The notes beneath the pieces are model-generated. The model ran no database searches, was not told the origin of the DNA, and saw nothing but the letters and a program-made list of their open reading frames with translations. The position numbers and the translations under genes were made by a program. Positions 1-64,000 of a DNA stretch of 64,000 nt are shown here, piece after piece (the first letter of the stretch is position 1; every line of letters begins with the position of its first letter). The DNA lies in NCBI GenBank assembly GCA_000526255.1, contig JAFS01000002.1:124001-188000 (forward strand), in the 5' to 3' direction. This stretch comes from Verrucomicrobia bacterium LP2A (lineage in GTDB: Bacteria > Verrucomicrobiota > Verrucomicrobiia > Methylacidiphilales > Methylacidiphilaceae).

Positions 1-789
<789 letters not shown>

Positions 790-793
<4 letters not shown>

Positions 794-1854
794 TTGCGAG
801 AGCGTAGCTCAGGACCGCCGGAAGAGCAACCGCTTCCCGGGCTCGCTTGCTTCTCTCGCCCGAACGGAGGAGGAGTCGCGGCGCAGGCGATCGCCAAGGC
901 TTTTCGATGGGGGGCGGGAAGGGGAAGGCGCTCCAGCTCCTCTGGCGCGACCCACTTCCCCTCTCCCTGCTCCCTTTCCTGCCAATCGGCCCGGAACAGG
1001 GTCAGGCGCACCCGGAATCGGGTGATGGCGTAGGAGAGGCGAGCGGCTTCCCCGAGATTTCTCATCCGGTCCGAATCGAGCTCCGGCAGCCGCCACAGGC
1101 CGCGGTACCGTGCTTGTCGCGAAGGCACGAGCCAGGTCAGTCCGTCCCGGACGATCAGAGCGGCCCGCTCCTCGCAACGGGTCGGGGCGATCTTGCGCCG
1201 GGTGGCGATTGCCCCTCCTCGGCTCCGGCAGAGCTCGGCCACCGGGCAGAGCTGGCAGTCAGCCTTTCGAGGCATGCAGACCGTGCGGCCCATCTCCATC
1301 AGAGCCGAATTGAAGGCCGCGCAATCCCGGGCGGCCGGCAAGAGGGCTTCGGCGATCTCCCACAGGCGATTGGCACCCGTCTCCTCTGGCAGGGCAAGAA
1401 GTCGATGGAAGAGGCGACGGACATTCCCGTCGACGAGGGGAACCCGCTTCCCGAAGGCGAGGCTGGCGACGGCTCCGGCCGTGTAGCGTCCGATCCCCGG
1501 CAGGCGCTCGAGATCCTCCGTCCGCGACGGCAGCCGGCCTTCGTGTTCTGCCACCAGCAGCCGAGCGATCCGGTGAAGGTTTCGCGCGCGGGCGTAGTAG
1601 CCGAGCCCCTCCCATACGCGCAGCACCTCCTCTTCCGGGGCCTGCGCCAAGGCGAAGAGATCCGGAAAATGTTCCATCCAGCGTTGGTAGTAGGCGACGA
1701 CCACCGCCACGCGCGTCTGCTGCAACATGAACTCGGAGACCAGAACCGGGTAGGGATCGGGTCGCCGCCGCCACGGAAGATCCGCGGCCTCCTCGCGATA
1801 CCAGGCCAGCAGGCGCCGCCGAAACTCTTGGCCAAATTTCCTCTCGATCCTCAT
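790..1854 (-). CDS. mutY: A/G-specific adenine glycosylase MutY
   Basis: MutY removes adenine mispaired with 8-oxoguanine in base excision repair. The 354-residue protein has the usual length. It carries the catalytic glutamate in SEFMLQQT (about Glu41), the helix-hairpin-helix [11 protein letters not shown] (118-128), the catalytic aspartate in [12 protein letters not shown] (Asp142) and a [4Fe-4S] cluster motif C-X6-C-X2-C-X5-C at Cys193, 200, 203 and 209. The C-terminal third is the NUDIX-like domain that recognises 8-oxoG, and it is weakly conserved. The gene overlaps the DAHP synthase gene by four bases and diverges from rnhC across only 22 bases. Confidence 0.97.
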
Positions 1855-1876
1855 CGGGATGCGCTAGGCTCTCCTC

Positions 1877-3025
1877 GTGGCTCCCCTTCTGACGCGCACT
1901 CTGCTCCGATCCAAGGACTTTCTTTCGTCGGGCGGCTCCGGATCGAACGACCATCCTCCGTCCTCCTCGCAGCCGTCCACATTTTCGTTCTCTCTTCTGC
2001 CCACGCAAATCGAGGAGCTACGGGAGCGCCTGCGGGAGAAGGGATTTGAGATGCGGGTCCTCGAGCATGGCTTCTTCGACGGGCGCGGGCCGTCGGTGAT
2101 CGTCCGCGCCTACCGGAGCGGGAAGGTCCTCATCCAGGGGAGGGGTGCTGGCGATTTCGTCGAGATGTTCCTGGAACCCGAAATCCTGCGCGAGGCGCGG
2201 ATCGGATACGAGGAGGTCCGGGAGCCCGAGGCCGACGCTCCCCATGCGGGCTCGGACGAATGCGGGAAGGGAGACTTCTTCGGACCGCTGGTCGTCGCGG
2301 CGGCGTACGTAGATTCCGAGACCGCCCCCGTTCTGCGCCGCCTCGGGGTGCGGGACAGCAAGGAAATCAAGAGCGATGCGCGCGCCATCCTCCTGGGCGA
2401 GGAGATCGGCAAAGCGGTGCGCGGCCGGTGTGCCGTGGTGGTCCTTGGCCCGGCCAAGTACAACGAGCTCTACGGGCGTTTCGGCAACCTCAACTGGCTG
2501 CTTGCCTGGGCTCATGCCACTGCCCTCGCCGAGATCGTCCACAAAGTCCCCTCCTGTCCGCGAGCGCTGGTCGATCAATTCGCCCGATCGCCTGTCCTCG
2601 ATCAGGCGATCGGGCGGCAGGGGCTTTCCCTCCGCGTGGAACAGAGGCCCCGAGCGGAATCCGATATCGCGGTGGCCGCCGCCTCCCTTCTGGCTCGAGC
2701 AGAGTTTCTTCGCCGGCTTGCGCTTCTCGGAAAGGAAGCGGGGAGGACTCTCCCCAAGGGAGCTTCGGCCCCGGTACTGGCGGCAGCGCGCGAGATCGTG
2801 CGCCTCGAGGGAGCCGACCGGCTCCGCGGCTTAGCGAAGGTCCATTTCCGGACCTTTGCCCAAGCGGTGGCAAGCAGCTCTTCGCCGGAACGGACCGGGA
2901 TCTCGGGAGAATCCGTAGCGGAAGCTTCCTCGCGACTCTCTTGCGCCCGTCTCCAGAGCAAGTATGATGGTGTAGATCGACGGAAAGGGGGCAACCCGGA
3001 GGGAGAGCCCGAGCGGGACGACTGA
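1877..3025 (+). CDS. rnhC: Ribonuclease HIII
   Basis: RNase HIII cuts the RNA strand of RNA-DNA hybrids. An N-terminal TBP-like substrate-binding domain lies at about 36-105, with the typical AYRSGKVLIQG. The type 2 RNase H fold starts at GSDECGKGDFFGP, with catalytic Asp127 and Glu128; LRRLGVRDSKEI and LVDQFA carry further active-site positions. Glycine after the acidic pair, rather than the tyrosine region of RNase HII, together with the TBP domain, supports HIII. GTG 1877 is the first in-frame start and leaves about 35 poorly conserved residues before the domain, so the true start may lie further in. The last 40 residues are low complexity and overlap a likely promoter for the next gene. 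Confidence 0.93.
   Translation: MAPLLTRTLLRSKDFLSSGGSGSNDHPPSSSQPSTFSFSLLPTQIEELRERLREKGFEMRVLEHGFFDGRGPSVIVRAYRSGKVLIQGRGAGDFVEMFLEPEILREARIGYEEVREPEADAPHAGSDECGKGDFFGPLVVAAAYVDSETAPVLRRLGVRDSKEIKSDARAILLGEEIGKAVRGRCAVVVLGPAKYNELYGRFGNLNWLLAWAHATALAEIVHKVPSCPRALVDQFARSPVLDQAIGRQGLSLRVEQRPRAESDIAVAAASLLARAEFLRRLALLGKEAGRTLPKGASAPVLAAAREIVRLEGADRLRGLAKVHFRTFAQAVASSSSPERTGISGESVAEASSRLSCARLQSKYDGVDRRKGGNPEGEPERDD
2941..2968 (+). promoter_or_regulatory. Probable sigma70-type promoter for htrA (first copy)
   Basis: TTGCGC at 2941-2946 and TATGAT at 2963-2968 are separated by 16 bases. They lie inside the 3' end of rnhC. Transcription would start near 2975 and give a leader of about 120 bases before the htrA ATG. 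The assignment rests on pattern match only. Confidence 0.45.
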
Positions 3026-3031
3026 CGGATC

Positions 3032-3067
3032 GTCTCCAGGCTGCGCCTCTTCGGGGAGCTTGGAGGC
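3032..3067 (+). other. Stem-loop in the htrA leader
   Basis: Bases 3032-3042 and 3057-3067 pair over 11 positions with two G-U wobbles, and the inner part closes on a C-UUCG-G tetraloop (3049-3054). No T-run follows, so it is not a classical terminator. It ends 27 bases before the htrA ATG and could affect mRNA stability or translation. Confidence 0.4.
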
Positions 3068-3094
3068 GGAAATCCAATCCGGAGAGAAGCTGTC

Positions 3095-4663
3095 ATGTAC
3101 CGCCTTATGGAAGGGCAAACGACGTTGAAGAGCCCCTGGAAACGGGGAGGGGTCCTCGTCTTGGTCGCTCTCCTGGGCGTAGGACTGGGACTCGAGCTCC
3201 GGGAGCTATTTCTCCCCTCTCCAAAGCCCGTCCCCCCACCCCCCGCAGCCTCTGAACCCTTGATTCCCCGCGCCATCCCTGTTCCGCACGGCCTCGAGGC
3301 GCATGCCACAGCCGGCGGGCTCCTGCAGGAGATTAATCGGGAATATGTCGAAGTCCTCTCGCGGATCCTTCCGAGCGTCGTGAACATCTTCACCGCCCGA
3401 CCGGTGAGCGCCGATTCCGGAGAAGCGGTACCGTCCGGGGAATCCGGCCCGCACAGCTCGAGGCGTACGCTCGCAGACGAAGAAACCTCTCTCGGCTCCG
3501 GAGTCATCCTCAGTCCCCAAGGGCACATCCTGACCAATGCTCACCTGGTCAAGAATGCTCGGGAAATCCGCGTGCAGATCTTCGACGGCCGCCGCTACCA
3601 AGCCAAGCTCCTGGGACTGGACGAGCCCGCCGATGTCGCCGTTCTCAAAATCGAAGCCAAGGGGCTCATCCCCGCTCTGTGGGGAGACTCCGACCGGCTC
3701 GAGGTGGGCGACCAGGTTTTCGCGGTAGGCAACCCATTCGGCCTGAGCGGCTCCGTCAGCCGGGGCATTGTGAGCGCCAAGGGCCGCAACCCGAATCTCT
3801 CCGCATCGGGGTTCGAGAATTATATCCAGACCGATGCCGCCATCAACCCGGGGAACTCGGGTGGTGCGCTGATCAACGTCGAAGGGCTCCTCGTCGGCAT
3901 CAATACCGCCATCTATTCTCGCAGCGGCGGGTCCAACGGCATCGGCTTCGCCATCCCGAGCAAGCTGGCCCGGTTCGCGTATGAGAGCCTCGTCGCGCGC
4001 GGAAAGGTCGTCCGCGGGTTCCTCGGGGTAGAGGCCCAAGAGGTTGACGAGGACATGCAGCAGGCCTTTAACTTGCCGGACACCTCCGGAGCCCTGGTCA
4101 CGCGCGTCGAGCCCAACTCGCCGGCGGCCAAGGCCGGGCTTCGCCGCGGGGACGTGATCGTTCGATACCACGGAATGAACGTGCGCGATCCCGCAGAGCT
4201 GCGGCTCTATGTTTCCGAGACTTCGGCCTCCACCGAGATCCCCATCATCTTCTACCGGGACGGGCACTCCCTCACCGTGAAGGCACAGATTACGGAGCAG
4301 GCGGAGCAAGGCGCGCGCACTGAGGAGGGCTCCCGGTGGCAGACCGTTCGGACCGGCGAGCTCGGCAATGCGTTCGCCGGGCTCCAGATCGTCAACCTGG
4401 ACGAAGGCTTGCGAGCCCAGCTCGGACTTCAGGCTCGCGCCGCCGGGGTCTATGTGGTTGACGTCGAGGAGGGGGCACCCTCTCTCGATCTCCTGCAGCC
4501 GGGGGACGTGATCGAGGAGATCCGCAAGGTCGGCAAGCCTTCGGAGAAGGTGCGTAACACGGGCGATCTCCTGCGGATCGCGGCAGAGGAGCACGGCAAG
4601 GATCCGGTTCTCTTCTACATCCGGAGGGGCGGAGCGCAGACCTTCGTGTTAGTTCGACCGTAA
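3095..4663 (+). CDS. HtrA/DegQ-family periplasmic serine protease with two PDZ domains
   Basis: This is an envelope quality-control protease. Residues 18-35 form one hydrophobic anchor or uncleaved signal, followed by a proline-rich linker. The trypsin-like domain (about 85-300) carries the triad His150 (LTNAHLV), Asp180 (ADVAVLK) and Ser255 (NPGNSGGAL). PDZ1 follows at about 305-395 (RGFLGVEAQEV, GLRRGDVIVRYHG) and PDZ2 at about 415-520. The length of 522 residues is normal for the family. A second full-length HtrA paralogue lies on the opposite strand at 12933-14492. The gene appears to have its own promoter and a structured leader. Confidence 0.96.
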   Translation: MYRLMEGQTTLKSPWKRGGVLVLVALLGVGLGLELRELFLPSPKPVPPPPAASEPLIPRAIPVPHGLEAHATAGGLLQEINREYVEVLSRILPSVVNIFTARPVSADSGEAVPSGESGPHSSRRTLADEETSLGSGVILSPQGHILTNAHLVKNAREIRVQIFDGRRYQAKLLGLDEPADVAVLKIEAKGLIPALWGDSDRLEVGDQVFAVGNPFGLSGSVSRGIVSAKGRNPNLSASGFENYIQTDAAINPGNSGGALINVEGLLVGINTAIYSRSGGSNGIGFAIPSKLARFAYESLVARGKVVRGFLGVEAQEVDEDMQQAFNLPDTSGALVTRVEPNSPAAKAGLRRGDVIVRYHGMNVRDPAELRLYVSETSASTEIPIIFYRDGHSLTVKAQITEQAEQGARTEEGSRWQTVRTGELGNAFAGLQIVNLDEGLRAQLGLQARAAGVYVVDVEEGAPSLDLLQPGDVIEEIRKVGKPSEKVRNTGDLLRIAAEEHGKDPVLFYIRRGGAQTFVLVRP

Positions 4664-4760
4664 GCATCTGTTTCCGCTTGAGCCAATTCCGCTGAGACTG
4701 TTCTTTGTTTGGAAAAAAGGGAATTTACGAGCGAATCGAGATTCGGCAGACTTTAAGCCC

Positions 4761-5597
4761 ATGGGATACTGGCCTGGAGACGGCCGGGGAGAACCGGTTT
4801 TTCGCATAGAGAATCGTCCGGTTTACCTGACCGACATCTTCATCGCATTTCATTGCCTTTCGTTCGTGGTGGGCGTCCTTTCGGTCGCCACCAACCGGCT
4901 CGCCTGGTTCCAAGAGCTCTCTCTCAGTCCGCAGGCGGTTCTCGCTCAAGGGAAGGTCTGGCAGATCTTCACCTATGCCTGGATTCACTCCCCCTCGCTC
5001 TGGTTTGCCCTCTGGATGCTGATGTTCTTCTGGTTCGGGCGTGAGGTGGAATTCGCGCTCGGGCGGAGGAAATATTTTTTCCTCTATCTCTCGCTCATCC
5101 TGGCTCCCGCGATTTGCGCCGTCCTTTTCAGCTTGGTCGACCCGAGTGGTGGCACCTTCTACGGACCGGACGAGGCTCACATGGCGATCTTCGTCGCCTT
5201 CGCAGCACTTTCTCCGGCCGCGGAGCTCATCTTCAGCATCACCGCAAAGTGGTATGCCATCGTCCTGCTCTCGCTCTACGTTCTGATCGATATTTCGGCC
5301 CATGCCTGGACTCCGCTGCTCATGCTCAGCGTGGCCTCGGGCATCGCCTACCTCTCCGTTCGAATGCCAACCCTTTCGTGGATGCACTCCTGGGGGCTGC
5401 AGTGGAAAAGGCGGAGCCGCCCTTTCCCCACCTCGCGCCCTTCCTCCCCGCCGAAGGGAACGAATGCGCCGGTCGAATCGATCGACACGATCCTCGACAA
5501 GATTTCCCGAAATGGCATTGGCAGCCTGACCAAGTCGGAGCGGGAGGCGCTCGAACGGGCCCGCAAGGCTCTCTTGCGGAAGGAGCAACGGAAGTAG
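4761..5597 (+). CDS. Rhomboid-family membrane protein, probably catalytically inactive
   Basis: The protein has a rhomboid layout with about six membrane segments between residues 20 and 205, including the FGREVEFALG loop that matches the family FGxxLE...G stretch. The active-site GxSG is absent: the corresponding place reads YGPDEAHMA. A histidine remains in the last membrane segment (ISAHAW). The C-terminal tail has ILDKISRNGIGSLTKSERE, the short motif found at the end of many bacterial rhomboid homologues (the DUF6576 type). I infer a non-proteolytic rhomboid that binds membrane partners. It follows htrA by 97 bases on the same strand. The substrate is unknown. Confidence 0.8.
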   Translation: MGYWPGDGRGEPVFRIENRPVYLTDIFIAFHCLSFVVGVLSVATNRLAWFQELSLSPQAVLAQGKVWQIFTYAWIHSPSLWFALWMLMFFWFGREVEFALGRRKYFFLYLSLILAPAICAVLFSLVDPSGGTFYGPDEAHMAIFVAFAALSPAAELIFSITAKWYAIVLLSLYVLIDISAHAWTPLLMLSVASGIAYLSVRMPTLSWMHSWGLQWKRRSRPFPTSRPSSPPKGTNAPVESIDTILDKISRNGIGSLTKSEREALERARKALLRKEQRK

Positions 5598-5710
5598 CGG
5601 CCCGCCGTCGCCGACGAAGATCGCTCGAAGAAGCGAGAGGCCCCGAAGGGGCGCCCGCTTTCCTCTTGCACTTTGCCTTCGTACGGGGAAGGCTCTGGTG
5701 CACAGAGCTC

Positions 5711-6487
5711 ATGAAGGTCCTCGTGATCGACATCGGCGGGCACAACGTCAAGCTGCTCGCCACCGGCCAAAAGCGGCCGCGGAAGCTTCCTTCGGGGCGC
5801 GCCTTTACTCCTCAAGATTTAGTCGCTCGTGTCTCCGAGGCGGTCGACGGCTGGCCTTTCGAGGCGATTTCGATCGGTTATCCCGGGCCGGTGCTCGGAG
5901 GGAGACCCGCGGCGGAGCCGCGTAACCTGGGTTCGGGCTGGCTCGGATTCGATTTTGCTCAGGCCTTCGGGACTCCGGTGAAGCTGGTGAACGACGCCGC
6001 GATGCAGGCCTGGGGCAGTTATGCCGGGGGAAGGATGCTTTTCCTTGGCTTGGGAACGGGGCTGGGAACCGCGCTGATCCTCGACGGTCTCCTCCATCCG
6101 CTGGAGGCGAGCCATCTCCCCTACAAGAAGGGCTTGACGTATGAAGAGGTGCTCGGAGAGGCAGCTCTCCTGAGCCTGGGCAAGAAGCGCTGGCGCGAGG
6201 AGGTCCGCTGCGTCATCAAGCTTTTCCGGGACGCCTTTCAAGTCGACTACCTCATAATCGGAGGCGGCAACCGGAAGCTCCTCAAGTCCCTCCCGCCCTA
6301 CGCGCGCATGGGAGACAACTCTTTCGCCTTCTTGGGGGGCTTCCGCCTGTGGGAGGAGACCGAGCAGGTACTGGCCGAGGGTCCCCAACCGGCGGTGGAT
6401 TCCGTGAACATCCCCGCCGCCTCGCCTCCCCGCAAGCCCGCACGCAACTCACCCTCCCCGGGCGATGCGTCTTCCCCATCGGAGTAG
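5711..6487 (+). CDS. ROK-family sugar kinase (polyphosphate-glucokinase-like)
   Basis: The 258-residue protein has an ASKHA/ROK nucleotide fold. The N-terminal phosphate-1 motif is VIDIGGHNVK (5-14), the probable catalytic aspartate lies in LVNDAAMQAWG (Asp95), and a phosphate-2 loop follows at GLGTGLGTALI (113-123). The zinc motif of classical ROK repressors and kinases is missing, as in polyphosphate glucokinases, which are also about 250 residues. A role in glucose phosphorylation is likely but the phosphate donor cannot be read from sequence. ATG 5711 is chosen because the fold starts at once. The stop at 6487 is followed closely by dinB. Confidence 0.78.
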   Translation: MKVLVIDIGGHNVKLLATGQKRPRKLPSGRAFTPQDLVARVSEAVDGWPFEAISIGYPGPVLGGRPAAEPRNLGSGWLGFDFAQAFGTPVKLVNDAAMQAWGSYAGGRMLFLGLGTGLGTALILDGLLHPLEASHLPYKKGLTYEEVLGEAALLSLGKKRWREEVRCVIKLFRDAFQVDYLIIGGGNRKLLKSLPPYARMGDNSFAFLGGFRLWEETEQVLAEGPQPAVDSVNIPAASPPRKPARNSPSPGDASSPSE

Positions 6488-6538
6488 TTGCCCGTCGGCG
6501 TGATGCCTGGGGAAGGGAAGCCCCCCTGCAAACGAGCC

Positions 6539-7603
6539 ATGGCCTGGGTCCTCTTCCTCGATTTGGATGCCTTCTTTGCCTCGGTCGAGCTGCTACGCCG
6601 TCCAGACCTCCGGAACGAACCGGTGATCGTCGCCGTCGGCCATCCGGGAGGGCGCGGGGTCGTTTCGACGGCGACCTACCCCGCCCGCCGCAGCGGTGTC
6701 TCGAGCGGCATGCCGCTGCGGCGCGCGCTTTCACTCTGTCCGCAGGCCGTCGTTCTTCCCGCCCGCCATCACCTCTACGCAGCCTATTCGGAAAAGGTCC
6801 GGCAGATCCTCCACGCCCGCTTTGGCAAGGTGGAAGCCCTTTCGATCGATGAAGCCTGCGCGGAGCTGCCGGAGGGCACCGATCCGGAAAGCACCGCCCG
6901 GGAGGTTCAGGAGCGGGTGACGGGCGACCTCGGTCTTTCCTGCACGATCGCCGTGGCGGCGAACAAGCTCGTCGCCAAGGTCGCCTGCGACCAGGTCAAA
7001 CCGCATGGACGAATCGTGATCTCGCAAGGCACGGAGCGGACATTCCTGGCCCCATTGCCGGTGGAAAAGCTTCCCGGGGTCGGTCCGCGAACGCAAGACC
7101 ACCTCCTCCGGCTCGGCGTCCGGACGATCGGGGAGTTGGCCGCCCAGCCAAAAGAGCGGCTGACCGGGGAGCTCGGAAAGCATGGCGCCTACCTTTGGGA
7201 GGCCGCCCACGGCATCGACACCAGCCCCGTTCAACCAGAGTGGGAACCCAAGTCGATCAGCCGCGAGACGACATTCGAGCAGGATCTCGCCGATTTCGCC
7301 GTCTTTCGTAAGCATTTGGATCGGTTCAGCCGGGAAGTGGCGGAAGAGCTACGAGGAGAGCACGTCCTGGCGAAAACCATCACGGTGAAGCTCCGCTACG
7401 GAAACTTCGAGACCCTCGTTCGCCAGATCACCGTGCCGATCGCGACGGCCGATCCGAAGGAGATCGCCGATTTCGCCCTCCGTCTGCTCCGATCGACATG
7501 GCAGACGGAGAGACCGCTTCGCCTGATCGGCCTGGCAGCGCATGGCTTCGTGCGCCCTTGGCCGAAGCGGGGCGACGGCTCCGCGGAGCTCTGGGGACGG
7601 TAA
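6539..7603 (+). CDS. dinB: DNA polymerase IV (Y-family translesion polymerase)
   Basis: This polymerase copies damaged templates. From ATG 6539 the protein is 354 residues, close to the family norm. It opens directly with the palm motif VLFLDLDAFFASVE (Asp8) and has SIDEA (Asp104, Glu105) for the metal pair. The thumb helix-hairpin-helix LPGVGPRTQDHLLRLG and the little finger at about 245-345 are present. The frame is open back to a TTG at 6488, directly after the ROK stop, but the extra 17 residues look unlike the family, so I prefer 6539. Confidence 0.95.
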   Translation: MAWVLFLDLDAFFASVELLRRPDLRNEPVIVAVGHPGGRGVVSTATYPARRSGVSSGMPLRRALSLCPQAVVLPARHHLYAAYSEKVRQILHARFGKVEALSIDEACAELPEGTDPESTAREVQERVTGDLGLSCTIAVAANKLVAKVACDQVKPHGRIVISQGTERTFLAPLPVEKLPGVGPRTQDHLLRLGVRTIGELAAQPKERLTGELGKHGAYLWEAAHGIDTSPVQPEWEPKSISRETTFEQDLADFAVFRKHLDRFSREVAEELRGEHVLAKTITVKLRYGNFETLVRQITVPIATADPKEIADFALRLLRSTWQTERPLRLIGLAAHGFVRPWPKRGDGSAELWGR

Positions 7604-7627
7604 TCCCTGCGGCAGGATCTGCAAAGA

Positions 7628-7656
7628 TTGTAAAGATCCGTCCCGGGCGATAGATT
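7628..7656 (+). promoter_or_regulatory. Promoter for the slp-like gene, near-leaderless
   Basis: TTGTAA (7628-7633) and TAGATT (7651-7656) are 17 bases apart. The start codon GTG 7667 lies only ten bases after the -10 box and no Shine-Dalgarno is visible, so the message would have almost no leader. Confidence 0.5.
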
Positions 7657-7666
7657 GGCTCTCATC

Positions 7667-11010
<3,344 letters not shown>

Positions 11011-11074
11011 GCCGCCTTCCGGCGATCGATTTTTCCGGATTGCCGGACCGATGCCGCCGGTAGAAAGTGGAACA

Positions 11075-11560
11075 ATGCCTTCGTTCGATATCGTTTCGGA
11101 AGTGGATGAGCAAGAGGTCGCGAATGCGCTCAATCAAGCGCGCAAGGAGATTGCCAACCGCTTCGATCTCAAAGGAGCTGGGGCCTCGATCGACTATGAG
11201 CGGCCTACGCTCCACTTGCGCGCAAACGATGCGTTCAAGCTCTCTGTGATTCGGGAGATCCTGCTGGCCAAGCTGGCTCGGCGGAACGTGAGCCTCAAGA
11301 ACCTCGAAGTCCAGCCTCCTTTGGTCTCATCGACGGGAAGGGCTTCCCAAGAGCTCGTCGTCAAGCAGGGGCTCGACTCCGATGCGGCCCGGCTGGTTAC
11401 CCATGCGGTCCGCGAATTAGATCTCAAGGTTCAAGCGCAGGTCCAAGGGGAGCAGGTCCGCGTCACGGGAAAGAACCGGGACGATCTCCAGCAGGTGATC
11501 ACGGGCCTGCGGGCCAAGGAATTTCCTTGCTCCCTCTCGTTCCGCAACCTTCGGGATTAG
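11075..11560 (+). CDS. yajQ: YajQ-family nucleotide-binding protein
   Basis: The 161-residue protein opens with MPSFDIVSEVDEQEV, the family signature. It continues with KEIANRFDLKG, ASIDYE, the basic LVVKQGLD and IRVTGKNRDDLQQVI-like region, and ends in LRAKEFPCSLSFRNLRD. Members have two RNP-like folds and bind nucleic acid, and in some bacteria cyclic di-GMP; the role here is unknown. An ATG at 11051 would add eight residues, but the conserved N-terminus points to 11075. Confidence 0.95.
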   Translation: MPSFDIVSEVDEQEVANALNQARKEIANRFDLKGAGASIDYERPTLHLRANDAFKLSVIREILLAKLARRNVSLKNLEVQPPLVSSTGRASQELVVKQGLDSDAARLVTHAVRELDLKVQAQVQGEQVRVTGKNRDDLQQVITGLRAKEFPCSLSFRNLRD

Positions 11561-11609
11561 CCCGCATCGGTCAGAACCGTCCTCCGGCGGAGGGAGACGG
11601 GATGGTTTT

Positions 11610-12392
11610 CTACGCCCTCGCCCGATGACGCGCTCCCCGTCCGCACCGAGGCTCGGCGAGCCACCGCTGCCCCAGGACCCGCAATCCTTCCAGCGTGAGA
11701 TTGGGCCGGACGCACGCGACTTCTGCCAGCCCGCGTGCCACCAGGGTCGCATGGCCTCCCGTTGCCACAGCAGTCAAGCGATCCGTGCCGAGCTCCTCGC
11801 GGATCCGCTCGAGCAGGCCGCGGATCATGGCGCGGTAGCCATGCACCGCCCCCACGCGAATTGCTTCGACCGTACTCCGGCCAATGCTCCGCTTCGGCTC
11901 GAGCAACCGAACTTTCGGCAAGAGTGCGGTTCGCTCGTGAAGATAGCCGGTCATCAGGTCGAGGCCGGGAGCGATGATTCCGCCGCAGAAGGCCCCGGAG
12001 GCGTTCACGACGTCGAAGTTGGTCGCAGTCCCGAAATCGATGACGACGACGGGCGGTTTCCAGAAATGGAGAGCCGCAGCCGCGTTGGCGAGCCGGTCCG
12101 CTCCGATCTCTGACGGCTTTGGATAATCGATCGGGAAGCCGAGCGGAGCTTTCCCATGCACCAGGAAAAGAGAGCGAGGAAACAGGGCGGCGAAGATCCC
12201 GGTTTTGGCCGGAACCACGCTCGCCAGAACCACCGGCATGCCCATGTGCCGCAATGCCAGGGATTGGACGAAGGGCCCATCGAGATCCGCGGTGGCCTTC
12301 CGCTCCACTTCGCGAAGCCTTCCCTTCCGGACGGTTGCGATTTTGGCAAAGGAGTTGCTGACATCAACGACGACGAATCGGTCGGCCAGCAT
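11610..12392 (-). CDS. coaX: Type III pantothenate kinase CoaX
   Basis: CoaX phosphorylates pantothenate in the first committed step of CoA synthesis. The 260-residue ASKHA protein has GADR (97-100), DFGTATNFD (119-127) and the substrate motif GGIIAPGLDLM. The phosphate-1 loop reads VVDVSNSFAK, where the family has D-x-G-N-T/S, so the usual glycine is serine. The gene lies 13 bases after the fabZ-like gene and in line with htrA. panB at 55525 supplies an earlier step of the same pathway. Confidence 0.92.
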   Translation of the reverse strand: MLADRFVVVDVSNSFAKIATVRKGRLREVERKATADLDGPFVQSLALRHMGMPVVLASVVPAKTGIFAALFPRSLFLVHGKAPLGFPIDYPKPSEIGADRLANAAAALHFWKPPVVVIDFGTATNFDVVNASGAFCGGIIAPGLDLMTGYLHERTALLPKVRLLEPKRSIGRSTVEAIRVGAVHGYRAMIRGLLERIREELGTDRLTAVATGGHATLVARGLAEVACVRPNLTLEGLRVLGQRWLAEPRCGRGARHRARA

Positions 12393-12405
12393 GGGGGAAG
12401 AGGAC

Positions 12406-12897
12406 TCAGCCCAGCGGGCTCTCGTCCATCACGATGAGCGTGAGCCGCCTCACCCGCGCGACCTCCTGGCCGCGCACGGTGACTTTGCCGGAAAAAGCGG
12501 CCACTCTCCCCAGTACCCTTGTGACCCGCAACTCGAGCTCGAGTCGGTCCCCGGGACCGGTCTTCCGAACAAATCGAGCTCCATCGCTCCCGGCAAAGAG
12601 GATCTCGCCCGACTTTTCCTTGGCCCCGACGGTTCGCAGCCAAAGGCAACCCGCCTGACCCAGGGACTCGAAGACGATCGCGGCAGGCGTAGTCGGATTT
12701 CCGGGGAAGTGACCGCGAAAGAAGTCCTCCTCCCCCCGGAGGAGGTAGCGGGCGCGCACTCCTCGTTCTTCGACCACGGCTTCGTCTAAAAAGAGAAACG
12801 GCGGCTTTTGCGACAGGAGCTTTTCGATCTGTCCGCAGGAAAGGACGGGCCCCGCCGGGGCGCCGTCCGCCGCCTGCCCAGGGCTCTCGTCTCCCAT
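12406..12897 (-). CDS. FabZ-like 3-hydroxyacyl-ACP dehydratase (hotdog fold)
   Basis: The 163-residue hotdog protein has the FabZ/FabA active-site stretch RGHFPGNPTTPAAIVFESLGQ, with the expected catalytic His63 and Glu77. The N-terminal helix IEKLLSQKPPFLFLDE is also FabZ-like. The protein departs from standard FabZ (PxMPGVLxxEAxAQ), so it may act on another acyl substrate or be a second dehydratase. It is the middle gene of the htrA-fabZ-like-coaX group, 35 bases after htrA. Confidence 0.8.
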   Translation of the reverse strand: MGDESPGQAADGAPAGPVLSCGQIEKLLSQKPPFLFLDEAVVEERGVRARYLLRGEEDFFRGHFPGNPTTPAAIVFESLGQAGCLWLRTVGAKEKSGEILFAGSDGARFVRKTGPGDRLELELRVTRVLGRVAAFSGKVTVRGQEVARVRRLTLIVMDESPLG

Positions 12898-12932
12898 TCC
12901 TCGGTCTTTTCCTCGAGCCGGAGGGTGCCCGG

Positions 12933-14492
12933 CTACCGCTTCACCACGACAAATCGCGTCATCCCATGAGACCAGACTTGCAAGAGCACATCGCCCTGGC
13001 TGGCTTTAACCGCCTCCTGCGCTTCCCGCACCGCATGAACGGGGCGATGGTTCACTTGCAGGATGACGTCGCCGGGCTGCAACTGGTTCCGTCCGGGACG
13101 GCCCGCGGGCAAATCCTGGTCGACGTTGGTCACCACGACTCCCTGGACCTCCGCCGGAATCTCCAACTGCTGCCGAGCCGCACCGCTGAGATCCGAAATG
13201 TCGACTCCCGGAAGGAAGGTTCCCTGCTCGGAGCCTCCAGGAGTGCTGCCGCTGGCAACCGGCTCGTTCGGCCGCTCCTTGAGGACGGTCTGAACGCTCA
13301 GTTCCTTTCCGTCGCGCCAGATCTTCAAGGAAACCTTGGAGCCTGGAGGCGTCTGCGAAACGGCCAACCGGAAGACGCGAGGATCGATCACCTTCTGCCC
13401 GTTGAAGCCGATGATCACGTCTCCATCCTTGACGCCAGCCTGCGCGGCGGGCGCGCCCGGGGTCACCTGCTCCACCAAGGCTCCAATCGCTTCGGGCAGC
13501 TTGAAAGCCCGCGCCAGTTCCGGAGTGACTTCCGAGATGGTCACACCCAGGAATCCGCGAATCACCCTTCCATGGGAGACGAGCTCCTGCATCACATATC
13601 GGGCCATGTTCGAAGGGACGGCGAACCCGATGCCGAGATTGCCGACGCGACCGGGGCTCACGATCGCCGTGTTGATTCCGACCAGCCGGCCCTCGACATC
13701 GACCAGAGCCCCTCCCGAATTCCCGGGGTTGATCGCCGCGTCGGTCTGGATGAAGTCCTCGTACTCCTCGATGCCGACATCCTTCCGGCCCTTGCCGCTC
13801 ACGATCCCCATCGTGACGGTCTGGCTCAGCGCGAAGGGGTTCCCAACCGCCAGGACGATGTCGCCCACCTCGACCTGGTCGCTATCCGTAAAGACGGCCG
13901 CCGGTAGATCCTTCGCGTCGATCTTCACCAGGGCGACATCGCTGTAGGGGTCCTTCCCGACCACTTTGGCGGAATATTCCTTCTTCTCCTCGCCCACCAG
14001 GACCTTGATCTCCTCGGCGACCTCCACGACGTGGTTGTTGGTCAGGATGTACCCGTCCGGCGAAACGATCACCCCGGATCCCAGCCCGCTCTGACGACGA
14101 GAACGCGGGGGTTGCGACGGAGCCTGTCTTCTTCCTCCTCCTTGATCCTCCCCTTCCGGGGGTCCGAAGAAGCGGCGGAACGGAGGCTCGTTAAAGAACG
14201 GGGGGAAGGGAAAGGGCCAGCCTTCCGGCACCTTGACCCTCTGGGTGGTCGTGATCTGCACCACACTCGGGACCACCTTCTTCACGATGGGCGCGAAGCT
14301 GGTCAGGAGACCCGCTCCCTGCCGGGGCAGCGGCGCATCGTCGATTTGGATCGAAAAAGAGGTCTCCTTGGCCTGCTTCGAGGGACCCGCCAACGAAAGC
14401 AACTGCACGGCTGCCGTCGAGCGGTCGGGAAGGGAGAGCAGGCAATATGCGACTAGGGCCAGGGTTGTGCCCGCTTGCCGGGGGGATTTCAT
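12933..14492 (-). CDS. HtrA/DegP-family periplasmic serine protease (second copy)
   Basis: An N-terminal signal peptide (about 1-28) precedes the protease domain. The triad is His154 (LTNNHVV), Asp185 (SDVALVK) and Ser259 (NPGNSGGAL). A Pro/Phe-rich insert (about 90-135) sits where DegP has its LA loop. PDZ1 starts at RGFLGVTISEV and PDZ2 at about 420. At 519 residues it is full length. Compared with the copy at 3095 it has a cleavable signal and a longer LA-like insert, so it is probably the soluble DegP/DegQ-like enzyme and the other the anchored one. It heads a minus-strand group with a fabZ-like gene and coaX. Confidence 0.96.
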   Translation of the reverse strand: MKSPRQAGTTLALVAYCLLSLPDRSTAAVQLLSLAGPSKQAKETSFSIQIDDAPLPRQGAGLLTSFAPIVKKVVPSVVQITTTQRVKVPEGWPFPFPPFFNEPPFRRFFGPPEGEDQGGGRRQAPSQPPRSRRQSGLGSGVIVSPDGYILTNNHVVEVAEEIKVLVGEEKKEYSAKVVGKDPYSDVALVKIDAKDLPAAVFTDSDQVEVGDIVLAVGNPFALSQTVTMGIVSGKGRKDVGIEEYEDFIQTDAAINPGNSGGALVDVEGRLVGINTAIVSPGRVGNLGIGFAVPSNMARYVMQELVSHGRVIRGFLGVTISEVTPELARAFKLPEAIGALVEQVTPGAPAAQAGVKDGDVIIGFNGQKVIDPRVFRLAVSQTPPGSKVSLKIWRDGKELSVQTVLKERPNEPVASGSTPGGSEQGTFLPGVDISDLSGAARQQLEIPAEVQGVVVTNVDQDLPAGRPGRNQLQPGDVILQVNHRPVHAVREAQEAVKASQGDVLLQVWSHGMTRFVVVKR

Positions 14493-14683
14493 ACGTGGAT
14501 GGATGCGTTGATGTTAAGCGATCTTCCGATTTGTCCGGTGAAGTTGAACGGAAACCCGCTCCGCTTTCAAGCGATAAAGCACGCAGCGGCCCGTTCGTGC
14601 CGGAGGCACGATCATTCGCAAGCAGTTTCGCAAACAGTTGAGCCTTGACAGAGGGCACAGGGTTGCGCCCACTAACGATTACC

Positions 14684-14791
14684 GTGAGCAAACAATGGAA
14701 TAAGTTCGAAAAGCGGAAGCGGCGCAAGGCTTATCTCAAGAGAAAGCGCGAGAAGGCCCCAGTGACGTCGGCGGCGCAAGGAAAGAAGTGA
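14684..14791 (+). CDS. Very small, highly basic protein (35 residues), function unknown
   Basis: GTG 14684 opens a 35-codon frame, MSKQWNKFEKRKRRKAYLKR in its first twenty residues, with about 17 Lys/Arg overall. The composition resembles ribosome-associated or RNA-binding peptides such as bS21-type tails, but I do not recognise a named family. The stop at 14791 is four bases before the ATG of the nuclease gene, and the intervening GGAG serves that gene, so the two are probably coupled. A TTGACA at 14645-14650 lies upstream, with a poor -10. It is too short for most gene finders. Confidence 0.6.
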   Translation: MSKQWNKFEKRKRRKAYLKRKREKAPVTSAAQGKK

Positions 14792-14795
14792 GGAG

Positions 14796-15278
14796 ATGAA
14801 GACCAAGGCCGCCGCCAGGGAGCTTCCCGCCGCCCCGGCGCTGGTCATCGATGGTCATAGCGTGATTTTCGCATGGAAGGAATTGCGGGACCTGCACGCG
14901 CACTCGCCCAATCAGGCTCGCCACCTCCTTGTCGAGCGGCTGCGGCAATTGCACGACTCGGGGGCCTGGTCCGTGATCCTGGTTTTCGACGGACGTTTCG
15001 GCTCCCGACTGGATCGAATCGAACCCGCGTCGGGCGATATGGTCGTCGCCTATTCCTCGCCCGACTGTACGGCAGACTCGCTGATCGAGGGCTTTGTCGC
15101 CCGACGGAGGGATCGGCAGCGGGTGACGGTCGTTACGGCGGACCAGGCGGAGCGGCGCACCGTCGAGGCGCTCGGTGCCTGGTGCTCCTCGCCCGAATGG
15201 CTCGCCTCGGAGCTGGTAGAACGGCAAGGCACTCTGGTAGAAGCGCTGGGGCGAATCCATCGGAAAGCGCGCTGGTGA
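14796..15278 (+). CDS. YacP/Rae1-like NYN-domain ribonuclease
   Basis: The 160-residue protein has the NYN/PIN-like fold of YacP (Rae1): LVIDGHSVIFAWKELRDL (the first aspartate of the metal site), VILVFDGR, a TADSLIEGFV segment with acidic residues, and VVTADQAERRTVEALGA. Bacillus Rae1 is a ribosome-dependent endoribonuclease that enters the A site. Coupling to a tiny basic, possibly ribosomal, protein just upstream fits a translation-linked role, which I infer. Confidence 0.82.
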   Translation: MKTKAAARELPAAPALVIDGHSVIFAWKELRDLHAHSPNQARHLLVERLRQLHDSGAWSVILVFDGRFGSRLDRIEPASGDMVVAYSSPDCTADSLIEGFVARRRDRQRVTVVTADQAERRTVEALGAWCSSPEWLASELVERQGTLVEALGRIHRKARW

Positions 15279-15379
15279 CCCCGCCCGCGCGGCGGGCCTG
15301 CAACGCAACCACCTGATGGGCGACCCGGAGCAGTTGATCCCGAAAGCCATTTTTCCGATAACATCGAGACCGATCTCTC

Positions 15380-16342
15380 ATGCGCATCTTATCCGGTATC
15401 CAGCCATCCGGGTTTCTTCACCTGGGGAACTTCTTCGGCATGCTGCAGCGGGCAATCCAATGGCAGGAAAAGGGGGAGACCTTCCTCTTCATCGCCGATT
15501 TTCACGCTCTGACCACGGTCGGCGACCCCGAGGCCTTGCGCCGCAATGTCCGGGAAGCCGCCCTCGCGTTCTTGGCATGCGGCCTCGATCCGAAGCGGAC
15601 GGTCTTTTTCCGACAGAGCGCTGTGCCCGAGGTTCTGGAGCTCTCCTGGCTCCTTTCCACGGTCACTCCGTTGGGTCTCTTAGAGAGGTGCCACAGTTAC
15701 AAGGACAAGCTGGCCAAGGGGATTGCCCCGACCCACGCCCTATTTGCCTATCCGGTCCTCATGGCCGCCGACATCCTGCTCTACCGGGCAGACGTCGTGC
15801 CCGTAGGGATCGACCAGAAGCAGCATCTGGAAGTGACCCGGGATCTGGCCGCGAAGTTCAACCAGGACTTCGGGCCCGTGTTCGTGGTGCCGAGGGAAGA
15901 CATCGAGGAGAGCGTAGCCACCATTCCGGGGATCGACGGGCAAAAGATGTCGAAATCTTATGGAAACACCCTCGAGCTCTTCGGGGACCGGGAAGAGTTC
16001 CGCAGGAGGGTGATGGCGATCCGCACCGACTCGACCCCCATCGGAGAGCCCAAGCCGATTGCCGGCTCGGTGCTGGTTTCTCTCTGCCGGCTCGTGAGCG
16101 AGCCGCAGGAGCTCGAGGAATTCGTCGCCTCCATGCGGCGGGGAGGCGTAGGCTACGGAACGCTCAAGAAGGAGCTTCTCGCCAAGCTCGAGCGCTTCTT
16201 AGCGCCCTTCCGCGAGCGATACGAGGAGATGAAGGGCAAGTCAGGCCTCGTGGATGAGATTTTGGACGAAGGCGCCCGTACGGCACGCGCCGCGGCCGCT
16301 CCGACCTTGGACTCGGCGCGGAGGGCGGTCGGCCTCGCCTAG
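15380..16342 (+). CDS. trpS: Tryptophanyl-tRNA synthetase
   Basis: This is a class I synthetase of 320 residues. It has the HIGH-type motif HLGN (14-17) after SGIQPSGFLHLG, the KMSKS loop intact at 189-193, and the tryptophan-site sequences ADFHALTTVGDP, HALFAYPVLMAADILLY and VGIDQKQHLE. A six-base GC hairpin follows the preceding gene at 15280-15296. Confidence 0.97.
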   Translation: MRILSGIQPSGFLHLGNFFGMLQRAIQWQEKGETFLFIADFHALTTVGDPEALRRNVREAALAFLACGLDPKRTVFFRQSAVPEVLELSWLLSTVTPLGLLERCHSYKDKLAKGIAPTHALFAYPVLMAADILLYRADVVPVGIDQKQHLEVTRDLAAKFNQDFGPVFVVPREDIEESVATIPGIDGQKMSKSYGNTLELFGDREEFRRRVMAIRTDSTPIGEPKPIAGSVLVSLCRLVSEPQELEEFVASMRRGGVGYGTLKKELLAKLERFLAPFRERYEEMKGKSGLVDEILDEGARTARAAAAPTLDSARRAVGLA

Positions 16343-16381
16343 GAGAAGCCGGAACGGCGCCGGGAGCCGGGCCGTATCGTG

Positions 16382-16510
16382 ATGGACATCGCGACGCATC
16401 CGATGAAGCCGGCGACAGGCTGCCGGGTGGCCCTGCCGTTCGAGCCGCTGCCGACTTTTGCGCAGCTCCGCAACCAGATCTGTCCGCAACGGGAGGCGCC
16501 CCATGGCTGA
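16382..16510 (+). CDS. Possible 42-residue peptide upstream of the P-protein-like gene
   Basis: ATG 16382 opens 42 codons whose TGA (16508-16510) falls just inside the ATG of the next gene (ATGGCTGA). That overlap could couple translation. No clear Shine-Dalgarno precedes it, and the sequence matches nothing I know. It may be chance. Confidence 0.22.
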   Translation: MDIATHPMKPATGCRVALPFEPLPTFAQLRNQICPQREAPHG

Positions 16511-17375
16511 GCCGGCCACCTCGGAGCGGGAGATCGATCGGCTTCGCCGCAGGCTGGGCGGAATCGACCGTCAACTCCTGGAGCTTCTCAACCAGCGAAT
16601 GGATGTGGCCCGAGACATTGGAGAGTGGAAGCGACGGAATGGTCTCTTCCTCTTCGATGCGATCCGAGAGGAGGCGGTAATCGCAGATCTGATCCGGCGG
16701 AATTCCGGCTCCCTCTCCGATCGGGCGATCCGGGCGATCTTCCTGGAAATCTTTTCGAGCGCGCGAGGCCAGCAGGGTCTCCTCCGGATCGGCTGCGGCG
16801 GAGGAGCGGCCGGCCTCCTGGCCGCGCAGAACCGCTTCGGCGCATCCGATCACTTCCGCATGGTCCGATCCGCTGCGGAAGGACAGAGGCTGCTCACGGC
16901 GGAATCGATCGATATTCTGGTTCTCCCCAAGCAACGAGTGCTCGATCTTCCGTCCGTGCTCCGGCATAAATCCGGTGCGCGGCTGAGCTGGACCGTCTGC
17001 GGCGAGATCGATCCTCCGCATGCCCTCGCGTGCGGCCGGGCCGCTCGCTTCGGTTTCTACATCATCGGGCTCGGAGAGGAGTCGCCCGGTCCGCGGGAGC
17101 TTTCGGAAACCCAGAAAGCCGTCTTCCTCCTGGCGGGAGGTTCCAGGGAGTCGATCGATCGATGGGCGGACCGCTTGGGCGGCTGCTGGATTCGGAGAGG
17201 CGCGCGGGCGGGGATTGGGCAGCCGCCCGGCACGGCCGATCTCTCTGGCCTCTGGGAGGCGTTCGCCCCTCCTCCCCCGGAAGCGCTGCGGGAGCGTTGC
17301 CGAGAGATCTGCGGAAATTCCGCTTGGATCGTGCGCTTGGGGGCTTACCCTATACCTACCGTTGCCCGCTTATGA
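16503..17375 (+). CDS. Chorismate mutase with degenerate prephenate-dehydratase and ACT regions (P-protein-like)
   Basis: Residues 8-90 form an AroQ chorismate mutase: RLRRRLGGIDRQLLELLNQR, EWKRRNG and DAIREEAV keep the arginines, lysine and Asp-x-x-Arg-Glu of the active site. The rest follows P-protein (PheA) order but is worn: IGCGGGAAGLLAAQNRFG matches the GPEGTFSHxAAxxxFG segment, ARFGFYIIG stands where dehydratases have T-R-F-x-V-I-G, and IVRLGAYP resembles the end of the ACT domain. At 290 residues it is about 95 shorter than E. coli PheA. I infer an active mutase and a dehydratase that is probably dead. GGGAGG eight bases upstream supports ATG 16503. Its stop overlaps the next ATG as ATGA. 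Confidence 0.75.
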   Translation: MAEPATSEREIDRLRRRLGGIDRQLLELLNQRMDVARDIGEWKRRNGLFLFDAIREEAVIADLIRRNSGSLSDRAIRAIFLEIFSSARGQQGLLRIGCGGGAAGLLAAQNRFGASDHFRMVRSAAEGQRLLTAESIDILVLPKQRVLDLPSVLRHKSGARLSWTVCGEIDPPHALACGRAARFGFYIIGLGEESPGPRELSETQKAVFLLAGGSRESIDRWADRLGGCWIRRGARAGIGQPPGTADLSGLWEAFAPPPPEALRERCREICGNSAWIVRLGAYPIPTVARL

Positions 17376-17403
17376 GCAATCGACCCGGCAAGGGGGACCC
17401 GAA

Positions 17404-17705
17404 TTCGCGCTCGGAGAATTCCGAAAGGGGAACCACCCGGCCCCCCTCGCCTCCCGACGCGGTCCCAGGACGAGCGGTCCGCCCTGGATGTCGGGCGGCC
17501 GGCGAACGCACCGTCCACCTCGCCCGTTGTCTGGTTCGGAGCCGAGCGATCCCGAAGAGAGACGCACGGCTCCCTCGCCGGTCGAGGGCCGACCCGCGCC
17601 GACCGATCCCTTCCCGTCCCCGGCCGCATGGGAAGAGAAAGCTTCGAGCCTTCGGCAATCAACCGCCGTTTCCGACGAGGAGTTTCGCGAACAGGTGCTC
17701 GGCGA
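17404..17705 (+). repeat. Tandem duplication, copy 1 (302 bp, with one-base deletion)
   Basis: This copy matches 17706-18008 almost perfectly. I count three differences: a missing T in the C-rich run near 17441 (CGGCC-CCCCT against CGGCCTCCCCT), a G/A change, and a C/T change (Thr/Ile). The deletion makes this copy 302 instead of 303 bases and shifts the frame that starts at ATG 17372. Confidence 0.95.
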
Positions 17706-19140
17706 TTCGCGCTCGGAGAATTCCGAAAGGGGAACCACCCGGCCTCCCCTCGCCTCCCGACGCAGTCCCAGGACGAGCGGTCCGCCCTGGATGTCGGGCG
17801 GCCGGCGAACGCACCGTCCACCTCGCCCGTTGTCTGGTTCGGAGCCGAGCGATCCCGAAGAGAGACGCACGGCTCCCTCGCCGGTCGAGGGCCGACCCGC
17901 GCCGATCGATCCCTTCCCGTCCCCGGCCGCATGGGAAGAGAAAGCTTCGAGCCTTCGGCAATCAACCGCCGTTTCCGACGAGGAGTTTCGCGAACAGGTG
18001 CTCGGCGAAGAGAAGGCGACCAGACCCGGCATGAGCCGCGGCCTCTTGCTGGCCGCCTTTGCCCGCCTGCTCTTCTATAGCGCCGTAGCCGCCACGGGGC
18101 TCGGAACCTACTATTCCCTGCGCGAGACCCAGGTCGAAGGCCAGATCTTTCCGGGCAAGCTTCCCATGCCGGCCAAGGCGTATGTCGTCTACGACTTCTC
18201 GGGAGACGTCCGCGCCCTACGGCGAGATTGCGGAAGCTCGGTGGAGCCCTATCGGCAGACCGCCCAAAACGGCGAAACCAACCTGCAGCGCGTCCGCTCC
18301 GACCTGCTTGCCCAGCAGGAACGCCTCCGCCTCTTGAAGGAGCAGCTTCATGCCGCGGAAGAGGAGTTGAAGAACGTCGGGAAGGAGTCGCAGGAGAAGG
18401 GGAAGGAGCTTTGGGCGACGGAAGGGGCCGCGCTGGAGCGGGAATATGATGCGGTGGTCGCGGGGATCGAATCAAAGTTCCGGGAAAGGAGCAAGCAGAT
18501 CGGAATCCCGATCGAGGAAAAGGACCTTTCGATCCGTGCGCCCGAAGCATGGGCGAACGCCTACGAGCTGGCTCTCTACTCCGCCCCCCCCTCCGTCAAC
18601 GTGACAGAAGAGCGGAAATGGGCGGAAGAAGGTCTAAAGGTCTGGCACCAATTTCAAAGCAATTACGAGCAGAAGCAGCAGGCGCTGAAAAAGAAGACCG
18701 AGGAGATTCAGGAGCAGGTGGCACCGAAGGTGACGGAAATTCGGAATCAGATTTCTCTCCTTGAGGGACGGATCGCGGAATCCGAAGAGGAAATGGTGCC
18801 TCTCCAGCAGGAGTTTACGGGAAACCAGAACGAGCTGTCCGCAGCGACGGCGCAAGCGGAGATGGCGCGGGCTAATTTCCAGAAGCAGCTGCTCGAGCTG
18901 CCCCGACACTCGATCATTGCGACGATTCCGATCAGGGCGGACGGTCATTTTGAATGGCGACGGCTCGATCAGAACGGGCGCTTCCAGGCGGGACATTATT
19001 TTCTCTGGCTGGTGACGGAGGATGGAGGCCAGGAGTATTGGAGCCTCTTCCCCTTCTCGATTTCGCCCTATCGGAAAACAGAGATGATCGTACGAGCGAG
19101 CAGCTTTCTCCCGGTCCATCTGCTTTGGCAAGGCTTGTAG
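17488..19140 (+). CDS. Membrane-anchored coiled-coil protein with duplicated, frameshifted N-terminal region
   Basis: I do not recognise the family. The frame to 19140 encodes two Pro/Arg/Ser-rich repeats of about 101 residues ending in SDEEFREQVLG, then one membrane segment (LLLAAFARLLFYSAVAATGL, from about 18040), then a long coiled coil (about 18280-18900) rich in Gln/Glu/Lys, and a beta-rich tail (IIATIPIRADGHFEWRRLD to the end). The natural start is probably ATG 17372, which overlaps the preceding stop as ATGA. From there a one-base deletion in repeat copy 1 throws the ribosome into another frame that ends at 18034. ATG 17488, 17791 or 18031 would give intact shorter forms. Restoring one base gives an open frame of about 589 residues. 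It could be a fresh pseudogene, a phase-variable gene or an assembly error. Confidence 0.6.
   Translation: MSGGRRTHRPPRPLSGSEPSDPEERRTAPSPVEGRPAPTDPFPSPAAWEEKASSLRQSTAVSDEEFREQVLGDSRSENSERGTTRPPLASRRSPRTSGPPWMSGGRRTHRPPRPLSGSEPSDPEERRTAPSPVEGRPAPIDPFPSPAAWEEKASSLRQSTAVSDEEFREQVLGEEKATRPGMSRGLLLAAFARLLFYSAVAATGLGTYYSLRETQVEGQIFPGKLPMPAKAYVVYDFSGDVRALRRDCGSSVEPYRQTAQNGETNLQRVRSDLLAQQERLRLLKEQLHAAEEELKNVGKESQEKGKELWATEGAALEREYDAVVAGIESKFRERSKQIGIPIEEKDLSIRAPEAWANAYELALYSAPPSVNVTEERKWAEEGLKVWHQFQSNYEQKQQALKKKTEEIQEQVAPKVTEIRNQISLLEGRIAESEEEMVPLQQEFTGNQNELSAATAQAEMARANFQKQLLELPRHSIIATIPIRADGHFEWRRLDQNGRFQAGHYFLWLVTEDGGQEYWSLFPFSISPYRKTEMIVRASSFLPVHLLWQGL
17706..18008 (+). repeat. Tandem duplication, copy 2 (303 bp)
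   Basis: This is the in-frame copy, 101 codons long. It encodes SRSENSERGTTRPPLASRR through EEFREQVLG and leads straight into the membrane segment of the coiled-coil protein. The near-identity to copy 1 implies a recent duplication. Confidence 0.95.
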
Positions 19141-19227
19141 GCTAGCCTTCGTGATCCACCGGGCCGTTGGGATCGGATTTCGCAGCAACGCCAGGGTCTT
19201 CTTCGAGTGGGCTTGGGTCTACCTCAC

Positions 19228-20040
19228 TTACCGACGGGGAGGCCGCATTCTCCTCCGATCCGAGGGAACCGGAAGTCCGAGGCGACGCAGCCCACGGGCG
19301 AGCTCCTCGGCCGAGGGTTGACCCGGGGCGGCCGGCTCGTCCAGGTAGCCATAGACCAGCTCGCTTCCCAGGGCGGAGAGGACGATGCGGGAGAGCGCGG
19401 CCCACGGTCCCAACCCCATGAGGGCCCACGCTTGGGATTGATGTTCCAGCAGCACCCGCGCCAGCGAACGAAGATCTTGGGGCTCGCGAAGCCGTAGAGC
19501 GATCTTCGCCCAGTCCGGCTGAGCCTCTTCCAGCAAGGAGCAATACTCCCGAATCCGCCCCTCGCCGGGACTGCCCTCCAGCCAATGAACGGAAAGAATG
19601 CGCCACTTTCCTTCCGCTCGCGCACGCTCCCACCAGCACCGCAATGGCTCGAGGGAGCGATATTCCAGGTCGAGGGCGTCGATCACGGGGAAAAACTCTT
19701 CGAGCAGCCGCTCCCTCTCCCCTTCCGGCCAATGTCGCCGTCCTCCCTCTTCGGGAGCACGCAGCGTCAGAAGAGCGGGTCTGGCCCGCTCCGCCAAGGA
19801 GGCGCGCAGATCCCGGAGGGGAACCCCGGCTTCCCGCAGGGCGTCGAGCCGGATTTCCACCAAGTGGGCGGGCGACTCGGCCCGCAGAAAGGGCAGGCCT
19901 TCGGCCGTGGTGACGGTCCCGACAATCCACGGCCCCTGCGGCCACCCCTCCTCCCCGTCTCGCCTCGGCTCAACCGCTCTTTCCATGGCTCCCTTTGCAT
20001 CCCCGGGTCGCCTGCGAGAGACTCCGAGATCTTTCCCCAA
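19228..20040 (-). CDS. aroD: Type I 3-dehydroquinate dehydratase
   Basis: AroD dehydrates 3-dehydroquinate in the shikimate pathway through a Schiff-base lysine. The sequence shows the type I pattern: VGTVTTAEGLPFL, HLVEIRLDAL (substrate-site Glu/Arg), LLTLRAPEEGGRRHW, IDALDLEYRSL, the catalytic His in ILSVHWLEGSPGEG, the Schiff-base Lys in DWAKIALRL, MGLGPWAALSRI and APGQPSAEEL. The length of 270 is slightly over the norm because of a 30-40-residue N-terminal tail; ATG 19986 would remove 18 residues. It diverges from mreB and converges with the coiled-coil gene. Confidence 0.9.
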   Translation of the reverse strand: MGKDLGVSRRRPGDAKGAMERAVEPRRDGEEGWPQGPWIVGTVTTAEGLPFLRAESPAHLVEIRLDALREAGVPLRDLRASLAERARPALLTLRAPEEGGRRHWPEGERERLLEEFFPVIDALDLEYRSLEPLRCWWERARAEGKWRILSVHWLEGSPGEGRIREYCSLLEEAQPDWAKIALRLREPQDLRSLARVLLEHQSQAWALMGLGPWAALSRIVLSALGSELVYGYLDEPAAPGQPSAEELARGLRRLGLPVPSDRRRMRPPRR

Positions 20041-20070
20041 GGAAGTTCCCTGCGGACCAGACGAGTCGGA

Positions 20071-20099
20071 TTGACCGAGGCTTTCCTTTTTTCTAGCAA
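20071..20099 (+). promoter_or_regulatory. Promoter for the mreB cell-shape operon
   Basis: TTGACC (20071-20076) and TAGCAA (20094-20099) are separated by 17 bases, 35 bases before the mreB GTG. A T-rich spacer and a TTTTTTTT tract at about 20110-20117 follow. Confidence 0.5.
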
Positions 20100-20134
20100 T
20101 CCAGGCCCTTTTTTTTCAAGCTACGGTTGCGCCC

Positions 20135-21262
20135 GTGAATAATCCTCCCCTCCTCGAACCGACTTCCCCGAAAGAAGCCTCTTTCTCTCCGGAACAAAGC
20201 AACCCCGGCAAACGCTTGTCGCCCCAACTATGGGATTGGGCATCGTCCGCGCTTGCCAACGACATCGGCATCGACCTCGGAACAGCGAATACCCTGATCT
20301 ACATTCGCGGCAAGGGTATCGTCCTGCGAGAGCCTTCGGTCGTCGCGGTGCACTCCGCGACCAAGCAGGTGGTAGCTGTCGGGGGAGAGGCCAAGCGGAT
20401 GCTGGGCCGCACCCCGGGGAACATCCAGGCGATCCGTCCTCTGAAGGACGGGGTCATCGCAGACTTCCATCTCACCGAAGAGATGCTCAAGGCCTTCATC
20501 CGCAGAGCTCAAGCAAAGATCTTCTTCCGGAGGCCGAGGATCGTCATCGCCGTGCCGAGCGGGATCACGGAAGTTGAGAGAAGGGCCGTCGAGGAGTCGA
20601 CGCGGCAGGCCGGCGCCCGGGAAGTCTACTTGGTCGAGGAGCCGATGGCGGCGGCCATCGGGGTGGGGCTCCCCATTCAAGAGGCTTCCGGCAACATGAT
20701 CGTCGATATTGGTGGGGGGACCACCGAGGTGGCGATCATCTCCCTCTCCGGCATCGTCTACTCCCGGAGCGTCCGGGTCGCCGGCGATGAGCTCGACGAG
20801 AGCATTTCCAATTATCTCCGCCGAGCCTACAACCTGATGATCGGCGAGCGCACGGCCGAAGAGATCAAGATGCGGATCGGTTCCGCCCACCCGCTCGAGA
20901 CCGAGACCGTCATGGAGGTGCGCGGACGGGATCTCGTCGCCGGTCTTCCGAAGACCTTGACCGTCACTTCCCAAGAGGTACGGGAAGCCATGATGGAATC
21001 GCTTTCCGTGATCGTCGAGTCCGTCCGAATCACCCTGGAACGCTGCCCTCCGGAACTCTCCGCCGATCTTCTCGAACGGGGCGTGGTCCTGGCGGGAGGC
21101 GGTGCTCTTCTGCGCGGCCTCGACCGCCTGCTGACGGAAGAGACTTCCCTGCCCGTGCATGTCGCCGAGGACCCGCTCAGCGCGGTCGCCGAGGGCACCG
21201 GGAAGATCCTGGAAGAGTATTCGGTTCTCAAGAAAGTCGCCCGGGCGGAAGCTCGTCGTTAA
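20135..21262 (+). CDS. mreB: Rod-shape-determining actin homologue MreB
   Basis: MreB filaments guide side-wall peptidoglycan synthesis from the inner membrane. The actin-fold signatures are all present: [14 protein letters not shown] (phosphate 1), [43 protein letters not shown] (phosphate 2) and [12 protein letters not shown] (adenosine motif). GTG 20135 gives an N-terminal extension of about 40 residues, rich in Ser/Pro/Glu, compared with the usual MreB start near the IGIDLG strand. It heads a unit with mreC, mreD, mrdA, rodA and rng. Confidence 0.97.
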
Positions 21263-21312
21263 GCCAGGATTCATGCCGAACCTTTTCGCGGTTTTCTCAG
21301 TCTCTTCGCATC

Positions 21313-22206
21313 ATGCCGGTTGACGAAGATTCGCCTCTTGCAGCTCGCGGGGAGCCGACCGTCGGATCCCGCCGCGGAGTGGGACGGGTTCCCCTCTATC
21401 TGGGCGCCGCCTCCCTCTTTCTTCTCCTCATCGGGCTGGCGCTTCCTCATGCATGGGAGCGAGAGCTGCACAAGATCGGCCTCGAAATGGCCTCACCCTT
21501 TCTCTCCGCCTGGGACCACTCCGTCAAGTTCTGGGACGATTTCGAGTTGGGTACAAAGACCTTGAACCAGATTCAGGCCGAGCTCAAGCAGCTGCGCGTC
21601 CAGAACACGGAGCTTGCGATGAAGAACAGCTATCTCAGCCATCTGCAGGAGGAAAACGACCGGCTCCGCGAAATGCTCTCCTTCCGGCAGAGCTCGTCGT
21701 TCCGCCTGCTCTCCTGCCGAGTCATCAGCCGGGATCCCTCGAACTGGTGGAGCAACATTTACGTCGACATCGGCTGGAGCGACGACGGGCGCCTCTCCTC
21801 GGATCTTCCGGTCGTCACTCCGCGAGGGGTCGTGGGGAAAACAGGGATCATTGCGCGCAACCTAAGCCAGATCATATTGCTCACCAATGAAAACTGTAAG
21901 ATTTCCGCCATGAGCGAGGTCTCCAAGGATCAAGGGCTGGTCGTCGGCGCGGGCACAGCGGCGGACAACAAGCCCTATGCCCGCATGATCTATCTCCCCA
22001 GGAATGCTCAGGTCGCCGCGGGGGAGCGCGTCCTGACGAGCGGCTTGGGCGGGGTTTTCCCCGCTGGTCTCTACGTCGGCAGCATCAGGCAAGTGCTCCC
22101 CTTGGAGGCGTCCCGTGCGTTTGGCCTCTATCGCGAGGCTACGGTGGACCCCGGTGTCGACCTGACGGAACTTTCCGAGATGTTCGTCGTCCTTCCGGGG
22201 CGATAG
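21313..22206 (+). CDS. mreC: Rod-shape-determining protein MreC
   Basis: The 297-residue protein has a short cytoplasmic tail, one membrane segment (about 26-44), a periplasmic coiled coil (about 75-115, with LKQLRVQNTEL and LQEENDRLREML) and the beta-barrel pair typical of MreC (VISRDPSNWWSNIYVDIG, TPRGVVGKTGII, ERVLTSGLGGVFPAGLYVG). It links MreB filaments to the wall synthases. It lies 50 bases after mreB. Confidence 0.95.
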   Translation: MPVDEDSPLAARGEPTVGSRRGVGRVPLYLGAASLFLLLIGLALPHAWERELHKIGLEMASPFLSAWDHSVKFWDDFELGTKTLNQIQAELKQLRVQNTELAMKNSYLSHLQEENDRLREMLSFRQSSSFRLLSCRVISRDPSNWWSNIYVDIGWSDDGRLSSDLPVVTPRGVVGKTGIIARNLSQIILLTNENCKISAMSEVSKDQGLVVGAGTAADNKPYARMIYLPRNAQVAAGERVLTSGLGGVFPAGLYVGSIRQVLPLEASRAFGLYREATVDPGVDLTELSEMFVVLPGR

Positions 22207-22230
22207 CACGCTTCCTACCTCCGCTTTCCA

Positions 22231-22259
22231 TTGCTATCCCTCTCTTTAGCCGCTATAGA
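22231..22259 (+). promoter_or_regulatory. Internal promoter between mreC and mreD
   Basis: TTGCTA (22231-22236) and TATAGA (22254-22259) are 17 bases apart. The site would let mreD-mrdA-rodA-rng be transcribed apart from mreBC, and it sits directly before a small open frame at 22273. Confidence 0.45.
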
Positions 22260-22272
22260 GGAGAAGCGAACG

Positions 22273-22413
22273 ATGTGGGCGGATCATCGTGGGTTGGGAT
22301 TCCCCCAGCTTGCGCGAGAAGCCGGTGCCGCGACGGCTGCCGTGAGGGCAGAACTCGGATTGGAGCCCGTCCTTGCTAATGCGGAAGGCGGGAAAGAGTG
22401 GATGGCTGGGTGA
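22273..22413 (+). CDS. Possible small protein (46 residues) between mreC and mreD
   Basis: ATG 22273 follows GAGGAG by ten bases and opens 46 codons, ending 23 bases before the mreD ATG. The product has no membrane segment and is alanine/glutamate rich (QLAREAGAATAAVRAELGLE). mreC and mreD are usually adjacent, so an extra gene here would be unusual. I do not recognise it, and it may be leader RNA rather than protein. Confidence 0.35.
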   Translation: MWADHRGLGFPQLAREAGAATAAVRAELGLEPVLANAEGGKEWMAG

Positions 22414-22436
22414 CAATGGCGGGTGGAGGAGGCACG

Positions 22437-23012
22437 ATGCGCTGGGTAGGCGGCGAGCTTGTCCGCAAGGCTCTCTGCACGGTACCGGCCCTTGTCTGTC
22501 TTGGTTTTTGTGTCGTAGCGGTGCCCCTACAGATGATTCTCCCGAGTCTGCCCATCCTGGTCGCCAAGCCGGATTTGCTGGCCCTGCTGGTCGCCTACGC
22601 CGCCTTCCGCCTTCCGCTCATCCCTTCCTTCGGCCTTGCCGCAGCGGCGGGATTCTGGCGCGACCTGCTCACGGCGGGTCATATTGGCCCGGACCTGCTC
22701 GCCTTTACGCTGGCCGCGATTCTGGTCTTCCTGCTCCGACAGACGCTGTTCCTGCGGAGCATCGGGTTTTTGCCGCCGCTCGCCGCCCTGGCGGCTTTCG
22801 TGATTCTGGGGATCTCGCACACGGTTCGATTGCTGGAGCTGCACGAATGGAGCACGATTGCGGCCTCTTGGGGAGAGTTTGCGATCGCGTCGGTGCTGAC
22901 GGCCCTGATCAGTTTCCCCGTTGGCTGGTTCTTCGACTGGAGCCTGGGCCTGCTTTTGGCCAGAGCTCCGGTCGAGAAGGAGGACGATCTGATCGAGATC
23001 GAACCGCTCTGA
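22437..23012 (+). CDS. mreD: Rod-shape-determining protein MreD
   Basis: The 191-residue protein is almost wholly membrane segments (about six), with an FRLPLIPSFGLAAAAGFWRDLL stretch matching the MreD pattern of a loop followed by G-x-x-x-D. It works with MreC in the elongasome. ATG 22437 is chosen over GTG 22398 because GGAGG lies six bases upstream. The stop overlaps the mrdA ATG as TGATG. Confidence 0.88.
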   Translation: MRWVGGELVRKALCTVPALVCLGFCVVAVPLQMILPSLPILVAKPDLLALLVAYAAFRLPLIPSFGLAAAAGFWRDLLTAGHIGPDLLAFTLAAILVFLLRQTLFLRSIGFLPPLAALAAFVILGISHTVRLLELHEWSTIAASWGEFAIASVLTALISFPVGWFFDWSLGLLLARAPVEKEDDLIEIEPL

Positions 23013-25060
23013 TGGACCCGCTCGCTTCCCGTCCGTCCTACCTCCCCAACCTCCGGATCGGCATCGTCGCTCTGGCGATTACGGCCTGCCTGGGGCTCCT
23101 GATTGCTCGGCTCTGGGTTCTCCAAGTGGTCGAAGGACAAACGTACGCCAACCGACTGCGGAATCAGACGACGATCGCCCTGCGCCTCGACGGTGCCCGC
23201 GGTCCTATCCTGGATCGGAACGGCATCGCCCTCGCCGAGAACCGCGCCACCTATGAGATCGATCTCTACCTCGATCAGCTGGTGCGCGACTACCCGAAGC
23301 GCCACCGGGGACGGGTGCCCCGCATCCAGGTGGAACGGAGGATGGGGGGCGCCACCTTGCTCCGCAAGGAGCCCGACATCTATCGGGTCGTCATGAGCGA
23401 TCTCATCCCCATCGCCAACGCCCTGCATCTGGAGGTCAAGCTCGATCCGAAGGAGCTCCAGCGCCACTATTTCACGAGCCCGACGGTCCCCTACCGTTTT
23501 GCGTCGGAGCTCAGCTACGTTACCGTCGCGCGGTTTGCCGAGCAAAACCTGGGTGTTCCGGGGATCGATGTGGCGGTGCGCCCGGTGCGCCACTACAACT
23601 TCGGGGCCTTCGCCTCGCATATTCTCGGCTATGTCGGACCCCCGGGAGAGAAGGAGCGCCTCGGGCCCGACGGGAATGACTTGGAAACGATCGGCCGCAT
23701 CGGCGTCGAGCGGCTCATGGACGGGCAGCTGCAGGGGAAACCGGGAGGAAGGATTCTCCGCGTCAACTATCGCGGCTATATCGTCTCGGAAGAGGGATAC
23801 ACGAATCCGGGCCTCGGTGCTTCTGTCTACCTGACCCTGGATGCGCGGATTCAGGCGATCGTGCAGGATGCGCTCCGTGACGTGGGTCGGGGTGCGGCAA
23901 TCGTCATGGATCCGAATACCGGGGACATCTTGGCCATGGCTTCGGTTCCCGATTTCGACCCCAATGGATTTATACCCAAGATCAGCCAGGAAGACTGGAA
24001 GAGGCTCACTTCCGATCCGACACGGCCGCTTCTCAACCGGGGCGTCGCCACCTATTCCCCCGGTTCCACGTTCAAGGTGCTGGTCTCCTTGGCCGCCCTG
24101 AAATACGGAGCCATCACGCCCAGCACGCAAATTTTTTCCCCGGCCGCGATCGACATCGGCGGCCACCTCTTCCACGACTGGACCAAGACAGGGCGCGGGA
24201 ACATCACTCTCGACGAGGCTCTCCAGTATTCGTGCAACACATTCTTCTACCAAGTCGGCATTCGCACGGGGATCAAGCACCTGGATGAGATGGCCAGCCT
24301 TTGCGGCTTCGGGGAGCCGACCGGGCTGCCCTACCTTGGAGAGGCCTCGGGGATCCTGCCCGGACCGGCTTGGATGAAGGTCCATCATCCCCTGGAGCGA
24401 TGGACGACCGCCCATACGGCCAACCTGTCGATCGGGCAGGGCTTCCTGGAGGTGACCCCCCTGCAGATGGTGCTCCTGATGAGCTCGGTCGCCAACGGCG
24501 GCACCCTCCTCTACCCCCGGCTCGTCATCGGGGTCAGCGACGATCACGGCCGCCAGGTCGCTTCCATCCCTCCCCGGCCCCGCGCCGATCTGGGAGTGCG
24601 CAGGGAAGATCTGAACGCCATCCGGAAGGGATTGCTCTCCGTGGTCGAGAGCGGAACCGGTCACTCGGTGGCGATTCCCGGAATTGCCATCGCTGGCAAG
24701 ACCGGTTCGGCCCAGGCGAAGCGAAAGTGGAACGGAAAGCTCTACAACGACACCCGGGCCTGGTTCATCGGCTTCGAGCCGTATGATCGTCCGAAATATG
24801 CCTTCGGCGTGATGGTGGAAGGGGGCATCGGAGGAGGAGCCACGGCTGGACCGATCGCCCACAAGATTGTCGAGGGAATCCTGGCGATGGAACGGACCGG
24901 CGTCTCTCCGCAGCTCGTCTATTTCACCCCTGCCAAGGGTAACTTCAACGGCCTCTCTGAAATTCAGCCCAAGACCGACACGACGCAGCCGGCTCGCCCA
25001 GCCACTCCGGTGCGCGAAGAGGAAGACAGCCAAGAGGGCGCCTCTTCGGATCAGGGATAG
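23012..25060 (+). CDS. mrdA: Penicillin-binding protein 2, peptidoglycan transpeptidase
   Basis: PBP2 cross-links side-wall peptidoglycan together with RodA. Residues 14-36 are the membrane anchor, and the dimerisation domain includes GPILDRNGIALAEN. The transpeptidase domain has SxxK at Ser352-Thr-Phe-Lys355, SxN at Ser407-Cys-Asn409 and KTG at 563-565. The 682-residue length is slightly more than E. coli (633), with an acidic, Pro/Thr-rich tail after about 640. It overlaps mreD by one base and is followed by rodA after 11 bases. Confidence 0.96.
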   Translation: MDPLASRPSYLPNLRIGIVALAITACLGLLIARLWVLQVVEGQTYANRLRNQTTIALRLDGARGPILDRNGIALAENRATYEIDLYLDQLVRDYPKRHRGRVPRIQVERRMGGATLLRKEPDIYRVVMSDLIPIANALHLEVKLDPKELQRHYFTSPTVPYRFASELSYVTVARFAEQNLGVPGIDVAVRPVRHYNFGAFASHILGYVGPPGEKERLGPDGNDLETIGRIGVERLMDGQLQGKPGGRILRVNYRGYIVSEEGYTNPGLGASVYLTLDARIQAIVQDALRDVGRGAAIVMDPNTGDILAMASVPDFDPNGFIPKISQEDWKRLTSDPTRPLLNRGVATYSPGSTFKVLVSLAALKYGAITPSTQIFSPAAIDIGGHLFHDWTKTGRGNITLDEALQYSCNTFFYQVGIRTGIKHLDEMASLCGFGEPTGLPYLGEASGILPGPAWMKVHHPLERWTTAHTANLSIGQGFLEVTPLQMVLLMSSVANGGTLLYPRLVIGVSDDHGRQVASIPPRPRADLGVRREDLNAIRKGLLSVVESGTGHSVAIPGIAIAGKTGSAQAKRKWNGKLYNDTRAWFIGFEPYDRPKYAFGVMVEGGIGGGATAGPIAHKIVEGILAMERTGVSPQLVYFTPAKGNFNGLSEIQPKTDTTQPARPATPVREEEDSQEGASSDQG

Positions 25061-25071
25061 AAGGGAGCCAC

Positions 25072-26238
25072 ATGGCGGAGAACGAGCGGCTGAGCTTCCT
25101 GACCAAGGTGATGCGCTTCGACTGGTCCCTTCTGATCGTAGCGGTGGCTTTGTCGGCTTTCGGGATCGTCGTCGTCTACAGCGCGACCTACTCGAGCGAG
25201 AGCCAGGATTTCCGCAACGCGGCTTTCTCCCAATCTGTCTGGCTTCTGCTCGGCTTGGGGGCATTCTTCATCCTCTCCTTCATCGATTACCGGATTTGGG
25301 TAAAGTGGGGGTGGCTCTTTTTCCTGGTTTCTCTTCCCGCGCTCGTGATCGTTCTCGTGGTTGGTCAGACGGTCAACGGGGCGAAAAGCTGGCTCCGCTT
25401 CGGCCCGATCAGCATTGAGCCCGCCGATTTCACGAAGGTTGGCTTTGTTCTCCTGGGTGCATGGTGGCTCAACCAGGCGAAGAACCGGGGCCTCCTCTTC
25501 GCTGCTCCCCTCGTGCTCGCCATGATCCTTCCCACGATCCTGATCTTGAAGCAGCCGGCGCTCGGTTCCGCAGGTGTCTTCCTCCCTCTCTGCTTCGCCA
25601 TCCTCTTCGTCGGCGGCCTGAAGATGCGCTACGTGCTTCTCGGCGTGCTCGGCCTTCTTGGAGTGCTCGCCTACGCCTACATGGGAGTCGGCAAACTCGG
25701 TTGGGACATTCCCGGGCTCAAGCCCTACCAGATGAACCGGATTCGCACCTTCTTCGACCCGACTCTCGATCCCCTGGGCGCGGGTTGGACGATCAATCAA
25801 TCCCTGATTGCGATCGGCTCCGGCGGCATGTCCGGCAAAGGCTATCTCAAGGGCACCCAAAACATGCTCGGTTTTCTTCCCAAGAACATCTCCTATACCG
25901 ACTTCATCTTCTCGGTGGTCGGGGAGGAATGGGGCTTCCTCGGGGGTGCGGCGGTCATCGCCGGAGAGTGCCTTCTGCTCCTGCTCTGCCTTCGGATCGC
26001 CTTCGGCGCTCGGGAGCCCGCAGGGCGAGCCGTGTCCGTCGGGATCGCCACGATTCTTTTTACGCACATTTTTGTGAACGTCGGGATGACCATCAAGGTA
26101 GTACCGATTACCGGCATCCCCTTGCCTTTCATCAGCTATGGAGGAACCTTCCTCATCAGTTGCCTGGCAGGATTGGGGCTAGTGGAAAGCGTATGGATCC
26201 ATCGGAAAGCCGAAGACGCCTGCTTGCGCGGAACCTGA
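25072..26238 (+). CDS. rodA: Peptidoglycan glycosyltransferase RodA (SEDS family)
   Basis: RodA polymerises lipid II in the elongasome. The 388-residue protein has about ten membrane segments and SEDS signatures: GAKSWLRFGPISIEPADFTK, the large loop ending QSLIAIGSGGMSGKGYLKGTQ, LPKNISYTDFIFSVVGEEWGF with the conserved Glu, and PLPFISYGGTFLIS near the end. A GGAG lies shortly upstream of ATG 25072. It is in line with mrdA. Confidence 0.96.
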   Translation: MAENERLSFLTKVMRFDWSLLIVAVALSAFGIVVVYSATYSSESQDFRNAAFSQSVWLLLGLGAFFILSFIDYRIWVKWGWLFFLVSLPALVIVLVVGQTVNGAKSWLRFGPISIEPADFTKVGFVLLGAWWLNQAKNRGLLFAAPLVLAMILPTILILKQPALGSAGVFLPLCFAILFVGGLKMRYVLLGVLGLLGVLAYAYMGVGKLGWDIPGLKPYQMNRIRTFFDPTLDPLGAGWTINQSLIAIGSGGMSGKGYLKGTQNMLGFLPKNISYTDFIFSVVGEEWGFLGGAAVIAGECLLLLLCLRIAFGAREPAGRAVSVGIATILFTHIFVNVGMTIKVVPITGIPLPFISYGGTFLISCLAGLGLVESVWIHRKAEDACLRGT

Positions 26239-26433
26239 CGGGACTGATCCGTGTTATCGTCGCCATCCCGAACCGATTTGCCCTCGGGATCAACGGGGCG
26301 CACCCGTCGCCCGCGACGGAGCCGTACTCTCGTCCCGAACTCAAGAAGACTTCACCAAACAGCCCCCGACCGGAATGCCGCCCCGCCTGCGGTTCCCGGC
26401 GAAGGAGATGGCAAGAAAAGAAGGAGACCATTC

Positions 26434-28005
26434 ATGTTTTTCGACCGAATCCGACGTTGGGTCCGTCTGAAGCCGAACGCCGACAGAAAGGAAATCGCGA
26501 TCAGCTGCGAACCGCTCGAGTACCGGGTCGCCCTTTTGGAAGACGGCCTGCTCGAAGAGCTGGCGCTTGAACGGCGAGAGCAGCGCGGGATCGCCGGCAA
26601 CATCTACAAGGGACGCGTCAACAATGTCGAGCCCGCCCTGAAAGCGCTCTTCGTCGACATCGGGGTCGGAAAGAACGCCTTCCTCCACTATTGGGATGCT
26701 ATCCCCGCTGCCCTCGACGCGAGCTTCGAAACGGTTGAGCGGCGCAGGCGCAAAAACAAGTCGCGCACCCCCCGGGCCGAGGACATCCCCAAAATCTACC
26801 CGGCTGGCGCCGAGGTAGTCGTCCAGGTAACCAAAGGCCCCATCGGCACCAAGGGGGCCCGCGTGACGACCAATATCAGCCTTGCGGGCCGCTATCTCGT
26901 GCTGAGCCCGTTCAGCGAGCAGTTCGGGATTTCCCGGAAAATCGACAATCCGAAGGAGCGCGTGCGTCTCCGCAAAATTCTCGATTCGCTCGAGGTGCCT
27001 GACGGAATGGGCCTGATCTTTCGCACGGTGGGGGAGGGGGGGCGCGCGCGCTATTTCGTCCGCGATCTGGCCTTCCTCCTGCAGCAATGGCAGGAGATCA
27101 ACGACAAGATCCGCTCCCTGCCCGCCCCAAGCCTCGTCTACGAAGAGCCGGATCTCGTCCAGAGAACGGTGCGGGATTTCCTCACCGAGGATGTCGAGCG
27201 CATCCTGGTCGACGACGAAGAGGAGGCAAAGCGCATTCGAGAGATGGTGGGTCTCATTTCCTCCCGATCCCAGAGAAAGATCGTCTCGTACAAAGACCCC
27301 ACCCCTCTCTTCGAGCGGCTCGGTATCGAAAAGCAGATCGACAGCGCGTTCGGACGAAAGGTCGAGCTGTCGAGCGGGGGCTACATCGTGATCGACGAGG
27401 CGGAGGCGCTCGTCGCCATCGATGTCAATACGGGGCGGGCTCGTGGCGGACGGGAACAAGGCGGCACTATTTTTCAGACGAACATGGAGGCTGCCCGCGA
27501 AGTCGCCCGGCAACTGCGTCTGCGCAACATTGGGGGCCAGGTCGTCATCGATTTCATCGACATGAAGGCGCGCCGGGAAGGGGAAGCGGTCGTGCAGAGG
27601 CTCAAGGAGTGCGTCCATCGAGACAAGGCAAAGACCAACATTCTGCCTATGTCCGACTTCGGCCTCGTCGAGATGACCCGACAGCGCGTCCAGGAAAGCA
27701 TCCGCCACTCCCTCTATGTCCCCTGCCCCGCCTGCCACGGAAGGGGCATGGTCAAATCGCCGGAGACCATGAGCGTTGAGATTCAGCGAGCCATCGTCCG
27801 AGCCATGCGGCTCCACCCGGAAATCAAGGAGCTGCGCGTCCTCGTCCATCCGTCAACCCTCGAAAGGTTGAAAACCGAAGATGAGGAGCTTCTGCTCGAC
27901 CTCGAGCGCCGACTCCAGGGGAAGCTCTATTTCCGACCCGACACGCACCTCGGCGGCGAACAGTTTACTCTTCTCAATGCGATCACGGGCGATGAGATCG
28001 CCTGA
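26434..28005 (+). CDS. rng: Ribonuclease E/G family endoribonuclease
   Basis: This enzyme matures rRNA and starts mRNA decay. The S1 domain spans about 38-130 (GNIYKGRVNNVEPALKALFVDIG), with an inserted lysine/arginine-rich stretch near 100. The catalytic DNase-I-like region has VAIDVNTGRARG and VIDFIDM, which hold the two magnesium aspartates. The zinc-link cysteines lie in CPACHGRGM. At 523 residues it is RNase G-sized and lacks the long RNase E scaffold tail. ATG 26434 follows AAGGAGA. The 195 bases before it, after rodA, hold no gene I can support and may be a leader. Its place after rodA matches the common mre-rng order. Confidence 0.94.
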   Translation: MFFDRIRRWVRLKPNADRKEIAISCEPLEYRVALLEDGLLEELALERREQRGIAGNIYKGRVNNVEPALKALFVDIGVGKNAFLHYWDAIPAALDASFETVERRRRKNKSRTPRAEDIPKIYPAGAEVVVQVTKGPIGTKGARVTTNISLAGRYLVLSPFSEQFGISRKIDNPKERVRLRKILDSLEVPDGMGLIFRTVGEGGRARYFVRDLAFLLQQWQEINDKIRSLPAPSLVYEEPDLVQRTVRDFLTEDVERILVDDEEEAKRIREMVGLISSRSQRKIVSYKDPTPLFERLGIEKQIDSAFGRKVELSSGGYIVIDEAEALVAIDVNTGRARGGREQGGTIFQTNMEAAREVARQLRLRNIGGQVVIDFIDMKARREGEAVVQRLKECVHRDKAKTNILPMSDFGLVEMTRQRVQESIRHSLYVPCPACHGRGMVKSPETMSVEIQRAIVRAMRLHPEIKELRVLVHPSTLERLKTEDEELLLDLERRLQGKLYFRPDTHLGGEQFTLLNAITGDEIA

Positions 28006-28023
28006 TGCGGCACAGGTTCCCTC

Positions 28024-29295
28024 ATGCTCGACATTCACTGGCTTCGCCAACATCCACAGGAGGCCCGCGAGCGCCTGAGAACCCGCGGCCGCGGAGACGA
28101 GGGACTGGTCGACCGACTCCTCGAGCGCGACGAGGAGCTCCGAGCCGTCATTCACTCCGTCGAAGCGCTCCGATCCGAGCGCAATCAGGTGAGCCGGGAA
28201 ATCGGATTCCGCCGCGGAAGAGAGGAGCCGCCCGCAGAGCTTCTGAGCGCAATGCGAGCTCTGGGGAAAAGGATCGAGGAAGACGAAGGCAAGCGGCAGA
28301 TATTGGAAGAGGAAGTCAAGGATCTCCTCCTTCTCCTCCCCAACCTCCCCCATCCCACCGTTCCCGTCGGCGGCGACCCGGAAGCGAATCAGACGGTTCG
28401 CGCGTGGGGCACCCCGCGCTCGTTCTCCTTTGCGCCAAAGCCCCATTGGGAGATCGGCGAAAAGCGCGGTTGGTTCGATTTTGCCACTGCCGTCAAGCTG
28501 GCGGGCAGCGGATTTGCTCTCTTCCGCGGCGAGGGAGCCCGCCTCCAGCGAACCCTCATCCGCTTCATGCTCGACCTGCATATCCGGGAACACGGATATA
28601 CGGAGATCTGGCCTCCATTTCTCGTTCGCGGGGAGGTCGCGGTCGGGAGCGGTCATCTCCCGAAATTCGCCGAAGAGATGTATCGCATCCCTTCCGACGA
28701 CCTCTACCTCCTCCCGACCGCCGAGCTTGCGCTGGCGAATCTCCACCGGGAGGAAGTCCTTCCGGAATCCGGGCTTCCTCTCCGCTACGTCGCCTATAGC
28801 CCTTGCTTCCGCAGGGAAGCGGGGAGTGCGGGAAAGGACACCCGCGGCCTTCTCCGGATCCATCAATTCGAAAAGGTCGAGCTCGTGCAGGTGACGCAGC
28901 CGGAACGCTCCTACGAAGCTTTGGAAGAGCTCGTTCACCATGCGGAACAGGTCCTCCGACTGCTGGAGATCCCCTACCGAATCGCTCTTCTCTGCTCTGG
29001 CGACATGGGATTTGGCGCCGCCAAATGCTACGACTTGGAAGTCTGGGCCCCGGGGGTGGGCGCCTGGCTCGAAGTCTCCTCTTGCAGCAACCTAGAAGAC
29101 TTCCAGGCCCGTCGGATGAATCTCCGCTGCAAGCCCGATCCGCCGGGCAAGCCGCGCTACTGCCATACCCTCAATGGTTCCGGGACGGCCCTGCCCCGTC
29201 TCATGGCTGCTCTCCTGGAAAATCACCAGCAGGAGGACGGGCAGGTGTTGCTCCCCACAGCATTTCGCGCTTATTATGAAAAGGAGCTTCTATGA
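28024..29295 (+). CDS. serS: Seryl-tRNA synthetase
   Basis: This is a class II synthetase of 423 residues. The N-terminal antiparallel coiled coil that grips the tRNA long arm covers about 1-105. The catalytic core has GSGFALFRGEGARLQRTLI, LLPTAELALANLHREE (motif 2 region), CFRREAGSAGKDTRGLLRIHQFEKVE and the motif 3 sequence NGSGTALPRLMAALLENHQ. The stop overlaps the prc ATG as ATGA. Confidence 0.97.
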   Translation: MLDIHWLRQHPQEARERLRTRGRGDEGLVDRLLERDEELRAVIHSVEALRSERNQVSREIGFRRGREEPPAELLSAMRALGKRIEEDEGKRQILEEEVKDLLLLLPNLPHPTVPVGGDPEANQTVRAWGTPRSFSFAPKPHWEIGEKRGWFDFATAVKLAGSGFALFRGEGARLQRTLIRFMLDLHIREHGYTEIWPPFLVRGEVAVGSGHLPKFAEEMYRIPSDDLYLLPTAELALANLHREEVLPESGLPLRYVAYSPCFRREAGSAGKDTRGLLRIHQFEKVELVQVTQPERSYEALEELVHHAEQVLRLLEIPYRIALLCSGDMGFGAAKCYDLEVWAPGVGAWLEVSSCSNLEDFQARRMNLRCKPDPPGKPRYCHTLNGSGTALPRLMAALLENHQQEDGQVLLPTAFRAYYEKELL

Positions 29296-31457
29296 GAGGT
29301 TTTTTGCGTCGTCTTTGGCTCTTCGGCCTGCTGCTCGCACTCGCACCGGCGGCGATGCCCGCCGACATGGATCAGACGCAGTGTGGGAAGGTCGCCAAGC
29401 TCGTCGCGATTTTCCTCCAGCAAGCTCATTTTTCCCAAAAGCCGTTCGACGAGCACGTCTCGGAAGCCTTTCTCCGAAACTACCTCGACGCGCTCGACTT
29501 CAACCACTCGATCTTCCTCCAGCCGGACATCGACCAGTTTGAGAAAAAGTATGGCACCACCCTCGGAGACTACACCCGCAGGGAAGACATTTCACCGGCT
29601 TTCGAAATCTACAATCGTTTTCTGACGCGAGCGGCGGAGCAGGAGCACGGCGTCGAAACCCTGCTCGCCGAGCCCCACGACTTCTCGAAGGAGGAAACCT
29701 ACCGGCCGGATCGCAGCAAGCTGCCCTGGCCCAAGGATGAGGCTGAGGCGCACGATCTCTGGAGAAAACGCGTCAAGTTCGAGCTTCTCCAAGGGCTATT
29801 GTCGAAGGAGAAGCCGGCGCTGACCCGGAAGACCATCGCCCGACGGTACAGCCGCTTCCTCAAGGAGATGCGGGAGGCGGACAGCGAGGAGATCGTCGAC
29901 TATTACTTGAACGCGCTTGCGCACGCCTACGATCCCCACTCCGATTACCAGTCTCCAAGTGAGGCGGAAAACTTCGAGATCAATAGCATCAAGCTCTCCT
30001 TGACCGGAATCGGAGCCGTCTTGAAATCGGAAGACGGCTACCCGAAGATCGTCAGCCTGGTCCCCGGTGCTCCGGCTGATCTGGACAAGCGGCTGAAGCC
30101 CAACGACCGCATCGTCGCCGTGCAGCAGGAGCGCGGGGAGCCTGTCGACGTGGTCGACATGAAGCTCAACAAGGTCGTCGAGCAAATTCGCGGCGAACGC
30201 GGCACCAAGGTGACCCTGCTGGTGATTCCGGCGGACGCCGCGGACGAGTCGGTGCGCCGCTCGATCAGCCTCTCCCGCGACGTGGTGAAGCTCACCGAGC
30301 AGCATGCAAAGGGATTTGTTTACGAGCGGACCGATGCCCAGGGGCATCCGATTGAGCGCTTCGGTGTCGTCCAGCTGCCCGGCTTCTATGAGAAATGCAG
30401 CGACGACGTCGCGCTGCTCTTGAAACGCCTGGAAAAGGAGCGCATTTCGGGTGTGATCCTCGACCTCCGGCGCAATGGAGGGGGCATGCTCGAAGAGTCG
30501 ATCAACTTGACCGGGCTCTTTCTGCGGGACGGGCCTGTCGTTCAAGTAAAGGACTATCGCGGTCGCACCCAATCCTTCCGCATCCCCGGGAGTCATCTCT
30601 GCTACACAGGCCCCTTGCTTGTCCTGGTCAGCCGGTTTAGCGCATCCGCATCGGAGATCGTGGCGGCCGCGCTCCAGGATTACGGCCGGGCCGTTGTGAT
30701 CGGTGACCAGACCACGCACGGAAAGGGGACGGTGCAAACGCTCCTTCCGCTTTCCGACTATGTCCCATGGGATTTTCACGGCGATCCCGGCAAGCTCAAG
30801 GTGACCGTCCAGAAGTTCTACCGGGTGACCGGCTTGAGCACGCAACAGCGGGGGGTCGCCTCCGACGTCGTCCTTCCCTCGGTGGACGATTACCTGGAGC
30901 TCGGCGAATCGGCCCTGCCGAACGCCCTTCCCGCTGACGCCATCCCGCCAGCCTACTATCAAAAAGCAAGCGGGGAGGCGGCTTTCCTTCCTATCTTGCA
31001 AAAGCGCTCGTCGGAACGGGTGGCGTCGAATCCGGACTTCACTTATGTATTGACGCAAATCGATCTCATCAAGCGGAAGAACGAGGACAAGTCTGTTTCC
31101 CTCAACCAGTCGCTTCGCCTCAAGGAGAAGCAGGAGGCGGAGGCGAGCAAGGCGGCCTTGGAGGCAAAGCGCGCGCGTCGTCCCCCGCACAACGAGTCCG
31201 TCTACTACTTGGACATCGAATCCGCGCGGAGCCGCAAGCCGATGAAGCTCTTGCCGCGCTCCACGGCGAAGAACTCTTCGGGGGAAGCGTCCGGCGACGC
31301 GACGGCTATCCGAGAGATCGAAGAGAAGAACTGGGACGATGGCACTCCTCAGGTCGGCAACGATTTCACCCTGGAGGAAGCGCTAAACGTACTGGGCGAT
31401 TACGTCACCCTGCTGCAGAAGCCGGGTAGTTCCTTGGCCCTACAAAAAGACCAATGA
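29292..31457 (+). CDS. prc: Tail-specific carboxy-terminal protease Prc (S41 family)
   Basis: Prc degrades periplasmic proteins with nonpolar C-termini and trims wall-lytic enzymes. The 721 residues match Prc. A signal peptide lies at 1-24. A helical N-terminal domain is followed by a PDZ domain (about 230-320: [33 protein letters not shown]). The S41 core has the likely nucleophile Ser452 in FSASASE, Asp463, and the general base Lys478 in THGKGTVQ. The C-terminal DUF3340-type region closes the protein. It is coupled to serS. Confidence 0.95.
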
Positions 31458-31482
31458 CGGAATTCTCCGGCTCTATTGCAAC

Positions 31483-31770
31483 ATGACCACACCGAATACC
31501 ATCGAAGTTGAAGGCACTATCGTCACCATCCTCCCGGGAACGATGTTCCGGGTAGAGTTGGACGAGGGCCAGCACCAGGTGCTCGCGCACATTTCCGGAA
31601 AGATGAGGAAGCATTTTGTCCGATTGACTAGCGGGGATCGCGTCAAGCTGGAAATGTCTCCCCACGATCTGACCAAGGCGCGCATTCTCTATCGGCTGGA
31701 CCGCCCCTCTGACGTTCGCAGACCAGCGCGCAGAGGCCATAAGTTCCGGCGCGGAGGCCGCCGGCACTAA
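31483..31770 (+). CDS. infA: Translation initiation factor IF-1 with basic C-terminal tail
   Basis: The OB fold covers residues 1-72: [34 protein letters not shown]-like core and [18 protein letters not shown]-1 normally ends there at about 72 residues; this one continues for about 22 residues that are almost all Arg, Lys, His and Gly ([14 protein letters not shown]). The tail probably adds rRNA contacts. No clear Shine-Dalgarno precedes ATG 31483. Confidence 0.93.
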
Positions 31771-31790
31771 ACCCGCACCTCCTCCACACG

Positions 31791-32660
31791 GTGCACAGCT
31801 CCAAGCGGCCAAAGGGGGGGCGGCGCAACTTTCTCCTGGACGTCTTGCTGCCCTCGCTCTTCGCCCGGCGCGGGGGTGTACGCCATTCTCCTTCCTTCCC
31901 GATTCTGGCCGAGGGCCAGGTCTGCCTCACCTGGGTCGGTCATGCATCTTTTCTGGTACAGACCCCGCGGCACAACATCCTGATTGACCCGAACTGGGCC
32001 AATTGGATGATTGTGATCCGCCGTCTCAAACGAGCAGGAATCTCCATCCGGGACCTGCCCGACATCGACCTGGTGCTCATCACCCATGCGCATTTCGACC
32101 ATCTCAACCGACGCTCGCTGCGCGAAGTCGCCGCCCGCCAACCCGTGATCGTTCCATCGAATGTCGGCAACCTGGTGCATGACTTGGGGTTCGAGCAGGT
32201 GCGGGAGATGGCTTGGTGGGATCATTGGGACTTCGCAGGACTCTCGCTCACCTTCACCCCCGCGCATCATTGGGGAGCGCGCTATCTCGCCGATCGCGAT
32301 CGAGGCTACGGAGGCTACGCTCTCTCATACGGCGGCCGCACGGTCTACCACTGCGGGGACACCGCCTACTTCAAGGAGTTTTCGGAAATCGGACGGCGGC
32401 TCCGACCGGAAATCGTCCTCATGCCGATCGGCTGCTACGATCAGCCCTCGAAGCGCGTCTCTCACATCACTCCGGAAAAGGCGGTCCAGGCTTTTCTGGA
32501 GCTACAAGGTCAGGTTCTCATCCCCATGCACTTCGGCACCTACCGGATGAGCTATGAGCCGCTTCACGAACCGGCCTATCGGCTGCTCGTCGCCGCGAGC
32601 CGGGCGGGCATTCTTTCGCAAGTCCACTTTTTGCATGAAGGCGTTCCTCGGATTTTTTGA
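31791..32660 (+). CDS. MBL-fold metal-dependent hydrolase (NAPE-PLD/UlaG-like)
   Basis: This is a metallo-beta-lactamase fold with the full metal set: THAHFDHLNRRSL (HxHxDH), a histidine in FTPAHHWGAR, CGDTAYF and MPMHFGTYRM. The layout WVGHASFLVQTPRHNILIDPNWAN is that of the NAPE-PLD/UlaG branch, which hydrolyses phosphodiester or lactone bonds. The substrate is unknown. GTG 31791 is the only early start and has no clear ribosome site, so the first 20-30 residues are uncertain. Confidence 0.82.
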   Translation: MHSSKRPKGGRRNFLLDVLLPSLFARRGGVRHSPSFPILAEGQVCLTWVGHASFLVQTPRHNILIDPNWANWMIVIRRLKRAGISIRDLPDIDLVLITHAHFDHLNRRSLREVAARQPVIVPSNVGNLVHDLGFEQVREMAWWDHWDFAGLSLTFTPAHHWGARYLADRDRGYGGYALSYGGRTVYHCGDTAYFKEFSEIGRRLRPEIVLMPIGCYDQPSKRVSHITPEKAVQAFLELQGQVLIPMHFGTYRMSYEPLHEPAYRLLVAASRAGILSQVHFLHEGVPRIF

Positions 32661-32753
32661 TCGAGGAGTTGTTGAACGCGTCTCCTACGGGGAGGAGCCT
32701 GTGCGCCGCCGGACGGCGGCCGCCGGCGGAGGGGAAGCTTGACGAGATTTCCA

Positions 32754-32783
32754 TTGTCAGCCGCCGGAATCGTGGAATATGGT
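32754..32783 (+). promoter_or_regulatory. Probable promoter for tRNA-Asp
   Basis: TTGTCA (32754-32759) and TATGGT (32778-32783) are 18 bases apart, about 78 bases before the tRNA. A six-base GC hairpin at 32705-32720 lies just upstream and could end the MBL transcript, though it has no T-run. Confidence 0.4.
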
Positions 32784-32860
32784 GAAAATTCCTCCATGGG
32801 ATAGGATCCCTGTGAAACGTCTCTCGCCCGGTCGGAAGAGGGGCGCGTCGGATAAGCCAG

Positions 32861-32934
32861 GGAGCCATAGCTCAATTGGTTAGAGCGCTGCCCTGTCACG
32901 GCAGAGGTTGCGGGTTCGAGACCCGTTGGCTCCG
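32861..32934 (+). tRNA. tRNA-Asp (anticodon GTC)
   Basis: A full cloverleaf is visible: acceptor arms 32861-32867 and 32927-32933 pair perfectly, the D-loop contains AGCTCAATTGGT, the anticodon stem CTGCC/GGCAG holds loop CTGTCAC, and the T-arm has GGTTCGAGACC. The discriminator is G. CCA is not encoded, so it must be added by nucleotidyltransferase. Confidence 0.97.
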
Positions 32935-32946
32935 GCTTAGCGAACC

Positions 32947-33774
32947 ATGCGCCGAACCATGCGCTTAAGCGAACGTCTGGGAGAGAGCGGCGATCCCTCC
33001 GTCCGCAGGGGGAACTTTCTCCAGGGGGGACGGGGCCTTCGGGCTCTCCTCCTCCTTCTCGTCGCCCAAGCACTCTTCCTGCTTGCTTCTCCCCTGGGAC
33101 GCGCGGCGGCTCCGAGCGTGCTCGTCCGCTGGTATGGTCACGCCTTCATCTATCTGATCGCCTCCACCGGCATTCGGATCGCGGTCGATCCCTTCGGGGA
33201 CGAAACGGTACACTACCATTTCCCGGGATCGCTCCAGGCCGACGTCGTCTTGATCAGCAATGAAGCAAACGATCGATCGGCGGGCGAACGCATCCAGGGT
33301 TCTCCCCAGATCTTTCGCAGCGTCGCAGCCCTCGGCACGAATAACGCCCGAGGACTTCTCTTCCGAGGCATCCTAACCTTCCGTGACAAATCCCAAGGCG
33401 CAATTCACGGGCACAATACCGCCTTTGTCTTCGACCTCGACGGAATCCGCTTTGCCCACCTTGGCGACCTGGGACATCCTCTCAGTCCGGAATTGCTGGC
33501 CGAATTTGGAAAGGTGGACGTTCTCTTCCTCCCGGTCGGTCGAGACAGCCTGATGGTCTCCGAACTCGATAAGATTGCGAGCGATCTTTCCGCACGGATC
33601 ATCGTCCCGATTGCCTATCGGACCGAGCTCAGCGGCGACCTGGAATTGCGGCAGCTGGAAGGCTATTTGGACAGCCGCCCGAATATCCGGTGGATCGACG
33701 GCGCGGAGTTTTCCCTGAGCGCGTCGGAGATCCCTCCCACTCCGATGATCTACGCATTTCGAGGCACGCCATGA
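32947..33774 (+). CDS. Exported MBL-fold homologue without metal ligands
   Basis: The protein has a membrane or signal segment at about 31-50 (ALLLLLVAQALFLLASPLG). The MBL-like body follows WYGHAFIYLIASTGIRIAVDPFG, NTAFVFDLDGIRFAHLGDLGH and VDVLFLPVG, the family frame. The HxHxDH motif is replaced by SNEANDR and the late PxHY motif by VPIAYRT, so the metal site is lost at two separate places. I infer a binding or structural protein. The stop overlaps the purD ATG as ATGA. The upstream neighbour at 31791 is an MBL protein with an intact site. Confidence 0.75.
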   Translation: MRRTMRLSERLGESGDPSVRRGNFLQGGRGLRALLLLLVAQALFLLASPLGRAAAPSVLVRWYGHAFIYLIASTGIRIAVDPFGDETVHYHFPGSLQADVVLISNEANDRSAGERIQGSPQIFRSVAALGTNNARGLLFRGILTFRDKSQGAIHGHNTAFVFDLDGIRFAHLGDLGHPLSPELLAEFGKVDVLFLPVGRDSLMVSELDKIASDLSARIIVPIAYRTELSGDLELRQLEGYLDSRPNIRWIDGAEFSLSASEIPPTPMIYAFRGTP

Positions 33775-35072
33775 AGGTGCTGGTCGTCGGAGGCGGTTCC
33801 CGCGAGCATGCCCTTTGCTGGTCGCTTCGTCAGGACCCAGCGGTGGAAAGGATCTACGCCGCACCAGGCAATGCCGGCACGGCACTGCTCGCCGACAACC
33901 TGCCGATCGCCGCTGATGACATCGACTCACTCGTTCGCCAAGCCCAAGAGCTCCGACCGGAGTTGACCATCGTCGGACCCGAAGCCCCTCTCTGCGCTGG
34001 CATCGCCGACGCATTCGGTCGGTACGGCCTTCCGGTCTTCGGCCCGCCTCGTCGTGCGGCGCGACTGGAAGGGAGCAAAGTGTGGACGAAGGAGCTCGCG
34101 CGGCGCTACGGCATCCCGACGGCGGAAGCTCGTTCCTTCGACGATCCCCGCGAAGCGATCGCCTTCAGCAGCGGCTTCCCCTTCCCCCAGGTGATCAAGG
34201 CGGACGGCCTTGCTTCCGGCAAGGGGGTGTTCATCGCAACGGACTTGGCGCAAGCCCGGGATGCCATTACTTCCCTGATGGAGCGGCGCGTTTACGGATC
34301 GGCTGGACACCGCGTCCTGATCGAGGCCTTCCTGGAAGGCGTCGAGCTTTCGGCCTTCGCTCTTTTTGATACCCGGCAGTACACGATTCTGGGTCTTGCC
34401 CACGACTACAAGCGGATCGACGATGGGGATTGCGGACCCAACACAGGCGGCATGGGCGCCTTTCTGCCGAGTCCTTTGCTCTCCCCCTCCCTCGTTCGGC
34501 AGATCGAGGAATCGATCTTCTCCCGGCTGCACGCCGCCTGCGTCGAGGAGAATCTCGACTACCGCGGAGTCCTTTACGCGGGTCTCATGGTGACGGAGAA
34601 AGGCCCTTTCCTTCTGGAGATCAACGTCCGCTTCGGAGACCCCGAGGCGCAGGTGCTCCTTCCTTCCCTGAGGACCCCGCTCAGCGAAATCGCCCGAGCG
34701 GTTTGCCGCGACGAGTTGAGCAGCCTTCGCCTGATTCGACATCCGCGCTCCGTCGTGGGTGTTGTGATCGCTTCCTCCGGATATCCCGAAAATCCCCGGC
34801 AGGATGACCCGATCTCCCTTTCTGGCTCCCCAACCTCCGCCTCAGGGAGCCAGGGCGTTCTCTTTCACGGCGCCACGAAGCGGAGCCAAGGGATTCTCCG
34901 AACGGCCGGCGGACGGGTGTTCACCGCCGTCGGCTGGGGCGAACGCCTCTCCGATGCCAGACGGCACGCATACGAAGAGGTAAACGCGGTATCCTTCCCC
35001 GGAATGCATTTCCGCAAGGACATCGCCTCCTCCCTGGCCGGTCGTCCGGTGACCGAACCGCACGAGGCATAG
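33771..35072 (+). CDS. purD: Phosphoribosylamine-glycine ligase
   Basis: PurD performs the second step of purine synthesis. The 433-residue ATP-grasp protein opens with VLVVGGGSREHALCWSL and shows VGPEAPLCAGIAD, FGPPRRAARLEGSK, VIKADGLASGKGV, DYKRIDDGDCGPNTGGMGA and EINVRFGDPEAQVLLP. All are standard. ATG 33771 is chosen because it matches the conserved N-terminus and overlaps the upstream stop. Confidence 0.97.
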   Translation: MKVLVVGGGSREHALCWSLRQDPAVERIYAAPGNAGTALLADNLPIAADDIDSLVRQAQELRPELTIVGPEAPLCAGIADAFGRYGLPVFGPPRRAARLEGSKVWTKELARRYGIPTAEARSFDDPREAIAFSSGFPFPQVIKADGLASGKGVFIATDLAQARDAITSLMERRVYGSAGHRVLIEAFLEGVELSAFALFDTRQYTILGLAHDYKRIDDGDCGPNTGGMGAFLPSPLLSPSLVRQIEESIFSRLHAACVEENLDYRGVLYAGLMVTEKGPFLLEINVRFGDPEAQVLLPSLRTPLSEIARAVCRDELSSLRLIRHPRSVVGVVIASSGYPENPRQDDPISLSGSPTSASGSQGVLFHGATKRSQGILRTAGGRVFTAVGWGERLSDARRHAYEEVNAVSFPGMHFRKDIASSLAGRPVTEPHEA

Positions 35073-35078
35073 CCCGCC

Positions 35079-35106
35079 TTGCTTTCCCGCCGCCCCCGAT
35101 TATACT
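35079..35106 (+). promoter_or_regulatory. Promoter for htpX, leaderless spacing
   Basis: TTGCTT (35079-35084) and TATACT (35101-35106) are 16 bases apart. The ATG at 35114 lies seven bases beyond the -10 box, where transcription should begin, and no Shine-Dalgarno can fit. The mRNA is probably leaderless. Confidence 0.55.
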
Positions 35107-35113
35107 CTTGCCC

Positions 35114-36022
35114 ATGATCAAGCGCATCTTGCTATTGACGGTCACCAATGTCGCAGTCCTGGTACTGCTGACGGCCGTCATCTCGGTCTTGCACCTCGAT
35201 CGCTGGCTCACCGCGGCCGGCATCAATTATCCGCTTCTTCTTGTCTTCTCGTTGGTCGTCGGCTTCGCGGGAAGCTTCGTCTCGCTCGCCATCTCGAAAT
35301 GGATGGCCAAGATGGCCTACAGCATCCAGGTCATCGATTCGCCGCAGACCGAAGGAGAAGAATGGCTGGTGAATACCGTGCGGGAGCTTGCGTCCCGCGC
35401 CCGGATCGCCATGCCGGAAGTCGGGATCTATCAGAGCCCGGAAGTCAATGCATTCGCCACGGGGCCTTCGCGCTCCAACTCGCTCGTCGCGGTGAGCACG
35501 GGCCTTCTCTCCCGGATGGATCGCCGCCAGATCGAAGGCGTTCTCGGTCACGAGATCACGCACGTCTCGAATGGGGATATGGTCACCATGACCTTGCTCC
35601 AAGGGGTGGTGAATACCTTTGTGGTCTTTCTTTCCCGGATCATCGGCGTGGCAATCGACAGCTTCCTCAGTCGCGGCGAGGAGGAGCGCCGGGGCGTGGG
35701 AATGGGATTCTACATCGGCATGTTCCTCTCCGAGATCGTATTGGGACTGCTTGCCTCCTTCATCGTCGCGTGGTATTCGCGGCAGCGGGAGTTCCGTGCG
35801 GATGCGGGGAGTGCTCGAATCGCCGGCCGAGACGCCATGCTTTCCGCCCTTCACGGGCTCCAGGCCCTCACCGAGGGCGGAACGGTGATCGACGAGCGCT
35901 CGGCGAGCCTCAACTCATTCAAGATCAATGGCAAACCGGGCGGTTTTCTCTCCCTGTTGGCCAGCCATCCTCCGCTGGAAGAGAGGATCTCGGCGTTGGA
36001 ACGCCTCCCGGAAGCGGCCTGA
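35114..36022 (+). CDS. htpX: Membrane metalloprotease HtpX (M48)
   Basis: HtpX degrades misfolded inner-membrane proteins. The 302-residue protein begins MIKRILLLTVTNVAVLVLL, the family start. It has two N-terminal membrane segments, the zinc motif LGHEITHVSNGD (HExxH), two further membrane segments at about 160-220, and the third ligand region REFRADAGSARI. The typical HPPLEERISAL closes it. It converges with qor across 24 bases. Confidence 0.96.
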   Translation: MIKRILLLTVTNVAVLVLLTAVISVLHLDRWLTAAGINYPLLLVFSLVVGFAGSFVSLAISKWMAKMAYSIQVIDSPQTEGEEWLVNTVRELASRARIAMPEVGIYQSPEVNAFATGPSRSNSLVAVSTGLLSRMDRRQIEGVLGHEITHVSNGDMVTMTLLQGVVNTFVVFLSRIIGVAIDSFLSRGEEERRGVGMGFYIGMFLSEIVLGLLASFIVAWYSRQREFRADAGSARIAGRDAMLSALHGLQALTEGGTVIDERSASLNSFKINGKPGGFLSLLASHPPLEERISALERLPEAA

Positions 36023-36046
36023 CTTCGCTCCGACCGCTTCATTGAT

Positions 36047-37024
36047 TCAGTCAGAGGAGCCGGGGGGGACCAGGACGATCTTTCCGGAGGCTCCCGGCTC
36101 CATCACGAGTCTCTGCGCCTGCGCAGCCGCGGCCATGGGCAGAACGGCTCGAATGACGGGCCGTAGGAGCCCTTTCTCCAAGCGCGCCGCCACTCCGGAC
36201 GCGATGATGCGCCGTTCTCCTGCGGAAGCGCAGAAGAGCGACATCCCCAGGACGGAAAGATCCCGGGTGATCAACCCGCGCGGATCGATTTCAACGAGGC
36301 CCCGCGATCCGATGACGACAACCTTTCCACCCGGGGCAGTGATGTCGCAATCCTTCCCCAGGTTGGCGTTTGCCAGCATCTCGAGCACGATATCGGCACC
36401 TCGTCCCTTGGTAATCTCCAATATCTGGCGAAAATGCTCGGGCGAGCGATGATCCAAGGAATAATGGGCGCCTTCCCGGGTAATGAGACGCCTCCCCTCT
36501 TCCCCGCCCGCAGTCCCGATGACGACCAGTCCAGCAGCCCGAGCGAGCTGGACGGCCGCCAGGCCCACGCTTCCGCTCCCTCCGTGGATCAGGACGACGT
36601 CTCCCGCTTCCGCCCGCGCACGGAGAAAAAGCGCTCGATAGGCGGTGCCGGCGGGAATTCCGACGGCAGCTCCTCGAACGAAGTCGAGCGCTTCCGGGAG
36701 AGGCTCTACCTCTTCGCAGCGGCAGACGACTTTCTCAGCGTAGGAGCCCGTTTTCGCTCGCAACGAGAAGTAGGCCCGGTCCCCTGCACGGAAGCGACAC
36801 GCCCCCTCTCCGACTTCCTCGACAACGCCTGCCCCGTCGAACCCCGGGATGAGCGGCAGAGCTGCGGTGGAGTGTCCTCCCGATCGAATGGAGACATCGA
36901 CCGGATTGACCCCCGCCGCCCGCACGGAGAGGAGGAGCTCACCCGGTCCCGGGCGCGGGTCTTCACGCTCCTCCCACGACAAGACCTCCGGGCCTCCGTA
37001 AGTGTGGATGACGATCGCATGCAT
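36047..37024 (-). CDS. NADPH:quinone reductase-like (zinc-independent MDR family)
   Basis: The 325-residue medium-chain dehydrogenase/reductase has a GroES-like N-terminus (GPEVLSWEE, VRAAGVNPVDVSIRSG, PGFDGAGVVEEVGEG) and a Rossmann fold with HGGSGSVGLAAVQLARAAG. The zinc-binding cysteines and histidine of alcohol dehydrogenases are absent, which places it in the quinone oxidoreductase/zeta-crystallin branch. The electron acceptor is unknown. It diverges from the Mop gene. Confidence 0.88.
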   Translation of the reverse strand: MHAIVIHTYGGPEVLSWEEREDPRPGPGELLLSVRAAGVNPVDVSIRSGGHSTAALPLIPGFDGAGVVEEVGEGACRFRAGDRAYFSLRAKTGSYAEKVVCRCEEVEPLPEALDFVRGAAVGIPAGTAYRALFLRARAEAGDVVLIHGGSGSVGLAAVQLARAAGLVVIGTAGGEEGRRLITREGAHYSLDHRSPEHFRQILEITKGRGADIVLEMLANANLGKDCDITAPGGKVVVIGSRGLVEIDPRGLITRDLSVLGMSLFCASAGERRIIASGVAARLEKGLLRPVIRAVLPMAAAAQAQRLVMEPGASGKIVLVPPGSSD

Positions 37025-37139
37025 GCTCCAATCCTGAGGCCGGGCGGCGGTCGGGGCAAGGTTGCCGTCCTGACCCGATTTGCGGAGCGCCTGGTTTTTT
37101 CTTCCTTTTCCGCGTAAGAGCCCCTAGGGTCTCGTCACC

Positions 37140-37568
37140 ATGCAGACCAGCGCACGCAACTGTTTCGCGGGAAAGGTCGTCGTCATCAAGAAAGGTCCCA
37201 TTCTCGCCGAGCTGGAGATTGCAATCGGCAAAGAGACCTCGCTGGTCTCCCACGTCGCCTTCACAAGCCTGTCCGAGCTGGGTCTTGCGGTCGGCACGCC
37301 GGTTCAGGCCTTGATCAAGGCTTCCCAGGTGGTCTTGCTCACCGAGGCCCCCCCGGTCCGCCTGAGCACGCGAAATCGCTTTTGTGGCTCGGTTGCCGCC
37401 CTCCAACCGGGTGCGGTCAACACCGAGGTGATCGTCCGGATCGAAGACGAGCTGTCCCTGGTCGCCATCGTCACAAACGAGTCAGCGAAGGAGCTCGGCC
37501 TCCAGGTCGGCAGCCGAGCCTGCGCCGCTTTTACTCCCTCGAATGTCCTGCTCGCGGTCCCTGCGTAG
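37140..37568 (+). CDS. Molybdate-binding Mop/TOBE di-domain protein
   Basis: Two tandem Mop domains fill the 142 residues: ARNCFAGKVVVIKKGPILAEL ... LGLAVGTPVQALIKASQV, and TRNRFCGSVAALQPGAVNTEV ... LGLQVGSRACAAFTPSNV. Such proteins (ModG type) store or buffer molybdate or tungstate in the cytoplasm. No mod transporter lies nearby. A weak TTCCTT/TAGGGT pair ends nine bases before the ATG. Its 3' end overlaps the convergent thiE by 38 bases. Confidence 0.88.
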   Translation: MQTSARNCFAGKVVVIKKGPILAELEIAIGKETSLVSHVAFTSLSELGLAVGTPVQALIKASQVVLLTEAPPVRLSTRNRFCGSVAALQPGAVNTEVIVRIEDELSLVAIVTNESAKELGLQVGSRACAAFTPSNVLLAVPA

Positions 37569-38247
37569 TCGGACCGCCCGCCAAAAGACTCCTCGGACCG
37601 AGCCGGGCGGCGACCTCGCGGCAGTACGCCTCGATATCCTCGGCATGGAGAATGGCTGACACCATCACGACCCGTTCCGCCCCGGCGTCCAATACCTCGG
37701 GCAGGTTCTCCATCCGGATTCCTCCGATGCAGAAGAACGGCTTCCTCAAGCGTTCCCGCACCTCCCGGATCAGGGACAGACCGACCGGATCGGCCTCGGG
37801 CTTCGTCGGAGTGGCAAAGATGGGTCCGATCGCAATGTAGTCCGCGCCCTCCCGCTCCGCAGCCAATGCCTGCCCGAGCGAGTGGGTCGATCTTCCGATC
37901 AACTGCCCATCGGCCAGAATCGTCCGCGCCTCCACAGTGGAGAGATCCTCTTGCCCGAGGTGGACGCCATCCGCGTCGCATCGAGCGGCCAGCAGAGGCC
38001 AGTCGTTGATCAGAAAGAGGGCGCCGCCCGAGTCGGCCACTCCGCGCAATGACCGGGCAAGCCGCTCTAAGGATTCCGGCTCATGGCCCTTCGCTCGCAG
38101 TTGGAGAACGTCGACCCCGCCGGCCACCATCCGCTCAGCCGCCTTGACCGGGTCGTTCGCCCCCAGCGTTCCCAGGTCGACAATCCCGTAGAGGCGGGAT
38201 TGGCGGAGCCGCAGCTTCCGAAGCCATCGTCGCTCTTCGACGTTCAC
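37531..38247 (-). CDS. thiE: Thiamine-phosphate synthase
   Basis: ThiE joins the pyrimidine and thiazole halves of thiamine. The TIM-barrel motifs are present: LYGIVDLGTL, GGVDVLQLRAKG, LFLINDWPLLAARCDADGVHLGQEDL, GRSTHSLGQALAAEREGADYIAIGPIFATPTKP and FFCIGGIRMENLPEVLDAGAERVVMVSAIL. GTG 38247 is chosen because it overlaps the accC stop as GTGA and gives a 238-residue protein. The tail of about 20 residues covers the 3' end of the Mop gene. Confidence 0.93.
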   Translation of the reverse strand: MNVEERRWLRKLRLRQSRLYGIVDLGTLGANDPVKAAERMVAGGVDVLQLRAKGHEPESLERLARSLRGVADSGGALFLINDWPLLAARCDADGVHLGQEDLSTVEARTILADGQLIGRSTHSLGQALAAEREGADYIAIGPIFATPTKPEADPVGLSLIREVRERLRKPFFCIGGIRMENLPEVLDAGAERVVMVSAILHAEDIEAYCREVAARLGPRSLLAGGPTTQGPRAGHSRE

Positions 38248-39614
38248 GAGCGGTCGACCTTCTGCGCTCCCTTGGAAGCCAGTAGCCGAGGCAGAAAAGT
38301 GGTCGAATAGTGGCCTCTCCGGAAGTCGGGATCCTGAAGGATCGCCTTCCCCAAGGGGGCAGTCGTCTTGATCCCTTCGAGCACGAGCTCGTCCAAAGCC
38401 CGTCCCAAGCGCGCCAAGGCGTCTTCCCGCGTTTGGCCGGATGCGATGATCTTCGCGAGCATCGAATCGTAGTAGGGAGGGATCATCGCGCCGAGAATCA
38501 GATGAGAGTCGATGCGAATGCCAGGACCACCGGGAAATTGGAGGGCCTCGACCCTCCCCGGAGAGGGGCGAAAATCCTGCCAGACATCTTCGGCGTTGAT
38601 GCGCATCTCGATCGCATGCTGGACGGGCTCTCGCGCCTCCCAACTCTTGTCCAGGGGATAGCCCGCCGCGATCTTGATCTGCTCTTTCACCAGGTCGATC
38701 CCGTAGGCCTGCTCGGTTACGGGATGCTCGACCTGAATGCGAGCGTTCATCTCGATGAAATAGAAATTGCCAGCCCCGTCGACGAGAAACTCGACGGTCC
38801 CGACGTTTTCGTAGCGAATGGATTCCGCCAGCCGAACCGCAGCCCGGCCCATCTTCTTCCGCAATCCAACATCCAAGATGGGAGAGGGAGACTCCTCCAG
38901 AAGCTTTTGATTCTTTCGCTGAATCGAGCAGTCGCGCTCGCCGAGATGGATGACCCGTCCCCGCTGATCCCCGACCACTTGAATTTCCACGTGGTGCGGA
39001 TCCTCGATCAGCTTCTCCACATAGAGGCTCCCGTCTCCGAAAGCCTTTTCCGCCTCGACACGTGCGGCATGGAACCCCTGCACCAAGCTGACATCATTGT
39101 GGGCGACGCGCATACCCTTTCCGCCGCCCCCGGCCACGGCCTTCAGCACGACCGGAAAACCGATCCGCCGCGCCGCCTTCAGCGCCTCCTGCTCGCTCTC
39201 GACGACCCCTTCGCTTCCGGCGGGAACAGGGACTCCGATCTTCCTGGCATGGAAGCGAGCCTGCACCTTGTCACCCACCTTGGCGATCGCAGAGGCCGAG
39301 GGCCCGATAAACCGGATGTTGCAGCTCGCGCAGATCTCGGCGAAGCTGGCGTTTTCCGCAAGGAAACCATACCCGGGATGGATGGCATCCACATCCCCGA
39401 TCTCCGCCGCACTGATGATGCGGTCGGCGCGGAGGTAGCTCGAAACAGCCGGCCCCGTTCCAATGCAGATCGCTTCATCCGCCAAGCGCACGGCCAAGGA
39501 GTCCCGATCCGCGTCGGAGTAGACGACCAGGGTCCTCACCCCAAGCTCACGACAGGCCCGAATGACCCGAACCGCAATCTCTCCCCGATTCGCGATGAGG
39601 ATCTTGCTAAACAT
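38244..39614 (-). CDS. accC: Acetyl-CoA carboxylase, biotin carboxylase subunit
   Basis: AccC carboxylates biotin on AccB, the first step of fatty-acid synthesis. The ATP-grasp protein starts MFSKILIANRGEIAVRVIRA and has HPGYGFLAENASFAE, KAVAGGGGKGMRV, EIQVVGDQRGRVIHLGERDCSIQRKNQK, EMNARIQVEHPVTE and the late GAMIPPYYDSMLAKII. ATG 39614 fits the family better than an earlier in-frame start at 39650. accB, usually next door, is not in the window. The gene lies 151 bases after tsf. Confidence 0.96.
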   Translation of the reverse strand: MFSKILIANRGEIAVRVIRACRELGVRTLVVYSDADRDSLAVRLADEAICIGTGPAVSSYLRADRIISAAEIGDVDAIHPGYGFLAENASFAEICASCNIRFIGPSASAIAKVGDKVQARFHARKIGVPVPAGSEGVVESEQEALKAARRIGFPVVLKAVAGGGGKGMRVAHNDVSLVQGFHAARVEAEKAFGDGSLYVEKLIEDPHHVEIQVVGDQRGRVIHLGERDCSIQRKNQKLLEESPSPILDVGLRKKMGRAAVRLAESIRYENVGTVEFLVDGAGNFYFIEMNARIQVEHPVTEQAYGIDLVKEQIKIAAGYPLDKSWEAREPVQHAIEMRINAEDVWQDFRPSPGRVEALQFPGGPGIRIDSHLILGAMIPPYYDSMLAKIIASGQTREDALARLGRALDELVLEGIKTTAPLGKAILQDPDFRRGHYSTTFLPRLLASKGAQKVDRS

Positions 39615-39765
39615 GCCTATCGCCCGTCCGCGCTCTTGATGGGACTCCAAAGCGACCCCATGAGCCGTGCTGACCCTTCGAGGTCTGAAAAGGGCTCGCT
39701 TCCGCTCCTTGGCGCCGGAATGAAATCATCTTTCGGGGAAGCTCCCCCTTCGACGCTCTTCGCAA

Positions 39766-40368
39766 TCAGGCCAAAGGTTCGCCCAGCTGATAGCGCACGA
39801 AGCGTCGGACGACGATGTTTTCCCCGATCTGGCCGATCCTTGCCGCCAACACATCGCGCACCGACGTGTTCTGATCCTTGATGAACGTCTGCTCCAGGAG
39901 GCAGTTCGTCGCAAAATACTTCTCCAACCTTCCCACTACGATCTTTTCCAGGATCGCCGGAGGCTTCCCGACATTATCGGCCGCAATCGCCTGCCGCACC
40001 CGCTCGACTTCCGCCGCGGACACCTGATCCCGGCTCACATATTGTGGATTCGCTGCGGCGATTTGGAGAGTGAGATCCTTGACCAGATCCCGAAAGGCCG
40101 AGTTCCGCGCGACGAAATCGGTTTCGCAGTTGACCTCCACCAGAACCCCGACCTTGTCTCCAACGTGAATGTAGGAAGCGATTACCCCTTCGGGAGTCTC
40201 CCGGGCAGACTTCTTTTGGGCCTTGGCGATTCCCTGCTTCCAGAGCCACTTCTCCGCTTCCTCCAGCGCCCCTCCGGACTGCTCGATCGCTCGCTTGCAG
40301 TCCATGATTCCGGCCCCGGTTTTCTCCCGAAGCTCCTTGATGAGATCGACCCCGATCGGTTCTTTCAT
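39766..40368 (-). CDS. tsf: Translation elongation factor Ts
   Basis: EF-Ts recharges EF-Tu with GTP. The UBA domain LIKELREKTGAGIMDCKRAIEQSGG, VEVNCETDFVARN and the single core subdomain are present. The 200-residue protein is the short form with one core repeat, as in thermophiles and some other phyla, against about 283 in E. coli. ATG 40368 is the family start. A short GC hairpin follows the stop. It lies 58 bases after rpsB. Confidence 0.95.
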   Translation of the reverse strand: MKEPIGVDLIKELREKTGAGIMDCKRAIEQSGGALEEAEKWLWKQGIAKAQKKSARETPEGVIASYIHVGDKVGVLVEVNCETDFVARNSAFRDLVKDLTLQIAAANPQYVSRDQVSAAEVERVRQAIAADNVGKPPAILEKIVVGRLEKYFATNCLLEQTFIKDQNTSVRDVLAARIGQIGENIVVRRFVRYQLGEPLA

Positions 40369-40426
40369 GTTTCCGTCACCCTTTTTTCGGCGATCGGCGC
40401 CGGGGCGCCGCACCTTGCAGAAGCAC

Positions 40427-41194
40427 CTATACCGAGGCGAGATCCACTAACGACACCGGAGAAGCCGCTTCCTCACCGGCAATCGCCGCTTCGGCGGCGA
40501 CGGCGGGTTTCCATCCCAGCCGGATCTTCCCCTCGATGACGGATTGATTGAGTTCCTGAAGGATCAGCCGGACCGAACGGATCGAGTCATCGTTGGCCGG
40601 AATCGGAAAATCGATCCCTTCCGGGTCGGCATTCGTATCGACGATCGCCACGATCGGGATCCGCAGCTTCTTGGCCTCCGACACCGCGATCGCCTCGCGC
40701 ACAACATCCACCACGACCAACACCTCGGGAATTCTTTCCATCCCCCGGATCCCCCACAGATGCCGGTGCAGCTTGGCGTTCTCCCGACGAAGAACCGCAA
40801 CCTCCTTCTTGGGCATCCGATCCATCAGGCCCTTCTCCTCGAGATGATCGATCCACCGCATCCGTTCGACTGATTTGCGGATCGTAACGAGGTTCGTGAG
40901 CGTTCCGCCCAGCCAGCGATGGGTAACATAGAAGGATTCGCTCCCCTCCGCGCACTCCTTGACCATCGGCTGCGCCTGCCTCTTGCAGCCCACGAAAAGC
41001 GCCTTGCCGCCCTCTCCCGACACCTTCTCCAGGAAGCGCGCCGCGTTCTCCAATTGTTGTCTCGTCTTCTCCGGATCGATCCAATGGATGCCGCCCCGCG
41101 CTCCGATGAGATACCGTCGCATCCGAGGATGCCACTTGTCCGTCCGATGCCCGAAGTGCACCCCGGCCTCGACCAACTCCTTTACGTCCACCAT
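40427..41194 (-). CDS. rpsB: Ribosomal protein uS2
   Basis: The 255-residue small-subunit protein starts MVDVKELVEAGVHFGHRTDKWHP and shows the uS2 signatures IDPEKTRQQLENAARFL, FVTHRWLGGTLTN-like and PIVAIVDTNADPEGIDFPIPANDD. ATG 41194 is preceded by GGACTGGAG. The usual rpsB-tsf pair follows. The 289 bases upstream, shared with the divergent gene at 41484, hold no other gene I can support. Confidence 0.97.
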   Translation of the reverse strand: MVDVKELVEAGVHFGHRTDKWHPRMRRYLIGARGGIHWIDPEKTRQQLENAARFLEKVSGEGGKALFVGCKRQAQPMVKECAEGSESFYVTHRWLGGTLTNLVTIRKSVERMRWIDHLEEKGLMDRMPKKEVAVLRRENAKLHRHLWGIRGMERIPEVLVVVDVVREAIAVSEAKKLRIPIVAIVDTNADPEGIDFPIPANDDSIRSVRLILQELNQSVIEGKIRLGWKPAVAAEAAIAGEEAASPVSLVDLASV

Positions 41195-41440
41195 CTCCAG
41201 TCCTTGCTTTGCGATGCGGAGCCGTTTCACGCCGGCTTTCCGCGTCTTTTTGCGAGCCCTTCCCGAGGGGGGCGCGGCCCAGCCGCCTTCCGCGGCTTCC
41301 CACGACTTCCTACTGGCCCTTCTTGGCCGTTCTCCCTCCTGCATTCCGTGCGAAATCGTTACGCTACGCGATGAACCAAGCTCCTGCCAAGTCAATTCGC
41401 TGCCGGCCGCGCCGATCCCGCAAAATGAGGGGAAATCGAA

Positions 41441-41469
41441 TTGACAGAGGGGGCACAAGAGGCTAGCAG
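41441..41469 (+). promoter_or_regulatory. Promoter for the secreted protein at 41484, short leader
   Basis: TTGACA (41441-41446) and TAGCAG (41464-41469) are 17 bases apart. The ATG lies 14 bases after the -10 box and no Shine-Dalgarno is seen, so any leader is about eight bases. Confidence 0.42.
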
Positions 41470-41483
41470 AAACTGAACCATCC

Positions 41484-42248
41484 ATGACGAAAGCGGCCCA
41501 TTCGCTCACCCACCGTCTCTTGACGCCTCTTGGAGCGTTAACCCTTCTCGTCCCGCTGCTCTTCCCGACCCACCGATCGGGGGCCGCCTCGGGAAATAGT
41601 TCCCTCCCATGGCACAAGAGCATCGTAACGACGGTGTTTTGGATCGGGCAGGGGAGGACTCCCATCAGCGCGGCAACGAACATCGCCAGCGCATGGGACG
41701 TCCATTGGACTCGCAACTACGGAGGGCTCGACGATCCCAGTCGCCGCGTCGGCTATCTTCCCCGCCGCTTCGCAGTTACCCTGAATCCCTTCTACGTAGC
41801 CCTGCCTTTCAACGATGTCGCCTATCCCGATCTGAGCCGGCGATGGGTGCCCTGGTATCACGAGCCATCCCGAGGCAGCCGCTATGTCTCGCAGTGCAAG
41901 GGTCACTGGGTGCAAATCCGGCACAAAGGGAAGGTCGCCTATGCGCAGTGGGAAGACGTCGGTCCGCTCCGCTCCGATTTTCCGTCCTATGTCTTCGGAT
42001 CGGATCGCCCCCACATGTACAACGGGGCGGGCCTCGACGTCTCGCCTGCGGTAAGGGATTATCTAGGCTTGCACGGCCTCGATCTGACAGACTGGCGCTT
42101 CGTCTCGGAGGAGGAAGTCCCCCCAGGCCCGTGGATGAAATACGGGGAGCAAGCGATCCTGCTGCGTGCGATCTTGAACGAGGAGCGGAGGGCCGCCGCA
42201 CAATCCTCCTCGATTTTCGCACCGACGTTCTTCCCCGGCCGACGGTAG
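41484..42248 (+). CDS. Secreted protein, possible double-psi-barrel fold, function unknown
   Basis: A signal peptide covers about 1-35 (LLTPLGALTLLVPLLF ... GAASG). The mature part is rich in Trp, Tyr and Pro. The stretch VAYAQWEDVGPL, YVFGSDRP and GLDVSPAVRDYLGL resembles the end of RlpA/expansin-like double-psi barrels, where an aspartate and an AxDLS-like turn form the active cleft. I cannot prove that family. No partner gene is evident. It diverges from rpsB. Confidence 0.7.
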   Translation: MTKAAHSLTHRLLTPLGALTLLVPLLFPTHRSGAASGNSSLPWHKSIVTTVFWIGQGRTPISAATNIASAWDVHWTRNYGGLDDPSRRVGYLPRRFAVTLNPFYVALPFNDVAYPDLSRRWVPWYHEPSRGSRYVSQCKGHWVQIRHKGKVAYAQWEDVGPLRSDFPSYVFGSDRPHMYNGAGLDVSPAVRDYLGLHGLDLTDWRFVSEEEVPPGPWMKYGEQAILLRAILNEERRAAAQSSSIFAPTFFPGRR

Positions 42249-42323
42249 CTCCCTTGAGCGATTCTTGCTCGACATGACCCGCGGAGATCCGATCGAGCGG
42301 GCCCCGATGCGCTGGAGCAAGCC

Positions 42324-42869
42324 ATGATCAACCTCGTTTACTTTGACCTCGAGACACAGAAGGGAGCGAACGAAGTCGGCGGATGGCGCAATAAGAGCGC
42401 CATGGGTATGTCTCTCGGTGTGACCTACGGCACGGCTCGGCAGGGTTACCAGATCTATACGGAGCAAGACGTCGAAGCCCTTCTCCAAGAGCTCCGAAGC
42501 GCAGACTTAGTAGTCGGTTTCAACGTCATCGGCTTCGATTTCGCCGTGCTGGAAGCCTACACCGTATTCGATCTGCAGGATCTGCCCACATTGGATCTCC
42601 TTCGCGACGTGGAGGCCCAAACCGGAAGGCGAATGAGCTTGGAGAGCCTCGCGCAGGCAACTCTCGGCATCGGGAAGACAGCGGAGGGAGTGCAGGCTCT
42701 GCGCTGGTGGAAGGAGGGCAAGCTCGTTCAGATCGCCGAGTACTGTTGCTATGACGTGAAGGTCACCCGCTTGCTCCATGAGCACGGCGCGCGCCACGGA
42801 GAAATCCACTACTTCAACGAGCAGACGCAGCGGAAAGAAGCCATTCCGGTGCGCTGGAAACCCTCCTGA
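42324..42869 (+). CDS. DEDD-type 3'-5' exonuclease (RNase H-like)
   Basis: The 181-residue protein has the DEDD exonuclease set: YFDLETQ (Asp, Glu), VVGFNVIGFDFAVL (Asp) and YCCYDVKVTRLL (Asp with the Tyr four before it, the DEDDy type). It resembles the proofreading domain of family B polymerases standing alone. Substrate and partner are unknown. It lies 18 bases before the Fur-family gene. Confidence 0.82.
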   Translation: MINLVYFDLETQKGANEVGGWRNKSAMGMSLGVTYGTARQGYQIYTEQDVEALLQELRSADLVVGFNVIGFDFAVLEAYTVFDLQDLPTLDLLRDVEAQTGRRMSLESLAQATLGIGKTAEGVQALRWWKEGKLVQIAEYCCYDVKVTRLLHEHGARHGEIHYFNEQTQRKEAIPVRWKPS

Positions 42870-42887
42870 GGAGACAGAAGAACCCGC

Positions 42888-43298
42888 ATGGAACGGATCA
42901 CGCAACAGAAGCTCGCGATTGCCGCCGTGCTCGAACGCGCGGAGTGCCCGCTGACCCCCCCGGAAATTCTCGCCCGGGCATCCAAGGCTGTGCCGCGCCT
43001 CGGTGTCGCCACCGTCTATCGAGCACTCCGTTCGCTGCGGAAAGAAAAGAGGATCGTCGTTGTCGAGATTCCCGGCGAGGCTCCGAGGTACGAAACGGCA
43101 ACCCGCGGCCACCACCACCATTTCTTCTGCAACGACTGCCGCCGGGTCTTCGAGGTTCCGGAATGCTCCTCAAAACTGGCCGAACTCGCTCCGCCCAGAT
43201 TTCAAGTCCTCGATCACGAAATCATCCTCTACGGAAAGTGCCCCAATTGCCAAACCCGAAACGGATCCTTCCCGGACGCAATGAGCGCAGACGATTAA
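42888..43298 (+). CDS. Fur-family metal-responsive transcription regulator
   Basis: The 136-residue protein has an N-terminal winged helix (ARASKAVPRLGVATVYRALRSL) and the Fur dimer domain with GHHHHFFCNDCRRVFEV and a second CPNC pair, so the structural zinc site Cys4 is intact. Histidines and acids for the regulatory metal are present, but sequence alone does not separate Fur, Zur and PerR. The stop overlaps that of the convergent NtrC-type gene. Confidence 0.9.
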   Translation: MERITQQKLAIAAVLERAECPLTPPEILARASKAVPRLGVATVYRALRSLRKEKRIVVVEIPGEAPRYETATRGHHHHFFCNDCRRVFEVPECSSKLAELAPPRFQVLDHEIILYGKCPNCQTRNGSFPDAMSADD

Positions 43299-44767
43299 TC
43301 GCGAGGGGCTTGGGTCACGCCGAGCCTTCGCAAGTCGGTTAGGCGCAGCCCGAGCACCTCGGCGGCCCCTCTCTCATCGCCCCCCTGTCGGCTTGCGATC
43401 CGTTCGACTAGGCGGCCCAGAAGCTTTGGGACCACATCGCTGATGCCGTTCTGCCAAACGAGATCGGCGAGGAGTTGCACCGCCTGGTCCAGCGCGCGCT
43501 CTTCCGCGGAGAGCCGCCCTCCGGGAGTCGCGGAGAGCTCCTCCTGAATTTCGTCCGGGAGATTGCTCACCTCGATGGTGGTGCTTCCCGCCAGAACCAT
43601 AGCGCGTTGAACAACATTTTCGAGCTCCCGGATGTTTCCCGGCCATGGGTAGGCTTGCAACGCCCTCATCGCATCGAGCGCGATCCGTGTCGCCGCTTGG
43701 GGCAGGTAACGCCGGTGCTTCTGAAGAAAATGAGCGGCGAGAGCGGGAATGTCCTCGGCACGGTCCTGCAGCGGAGGCAGGGAAACTCGAACGACGTTGA
43801 GGCGATAAAAGAGGTCGGCCCGAAATTCCCGGCGCTGCACCGCTATCGCCAGGTCCTTGTTCGTTGCGGCGATGACGCGCACATCGGTCCGGATCGACTC
43901 GTTACTCCCCAGCCGGGAGACCTCGCCCTCCTGAAGGACCCGCAAAATCTTGCTCTGGGTCGCCAGCGGCATCTCGCCGATCTCATCCAAGAAAATAGTT
44001 CCTCCGTCGCCTTGCTCGAACTTGCCGATGCGCTGCGCCATCGCTCCGGTAAAGGAGCCCCGTTCGTGTCCGAAGAGCTCGCTCTCCAATAGATTTTCAG
44101 GGATGGCCGCGCAGTTGATCGCAATGAAAGGCCTGTTCGATCGCATGCTGTGCTGATAGATGGCCCGGGCGATCAATTCCTTCCCGGTGCCGCTCTCCCC
44201 GGTGATCAGCACGGTCGCGTTGGTCTTCGCCACCTGCCCCACGAGCTTGTAGACCTTCTGCATCGCCGCACTGTCCCCGACGAGCGAGAGCCCCTGACGA
44301 TCGGCAACCGTGGCCGCCGCCTGCCCTTCTTCCTGGGCAAGGCGGGCAGCCTCGAGGGAACGCTCGATCAGATGCCGGAGCTCGGGAATGTCAAAGGGCT
44401 TCAGGATATAGTCGTACGCCCCGAGCTTCATGGCTTCGATGGCCGTATGGGAGGTGCCGTAGGCGGTCATCATCAGGACGATTACCTTCGGAGCAAGGCG
44501 CTTCATCTCCCGGAGCGTCTCCAAGCCGTTCTTACCGCCCATCCGGATATCCATGATGACGACTTCCGCCGGCTCCTTGCGGAGCATCTCGATGGCCGCC
44601 TCGCCCGATGGAGCGGCCCGAACATCGATCGGCAGATCTTCCAGCAACCTCTGGAAGGAATAGTGCACGTCCTGTTCGTCATCGACGACGAGAATGGACC
44701 GCCGATGGGCGGGTTCTTGCTCCTCTTTCACCGGCTTGTCCGTCTCTTTGGCAGTAGTCACGCACAT
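43295..44767 (-). CDS. NtrC-type sigma-54-dependent response regulator
   Basis: Order: receiver domain (about 24-140, VVDDEQDV, phospho-acceptor in VVIMDIRMGGKNG, TAYG, LKPFD), AAA+ domain (about 165-400, GESGTGKELIARAIYQ Walker A, GGTIFLDEIGEM Walker B) and a C-terminal Fis-like helix (GAAEVLGLRLTDLRRLG). The sigma-54 contact loop reads GSFTGA instead of GAFTGA. No histidine kinase gene is adjacent, so its partner is elsewhere. It diverges from the thioredoxin-fold gene across 136 bases. Confidence 0.93.
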   Translation of the reverse strand: MCVTTAKETDKPVKEEQEPAHRRSILVVDDEQDVHYSFQRLLEDLPIDVRAAPSGEAAIEMLRKEPAEVVIMDIRMGGKNGLETLREMKRLAPKVIVLMMTAYGTSHTAIEAMKLGAYDYILKPFDIPELRHLIERSLEAARLAQEEGQAAATVADRQGLSLVGDSAAMQKVYKLVGQVAKTNATVLITGESGTGKELIARAIYQHSMRSNRPFIAINCAAIPENLLESELFGHERGSFTGAMAQRIGKFEQGDGGTIFLDEIGEMPLATQSKILRVLQEGEVSRLGSNESIRTDVRVIAATNKDLAIAVQRREFRADLFYRLNVVRVSLPPLQDRAEDIPALAAHFLQKHRRYLPQAATRIALDAMRALQAYPWPGNIRELENVVQRAMVLAGSTTIEVSNLPDEIQEELSATPGGRLSAEERALDQAVQLLADLVWQNGISDVVPKLLGRLVERIASRQGGDERGAAEVLGLRLTDLRRLGVTQAPRD

Positions 44768-44867
44768 AAAAAATGGAGCCCTTTCCTACGGGAGCCAAGA
44801 GGAAAATCCGCCCGCGCCTCTGCCCCTGGGCCGATTCGGACGGAGTACCGGCGCATTCGTCGGCGAA

Positions 44868-44896
44868 TTGCCAAAGATTCGGCCGGAATGTATCCT
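44868..44896 (+). promoter_or_regulatory. Promoter for the thioredoxin-fold gene, leaderless spacing
   Basis: TTGCCA (44868-44873) and TATCCT (44891-44896) are 17 bases apart, and the ATG lies exactly seven bases past the -10 box, as at htpX. No Shine-Dalgarno is possible. Confidence 0.5.
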
Positions 44897-44903
44897 CGGG
44901 CTC

Positions 44904-45398
44904 ATGGATCTCGTACGCGCCGCCCGGCGGCTTCGCGGTGGGCGATTGGCCCTTGTCGTTGGTTGTATGCTTCCCCTGCTCTTTTCGGCGTCCGCTTTGG
45001 CCGATTCTTCGCATTGGCTGACGGATTTTCCCGCAGCCCTCAAGGAAGCCAAAGCCCAAAAGAAGCTGATTCTGGTCAACTTTACCGGTTCCGACTGGTG
45101 CCCGTGGTGCCAAAAATTGGAGAAGGAAGTTTTTTCCACTCCCGACTTTCAACAGTACGCCAAGGAGCGATTGGTGCTGCTCGAGATTGACTTCCCTCAA
45201 CGCAAACCGCAATCGGAAGCGTTGAAACGGCAGAATAAGGAATTGGCGGACCGCTATCACATCGAAGGTTTCCCTACGATCGTCCTGCTTGACGCCGAAG
45301 GGCAGGAAGTCGCCTCCTTGGGGTACATGCCCGGCGGACCCAAGCCATTCCTGGACAAGGTGGAGCAGCTCCGTCAGAAATCCGCCGCCGGAAGTTGA
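44904..45398 (+). CDS. Exported thioredoxin-fold protein with CPWC active site
   Basis: The 164-residue protein has a signal peptide (about 1-33, cleaved near ALA-DS). The thioredoxin fold includes LILVNFTGSDWCPWCQKLEKEVF, and the two cysteines of CPWC are the redox pair. A late YHIEGFPTIVLLDAEG gives the cis-proline. The pattern matches periplasmic thioredoxin-like (DsbD-C/thioredoxin_7) proteins. Two small periplasmic helical proteins follow. A disulfide-handling role is inferred. Confidence 0.88.
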   Translation: MDLVRAARRLRGGRLALVVGCMLPLLFSASALADSSHWLTDFPAALKEAKAQKKLILVNFTGSDWCPWCQKLEKEVFSTPDFQQYAKERLVLLEIDFPQRKPQSEALKRQNKELADRYHIEGFPTIVLLDAEGQEVASLGYMPGGPKPFLDKVEQLRQKSAAGS

Positions 45399-45531
45399 AG
45401 CTGCCGCCAGCGGAGATCGGCCGCAACGGCCAGGCGCTCGATCGATCGCCTTCGCGGATTCAAAAAGTGCTTCCTCAAGCGTTCCTTTTCCTCTACGATT
45501 TGCCCGCAGTCATTTCCCAAAACCAACCATT

Positions 45532-45915
45532 ATGAAACTCCACTGGTCCCTTGGGGCGAAGGCCCTGTCGGCGAGCGCCATGGCGCTCTTTCTGTCTCTC
45601 CCGCTGCATGCACAGGACACTTCGAGCTCCGCCGCCGAAACGACGGGCCAGAGCTCTACGCAAGAGAGCCATTCCGCTCATCACCGGTGGCACCGCCAGG
45701 CGCGGGAAAATCATGACAAGATGCGCCGCCTCATGGAGCGACAGGACGCCGAGCTTCGTCGCCTGACCGACGCGATGAACCAAGCCCCGCCTGACAAGAA
45801 GCTCGACCGCGCCTGCGCCGTGATCAACAAGCTCGTGGAACAACGAAGGGAAATGCATGCCGAGATGGAAGGGATGCACCAGAAGATGCTCCATCAAGTA
45901 GGCGTCGAGAAGTAA
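45532..45915 (+). CDS. Small periplasmic helical protein, paralogue A
   Basis: A signal peptide (1-25, ending LPLHAQD) precedes a mainly helical, charged body of about 100 residues with histidine-rich and methionine-containing stretches (SHSAHHRWHRQ, EMHAEMEGMHQKM). No family is recognised. Its core, RQDAELRRLTDAMNQAPPDK and the following VINKLVEQRREMH, aligns with the next gene. The size and charge recall periplasmic chaperones of the CpxP/ZraP type, without their LTxxQ motifs. Confidence 0.72.
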   Translation: MKLHWSLGAKALSASAMALFLSLPLHAQDTSSSAAETTGQSSTQESHSAHHRWHRQARENHDKMRRLMERQDAELRRLTDAMNQAPPDKKLDRACAVINKLVEQRREMHAEMEGMHQKMLHQVGVEK

Positions 45916-46081
45916 GTCCGGCCTCAGCGGCGCAGGGGCGCTCGCTCGGTCCACGAAGGAGGCAGGTGCCGCTCCCGCCCTCTCAATGCTGGTGCGATCC
46001 GGGGGATCTCGCTGCGCATTCTCAACGACAGATAAGGTCACGCCACATTGCCTTCGTGATCCAGTCCAGCGTTTCGTTCCC

Positions 46082-46609
46082 ATGAGGTTCTTGCCCAAGC
46101 GACACTCCACCCTCGATCTTCCGCGATCGTATCGTCTGCGCGCCGCTCGCTTGGCGCTTGCCGCCCTTGCGCTTCCCGTCATCGTCTCTCTTACGCCCTC
46201 GGGGATCGCACAGCCGATCGCTCCGCCCGCCGGCGGCCTCCGTCGTCCTACCCCCGCACAGCAGCGGCAGATTCAGCAGATGCAAGAGCACCTGCGGAAG
46301 ATGGTCCGCGAACAAGACGACGAGTTGGAGCGCCTGCTCTCTGAATTGCACGGAGCCTCCCGCGACAAGAAGATCGATCTTCTGACCCGCATCGTGACCC
46401 GTCTCATCGAACAGAAAAGGGCCTTTCACCAGGAAAGCGAATCGATCCGCCTGAGGATTCTTGACATGCAGAATCCGCCCGCTCCACTCCCGCGGGCGAC
46501 CGATTCGTCCGCTCCAGCCGCTGCGATCGAGCAGCCGGCTTCCCCTCAGTCGCTGGACACTCCGCCACCCGCTTCCGACCAGGGCTACGTTCCCCCACAG
46601 CAGCAGTAA
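46082..46609 (+). CDS. Small periplasmic helical protein, paralogue B, with proline-rich tail
   Basis: The 175-residue protein has a long N-region and signal segment (LALAALALPVIVSL, cleaved near IAQP). The helical core EQDDELERLLSELHGASRDK plus IVTRLIEQKRAFHQE aligns with the protein at 45532, so the pair arose by duplication. A Pro/Ala/Ser/Gln-rich tail of about 50 residues follows. ATG 46082 gives the best signal peptide. Confidence 0.68.
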   Translation: MRFLPKRHSTLDLPRSYRLRAARLALAALALPVIVSLTPSGIAQPIAPPAGGLRRPTPAQQRQIQQMQEHLRKMVREQDDELERLLSELHGASRDKKIDLLTRIVTRLIEQKRAFHQESESIRLRILDMQNPPAPLPRATDSSAPAAAIEQPASPQSLDTPPPASDQGYVPPQQQ

Positions 46610-46675
46610 CGCTCGGGCCCACTGGCTGCTCCAACGCGTCTCCTGAACCGCTCCGCTTGGGTTACGGCGGGTGGC

Positions 46676-46909
46676 CTACCGGCCGCCTCCGTCGAATTCC
46701 GCATCGACTTCCTCGACGACATCGTCGTCGAGAAACTCCGCATAGGCTGGAGGCGGTTCCTTCTCCCGCTTCAGCAGGCGATAGCCGGCCCATGCGAAGC
46801 CCCCCATCACGGCCATCCCGAGGAGGAGCAGGAAGAGTGCCGCGGCCAGTGCGGCATGTTCGGGTTGATCGCCAAACGAAGCGATGATCGGGTGGTGAGC
46901 AAGGAGCAT
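46676..46909 (-). CDS. Small single-span membrane protein downstream of ctaD
   Basis: The 77-residue protein has one membrane segment (about 20-43, ALAAALFLLLLGMAVMGGFAWAG) and a strongly acidic C-terminal tail (FLDDDVVEEVDAEFDGG). GGAAGGTAGGG lies a few bases before the ATG. It follows ctaD by 185 bases on the same strand. It could be a small oxidase subunit or assembly factor, by position only. Confidence 0.55.
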   Translation of the reverse strand: MLLAHHPIIASFGDQPEHAALAAALFLLLLGMAVMGGFAWAGYRLLKREKEPPPAYAEFLDDDVVEEVDAEFDGGGR

Positions 46910-47094
46910 AGGCAGCCCTACCTTCCATCATCTCGGCATTCGCTCTTGCCCATGGTGCGCTGCATCTTCCTCCGCTCACCACTCCCGCGTGACGCCGAGC
47001 CGCTTCGCGCCCCTCCGAATCCCATTCGCCGATTGCCCTTTCCCGGCGGTGCCTCGACGCGCTACCCGGTCGAGATCATCACCGCTTGATTGAA

Positions 47095-48936
47095 TCAAAC
47101 GTGCGCCGGTTCGGTCCGCACCTTTTCCTCGGCTCCCGGCTCCCACTGAGGGAGAAAATCCCGCTCCGCCCCGGGCACGCTATACTCGTAGGGTCCGCGA
47201 TAGACGGTAGGAGCGACCGGGAAGTTCCCATGAGCGAGAGGCGGGGTCGGCGTTGCCCATTCGAGGGTCGTGGCCTGCCACGGGTTATCGGACTTCGCTT
47301 TCTCCCCATATTTGGCGCTCCAAAAGAAGTTGATGATGAATGGGATTTGCGCAAGCGCAAGCAGCCATGCGGAGATCGACATCACGTGATTGAGCCAGAG
47401 CACATTCTGCGCATACTGCCATCCCGCTCCTCCGTCGTACCAGCGCCGGTGAACACCGTTCATGCCTTGAATGAGCATGGGGAAGAAGACGCCATTGAAG
47501 AAGAGAAGCGTCGGCCAGAAATGGAGCTTCCCAAGGAATTCATTCATCATCCGGCCAGTGACCTTCGGATACCAGTAGTAGATCCCGGCGAAGAGCGCCA
47601 TGAGCGAGGTCGGCGCCATCATGTAATGGAAATGCCCGACAACGTAGTAGGTATCGTGAAGGACGAGATCCGACGAGCTCCAGCCGTTCGGAAGCCCGGT
47701 CAAGCCCCCGATGGCGAAGAGAGGCAACCAGGACAATGCGAAGAGCATTGGCAGATTGATGCGGATCGATCCTCCCCACAGCGAGAGGAGAAAGACCGTC
47801 CCGATGAGCACCGAAGGAATGGAGATGAGCGTCGTGAAGATCTGGAAGAAGGTCGTCACCCCCTGGCCCATGCCGGTCATGTACATGTGGTGAGCCCAGA
47901 CGACCATTCCGAGAAATCCGATGGCGATTTCGGAGTAGACGATGATCCGGTAGCTCCAGAGAGGACGGCGCGTGTTATTCGTCCAGATTTCCGCGACGAT
48001 CCCCATGGTCGGGAGGATCTGGACGTAGACCTCGGGATGGCCGAGGAACCAGAAGAGATGCTGCCAGAGAAGCGGCGCCCCACCTCCGCTGACGGCGACG
48101 CGCTGGCCGCCGACGATCAGGCCATCGGGAGAGAAGAAGCTCGTTCCCGCGAGCCGGTCCATGAGCTGCATGATCGCGGCGGACTCAAGCGGGGGGAACG
48201 CCAAGAGCATGAGAAAGGCGGTCACGAGCTCGGACCAGACGAAGATCGGGAGCCGCATCCAGGAGAGCCCCGGGGCGCGGAGCTGGAAGATCGTCGTGAT
48301 CATGTTGACGGTCCCCAGCAGAGAGCCGGTGATGTTGAAGGCCATCCCGAGCAGCCAGAGCGTTTGCCCGTTAAGCACCGGGTGAAATCCGGGACCGGAA
48401 TCGGCCAGATTGGCGAGCGGGGGGTAGGAGGTCCATCCCGACTTCGCCGCTCCTCCCGGAACGAAGAAGCTCGCCACCATGATGACGACACCCACGAAGA
48501 AGCACCAGAAGCTTGCCATGTTGAGCCGAGGGAAGGCCATGTCGGGAGCCCCGAGCTTGAGGGGGACGATGTAGTTTCCGAATCCAGCGAAGAGCGCGGG
48601 CACCAGCGCCATGAAGATCATGATGGTTCCATGGATCGCTCCAAAGGAGTTGTAGAGCTGAGGAGTCATGACCCCGCCCGGCGCCATGTTGGCCCCCACG
48701 AGCTGCTGCAGCAGGTGTGCGAACAGGGGCACGGGCTTTCCAGGATAGGAGAGCTGCCAGCGCATGAAGATCATGAGGACAAAACCGAAGAGCCCCATCA
48801 GCAGCGAGGTGATCATGTACTGGATGCCGATCACCTTGTGATCGGTCGAGAAGACCCACCGCCTCCACCAGGGCAGAGACGCTCCGTGCCCATGCTGCCC
48901 CGGATGCACCGGCTTTTCCGTCATATGGCTGTCCAT
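47095..48936 (-). CDS. ctaD: Cytochrome c oxidase subunit I (aa3 type)
   Basis: This subunit holds heme a and the heme a3-CuB site that reduces oxygen. The 613-residue protein has about 12 membrane segments. It shows NYIVPLKLGAPDMAFPRLN, WFLGHPEVYVQILP (CuB His, the Glu of the D-channel end and the cross-linked Tyr, as in A1-type oxidases), VWAHHMYMTG (CuB histidines) and HDTYYVVGHFHYMM (heme ligands). GGAGGAAGAGGG precedes ATG 48936. Subunits II and III are not adjacent, which is unusual. The 263 bases upstream contain no gene I trust. Confidence 0.96.
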   Translation of the reverse strand: MDSHMTEKPVHPGQHGHGASLPWWRRWVFSTDHKVIGIQYMITSLLMGLFGFVLMIFMRWQLSYPGKPVPLFAHLLQQLVGANMAPGGVMTPQLYNSFGAIHGTIMIFMALVPALFAGFGNYIVPLKLGAPDMAFPRLNMASFWCFFVGVVIMVASFFVPGGAAKSGWTSYPPLANLADSGPGFHPVLNGQTLWLLGMAFNITGSLLGTVNMITTIFQLRAPGLSWMRLPIFVWSELVTAFLMLLAFPPLESAAIMQLMDRLAGTSFFSPDGLIVGGQRVAVSGGGAPLLWQHLFWFLGHPEVYVQILPTMGIVAEIWTNNTRRPLWSYRIIVYSEIAIGFLGMVVWAHHMYMTGMGQGVTTFFQIFTTLISIPSVLIGTVFLLSLWGGSIRINLPMLFALSWLPLFAIGGLTGLPNGWSSSDLVLHDTYYVVGHFHYMMAPTSLMALFAGIYYWYPKVTGRMMNEFLGKLHFWPTLLFFNGVFFPMLIQGMNGVHRRWYDGGAGWQYAQNVLWLNHVMSISAWLLALAQIPFIINFFWSAKYGEKAKSDNPWQATTLEWATPTPPLAHGNFPVAPTVYRGPYEYSVPGAERDFLPQWEPGAEEKVRTEPAHV

Positions 48937-49199
48937 CCCTCTTCCTCCTCCGCTTCCTCAAGCTTTGCCGCTCCGGCTCGGGAGCCGCCCAAGAGCTCGC
49001 CACCGGACCGAAGACCCTCCGCCGTTGCATCAGGGTAGCCGCTAGGGGTTGTGCGGGCTATTCTGGTGGTCTCCTCTCCTTTCCCTCGGGAAAGACCCGT
49101 CGGACGGATCAGCACAACTCGGTAAGCTCACCGGACTTTTGCTCGCCCGACGGGAGGATCGGACGAACGCCGGAAAGCAGAAAGCCGCCGCGGAAGTCT

Positions 49200-50051
49200 C
49201 TATCCGCGAGCGCGAGCCTTGGGAGTGCGTTCGGCTCCGAGGGGCGGAGGCTGCTCGCCGAACTCGCGCTCGTAAAGCTTAGCGTACCGAACGAAAGTCG
49301 CCAGCGCCGTGACCGTGGCGATGTAGAGGCCCGGAAATCCGTCCAGAAAGCCTAGTCGGAAGAAATACCCGCGCAAAAAGCGCCAGAAAGGTCGGAAGAA
49401 GAGTTCCGGCCAGTGAAAGCCCATGCCTCTTCCCTCTCGTTCGTCGGCGAATGCCGCCGCAAACGCGGGAATCTTCCGCACGTTGTCTTCCACCGTGGGG
49501 AACGAATAGTGGAGCAGATCTGCCCGCACCTTCCTCACCCGACCATCGAGAATCAGCTTGTCGTGCTCCCGATTCCCCCCCCATCGGCCGCGGCCTCGGC
49601 GAAAGAGGCGCAGGTTATAGTCGGGATACCAATCTCCGTGCGTGATCCACCGGTTGAGGAACCATGTCTTACGGCGGAAGGATGCCCCGTCGAACTTTCG
49701 TTCCGCGCCGGAAAAGAACTCTTCGACCGCCTTCCGCATCTCGGGCGAAACTTCCTCGTCCGCATCGAGCCCCAGGACCCAGGGCTGGGTAGCCAGCGCC
49801 AGCGCCACATTCTTCTGGTCGCGGCGGCATGTCCAGGCGTGCGCCTCGACACGGGCTCCGAACTCGCGCGCAATCTGCGGTGTCGGGTCGGTGCAATCGT
49901 TGACCACGACGACGATCTCTTCCACCCATCCGGCGACGCTTCCGAGGCTTCTCGGCAGGTTTCGCGCCTCGTTGCAGGCGATCATCGTGACGGAGATCGG
50001 CAGCTTCCCCATCCGCTCGGGTTTGCCCCTCTCCCCCATCGCTTCTTTCAT
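49200..50051 (-). CDS. Family 2 glycosyltransferase (WaaE/KdtX-like)
   Basis: The GT-A fold opens with ISVTMIACNEARNLPRSLGS. A DxD-like LGLDADEEVS and DYNLRLFRRGRGRWGG match lipopolysaccharide core glucosyltransferases of the WaaE type. A hydrophobic C-terminal part suggests membrane contact. ATG 50051 is chosen because it overlaps the deacetylase stop as ATGA. It probably builds a surface glycan with its neighbour. Confidence 0.87.
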   Translation of the reverse strand: MKEAMGERGKPERMGKLPISVTMIACNEARNLPRSLGSVAGWVEEIVVVVNDCTDPTPQIAREFGARVEAHAWTCRRDQKNVALALATQPWVLGLDADEEVSPEMRKAVEEFFSGAERKFDGASFRRKTWFLNRWITHGDWYPDYNLRLFRRGRGRWGGNREHDKLILDGRVRKVRADLLHYSFPTVEDNVRKIPAFAAAFADEREGRGMGFHWPELFFRPFWRFLRGYFFRLGFLDGFPGLYIATVTALATFVRYAKLYEREFGEQPPPLGAERTPKARARG

Positions 50052-50821
50052 CCCGACATGAGCCCAAAGAGGGTTCGCAGCGTGCGCGGGGGGCGACATG
50101 CCGTGATCCGCCGAAGAAGGAAGGGATCAACCCCCACGCCGTTGATCCCCCGCTCGACGGTGCAAGCGGTCCGATAACCCGCCTCGGCAACGAGATCCCG
50201 AATCTGCGGGTTCCAATCCCCATAGGGATAAGAAAAGTGCTCGATCGACCGCCCGAATCGGTCTTCGAGCTTCTTCTTCCCGTCAACGATCTCTCGTCGC
50301 GCCTCCGATAGCGTCAGCCGGGGGAGCGACGCATGGGTCAGGGTGTGCCCGCCGATTTCATGCCCGGCTTGCATCCACTCCCGAATCTGCACCTCGTCCA
50401 TCAGCGCCGCGGGTTTCTCCCCAATCGCCAGATCCCACTCGTTGAAACCGCCGATCCGCTCAGGCACCAAAAAGACGATCGCCCGAAAACCCTGCTCGAC
50501 CAGGAGCGGAAGCGCCTCTTGGTGAAGGCTGGCATAGCCATCGTCGAAAGTCAGGCAGACCCGTTTCCGAATCGGCCTGCTCGGACGGACAAATTCCTCC
50601 AGGCCCACCGACGCCCAACCATTCGCCTTCCATTCGCACAGCTGTCTCGCCAGGAGCCAGGTCGGAAGGTAGAGGCCCCGAAAGCGCACCCCGTGCGGGG
50701 GCGAGCCGATCTTATGATACATCAGGATCGGGGCCGCCTCGGCAAAACGCTTCCGGTAGGCCCAAAGGTTGGTGTAGGGGGGCAGCGCGTCCGCCGGGGC
50801 AAGAGCGGGAGAGAGGGCCAT
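50048..50821 (-). CDS. Polysaccharide deacetylase (CE4/NodB family)
   Basis: The 257-residue protein has the CE4 order: APILMYHKIG, the catalytic base motif CLTFDDGYASL, the metal histidines in GGHTLTHASLP, and FSYPYGDWN. Such enzymes remove acetyl groups from cell-surface sugars. No signal peptide is seen from ATG 50821, so it may act in the cytoplasm on precursors. The frame is open further upstream, but those residues lie opposite the divergent glycosyltransferase and look non-native. Confidence 0.85.
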   Translation of the reverse strand: MALSPALAPADALPPYTNLWAYRKRFAEAAPILMYHKIGSPPHGVRFRGLYLPTWLLARQLCEWKANGWASVGLEEFVRPSRPIRKRVCLTFDDGYASLHQEALPLLVEQGFRAIVFLVPERIGGFNEWDLAIGEKPAALMDEVQIREWMQAGHEIGGHTLTHASLPRLTLSEARREIVDGKKKLEDRFGRSIEHFSYPYGDWNPQIRDLVAEAGYRTACTVERGINGVGVDPFLLRRITACRPPRTLRTLFGLMSG

Positions 50822-50891
50822 ATCCTCGGTTACTCTAGATGAAGAAGGTTCTGGATCGCAAACCTCCGCTGCGTTTTGCCAAGATTCCTGC

Positions 50892-51914
50892 GTGAAGGCT
50901 GCAGGAAGCGAAGGCGGCAAGGCGCCGAACGCGAACCCGTCGACCGACGGTGTGGGAGAGGATAGGAAAAGGGAGCCTCTGGTCTCGGTCATCATCGTCA
51001 CCCGGAATACCCACGACCTCGTCCGGGAAGCGATCCGCTCCGTGGAAGCGAGCGAGGTCTCCTTCCCCTTGGAGACGATTCTCGTCGACAATGGTTCTAC
51101 GGACCGCACATCCGAAGAGATTCCTCCCGCCTTCCCGAAAGCCGTCTATCTCCGTTTTCCCCGCAACCTCGGCTTCGCCGCCGCTGTCGACCGAGGGGCC
51201 GAACGAAGTCGGGGAAAGTATCTGCTGCTCCTCAACAGCGACGCACGCCTCGAACCGGATGCGCTCGAACGAGCCGTGCAATGGATGGAAACGCATCCCC
51301 AATGCGGTGTTGCCGGAGCCCGATTGCGGAACGAGGACGGCAGCTGGCAAAACTCGATCGCGAACTTTCCCAGCCTCTGGACTGAGCTCGGCAACAAGGC
51401 TCTCCTCCGGCGCTTCTTCCCCCACCGCTATCCCGGGAAGGAACGACCCGCCATCCATCCTGTCGCCGTCGATTCGGTCATCGGTGCCTTCTTCCTCGCC
51501 CGCGCCGATCTCTGGCAGCGATTGCACGGCATGGACGAGGGCTTTTTTTTCTTCCTGGAGGAAACGGACTTCTGCTATCGGGCGCGGCAGGCGGGATTTG
51601 CCGTCTACCACCTCCCCGACGTTCGCGTCTGGCATGGCCAGGGGCGAAGCGCCGCCGCATGCCCTGCGGCCGCCCGAATCGAATACTGGCGATCCCGCTA
51701 TCGTTACTTTTCTCTTCATGCGCCGCGGTCGCACCAAATTTGCCTGCGCATCGCCCTGCCCCTCCGTCTCGCCGTGGAATTGGCCGGCGACCTCCTGATC
51801 TTCCCCTTTCGGCGAGCCCGCCCCCGCTTCCGGGAGAGAATGGGCGTGCGCTGGGCCCTCTTCCGTTGGCACTTGGCGGGCAGGCCGGATCGAATGGGAC
51901 TGCCTCGTGACTGA
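50892..51914 (+). CDS. Family 2 glycosyltransferase (rhamnosyltransferase WbbL-like)
   Basis: The GT-A fold shows VSVIIVTRNTHDLVREAI, LVDNGSTDRT, PRNLGFAAAVDRG, the DxD-like LLLNSDARLEP, and GMDEGFFFFLEETDFCYRARQAG, the signature of O-antigen rhamnosyltransferases. GTG 50892 leaves a hydrophilic tail of about 28 residues. The last eight bases overlap the next gene. Donor and acceptor cannot be read from sequence. Confidence 0.88.
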   Translation: MKAAGSEGGKAPNANPSTDGVGEDRKREPLVSVIIVTRNTHDLVREAIRSVEASEVSFPLETILVDNGSTDRTSEEIPPAFPKAVYLRFPRNLGFAAAVDRGAERSRGKYLLLLNSDARLEPDALERAVQWMETHPQCGVAGARLRNEDGSWQNSIANFPSLWTELGNKALLRRFFPHRYPGKERPAIHPVAVDSVIGAFFLARADLWQRLHGMDEGFFFFLEETDFCYRARQAGFAVYHLPDVRVWHGQGRSAAACPAAARIEYWRSRYRYFSLHAPRSHQICLRIALPLRLAVELAGDLLIFPFRRARPRFRERMGVRWALFRWHLAGRPDRMGLPRD

Positions 51915-53100
51915 ACCTCCCTCCATCCTCCAAGTCGATTCCCTGCTCAGCGGCGGCGGCACGGACGTGCAGGCGATTCTCTTGGCCGCCGGGCTGCAGC
52001 GGTTGGGATGCCCGGTCGCCTTGGCCGGCCCCCCCTCGGAAAGCTTGGCTCCCGAGGTCGAACGACGGGGCATCCGGCTCCTTCCGATCCCGCGGAACAA
52101 GGTGGGCCTCGTACTCGCCCTGGCACGATGGATCCGTGTGGGCGGCTTCTCCATCGTCCACGCGCATCACGGCCGAGACTACTGGCCCACCGTTCTGGCG
52201 GCACGCTTGGCCCGCAGTGGAGCCGTCACTCTGCTCACCCGTCATATGGCGAAGAGCCCAAGCTCCTGGCCGAGCCGAAGATTTCTCTTGGACGCCTCGG
52301 ACGGCATGATTGCGGTCTCGCAATTCGTCTACCACGTGCTGACGGAGGGCGATTATGAGCCGGAATCGACTGATCGGGAGCGGCGCTCCCGCCCGCCGAT
52401 CTCGGGCAATGGTTCCAAGATCCACACAATCCTTCCCGGAATCGAGGTGGAGCGGTTCCGACCGACCGAAGAGGCCCGCGAGCGGGCTTCCTGGGGCTAT
52501 GGGCCCGAGCATCGCATATTCGCCCTGGTTGGTGGGTGTTCCTTTCCGCACGGCAAAGGGCAGGAGATCTTCCTGGAAGCCGCGGCCCTCGTTCATGCCT
52601 CCCTGCCGCAAGCCCGGTTCCTCCTCTTGGGCAGCGGCAACATGCGAGACTATCTCGTGGAGAAGGCACGCGCCCTGGGACTCGAAGGCAAAACCCTTTT
52701 CCTCTCCCATTGCCACCGGATGCCGGAGTTCCTCAATTCGATCGACTGCTTGGTGCGGCCCGGGATCGGGACCGAGGCGCTGGGACTGGCGATCCTCGAG
52801 GCCTTGGCCTGCGGCAAGCCCGTCATCGCTGGAGCAATTGACGGGGTCCCCGAGGCCTTCGTCTCCGAGAGGGCCGGCAGGCTCCTGGATCACTCGACGC
52901 CCCAAACCCTCGCCTCGGCCATGGAGAAGATGGCCCGGCAGCCGCCTCTCACCCTTTCGGAACGATGGGTTCTCCACGAAGCGGTCGCCAAGCGCTTCTC
53001 CTCCGAGATCCTCGCCGAGCGCACCCTGGCGCTCTATCGTAAGCTTGTCACCCGATCCGGCGGCGGCACCGCGACGGGCGGCCGACAGGCTACTGGGTGA
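51907..53100 (+). CDS. Family 4 glycosyltransferase
   Basis: The GT-B protein of 397 residues has the N-terminal acceptor domain (LSGGGTDVQAILLAAGL, IVHAHHGRDYW) and the donor domain with ALVGGCSFPHGKGQEIFLEA, FLLLGSGNMRDYL and the E-x7-E motif in TEALGLAILEALACGKPVIAG. It overlaps the preceding gene by eight bases, and they form a two-gene glycan unit. It converges with the FIST gene, with 11 bases shared. Confidence 0.88.
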   Translation: MTEPPSILQVDSLLSGGGTDVQAILLAAGLQRLGCPVALAGPPSESLAPEVERRGIRLLPIPRNKVGLVLALARWIRVGGFSIVHAHHGRDYWPTVLAARLARSGAVTLLTRHMAKSPSSWPSRRFLLDASDGMIAVSQFVYHVLTEGDYEPESTDRERRSRPPISGNGSKIHTILPGIEVERFRPTEEARERASWGYGPEHRIFALVGGCSFPHGKGQEIFLEAAALVHASLPQARFLLLGSGNMRDYLVEKARALGLEGKTLFLSHCHRMPEFLNSIDCLVRPGIGTEALGLAILEALACGKPVIAGAIDGVPEAFVSERAGRLLDHSTPQTLASAMEKMARQPPLTLSERWVLHEAVAKRFSSEILAERTLALYRKLVTRSGGGTATGGRQATG

Positions 53101-54352
53101 TCACCTCGTCGGCCAAGAGCCATAGGGTGATCGTCTGGTTGTGATGGCCGACCGTTCCTGCGACCGTCGTTCCGGTCTCCCCGTAGGTCGACGCGCCGAC
53201 CACCGCCACATGCTCCCCCAACTCCTCGCGAATGACCCGAACCTCGTCCGCCCCGGTCCCCAGGCGGAGCGCCTGCTGATGGCAAAGAATGCAGTTAAAG
53301 GCGACGACCGCCGCCACCCGTTTTGGGTTTCCGGCATCGGCCAGCGCCCTCCGGACCGCAAGCCGAACCGACTCGACACGGCTCTGTGCGTCCGCCTCCA
53401 GAAGAGTCAAGCCACTCCCCACCGGAATCGCAGAAAAGAAGACGATCGAGCCGTCTTCCCGGATCGCCGCCGGACTGCGCACCTGCCAGTAGTTTGCAGT
53501 GACCTCAATGATCCCCATCGGGTGGCTGTTGAACCGCTCCCGCGCCTCCTCCCAACCGGAGGCGCCGACCAACTCCGCATAGACGTCGGCCGCCGGGCGA
53601 TGGTCGAGTGTCTTCACCACCCTCCCCTCGCTCTCGGTCACGAAGGCGCCTTTGGCCCCTACCGGCCGGAAGGCGTTGGCCATCCCGACCCCATTCTTGA
53701 GGGTCGTGGCGATCCCCAAAAGAGAGAGAGCCCCTTTGTCGCTCTCTCCATTCCCATGGGCAAAGGTCTCGGTCACCCGATCCAGGTAAAGCCGGTCCGC
53801 CGCAGTGCCTCCCACCACGCGAGCGCCTCGTCCCACGGCTCGGGAGATCCCTCGGAGGACCGCCTCCTCGGTGCCGACGCTCGAATGGCCCACCAGGAGA
53901 GTGAAGGGATTCGCCCGCAGCATCTCGGAAGCGCTCTTCCCCGCAAACGCGATGTAGAGAAGCTCCGGGCTGAAGAGGACGCCGTCGAAGGCCTGCCGCG
54001 TCAATTCCGCCGCCCTCTCTTCCACCGCCCCGTCGAGCTTGCCCATGGCGACGCAGGGAGCCAGCAGGTCTCCCCGCTGCTCGATAGCCAAAAGGAGAAT
54101 CCCCTCCGTCGAGAGATCCCCCTGCTCCCCATTGAAGTGGCCAGCGCACGAAAATCCCCACGAATGACCTCCCAGGCCGCTCCGAACCTCCCGGCCAATC
54201 CGCTCCTGGTCGAGGGAGCTCGAGGCGAAGAGAAGCGTCAGGGTGGGATTGCGGATTCCCGCTCTCCGCAGCTTTTCCAATGCTTCCTCGACATCCGCTC
54301 CGTAACCTACGGCTGTGCGAACAAAATATCCCGATTCACCTTGCTGATTCAT
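53090..54352 (-). CDS. FIST-domain (FIST_N and FIST_C) sensory protein
   Basis: The N-terminal FIST region (about 5-210: TLTLLFASSSL, GFSCAGHFNGE, ARVVGGTAADRL) is followed by FIST_C (about 235-400: VYAELVG, HPMGIIEV, AVVAFNCILCHQQ, VVGASTYGETG). FIST domains bind small ligands, often amino acids, and are usually fused or linked to kinases, cyclases or chemotaxis proteins. Here the protein stands alone with no output domain. ATG 54352 is the best start. A perfect 16-base palindrome lies 38 bases upstream. Confidence 0.88.
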   Translation of the reverse strand: MNQQGESGYFVRTAVGYGADVEEALEKLRRAGIRNPTLTLLFASSSLDQERIGREVRSGLGGHSWGFSCAGHFNGEQGDLSTEGILLLAIEQRGDLLAPCVAMGKLDGAVEERAAELTRQAFDGVLFSPELLYIAFAGKSASEMLRANPFTLLVGHSSVGTEEAVLRGISRAVGRGARVVGGTAADRLYLDRVTETFAHGNGESDKGALSLLGIATTLKNGVGMANAFRPVGAKGAFVTESEGRVVKTLDHRPAADVYAELVGASGWEEARERFNSHPMGIIEVTANYWQVRSPAAIREDGSIVFFSAIPVGSGLTLLEADAQSRVESVRLAVRRALADAGNPKRVAAVVAFNCILCHQQALRLGTGADEVRVIREELGEHVAVVGASTYGETGTTVAGTVGHHNQTITLWLLADEVITQ

Positions 54353-54389
54353 GCACTGGTTCCTTTGTACGCTGGATGGTCTCAAGACG

Positions 54390-54405
54390 GACGTCTCGAG
54401 ACGTC
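54390..54405. promoter_or_regulatory. Perfect 16-bp palindrome upstream of the FIST gene
   Basis: GACGTCTCGAGACGTC is an exact inverted repeat, placed 38-53 bases before the FIST start codon in a 278-base gap after the outer-membrane protein gene. A dimeric repressor or activator site is possible. No consensus is recognised. Confidence 0.4.
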
Positions 54406-54630
54406 GCTCTCGTCCGTCCCCGTGAGGGAATCAACAACGCGGGCCAAAGGCAAGATCGCACCTCTGCTGGTCCTCCCGTCGATTTGTCCACCAGCGTATC
54501 CGGCGCCTCGGGGATGGGGATCGCGTTTCTCCGTTCTCGCCGGACGGGACCGCTCCCCAAGCGACCAAAACCGAATGAGTCCCGAGCACGACTCGCTCTC
54601 GCTCTCCTAAGAAGCGCTCAGGCTGTAAAA

Positions 54631-55428
54631 TTATCGTCCGAAAGCATAGCCCAGGCCCATCACCACGTTGTTGCTCAGCATATGGCCCGCGACGACTTCC
54701 CCGGACGGGTAGGAATAGGAAATGGCCCCCGTCCAGCCGAAGAAGGACTCGAAACGCAACGACCAGCGTGCGTCGAGGTGATAACGCATCCCGAGATCGA
54801 CCAGCAAGACGGGCACCACGGCGGTCGAGGACGACTGGCTCTGGCTCTCCGAGGTGAGGAACCCCGCCCCGGCCCCCAGCCCGAGAATCGGCTCCCAGGC
54901 TCCCATCCGGTAACCCACGGTGCCAAAGAGGACGGTGAACCCGCCGCTCAAAGCGTCAGCCCTGCCCCGCCCCCCGATCTGCGTCGAGATTCCCAGCGCA
55001 TTGTAGGCTCCGGTCAACTCGAGGGTGAAGCTGAAGTGGCCCGTCTTCCGCGGATTGTACCAGTAGTAGCCTCCGGTTGGGGAGAGGATCGTCGTAAAAT
55101 CCTCCTGGGAGCGGAACGGGGCGCCCGTGGCGGGCACAAATCCGGAGGAGAAGCGATTCCACTGGGTTCCGACGAATCCGGCGACAAACCAGGAGTTTCC
55201 TTCGTCACCTCGGGTCGGCTGCGCAGCCGGTCCTTGGGTCACGATCACCCCCTCTCCGCCCTCTCCGTTCCAGGCAAGAGCGCTCCCCTCCCCGCACACG
55301 AGGAGGAAGAAGAAGAGAAGCCCCATCCGGCTGCCTCTCTGCGTCAGGCTGCGGGGTCGTCCGGGCAGCCCGGTTCTGCGGACGGAACGTTCCATTTCCA
55401 CGAAGCGCCGGAGCATCGTCCATGCCAT
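54631..55428 (-). CDS. Outer-membrane beta-barrel protein
   Basis: The signal segment GLLFFFLLVCGEGSALA lies at about 36-52, after an unusually long basic N-region. The mature part has alternating strands with many aromatic residues (GGYYWYNPRKTGHFSFTLELTG, SLRFESFFGWTGAISYSY) and ends in GLGYAFGR, a barrel-like pattern of eight to ten strands. AAGGAG seven bases upstream supports ATG 55428. The function is unknown. It shares direction with the FIST gene. Confidence 0.75.
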   Translation of the reverse strand: MAWTMLRRFVEMERSVRRTGLPGRPRSLTQRGSRMGLLFFFLLVCGEGSALAWNGEGGEGVIVTQGPAAQPTRGDEGNSWFVAGFVGTQWNRFSSGFVPATGAPFRSQEDFTTILSPTGGYYWYNPRKTGHFSFTLELTGAYNALGISTQIGGRGRADALSGGFTVLFGTVGYRMGAWEPILGLGAGAGFLTSESQSQSSSTAVVPVLLVDLGMRYHLDARWSLRFESFFGWTGAISYSYPSGEVVAGHMLSNNVVMGLGYAFGR

Positions 55429-55524
55429 CCGTAGCTCCTTCCGGATTTCCCAAGAATGGGCCGACTTCCGCGTTCGGCATCGTACGGAGCACGGACATTC
55501 CCTGTCCGGAAAGATGACGCTGGT

Positions 55525-56310
55525 TCAGCGGGGAAGCGCTTGCGGCTTCCCTTGAGTTTCCGCAAGGAAACGCCGCGCCGCCTCCCGGATCGCACTGGCA
55601 AGATCCGCCTTGGGCTCGACGAAGCGCGGCCGGAACCAAGGAAAAAGGCCAACCAGGTCGTGAAAGACCAGGATCTGGCCGTCGCACTCCGCGCCCGAGC
55701 CGATCCCGATCGTCGGGATGCGGAGGCTCCGTGTGATTTCGGCCGTCAGCCCGGCATCCGCGGCCTCGACCACGACGCTGAACGATCCCGCCTCCTCGAC
55801 TGCTCGTGCATCCGCAACGAGCTTCTCCCGCTCCTCCGGAAGACGCCCGACCCTGCGGAACCGCGCGCCTACGCGCTGCGGAAGAAGTCCGATATGGGCC
55901 ATCACCGGAATGCCGGCTCCCGTAAGCCTCCGAATGGCTTCGCTCTCCTCTAGCCCCCCTTCCAGCTTCACCGCTTCGGCTCCCGCGTCGACCAGGGCCT
56001 TCCCGGTCGCCAAAGCGTCCTCGGGCGTCAAGCAGGTCCCCGCCGGGCAATCGGCCACGACGAGCGCGCGGGGCTTGGCCCGCGCCACGGCGGCAACGTG
56101 CGGGAGCAGCTCGCTCAACCGCAGAGAGGTCGTATCCGGATAGCCCAAGACCACCATCGCAAGGGAATCTCCCACGAGGAGAACAGGGATCCCCGCTTCG
56201 TCGAGCAGCCGGGCCGTAGGAAAATCGTAGGCGGTCAGCGCTGCGATCTTCTCTCCTGTCCCCTTCCGGCTACGAACCCACTGCGGGGTGATTTTCGATG
56301 AGTCGGTCAT
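55525..56310 (-). CDS. panB: 3-methyl-2-oxobutanoate hydroxymethyltransferase
   Basis: PanB makes ketopantoate for pantothenate and CoA. Key motifs are ALTAYDFPTARLLDEAG, LLVGDSLAMVVLGYPDT, VKLEGG, MAHIGLLPQ and PTIGIGSGAECDGQILV. Some positions differ from the norm: after HIGLLPQ the family GGYKVQG is RFRRVGR. ATG 56310 gives the standard N-terminus and lies 41 bases inside the 3' end of folK. Confidence 0.9.
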   Translation of the reverse strand: MTDSSKITPQWVRSRKGTGEKIAALTAYDFPTARLLDEAGIPVLLVGDSLAMVVLGYPDTTSLRLSELLPHVAAVARAKPRALVVADCPAGTCLTPEDALATGKALVDAGAEAVKLEGGLEESEAIRRLTGAGIPVMAHIGLLPQRVGARFRRVGRLPEEREKLVADARAVEEAGSFSVVVEAADAGLTAEITRSLRIPTIGIGSGAECDGQILVFHDLVGLFPWFRPRFVEPKADLASAIREAARRFLAETQGKPQALPR

Positions 56311-56761
56311 AAAGCTCCTGGACCGTCCGGGAAAAGCCCGGAAGACGAAGCGAGGGTGCGATTTCCGCAAGCGGGCCCAGCACAAAAGCCCGGCAAGCGA
56401 GGCGCGGGTGGGGAAGGACTAGCTCAGGGGTCCTCCTCACCAGAGTTCCACAGTAGAGAAGATCGAGATCGATGGGCCGGGGGGCGTTCCGCGGCCTTGT
56501 TCCCGCAGGCGACCGCCCCGCTCTTCTCTCGAAGGCGAGCAGAGAGGTCAGGAGGTCTTCGGGAGGACCGTCCCAGTCGATCTCGACAACGGCGTTCAAG
56601 AATTCACCCGAGCCGGGAGGGCAATCGACCGGATCGCTTTTCCAGAGCGAGGAGCGGAGGAAATCGGGGCTCTTCGAGAGCTCTTGGAGGAAGGCAAACG
56701 CTTCTTCTATCCGAACCGCTCTCTCTCCCAGGTTGGAACCCAAAGCTATGCCCGCTCGCAC
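56270..56761 (-). CDS. folK: 2-amino-4-hydroxy-6-hydroxymethyldihydropteridine pyrophosphokinase
   Basis: FolK transfers pyrophosphate to the pterin in folate synthesis. The 163-residue protein shows IALGSNLGER, the SSLWKSDPVDCPPGSGEFLNAVVEI region, RPRNAPRPIDLDLLYCG (HPPK signature) and LPHPRLACRAFVLGPLAEIAP. The 3' 41 bases are shared with panB in another frame. Confidence 0.95.
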   Translation of the reverse strand: MRAGIALGSNLGERAVRIEEAFAFLQELSKSPDFLRSSLWKSDPVDCPPGSGEFLNAVVEIDWDGPPEDLLTSLLAFERRAGRSPAGTRPRNAPRPIDLDLLYCGTLVRRTPELVLPHPRLACRAFVLGPLAEIAPSLRLPGFSRTVQELYDRLIENHPAVGS

Positions 56762-56931
56762 GCTGCCTCCTCTCCCAGACTTGCGAATTTTCCCATCTCA
56801 GGCAAGCTGCTCCTCGTGCCGCCGCTTTTTTCTCCGCTTCCGCCCCCGGATCTCGCGCTGTCCCCTCGGAGCTTCGGCCGGGGAGCGGCAAGAGCCGTCC
56901 GGGAGCGGCGGGGCCCCCAAGACCTCGAAAG

Positions 56932-57540
56932 ATGAAAGGGATCGAATCCATCGTCCGCGCAAGCGCCGAGGAGCTTGAAGAGACGCTGCACCTCGCCCAA
57001 GAGAGCTTCCCCGCCCTCGAAAGGGCGGCCGCCCTTTGCGTCCAGTCCCTCGAGCGGGGAGGGACCATCTTCACGGCGGGCAACGGAGGAAGTGCTGCCG
57101 ACGCGCTCCATATCGCCGAAGAGCTTCTGGGACGCTACCGCTCGGATCGGCCCCCCCTGCCCGCCGTTTCGCTCGCCGCCGATCCGACGACGCTCACCTG
57201 CATTGCGAACGATTTCGGATTTTCCGAGGTTTTCTCCCGGCAATTGGCCGCGCTGGCGCGGCCGGGAGATCTCTTCCTCTGTTTTTCGACCAGCGGGGCG
57301 TCCGCCAATATCCTTTCGGCTCTTCGTATGGCGAAGAGTCGTTCCATCCGGTCGATCGCGTTCCTCGGCAAGGACGGGGGCCCCGCCGCCCCGGAAGCGG
57401 ATGTGGCCTGGATCGTTCCGAGCCGCTCCACGGCGCGAATCCAAGAGCTGCACACCTGGGGATTGCACGTCGTTCTCGAATGCGTGGAGACGGCGTTGGG
57501 CAAGACGGCTTTGGGCAAGCCCGAATTGAACCGCCCTTAG
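56932..57540 (+). CDS. gmhA: Phosphoheptose isomerase (SIS domain)
   Basis: GmhA turns sedoheptulose-7-phosphate into heptose-7-phosphate for the lipopolysaccharide core. The 202-residue SIS protein has FTAGNGGSAADALHIAEELLG, with the zinc His and Glu, CFSTSGASANILSAL, and RIQELHTWGLHVV, with the zinc Gln and His. A related DiaA-like role is less likely because the zinc ligands are kept. It diverges from folK across 170 bases. Confidence 0.9.
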   Translation: MKGIESIVRASAEELEETLHLAQESFPALERAAALCVQSLERGGTIFTAGNGGSAADALHIAEELLGRYRSDRPPLPAVSLAADPTTLTCIANDFGFSEVFSRQLAALARPGDLFLCFSTSGASANILSALRMAKSRSIRSIAFLGKDGGPAAPEADVAWIVPSRSTARIQELHTWGLHVVLECVETALGKTALGKPELNRP

Positions 57541-57549
57541 GAAGAGCCG

Positions 57550-57592
57550 AACGGCGACGGAGCGAGTGTCGCGTCCGCCGTTAAAACTCGGC
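57550..57592. terminator. Stem-loop between gmhA and tRNA-Phe
   Basis: AACGGCGACG (57550-57559) pairs with CGT-C-CGCCGTT (57582-57592) with one bulge. It sits just after the gmhA stop and beyond the tRNA-Phe 3' end, so it could serve both converging transcripts. Neither side has a proper T-run after it, so this is weak. Confidence 0.3.
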
Positions 57593-57597
57593 ATCCA

Positions 57598-57673
<76 letters not shown>

Positions 57674-57747
57674 CTCTCTCTCCGCCTTCGCAAGCGAAAA
57701 GGGCATTCTCTCGCGAAAACCGGGAATGTCAACGCTCGGGCGACGCT

Positions 57748-58509
57748 CTATGCGGTCCGGGGACTGCCCAGGAAGCCCGAGATCGTGGTCAATTCAAATC
57801 CCCGTTCGAGAAGACCGTCTAAAATGCGACCAACCACTTCGGCGGTCTGAAGATGAAGGTCGTGCATGAGGACGATCGACCCCGGGCGTGCCTGAGTCAA
57901 AACGGTCTCCAGGATCCGCTCCGTTCCTGGACGAGCCCAATCGCGCGTGTCGACGTTCCAGAGGACGACTCCCAGGCCCTCCTGCGCGGCGAGCGGGGCC
58001 TGAGCGGGACGGAAAGAGCCGTAGGGCGGTCGCATCCAGCACGGTCGGAACCCGGTCGACTGCTCGATCACCTCCTGCGTTTTCTGCAGTTGAGACAACA
58101 CTTGCGGAGCGGGAAGGCGCCCAAGCTGGGGATGCGTATACGAGTGGTTTCCGATCTCATGCCCTTCCCCCCGCACACGGTGGGCCAGGGAGGGCGACGC
58201 CGCCACCCGTTCTCCGATCATGAAGAAGGTCGCGGAAAGATGCCGTTCGCGCAGGGCGGCCAGAACCTTTTCCGTCACCCCGGGAGTCGGCCCGTCATCA
58301 AAGGTGACGGCAATCCTCCGGCCAAGCCCCGGACCATGATTGACAAAGTGGACGCCGACGGCACCCGATCCGGCTGCTGCGGTCGCGCGCCGAATGGTCC
58401 CCGGCCCCCCGGGAGCCGCAGTCTGTGCCGCCCAACCGAGTGCTGGAGAGGCCAAGCCTGCGCCGAGCGCGGCTAGCTTTTGCAGAAAATCGCGTCGAGA
58501 AAGGTCCAT
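57748..58509 (-). CDS. Tat-exported polysaccharide deacetylase (CE4/NodB family)
   Basis: A twin-arginine signal SRRDFLQKLAALGAG occupies the N-terminus, so the folded enzyme is sent to the periplasm. All five CE4 motifs are present: TFDDGP, HSYTHP (metal His), RPPYGSF, DTRDWARPG and IVLMHDLH. It probably removes acetyl groups from peptidoglycan or an exopolysaccharide. It diverges from the citrate synthase gene. Confidence 0.93.
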   Translation of the reverse strand: MDLSRRDFLQKLAALGAGLASPALGWAAQTAAPGGPGTIRRATAAAGSGAVGVHFVNHGPGLGRRIAVTFDDGPTPGVTEKVLAALRERHLSATFFMIGERVAASPSLAHRVRGEGHEIGNHSYTHPQLGRLPAPQVLSQLQKTQEVIEQSTGFRPCWMRPPYGSFRPAQAPLAAQEGLGVVLWNVDTRDWARPGTERILETVLTQARPGSIVLMHDLHLQTAEVVGRILDGLLERGFELTTISGFLGSPRTA

Positions 58510-58694
58510 AGTTGAAATCGAAGGTGGTCACGAGGATAATGCTTCCGACCTCTCCTTGGCAATCTCGCTCTGTCCTATCCATTGCCTGGAGTAGGGTCTT
58601 GCCCGGGGTAGCGGGTCTTGGTAGGTTGCACGGCGCGATCGAGCACGAAAGCAACGCCGGAATGGGTGCCGCCAAGACATCAACAGAGATCAAG

Positions 58695-59834
58695 ATGAGT
58701 GAAACGGTGATGCCACAAAAGAACGCGAGCGGCCTCGAAGGAATCATGGCGGGGGAAACGGCCTTGAGCACGGTCGGCAAGGAAGGGCTCGACCTTACCT
58801 ATCGAGGCTATTCCATCCGCGACCTGGCGGCAGCCGCCTCCTTTGAGGAAGTGATCTATCTTCTGCTCTACGGGACCCTGCCGGTACGGGCTGAGCTCGA
58901 TCGCTACCGGAGCCTGCTGATTACCCTAAGAGACCTCCCTCCGCCGCTCCGGGTGATCCTGGAGCAGCTGCCTCCCACAGCGAATCCCGTAGATGTTCTG
59001 CGCACGGGCTGCTCCGCCTTGGGCACGCTCGAACCGGAGGGGCAGGACCGCGACGCCCATGCGATCGCCAACCGGCTCTGCGCCAGCTTTCCGTCGATGC
59101 TCCTCTACTGGTTTCACTTCCATCGGAACGGGAGGCGGATCGAGACGCGGGCGGAAGCGCATCCGACTGTTGCCGATCAGTTTCTCTACCTGCTCCGTGG
59201 AGAGCCCCCCTCAGCCCTCCACGCGCGGACGCTCGACGCGGCGCTCATCCTCCATGCCGAGCACGAGTTCAACGCTTCCACTTTCGCCTGTCGCGTGATC
59301 ATTTCGACCCTTTCGGATTTCTATTCTGCCGTCACCGGGGGAATCGGGGCACTGCGCGGACCCCTGCACGGAGGAGCCGACGAGGGCGCGATGAAGCTCC
59401 TCGAACGGTTTTCCTCTCCCGACGAGGCCGAGGCAGGCATCAGGAAGATGCTCGAGAAGAAGGAAAAGGTCATGGGGTTCGGCCATCGGGTCTACAAGGA
59501 TGGCGACCCCCGCGCCCCGATCATCAAAGGACTGGCAGGGCAGCTCGCCGAAGAAGCGGGCGATCGGAAGCTTTTCCCGATTGCCGAACGGATCGAAAGC
59601 CTGGTCTTTTCGGAGAAGGGACTCTATCCCAATATCGATTTTTATAGCGCCGTCGCCTACCACTTCCTCGGAATCCCGACCTTTCTCTTCACCCCGCTTT
59701 TCGTCATCTCCCGGACATCCGGATGGGCGGCTCATATTCTCGAGCAGCGAGCCCACAACCGACTGATTCGGCCGCTGGCCGTCTATACCGGCCCGGCGCC
59801 GCGGCCCTTCCCGAGCATCGACCAACGATCGTAA
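58695..59834 (+). CDS. Citrate synthase / 2-methylcitrate synthase
   Basis: The enzyme condenses acetyl-CoA or propionyl-CoA with oxaloacetate. The 379-residue type I-short synthase has GLEGIMAGETALSTVGKEG, LTYRGYSIRDLA and VDVLRTGCSALGTLEPE. The active-site residues are His in LHGGADEGA, His in MGFGHRVYKDGDPRAP, and Asp in YPNIDFYSAVAY. The sequence sits near PrpC, but whether it serves the TCA cycle or propionate use cannot be told, since no prpB or prpD lies beside it. ATG 58695 follows AGAGATCAAG. Confidence 0.92.
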   Translation: MSETVMPQKNASGLEGIMAGETALSTVGKEGLDLTYRGYSIRDLAAAASFEEVIYLLLYGTLPVRAELDRYRSLLITLRDLPPPLRVILEQLPPTANPVDVLRTGCSALGTLEPEGQDRDAHAIANRLCASFPSMLLYWFHFHRNGRRIETRAEAHPTVADQFLYLLRGEPPSALHARTLDAALILHAEHEFNASTFACRVIISTLSDFYSAVTGGIGALRGPLHGGADEGAMKLLERFSSPDEAEAGIRKMLEKKEKVMGFGHRVYKDGDPRAPIIKGLAGQLAEEAGDRKLFPIAERIESLVFSEKGLYPNIDFYSAVAYHFLGIPTFLFTPLFVISRTSGWAAHILEQRAHNRLIRPLAVYTGPAPRPFPSIDQRS

Positions 59835-59945
59835 CCGCCGTTTCGCCCGAAGAACCGTTCTTCCCGAAGATCGAAAGTGCTCTCCATCCCCGCCGTTCGA
59901 ATCCAAGAACGCCGTTTGCGCCGAACTGCCTGACGGCGGGAGAAG

Positions 59946-61970
59946 ATGCAGGTTAACCCGTACTGGCCGGCGCTCGCCGTCGATCCGCGCAAGATCGAAA
60001 CGGCATGGCGACCCCTTTTCGCCGACACGCTCTCGAGAATTTCGGACGAGTTTGACCAACGCTTCCCGAAGTCAAGAGGTTCGTGGCCGCCGGGCGAGGG
60101 TTGGCTCCGGGGCCGGCCTCCGCTTTTTCTCGCAGCACCTTCCGGGGGAGCAGGCACAACCACCTTCATCGGAACCCTGTTTCGGCGGATGGAGGGCAAG
60201 GCCCTGCCGATCTACGTCCGCCCCTTCCGCAATCCCCTTGGCGCTTGGAAAGCGCTGCTCCGGACCGTCGGGGAGGAGATGTCGCTCCCCGATCGCCCGG
60301 GCGCAATCCATCCATGGCCCGAAGAGCCGAGCCGGGTCCAGGTTTTTGCCAACGATATTCTCGGCACCCTCGCCTCCCGGCTCGTCAGCCAAGGGAGGAT
60401 CCGGGACTCCCGTCTTCGCTCGGCTGTCCGCTTCTTGCGCCGCCATCCCTCCAAGACCCTGCTCGAAGGCCTCGTTCCAGAGTGGGTTCAATGGCTCCGC
60501 CTCGACTTCGCTAGGATTGTTCCCGCCGCCGAGGAGTTGCTGTCGGAGCTCGGATCTTGGGGAGATCATCCCCAGAACTGGCTTTGGGCGATTCATGGAC
60601 TGGCCGTACGCACCGAGGATCGCGTCGTCCAAGATGCCTGTCGCCGGTGGGTTTTCGGAGAGCCGATCGACTGGGCAGGGGCGATTCGGGCCAACCTGTC
60701 GATCGCACGGAACGAGCAGGCGGCGGAGCCGCTCACGGGCGACGAAAGCCTTTGCCGAGGACGCATCGAGGATCTCCTGCGGCTAAGCGGCCTTTCCAAA
60801 CCCTTCCTGTTCGCTTTCGACAATGTGGACGCGTGGGGAACCGAATGGGCGCTCGCCTCGGCCGCAGGCCAGCTTCTCGAGGACTTGCAGGAAGCTCCCC
60901 CGGCCTTCCTCTTGCTGGGAGGCCGTCTCGGGCATTGGAACGCCACGGTCCTTTCCCACTGGTCCGAGGGACAGCGCAGCCTTCTCTCCCCCCTCCCGCC
61001 GCTCCGCGAGGTCGAGAGATCGGAAGCCGCGGAGCTCCTGGAAGAGCGGCTCGGACGATTCGGGGGAACCCGATCGAGAGTCCCTTCAGACTGGCTCGAA
61101 GCCGCCTACCGGAATCGGAGCTCGCTGCCGGTACGCCACCTCCTCCTCTCCTGCGCCATCCGCTGGAACGAGGAGCATTCTCTCGATCAGGAACCATCCT
61201 CGCTCGCCGTCCGATGGCTCCGCGACATAAGACTCCAGTGGGAGATCGCCAGCCTCAATCTCCCCTATCGCTGGATTGCGGAATGGGCGCTCCTCCCCCT
61301 GGAGCCGCCCGCGGACTTTCCCTGGCAGCGGGAAGAAACCGGCGCCTCGGGTCTCCTCTGCGCGCGAAGGACGCTGCCGGAGGCGGATCTCTTCCTTTTT
61401 CCGCAGCCGGGGGCTTCCGGAACCGACGCCCAGGCTTTTCACGCCTTCCTGGAGAAGGCGGCATCCGCAGCAAGAGAGTCCGGCCGCTCGTTCGAATCCT
61501 ACGGCTTGGTTTTCGAGCGGGAAGAGCCGATGGCTCTGGCTAATCGGAGTCTACCCAAAAGGGGGCTGCCCGACTTATCCCTCCTGCGCGTCCCGACCGA
61601 AGAGATCCTTGAGCTTGCCGCCGCCGTCTCCCTCTCGATTTCCTTCCGTCGCGAGGAGGGATGCCTGTCGGCCGAAGAAGAGACCCGCAACCGGGCGGAA
61701 GAGATTCTTTCCTCCTGGCGCGCCCGGCTTCCGGTGTCCGCTCCTCCCGCTCAAGTCGGTCCCAGACGCGAGCTTCTCTCGTTGCCGCTCATCGAAGCCG
61801 TCCGCGACGCGGTACGCGCCAAGCGAACCCTTCCTTTGAGCGGGCTGCTCGAGCGTCTGCCCAGACAGATCCGCCGCGAGCAGCTGCTCTCCGCCGCAGC
61901 CATTCTTTCCGAAGTTCACGTAAGGACAGGCCCCACGCTCGAACCCCTTTTCTGCTGGCAACCGTCCTAG
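59946..61970 (+). CDS. Orphan P-loop-like ATPase with altered Walker A, function unknown
   Basis: The 674-residue soluble protein has a nucleotide-fold front end. FLAAPSGGAGTTTF (61-74) sits where a Walker A would be, but the essential Lys is missing (GGAGTT). FLFAFDNVDAWG (287-298) is a good Walker B of the STAND/AAA type. AFLLLGGRLGHWNATVLSHW (320-339) looks like a sensor strand, and SPLPPLREVERSEAAELLEERL is the lid-like turn of Orc/Cdc6- and STAND-type ATPases. The remaining 300 residues are helical with many Leu/Arg/Glu. No effector domain or membrane segment is seen, and no known family name fits. GGGAGAAG precedes the ATG. Confidence 0.7.
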   Translation: MQVNPYWPALAVDPRKIETAWRPLFADTLSRISDEFDQRFPKSRGSWPPGEGWLRGRPPLFLAAPSGGAGTTTFIGTLFRRMEGKALPIYVRPFRNPLGAWKALLRTVGEEMSLPDRPGAIHPWPEEPSRVQVFANDILGTLASRLVSQGRIRDSRLRSAVRFLRRHPSKTLLEGLVPEWVQWLRLDFARIVPAAEELLSELGSWGDHPQNWLWAIHGLAVRTEDRVVQDACRRWVFGEPIDWAGAIRANLSIARNEQAAEPLTGDESLCRGRIEDLLRLSGLSKPFLFAFDNVDAWGTEWALASAAGQLLEDLQEAPPAFLLLGGRLGHWNATVLSHWSEGQRSLLSPLPPLREVERSEAAELLEERLGRFGGTRSRVPSDWLEAAYRNRSSLPVRHLLLSCAIRWNEEHSLDQEPSSLAVRWLRDIRLQWEIASLNLPYRWIAEWALLPLEPPADFPWQREETGASGLLCARRTLPEADLFLFPQPGASGTDAQAFHAFLEKAASAARESGRSFESYGLVFEREEPMALANRSLPKRGLPDLSLLRVPTEEILELAAAVSLSISFRREEGCLSAEEETRNRAEEILSSWRARLPVSAPPAQVGPRRELLSLPLIEAVRDAVRAKRTLPLSGLLERLPRQIRREQLLSAAAILSEVHVRTGPTLEPLFCWQPS

Positions 61971-62013
61971 CAGCGCCTCCGCTCTCCCGGCCGTCCTTCG
62001 CCCCAGCGGAGGA

Positions 62014-64000
62014 TCACGATCCTTCCTCGAAGAGAAAGTGATCCCGCCGGAGCCGATTGACCGTCTCATGGAACTCCTCCCGGGTGGGTCCTCCCAACTC
62101 CTCCATCTTCCGGTAGATGGTCACCGCCCCTCTCCAATCCTGGGCCTTTTCCTTCAGCGAAGCCGCCTGAATCCCGGCTTCGATCCTCCAGCGAATCTCG
62201 GGTGTGTTGCGCTTTCCCGCACCCTCTTTCATCGACTCCAAGCGGCCGTCCAAAACGTCCAGGTAGACCGCGAGGGCATCGTCGTCCCGTCCCTGCTTTT
62301 GCAAGGACACTCCCTGCTTGAACCCCGCCTCGTCGCGCTCCGACGGATCGGCCCCCTTTTCTTTCAGGACGGCGGCAAACACCTTTACCGCCTCCGCATA
62401 AAGCTTCGGATCCCCCGAGCTCCCCGCAAAGAGGGAGTCTCCCTTGCGAAGCAGGGCTTCGGTTCGGATCGGCCCGGACGGACCCTCCTCCAGCACGGCA
62501 TCGAAAAGAATGATCGCGTTGGCATATTCGCCCAGATCCTGATCGATCTTCCCTTGCAAGAGCCGGGCTTCCGCTTTCCACGAGGAGCTCTCGGGAATTC
62601 GGTCCAAGAGATGAAGGGACTCCACGAGGTCGTGCCGACCTATCGCAGCCTTGGCCGCCCAATAGTAGGCGGAGTCGGCCAAGGAGTTTTGGGGATAGTC
62701 CTGCGCGACCCGCTCGAAGTCCGCCTGCGCATCAGCATAATCCTGGGCATTGTAATAGAACTGGGCGGCCCCGAAGAGCGCCTTCGGCGCCACCGATCCG
62801 GCGGCCTTGTCGGCCGCGAGATCGGTCAGCCGCTGCCTTGCCTCCGCATCGCTCAGCTTCCCGCCGCGGTAGCCGGCGAAGGCTCCCCGGTAGAGGGCTT
62901 CCGGCACGAGGGGATCCGAGGGGTAGCCCCGAACCAGTCGCTCGTATTCCGCAAACGCCCTCGCATCCTCTCTGGATTCCGCATGAAGGGTGGCGAGTTG
63001 CATCAGGAATTGCGGGTAGCTCGACCGGAGACCGGACTCTCGCAACCCGTCTTCCAGAACCCGCTCCGCCTCTCTCGACCTCCCGAGATCCTGCAAGAGC
63101 GTCGCCTCGAGCAGCACAAGACGAGCGCGCAAGGGACTTTCGGGGAAATGATCGACAAAGGACTTTTTCGTCCTTTCGAACTCCTCGAGCCTCCTCTCCC
63201 GCGCCAAGGCGATCAAGCGATTGAAGAAGCTTTCCTCCGCGAAAATGCCGGCTCTCTCTGCGACATGGAACTCTTCCTCGGCGGAAGCCGCATCGCCTCG
63301 AACCAAGGCAATCTCCCCCAAGCGATAGGCGGAATAGGGAGCCAACACCCCACCCCCCTTCTCGACCAGCCGAAGGGAGCGCGCAGCGGCATCCCATGCC
63401 TCGTCCTCCTGATAGAGTCGACCGAGCGCGTAACGAATCGCCGCATCCGGCTCGGGTCCGAGCTTCCGCTGGGCGATCTCTTCCAACAGGGCCTCCGCTC
63501 CCTCCCTGTCCCCGCTTTTCGCCCGAGCCTGCGCCATCGCGAAAGCCAGCCGCGCCTCTCCTTCGCGACCCCTTCTGCTCCGCTGCATCTCGGCCAGCTT
63601 CTTTTCGGCCTCGGGAAGGCGCTGCAGTGTCGCTGCACTCTCCAAATAGCGCTCGCTGGCCCGGAGCCAAAAACTCTGCTTCTCCTCGAGCTCCAGCGCC
63701 TTTTCCAAAGCGGCCATCGCCTTGCCGCTTGTGCCCAACTTCTCGTACGCCTCGCCCAGGCCGAGGTAAGCCCGCGCAAGCAGCTCCCTCGGGGCGCGCC
63801 CCATCCGCACCACCGCCTCGTAGAGAGGAACAGCTCGAGCGGGGTCGTCCGCTCGCCGCAGCTCGGCCAACCAGAAACGGGCCTCACAGAGGGTATCGTC
63901 CATCCGATTATCCTCTCGCACCAGCTGCTCGAAGAGGGCCTCCGCCTCCTCGCGGCGACCTAGGGAGAGCGCCATCCGAGCCTGAACGAGAAGGGCGCGC
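62014..64000 (-). CDS. Large TPR-repeat protein, 5' end cut by window edge
   Basis: The frame is open to the right edge, with at least 660 residues of the C-terminal part shown. It consists of 15 or more TPR-like helix pairs, for example AYLGLGEAYEKLGTSGKAMA, ALFGAAQFYYNAQDYADAQA and DSAYYWAAKAAIGRHDLVES. The latter spacing resembles YbgF/BamD-like TPRs of envelope proteins. No catalytic domain is visible. Its 3' end lies 43 bases from the convergent ATPase gene. Confidence 0.85.
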   Translation of the reverse strand, partial: RALLVQARMALSLGRREEAEALFEQLVREDNRMDDTLCEARFWLAELRRADDPARAVPLYEAVVRMGRAPRELLARAYLGLGEAYEKLGTSGKAMAALEKALELEEKQSFWLRASERYLESAATLQRLPEAEKKLAEMQRSRRGREGEARLAFAMAQARAKSGDREGAEALLEEIAQRKLGPEPDAAIRYALGRLYQEDEAWDAAARSLRLVEKGGGVLAPYSAYRLGEIALVRGDAASAEEEFHVAERAGIFAEESFFNRLIALARERRLEEFERTKKSFVDHFPESPLRARLVLLEATLLQDLGRSREAERVLEDGLRESGLRSSYPQFLMQLATLHAESREDARAFAEYERLVRGYPSDPLVPEALYRGAFAGYRGGKLSDAEARQRLTDLAADKAAGSVAPKALFGAAQFYYNAQDYADAQADFERVAQDYPQNSLADSAYYWAAKAAIGRHDLVESLHLLDRIPESSSWKAEARLLQGKIDQDLGEYANAIILFDAVLEEGPSGPIRTEALLRKGDSLFAGSSGDPKLYAEAVKVFAAVLKEKGADPSERDEAGFKQGVSLQKQGRDDDALAVYLDVLDGRLESMKEGAGKRNTPEIRWRIEAGIQAASLKEKAQDWRGAVTIYRKMEELGGPTREEFHETVNRLRRDHFLFEEGS

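Follow-up and report, generated by a model that had tools for sequence, protein, structure and literature searches.

The locus described here raises the question of why a gene should open with two near-identical tandem copies of one segment, the first of them a single base short, and whether this arrangement marks a phase-variable gene, a recent pseudogene or an assembly error, the three readings between which the original prediction had left it. It lies in a window of 64,000 nucleotides (the whole stretch of DNA analyzed) from a member of Methylacidimicrobium, as its relatives place it, a methane-eating bacterium whose assembly comprises 2.47 Mb in three contigs. We consider it likely that the duplication is a recent and essentially in-frame doubling of 101 codons in the disordered tail of an order-specific membrane protein, that such events are a habit of the family, and that the frameshift is a separate matter.

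Features of the duplicated-tail gene and its upstream neighbor (window coordinates)
Feature	Position	Strand	Basis
Upstream gene, N-terminal chorismate mutase type II domain	16458..17375	+	Pfam PF01817, E 2e-18; ORF list
Whole gene, comprising the duplicated tail (frame lost beyond 17441), a TM helix, the coiled-coil hairpin and a beta domain	17372..19140	+	
Tandem tail copy 1, 302 bp, one base short	17404..17705	+	TRF and direct alignment
Tandem tail copy 2, 303 bp (101 codons)	17706..18008	+	TRF and direct alignment
C6 run of copy 1, short by one base (frameshift site)	17441..17446	+	
ATGA, shared by the stop of the shifted 220-codon ORF and an in-frame ATG shortly 5' of the TM helix	18031..18034	+	
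Predicted TM helix, model residues 11-38	18037..18120	+	AlphaFold2 model; TM assigned by inspection
Antiparallel coiled-coil hairpin of two ~100-residue helices, model residues 65-302	18199..18912	+	AlphaFold2 model
C-terminal beta domain, model residues 303-362	18913..19092	+	AlphaFold2 model

The gene begins at an ATG that overlaps the TGA stop of the upstream chorismate-mutase gene as ATGA, and a chorismate-mutase gene also precedes the family gene in the Methylacidimicrobium relatives. Translation from this start runs in the wrong frame after the C6 run and ends at TGA 18032-18034, and the frame encoding the remainder of the membrane protein is open from 17020 to 19140. The coupled start, the premature stop and the open downstream frame are thus all as originally predicted, and the calculation that one added base would give a protein of about 589 residues is correct. 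We also note that the upstream gene has its chorismate mutase domain without recognized prephenate dehydratase or ACT domains, and that the gene in the same position in genus g12 (L093-L095) resembles, by eye, a pheA with an ACT domain. A rearranged second copy of the 3' end of our gene and of the adjacent aroD region is present elsewhere in the same genome (G000:C1:720001-723500), where it adjoins an NADH-dehydrogenase-like gene and is 83-92% identical to window positions 19042-20188.

The two tandem copies and the count of three differences between them, originally made by eye, hold up by both methods used. TRF reports a single 303-bp period with 2.0 copies and a 99% match, and in the direct alignment one indel and two substitutions account for all three differences. 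The indel sets GG-CCCCCC-T in copy 1 against GG-CCTCCCC-T in copy 2 (17743-17749), and the substitutions are G17461/A17764 and C17603/T17906; A17764 and T17906, both in copy 2, look derived because the closest sister genome (G004) agrees with copy 1 at these positions. The duplication appears to be recent, since the copies differ by two substitutions in 302 bp, as against about 54 in 303 between the tails of our genome and G004. The repeat covers almost exactly the disordered proline-rich tail of the protein. Microhomology at the junction amounts to 1 bp here and to none in a comparable duplication in a sister metagenome-assembled genome (G001, described below), in both cases by inspection, and the two duplications therefore look illegitimate.

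The protein to which this tail belongs is conserved but uncharacterized. Of 60 relatives sampled, all within the order of the window's own host, 56 have the family, including all 28 of the high-quality ones; in a 194-genome sample of the phylum only the seven members of this order are positive, and it was detected in none of the other 187 genomes. Searches of Pfam, NCBIfam and the PDB returned no informative family and generic coiled-coil matches only. An AlphaFold2 model built from 28 sequences (mean pLDDT 87.7) shows a TM helix, a short beta part, a hairpin of two helices of about 100 residues each and a C-terminal beta domain, in keeping with the coiled-coil membrane protein that had been proposed. 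A TM helix, a coiled coil and a C-terminal domain of the WRRL...YWSLF type recur throughout the 28-member alignment and in the 56 relatives, and the window protein shares these features of the family. The tails 5' of the TM helix, in members with sequence there, are mostly proline-rich and of low complexity, and range from about 40 to more than 1,200 residues. The C-terminal membrane part is under strong purifying selection and does not decay: its dN/dS is 0.10 (about 0.35 in the tail), and changes on our own branch (8 nonsynonymous, 19 synonymous) are like those on the G004 branch (7 and 23). From the position of the TM helix, the tail is probably cytoplasmic and the coiled coil periplasmic, and the shape of the model suggests that the protein most likely serves as a coiled-coil spacer or adaptor, anchored in the membrane and tolerant of changes in tail length.

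Comparison with sister genomes, proposed originally as a check, places the duplication in a wider context. G004, whose C-terminal part is 95% identical, and M. thermophilum AP8 (G005) each have one intact in-frame tail copy behind the same coupled start. In G001 almost the same tail segment is duplicated in tandem, with a unit of 327 bp (109 codons) and five differences in 271 bp between the copies; the junctions differ from ours at both ends, and this duplication therefore arose independently. A further relative, G002, has a single tail copy, which is possibly a collapsed short-read assembly. In M. tartarophylax (G006) one contig runs out at MSTRSDKGDP and another picks up at GEEKTTK, close to where the repeat begins and ends, with the intervening segment missing. 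That assembly was made with a 36-cycle Illumina kit and contigs under 500 bp were dropped (PMC7163025); such a break is as expected for a repeat under very short reads and a 500-bp cut-off, and it is a gap rather than a repeat that has been seen. The reads of that study are deposited as two runs, ERR3674889 and ERR3675335. Across 37 family genes, strong tandem repeats (TRF score of 90 or more) occur in the tails of five genomes, with periods of 303, 327, 99, 90 and 15 bp that are all multiples of three, the in-frame examples including 4.1 copies of 99 bp in G048 (L076) and 2.4 copies of 90 bp in G042 (L080), and none occurs in the 38 kb of C-terminal coding sequence of the same genes. Periods in whole codons may simply be what survives selection. 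Beyond the original prediction, the segment doubled here proves to be the disordered tail of the family, which has undergone independent duplication in related lineages. Two further tails show apparent frame disruptions: the orthologue in M. kamchatkense Kam1 (G011; L011/L097) apparently lacks one base between tail and TM helix when set against two close relatives, and in G037 (L102), a fragmentary metagenome-assembled genome left out of the counts, the proline-rich tail is apparently out of frame with the membrane part.

There are several plausible readings of the repeat and of the missing base to consider. The tandem duplication could be an assembly artefact generated from one copy, for the 1% or so by which the copies differ is within what read error could produce and the duplication is seen in one assembly of the host species. 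We nonetheless regard this as unlikely, given the independent duplication of the same segment in a related species, the in-frame repeats in other family tails, the distance of the site from contig ends, and the fact that both substitutions fall in copy 2 and are GC-to-AT transitions. The suggestion that a repeat together with a homopolymer marks a phase-variable gene, with either the C-run or the repeat as its switch, draws on the closeness of the run to the 5' end and on the C8 at the same place in G004 and G005, but we find it unsupported and judge it quite improbable. The intact unit is 101 codons long, so gain or loss of a copy leaves the frame unchanged, and switching by the 303-bp repeat is rejected on that ground. 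The tract is only C6 in copy 1 and is interrupted in copy 2, which falls short of a hypermutable repeat, although shorter tracts can vary: in a survey of Neisseria the predominantly variable tracts were of eight or more, with switching of C5/C6 also at one locus (PMC5084427). Runs of C8 or G8 are ordinary in these genomes (six in 144 kb of our own and eight in 160 kb from the sister), those congeners whose sequence covers the C-run site are in frame there, and the protein has no known surface role. Programmed -1 frameshifting on CCC CCC could in principle restore the full-length protein, as slippage of the P-site tRNA on C6 would return translation exactly to the frame of RPPLASRR; we find this scarcely credible, however, because congeners read through the site in frame, so that the signal lacks conservation, and a search for a stimulatory RNA structure downstream gave no stable fold (z 0.83).

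The one-base lesion is more evenly poised. The original prediction of a missing T is right in that copy 1 is one base short in the C-run, but T is only one of two readings: G004 and G005 have CCC CCC at this site (giving a C8 run), whereas G001, G002 and copy 2 have CCT, so the difference could also reflect a C7-to-C6 contraction in copy 1 together with a C-to-T substitution in copy 2. A comparison of this region with about 104 sister genes (some 40,000 codons) confirmed no other frameshift of the kind. Apparent frameshifts elsewhere in the 144 kb compared were explained otherwise where inspected, one by a start downstream of a tRNA and two by diverged sequence at gene starts, and in an apparent transposase case it is our genome that has the intact copy; the other cases, too, are at gene 5' ends. 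The lesion thus stands isolated in a clean assembly. Residual consensus error, which would leave the gene intact with a double-length tail, has in our estimate somewhat under an even chance. It fits the presence of the gene in nearly every relative, the strong selection on the membrane part without decay on this branch, and the location of the lesion within a C-run inside a near-identical repeat, but the cleanness of the assembly speaks against it, as does the position of the site 37 bp from unique flank, where ordinary reads could place it. We give the same odds to a real and recent frameshift, by which the strain would have lost the tail and either lost the protein or kept a form without the tail, made by reinitiation at ATGA 18031. 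Here the clean assembly is in favor, as is the tolerance of the tail to change evident in its dN/dS. The PacBio-only Kam1 genome, with its own apparent tail frameshift, can be cited for either reading; its authors regard another of their frameshifts as possibly an error. Termination-reinitiation at ATGA overlaps has general support (PMC6728339), but such an overlap is found at 17% of shifted stops by chance, so that a function for ATGA 18031 argued from its position is unsupported, and ATG 18031 is not kept in all congeners. The downstream part, too, does not yet show a relaxation of selection. The proposal of a recent pseudogene accordingly stands insofar as the reading frame is lost in the assembly as given, but decay is not seen, since the downstream part has no stops and retains its selective constraint; a very recent gene loss would leave no signal of relaxed selection yet.

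We therefore return to in-frame tail duplication as the preferred account. A weakly constrained tail would lengthen repeatedly by illegitimate tandem duplication in frame, while the membrane and coiled-coil part would stay conserved as tail length changes. The loss of one base in copy 1 would be a lesion separate from the duplication, and may be either a frameshift that arose recently in the culture that was sequenced or an error of the consensus, two options to which we give roughly equal weight. If the frameshift is real, translation would terminate at the shifted stop and may restart at the overlapping ATG, yielding the membrane part without its tail. A more elaborate scheme, in which repeat recombination, frameshifts and ATGA reinitiation make the tail an adjustable copy-number module with long-tailed, single-tailed and tail-less forms in natural methanotroph populations, is in our view a long shot. 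An order-wide, uncharacterized membrane protein whose tail is repeatedly rebuilt by in-frame duplication offers a natural series for the effects of tail length, and the tail region may also be a point at which assemblies of this group from short reads break.

The system resembles several known ones in part. With EmrA-type periplasmic adaptors it shares a TM helix, a small beta part and a long alpha hairpin, and EmrA (4tko) aligns with the model over 181 residues (Z 9.9, rmsd 5.2), a Z score that unrelated long helices also reach. Among the Pfam and NCBIfam results shown there is no HlyD/EmrA adaptor family, the fold matches are to generic long coiled coils, and the window protein differs from EmrA in having no recognized lipoyl domain or sequence match and in carrying a long proline-rich N-terminal tail. 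Like homopolymeric contingency loci, the gene has a C-run close to its 5' end and a product that is out of frame, but here the tract is short, no partner state has been observed among the species compared, the repeat unit is frame-neutral, and the protein is not a known surface structure. The likeness to in-frame repeat expansion of disordered tails extends to units of whole codons, a weakly constrained proline-rich region, several independent events and an untouched folded part; the differences are that the unit here takes in almost all of the tail (101 or 109 codons) and that copy 1 in the window is out of frame by the loss of one base. The event is thus of an ordinary kind, an in-frame tail duplication in an uncharacterized, order-specific membrane protein.
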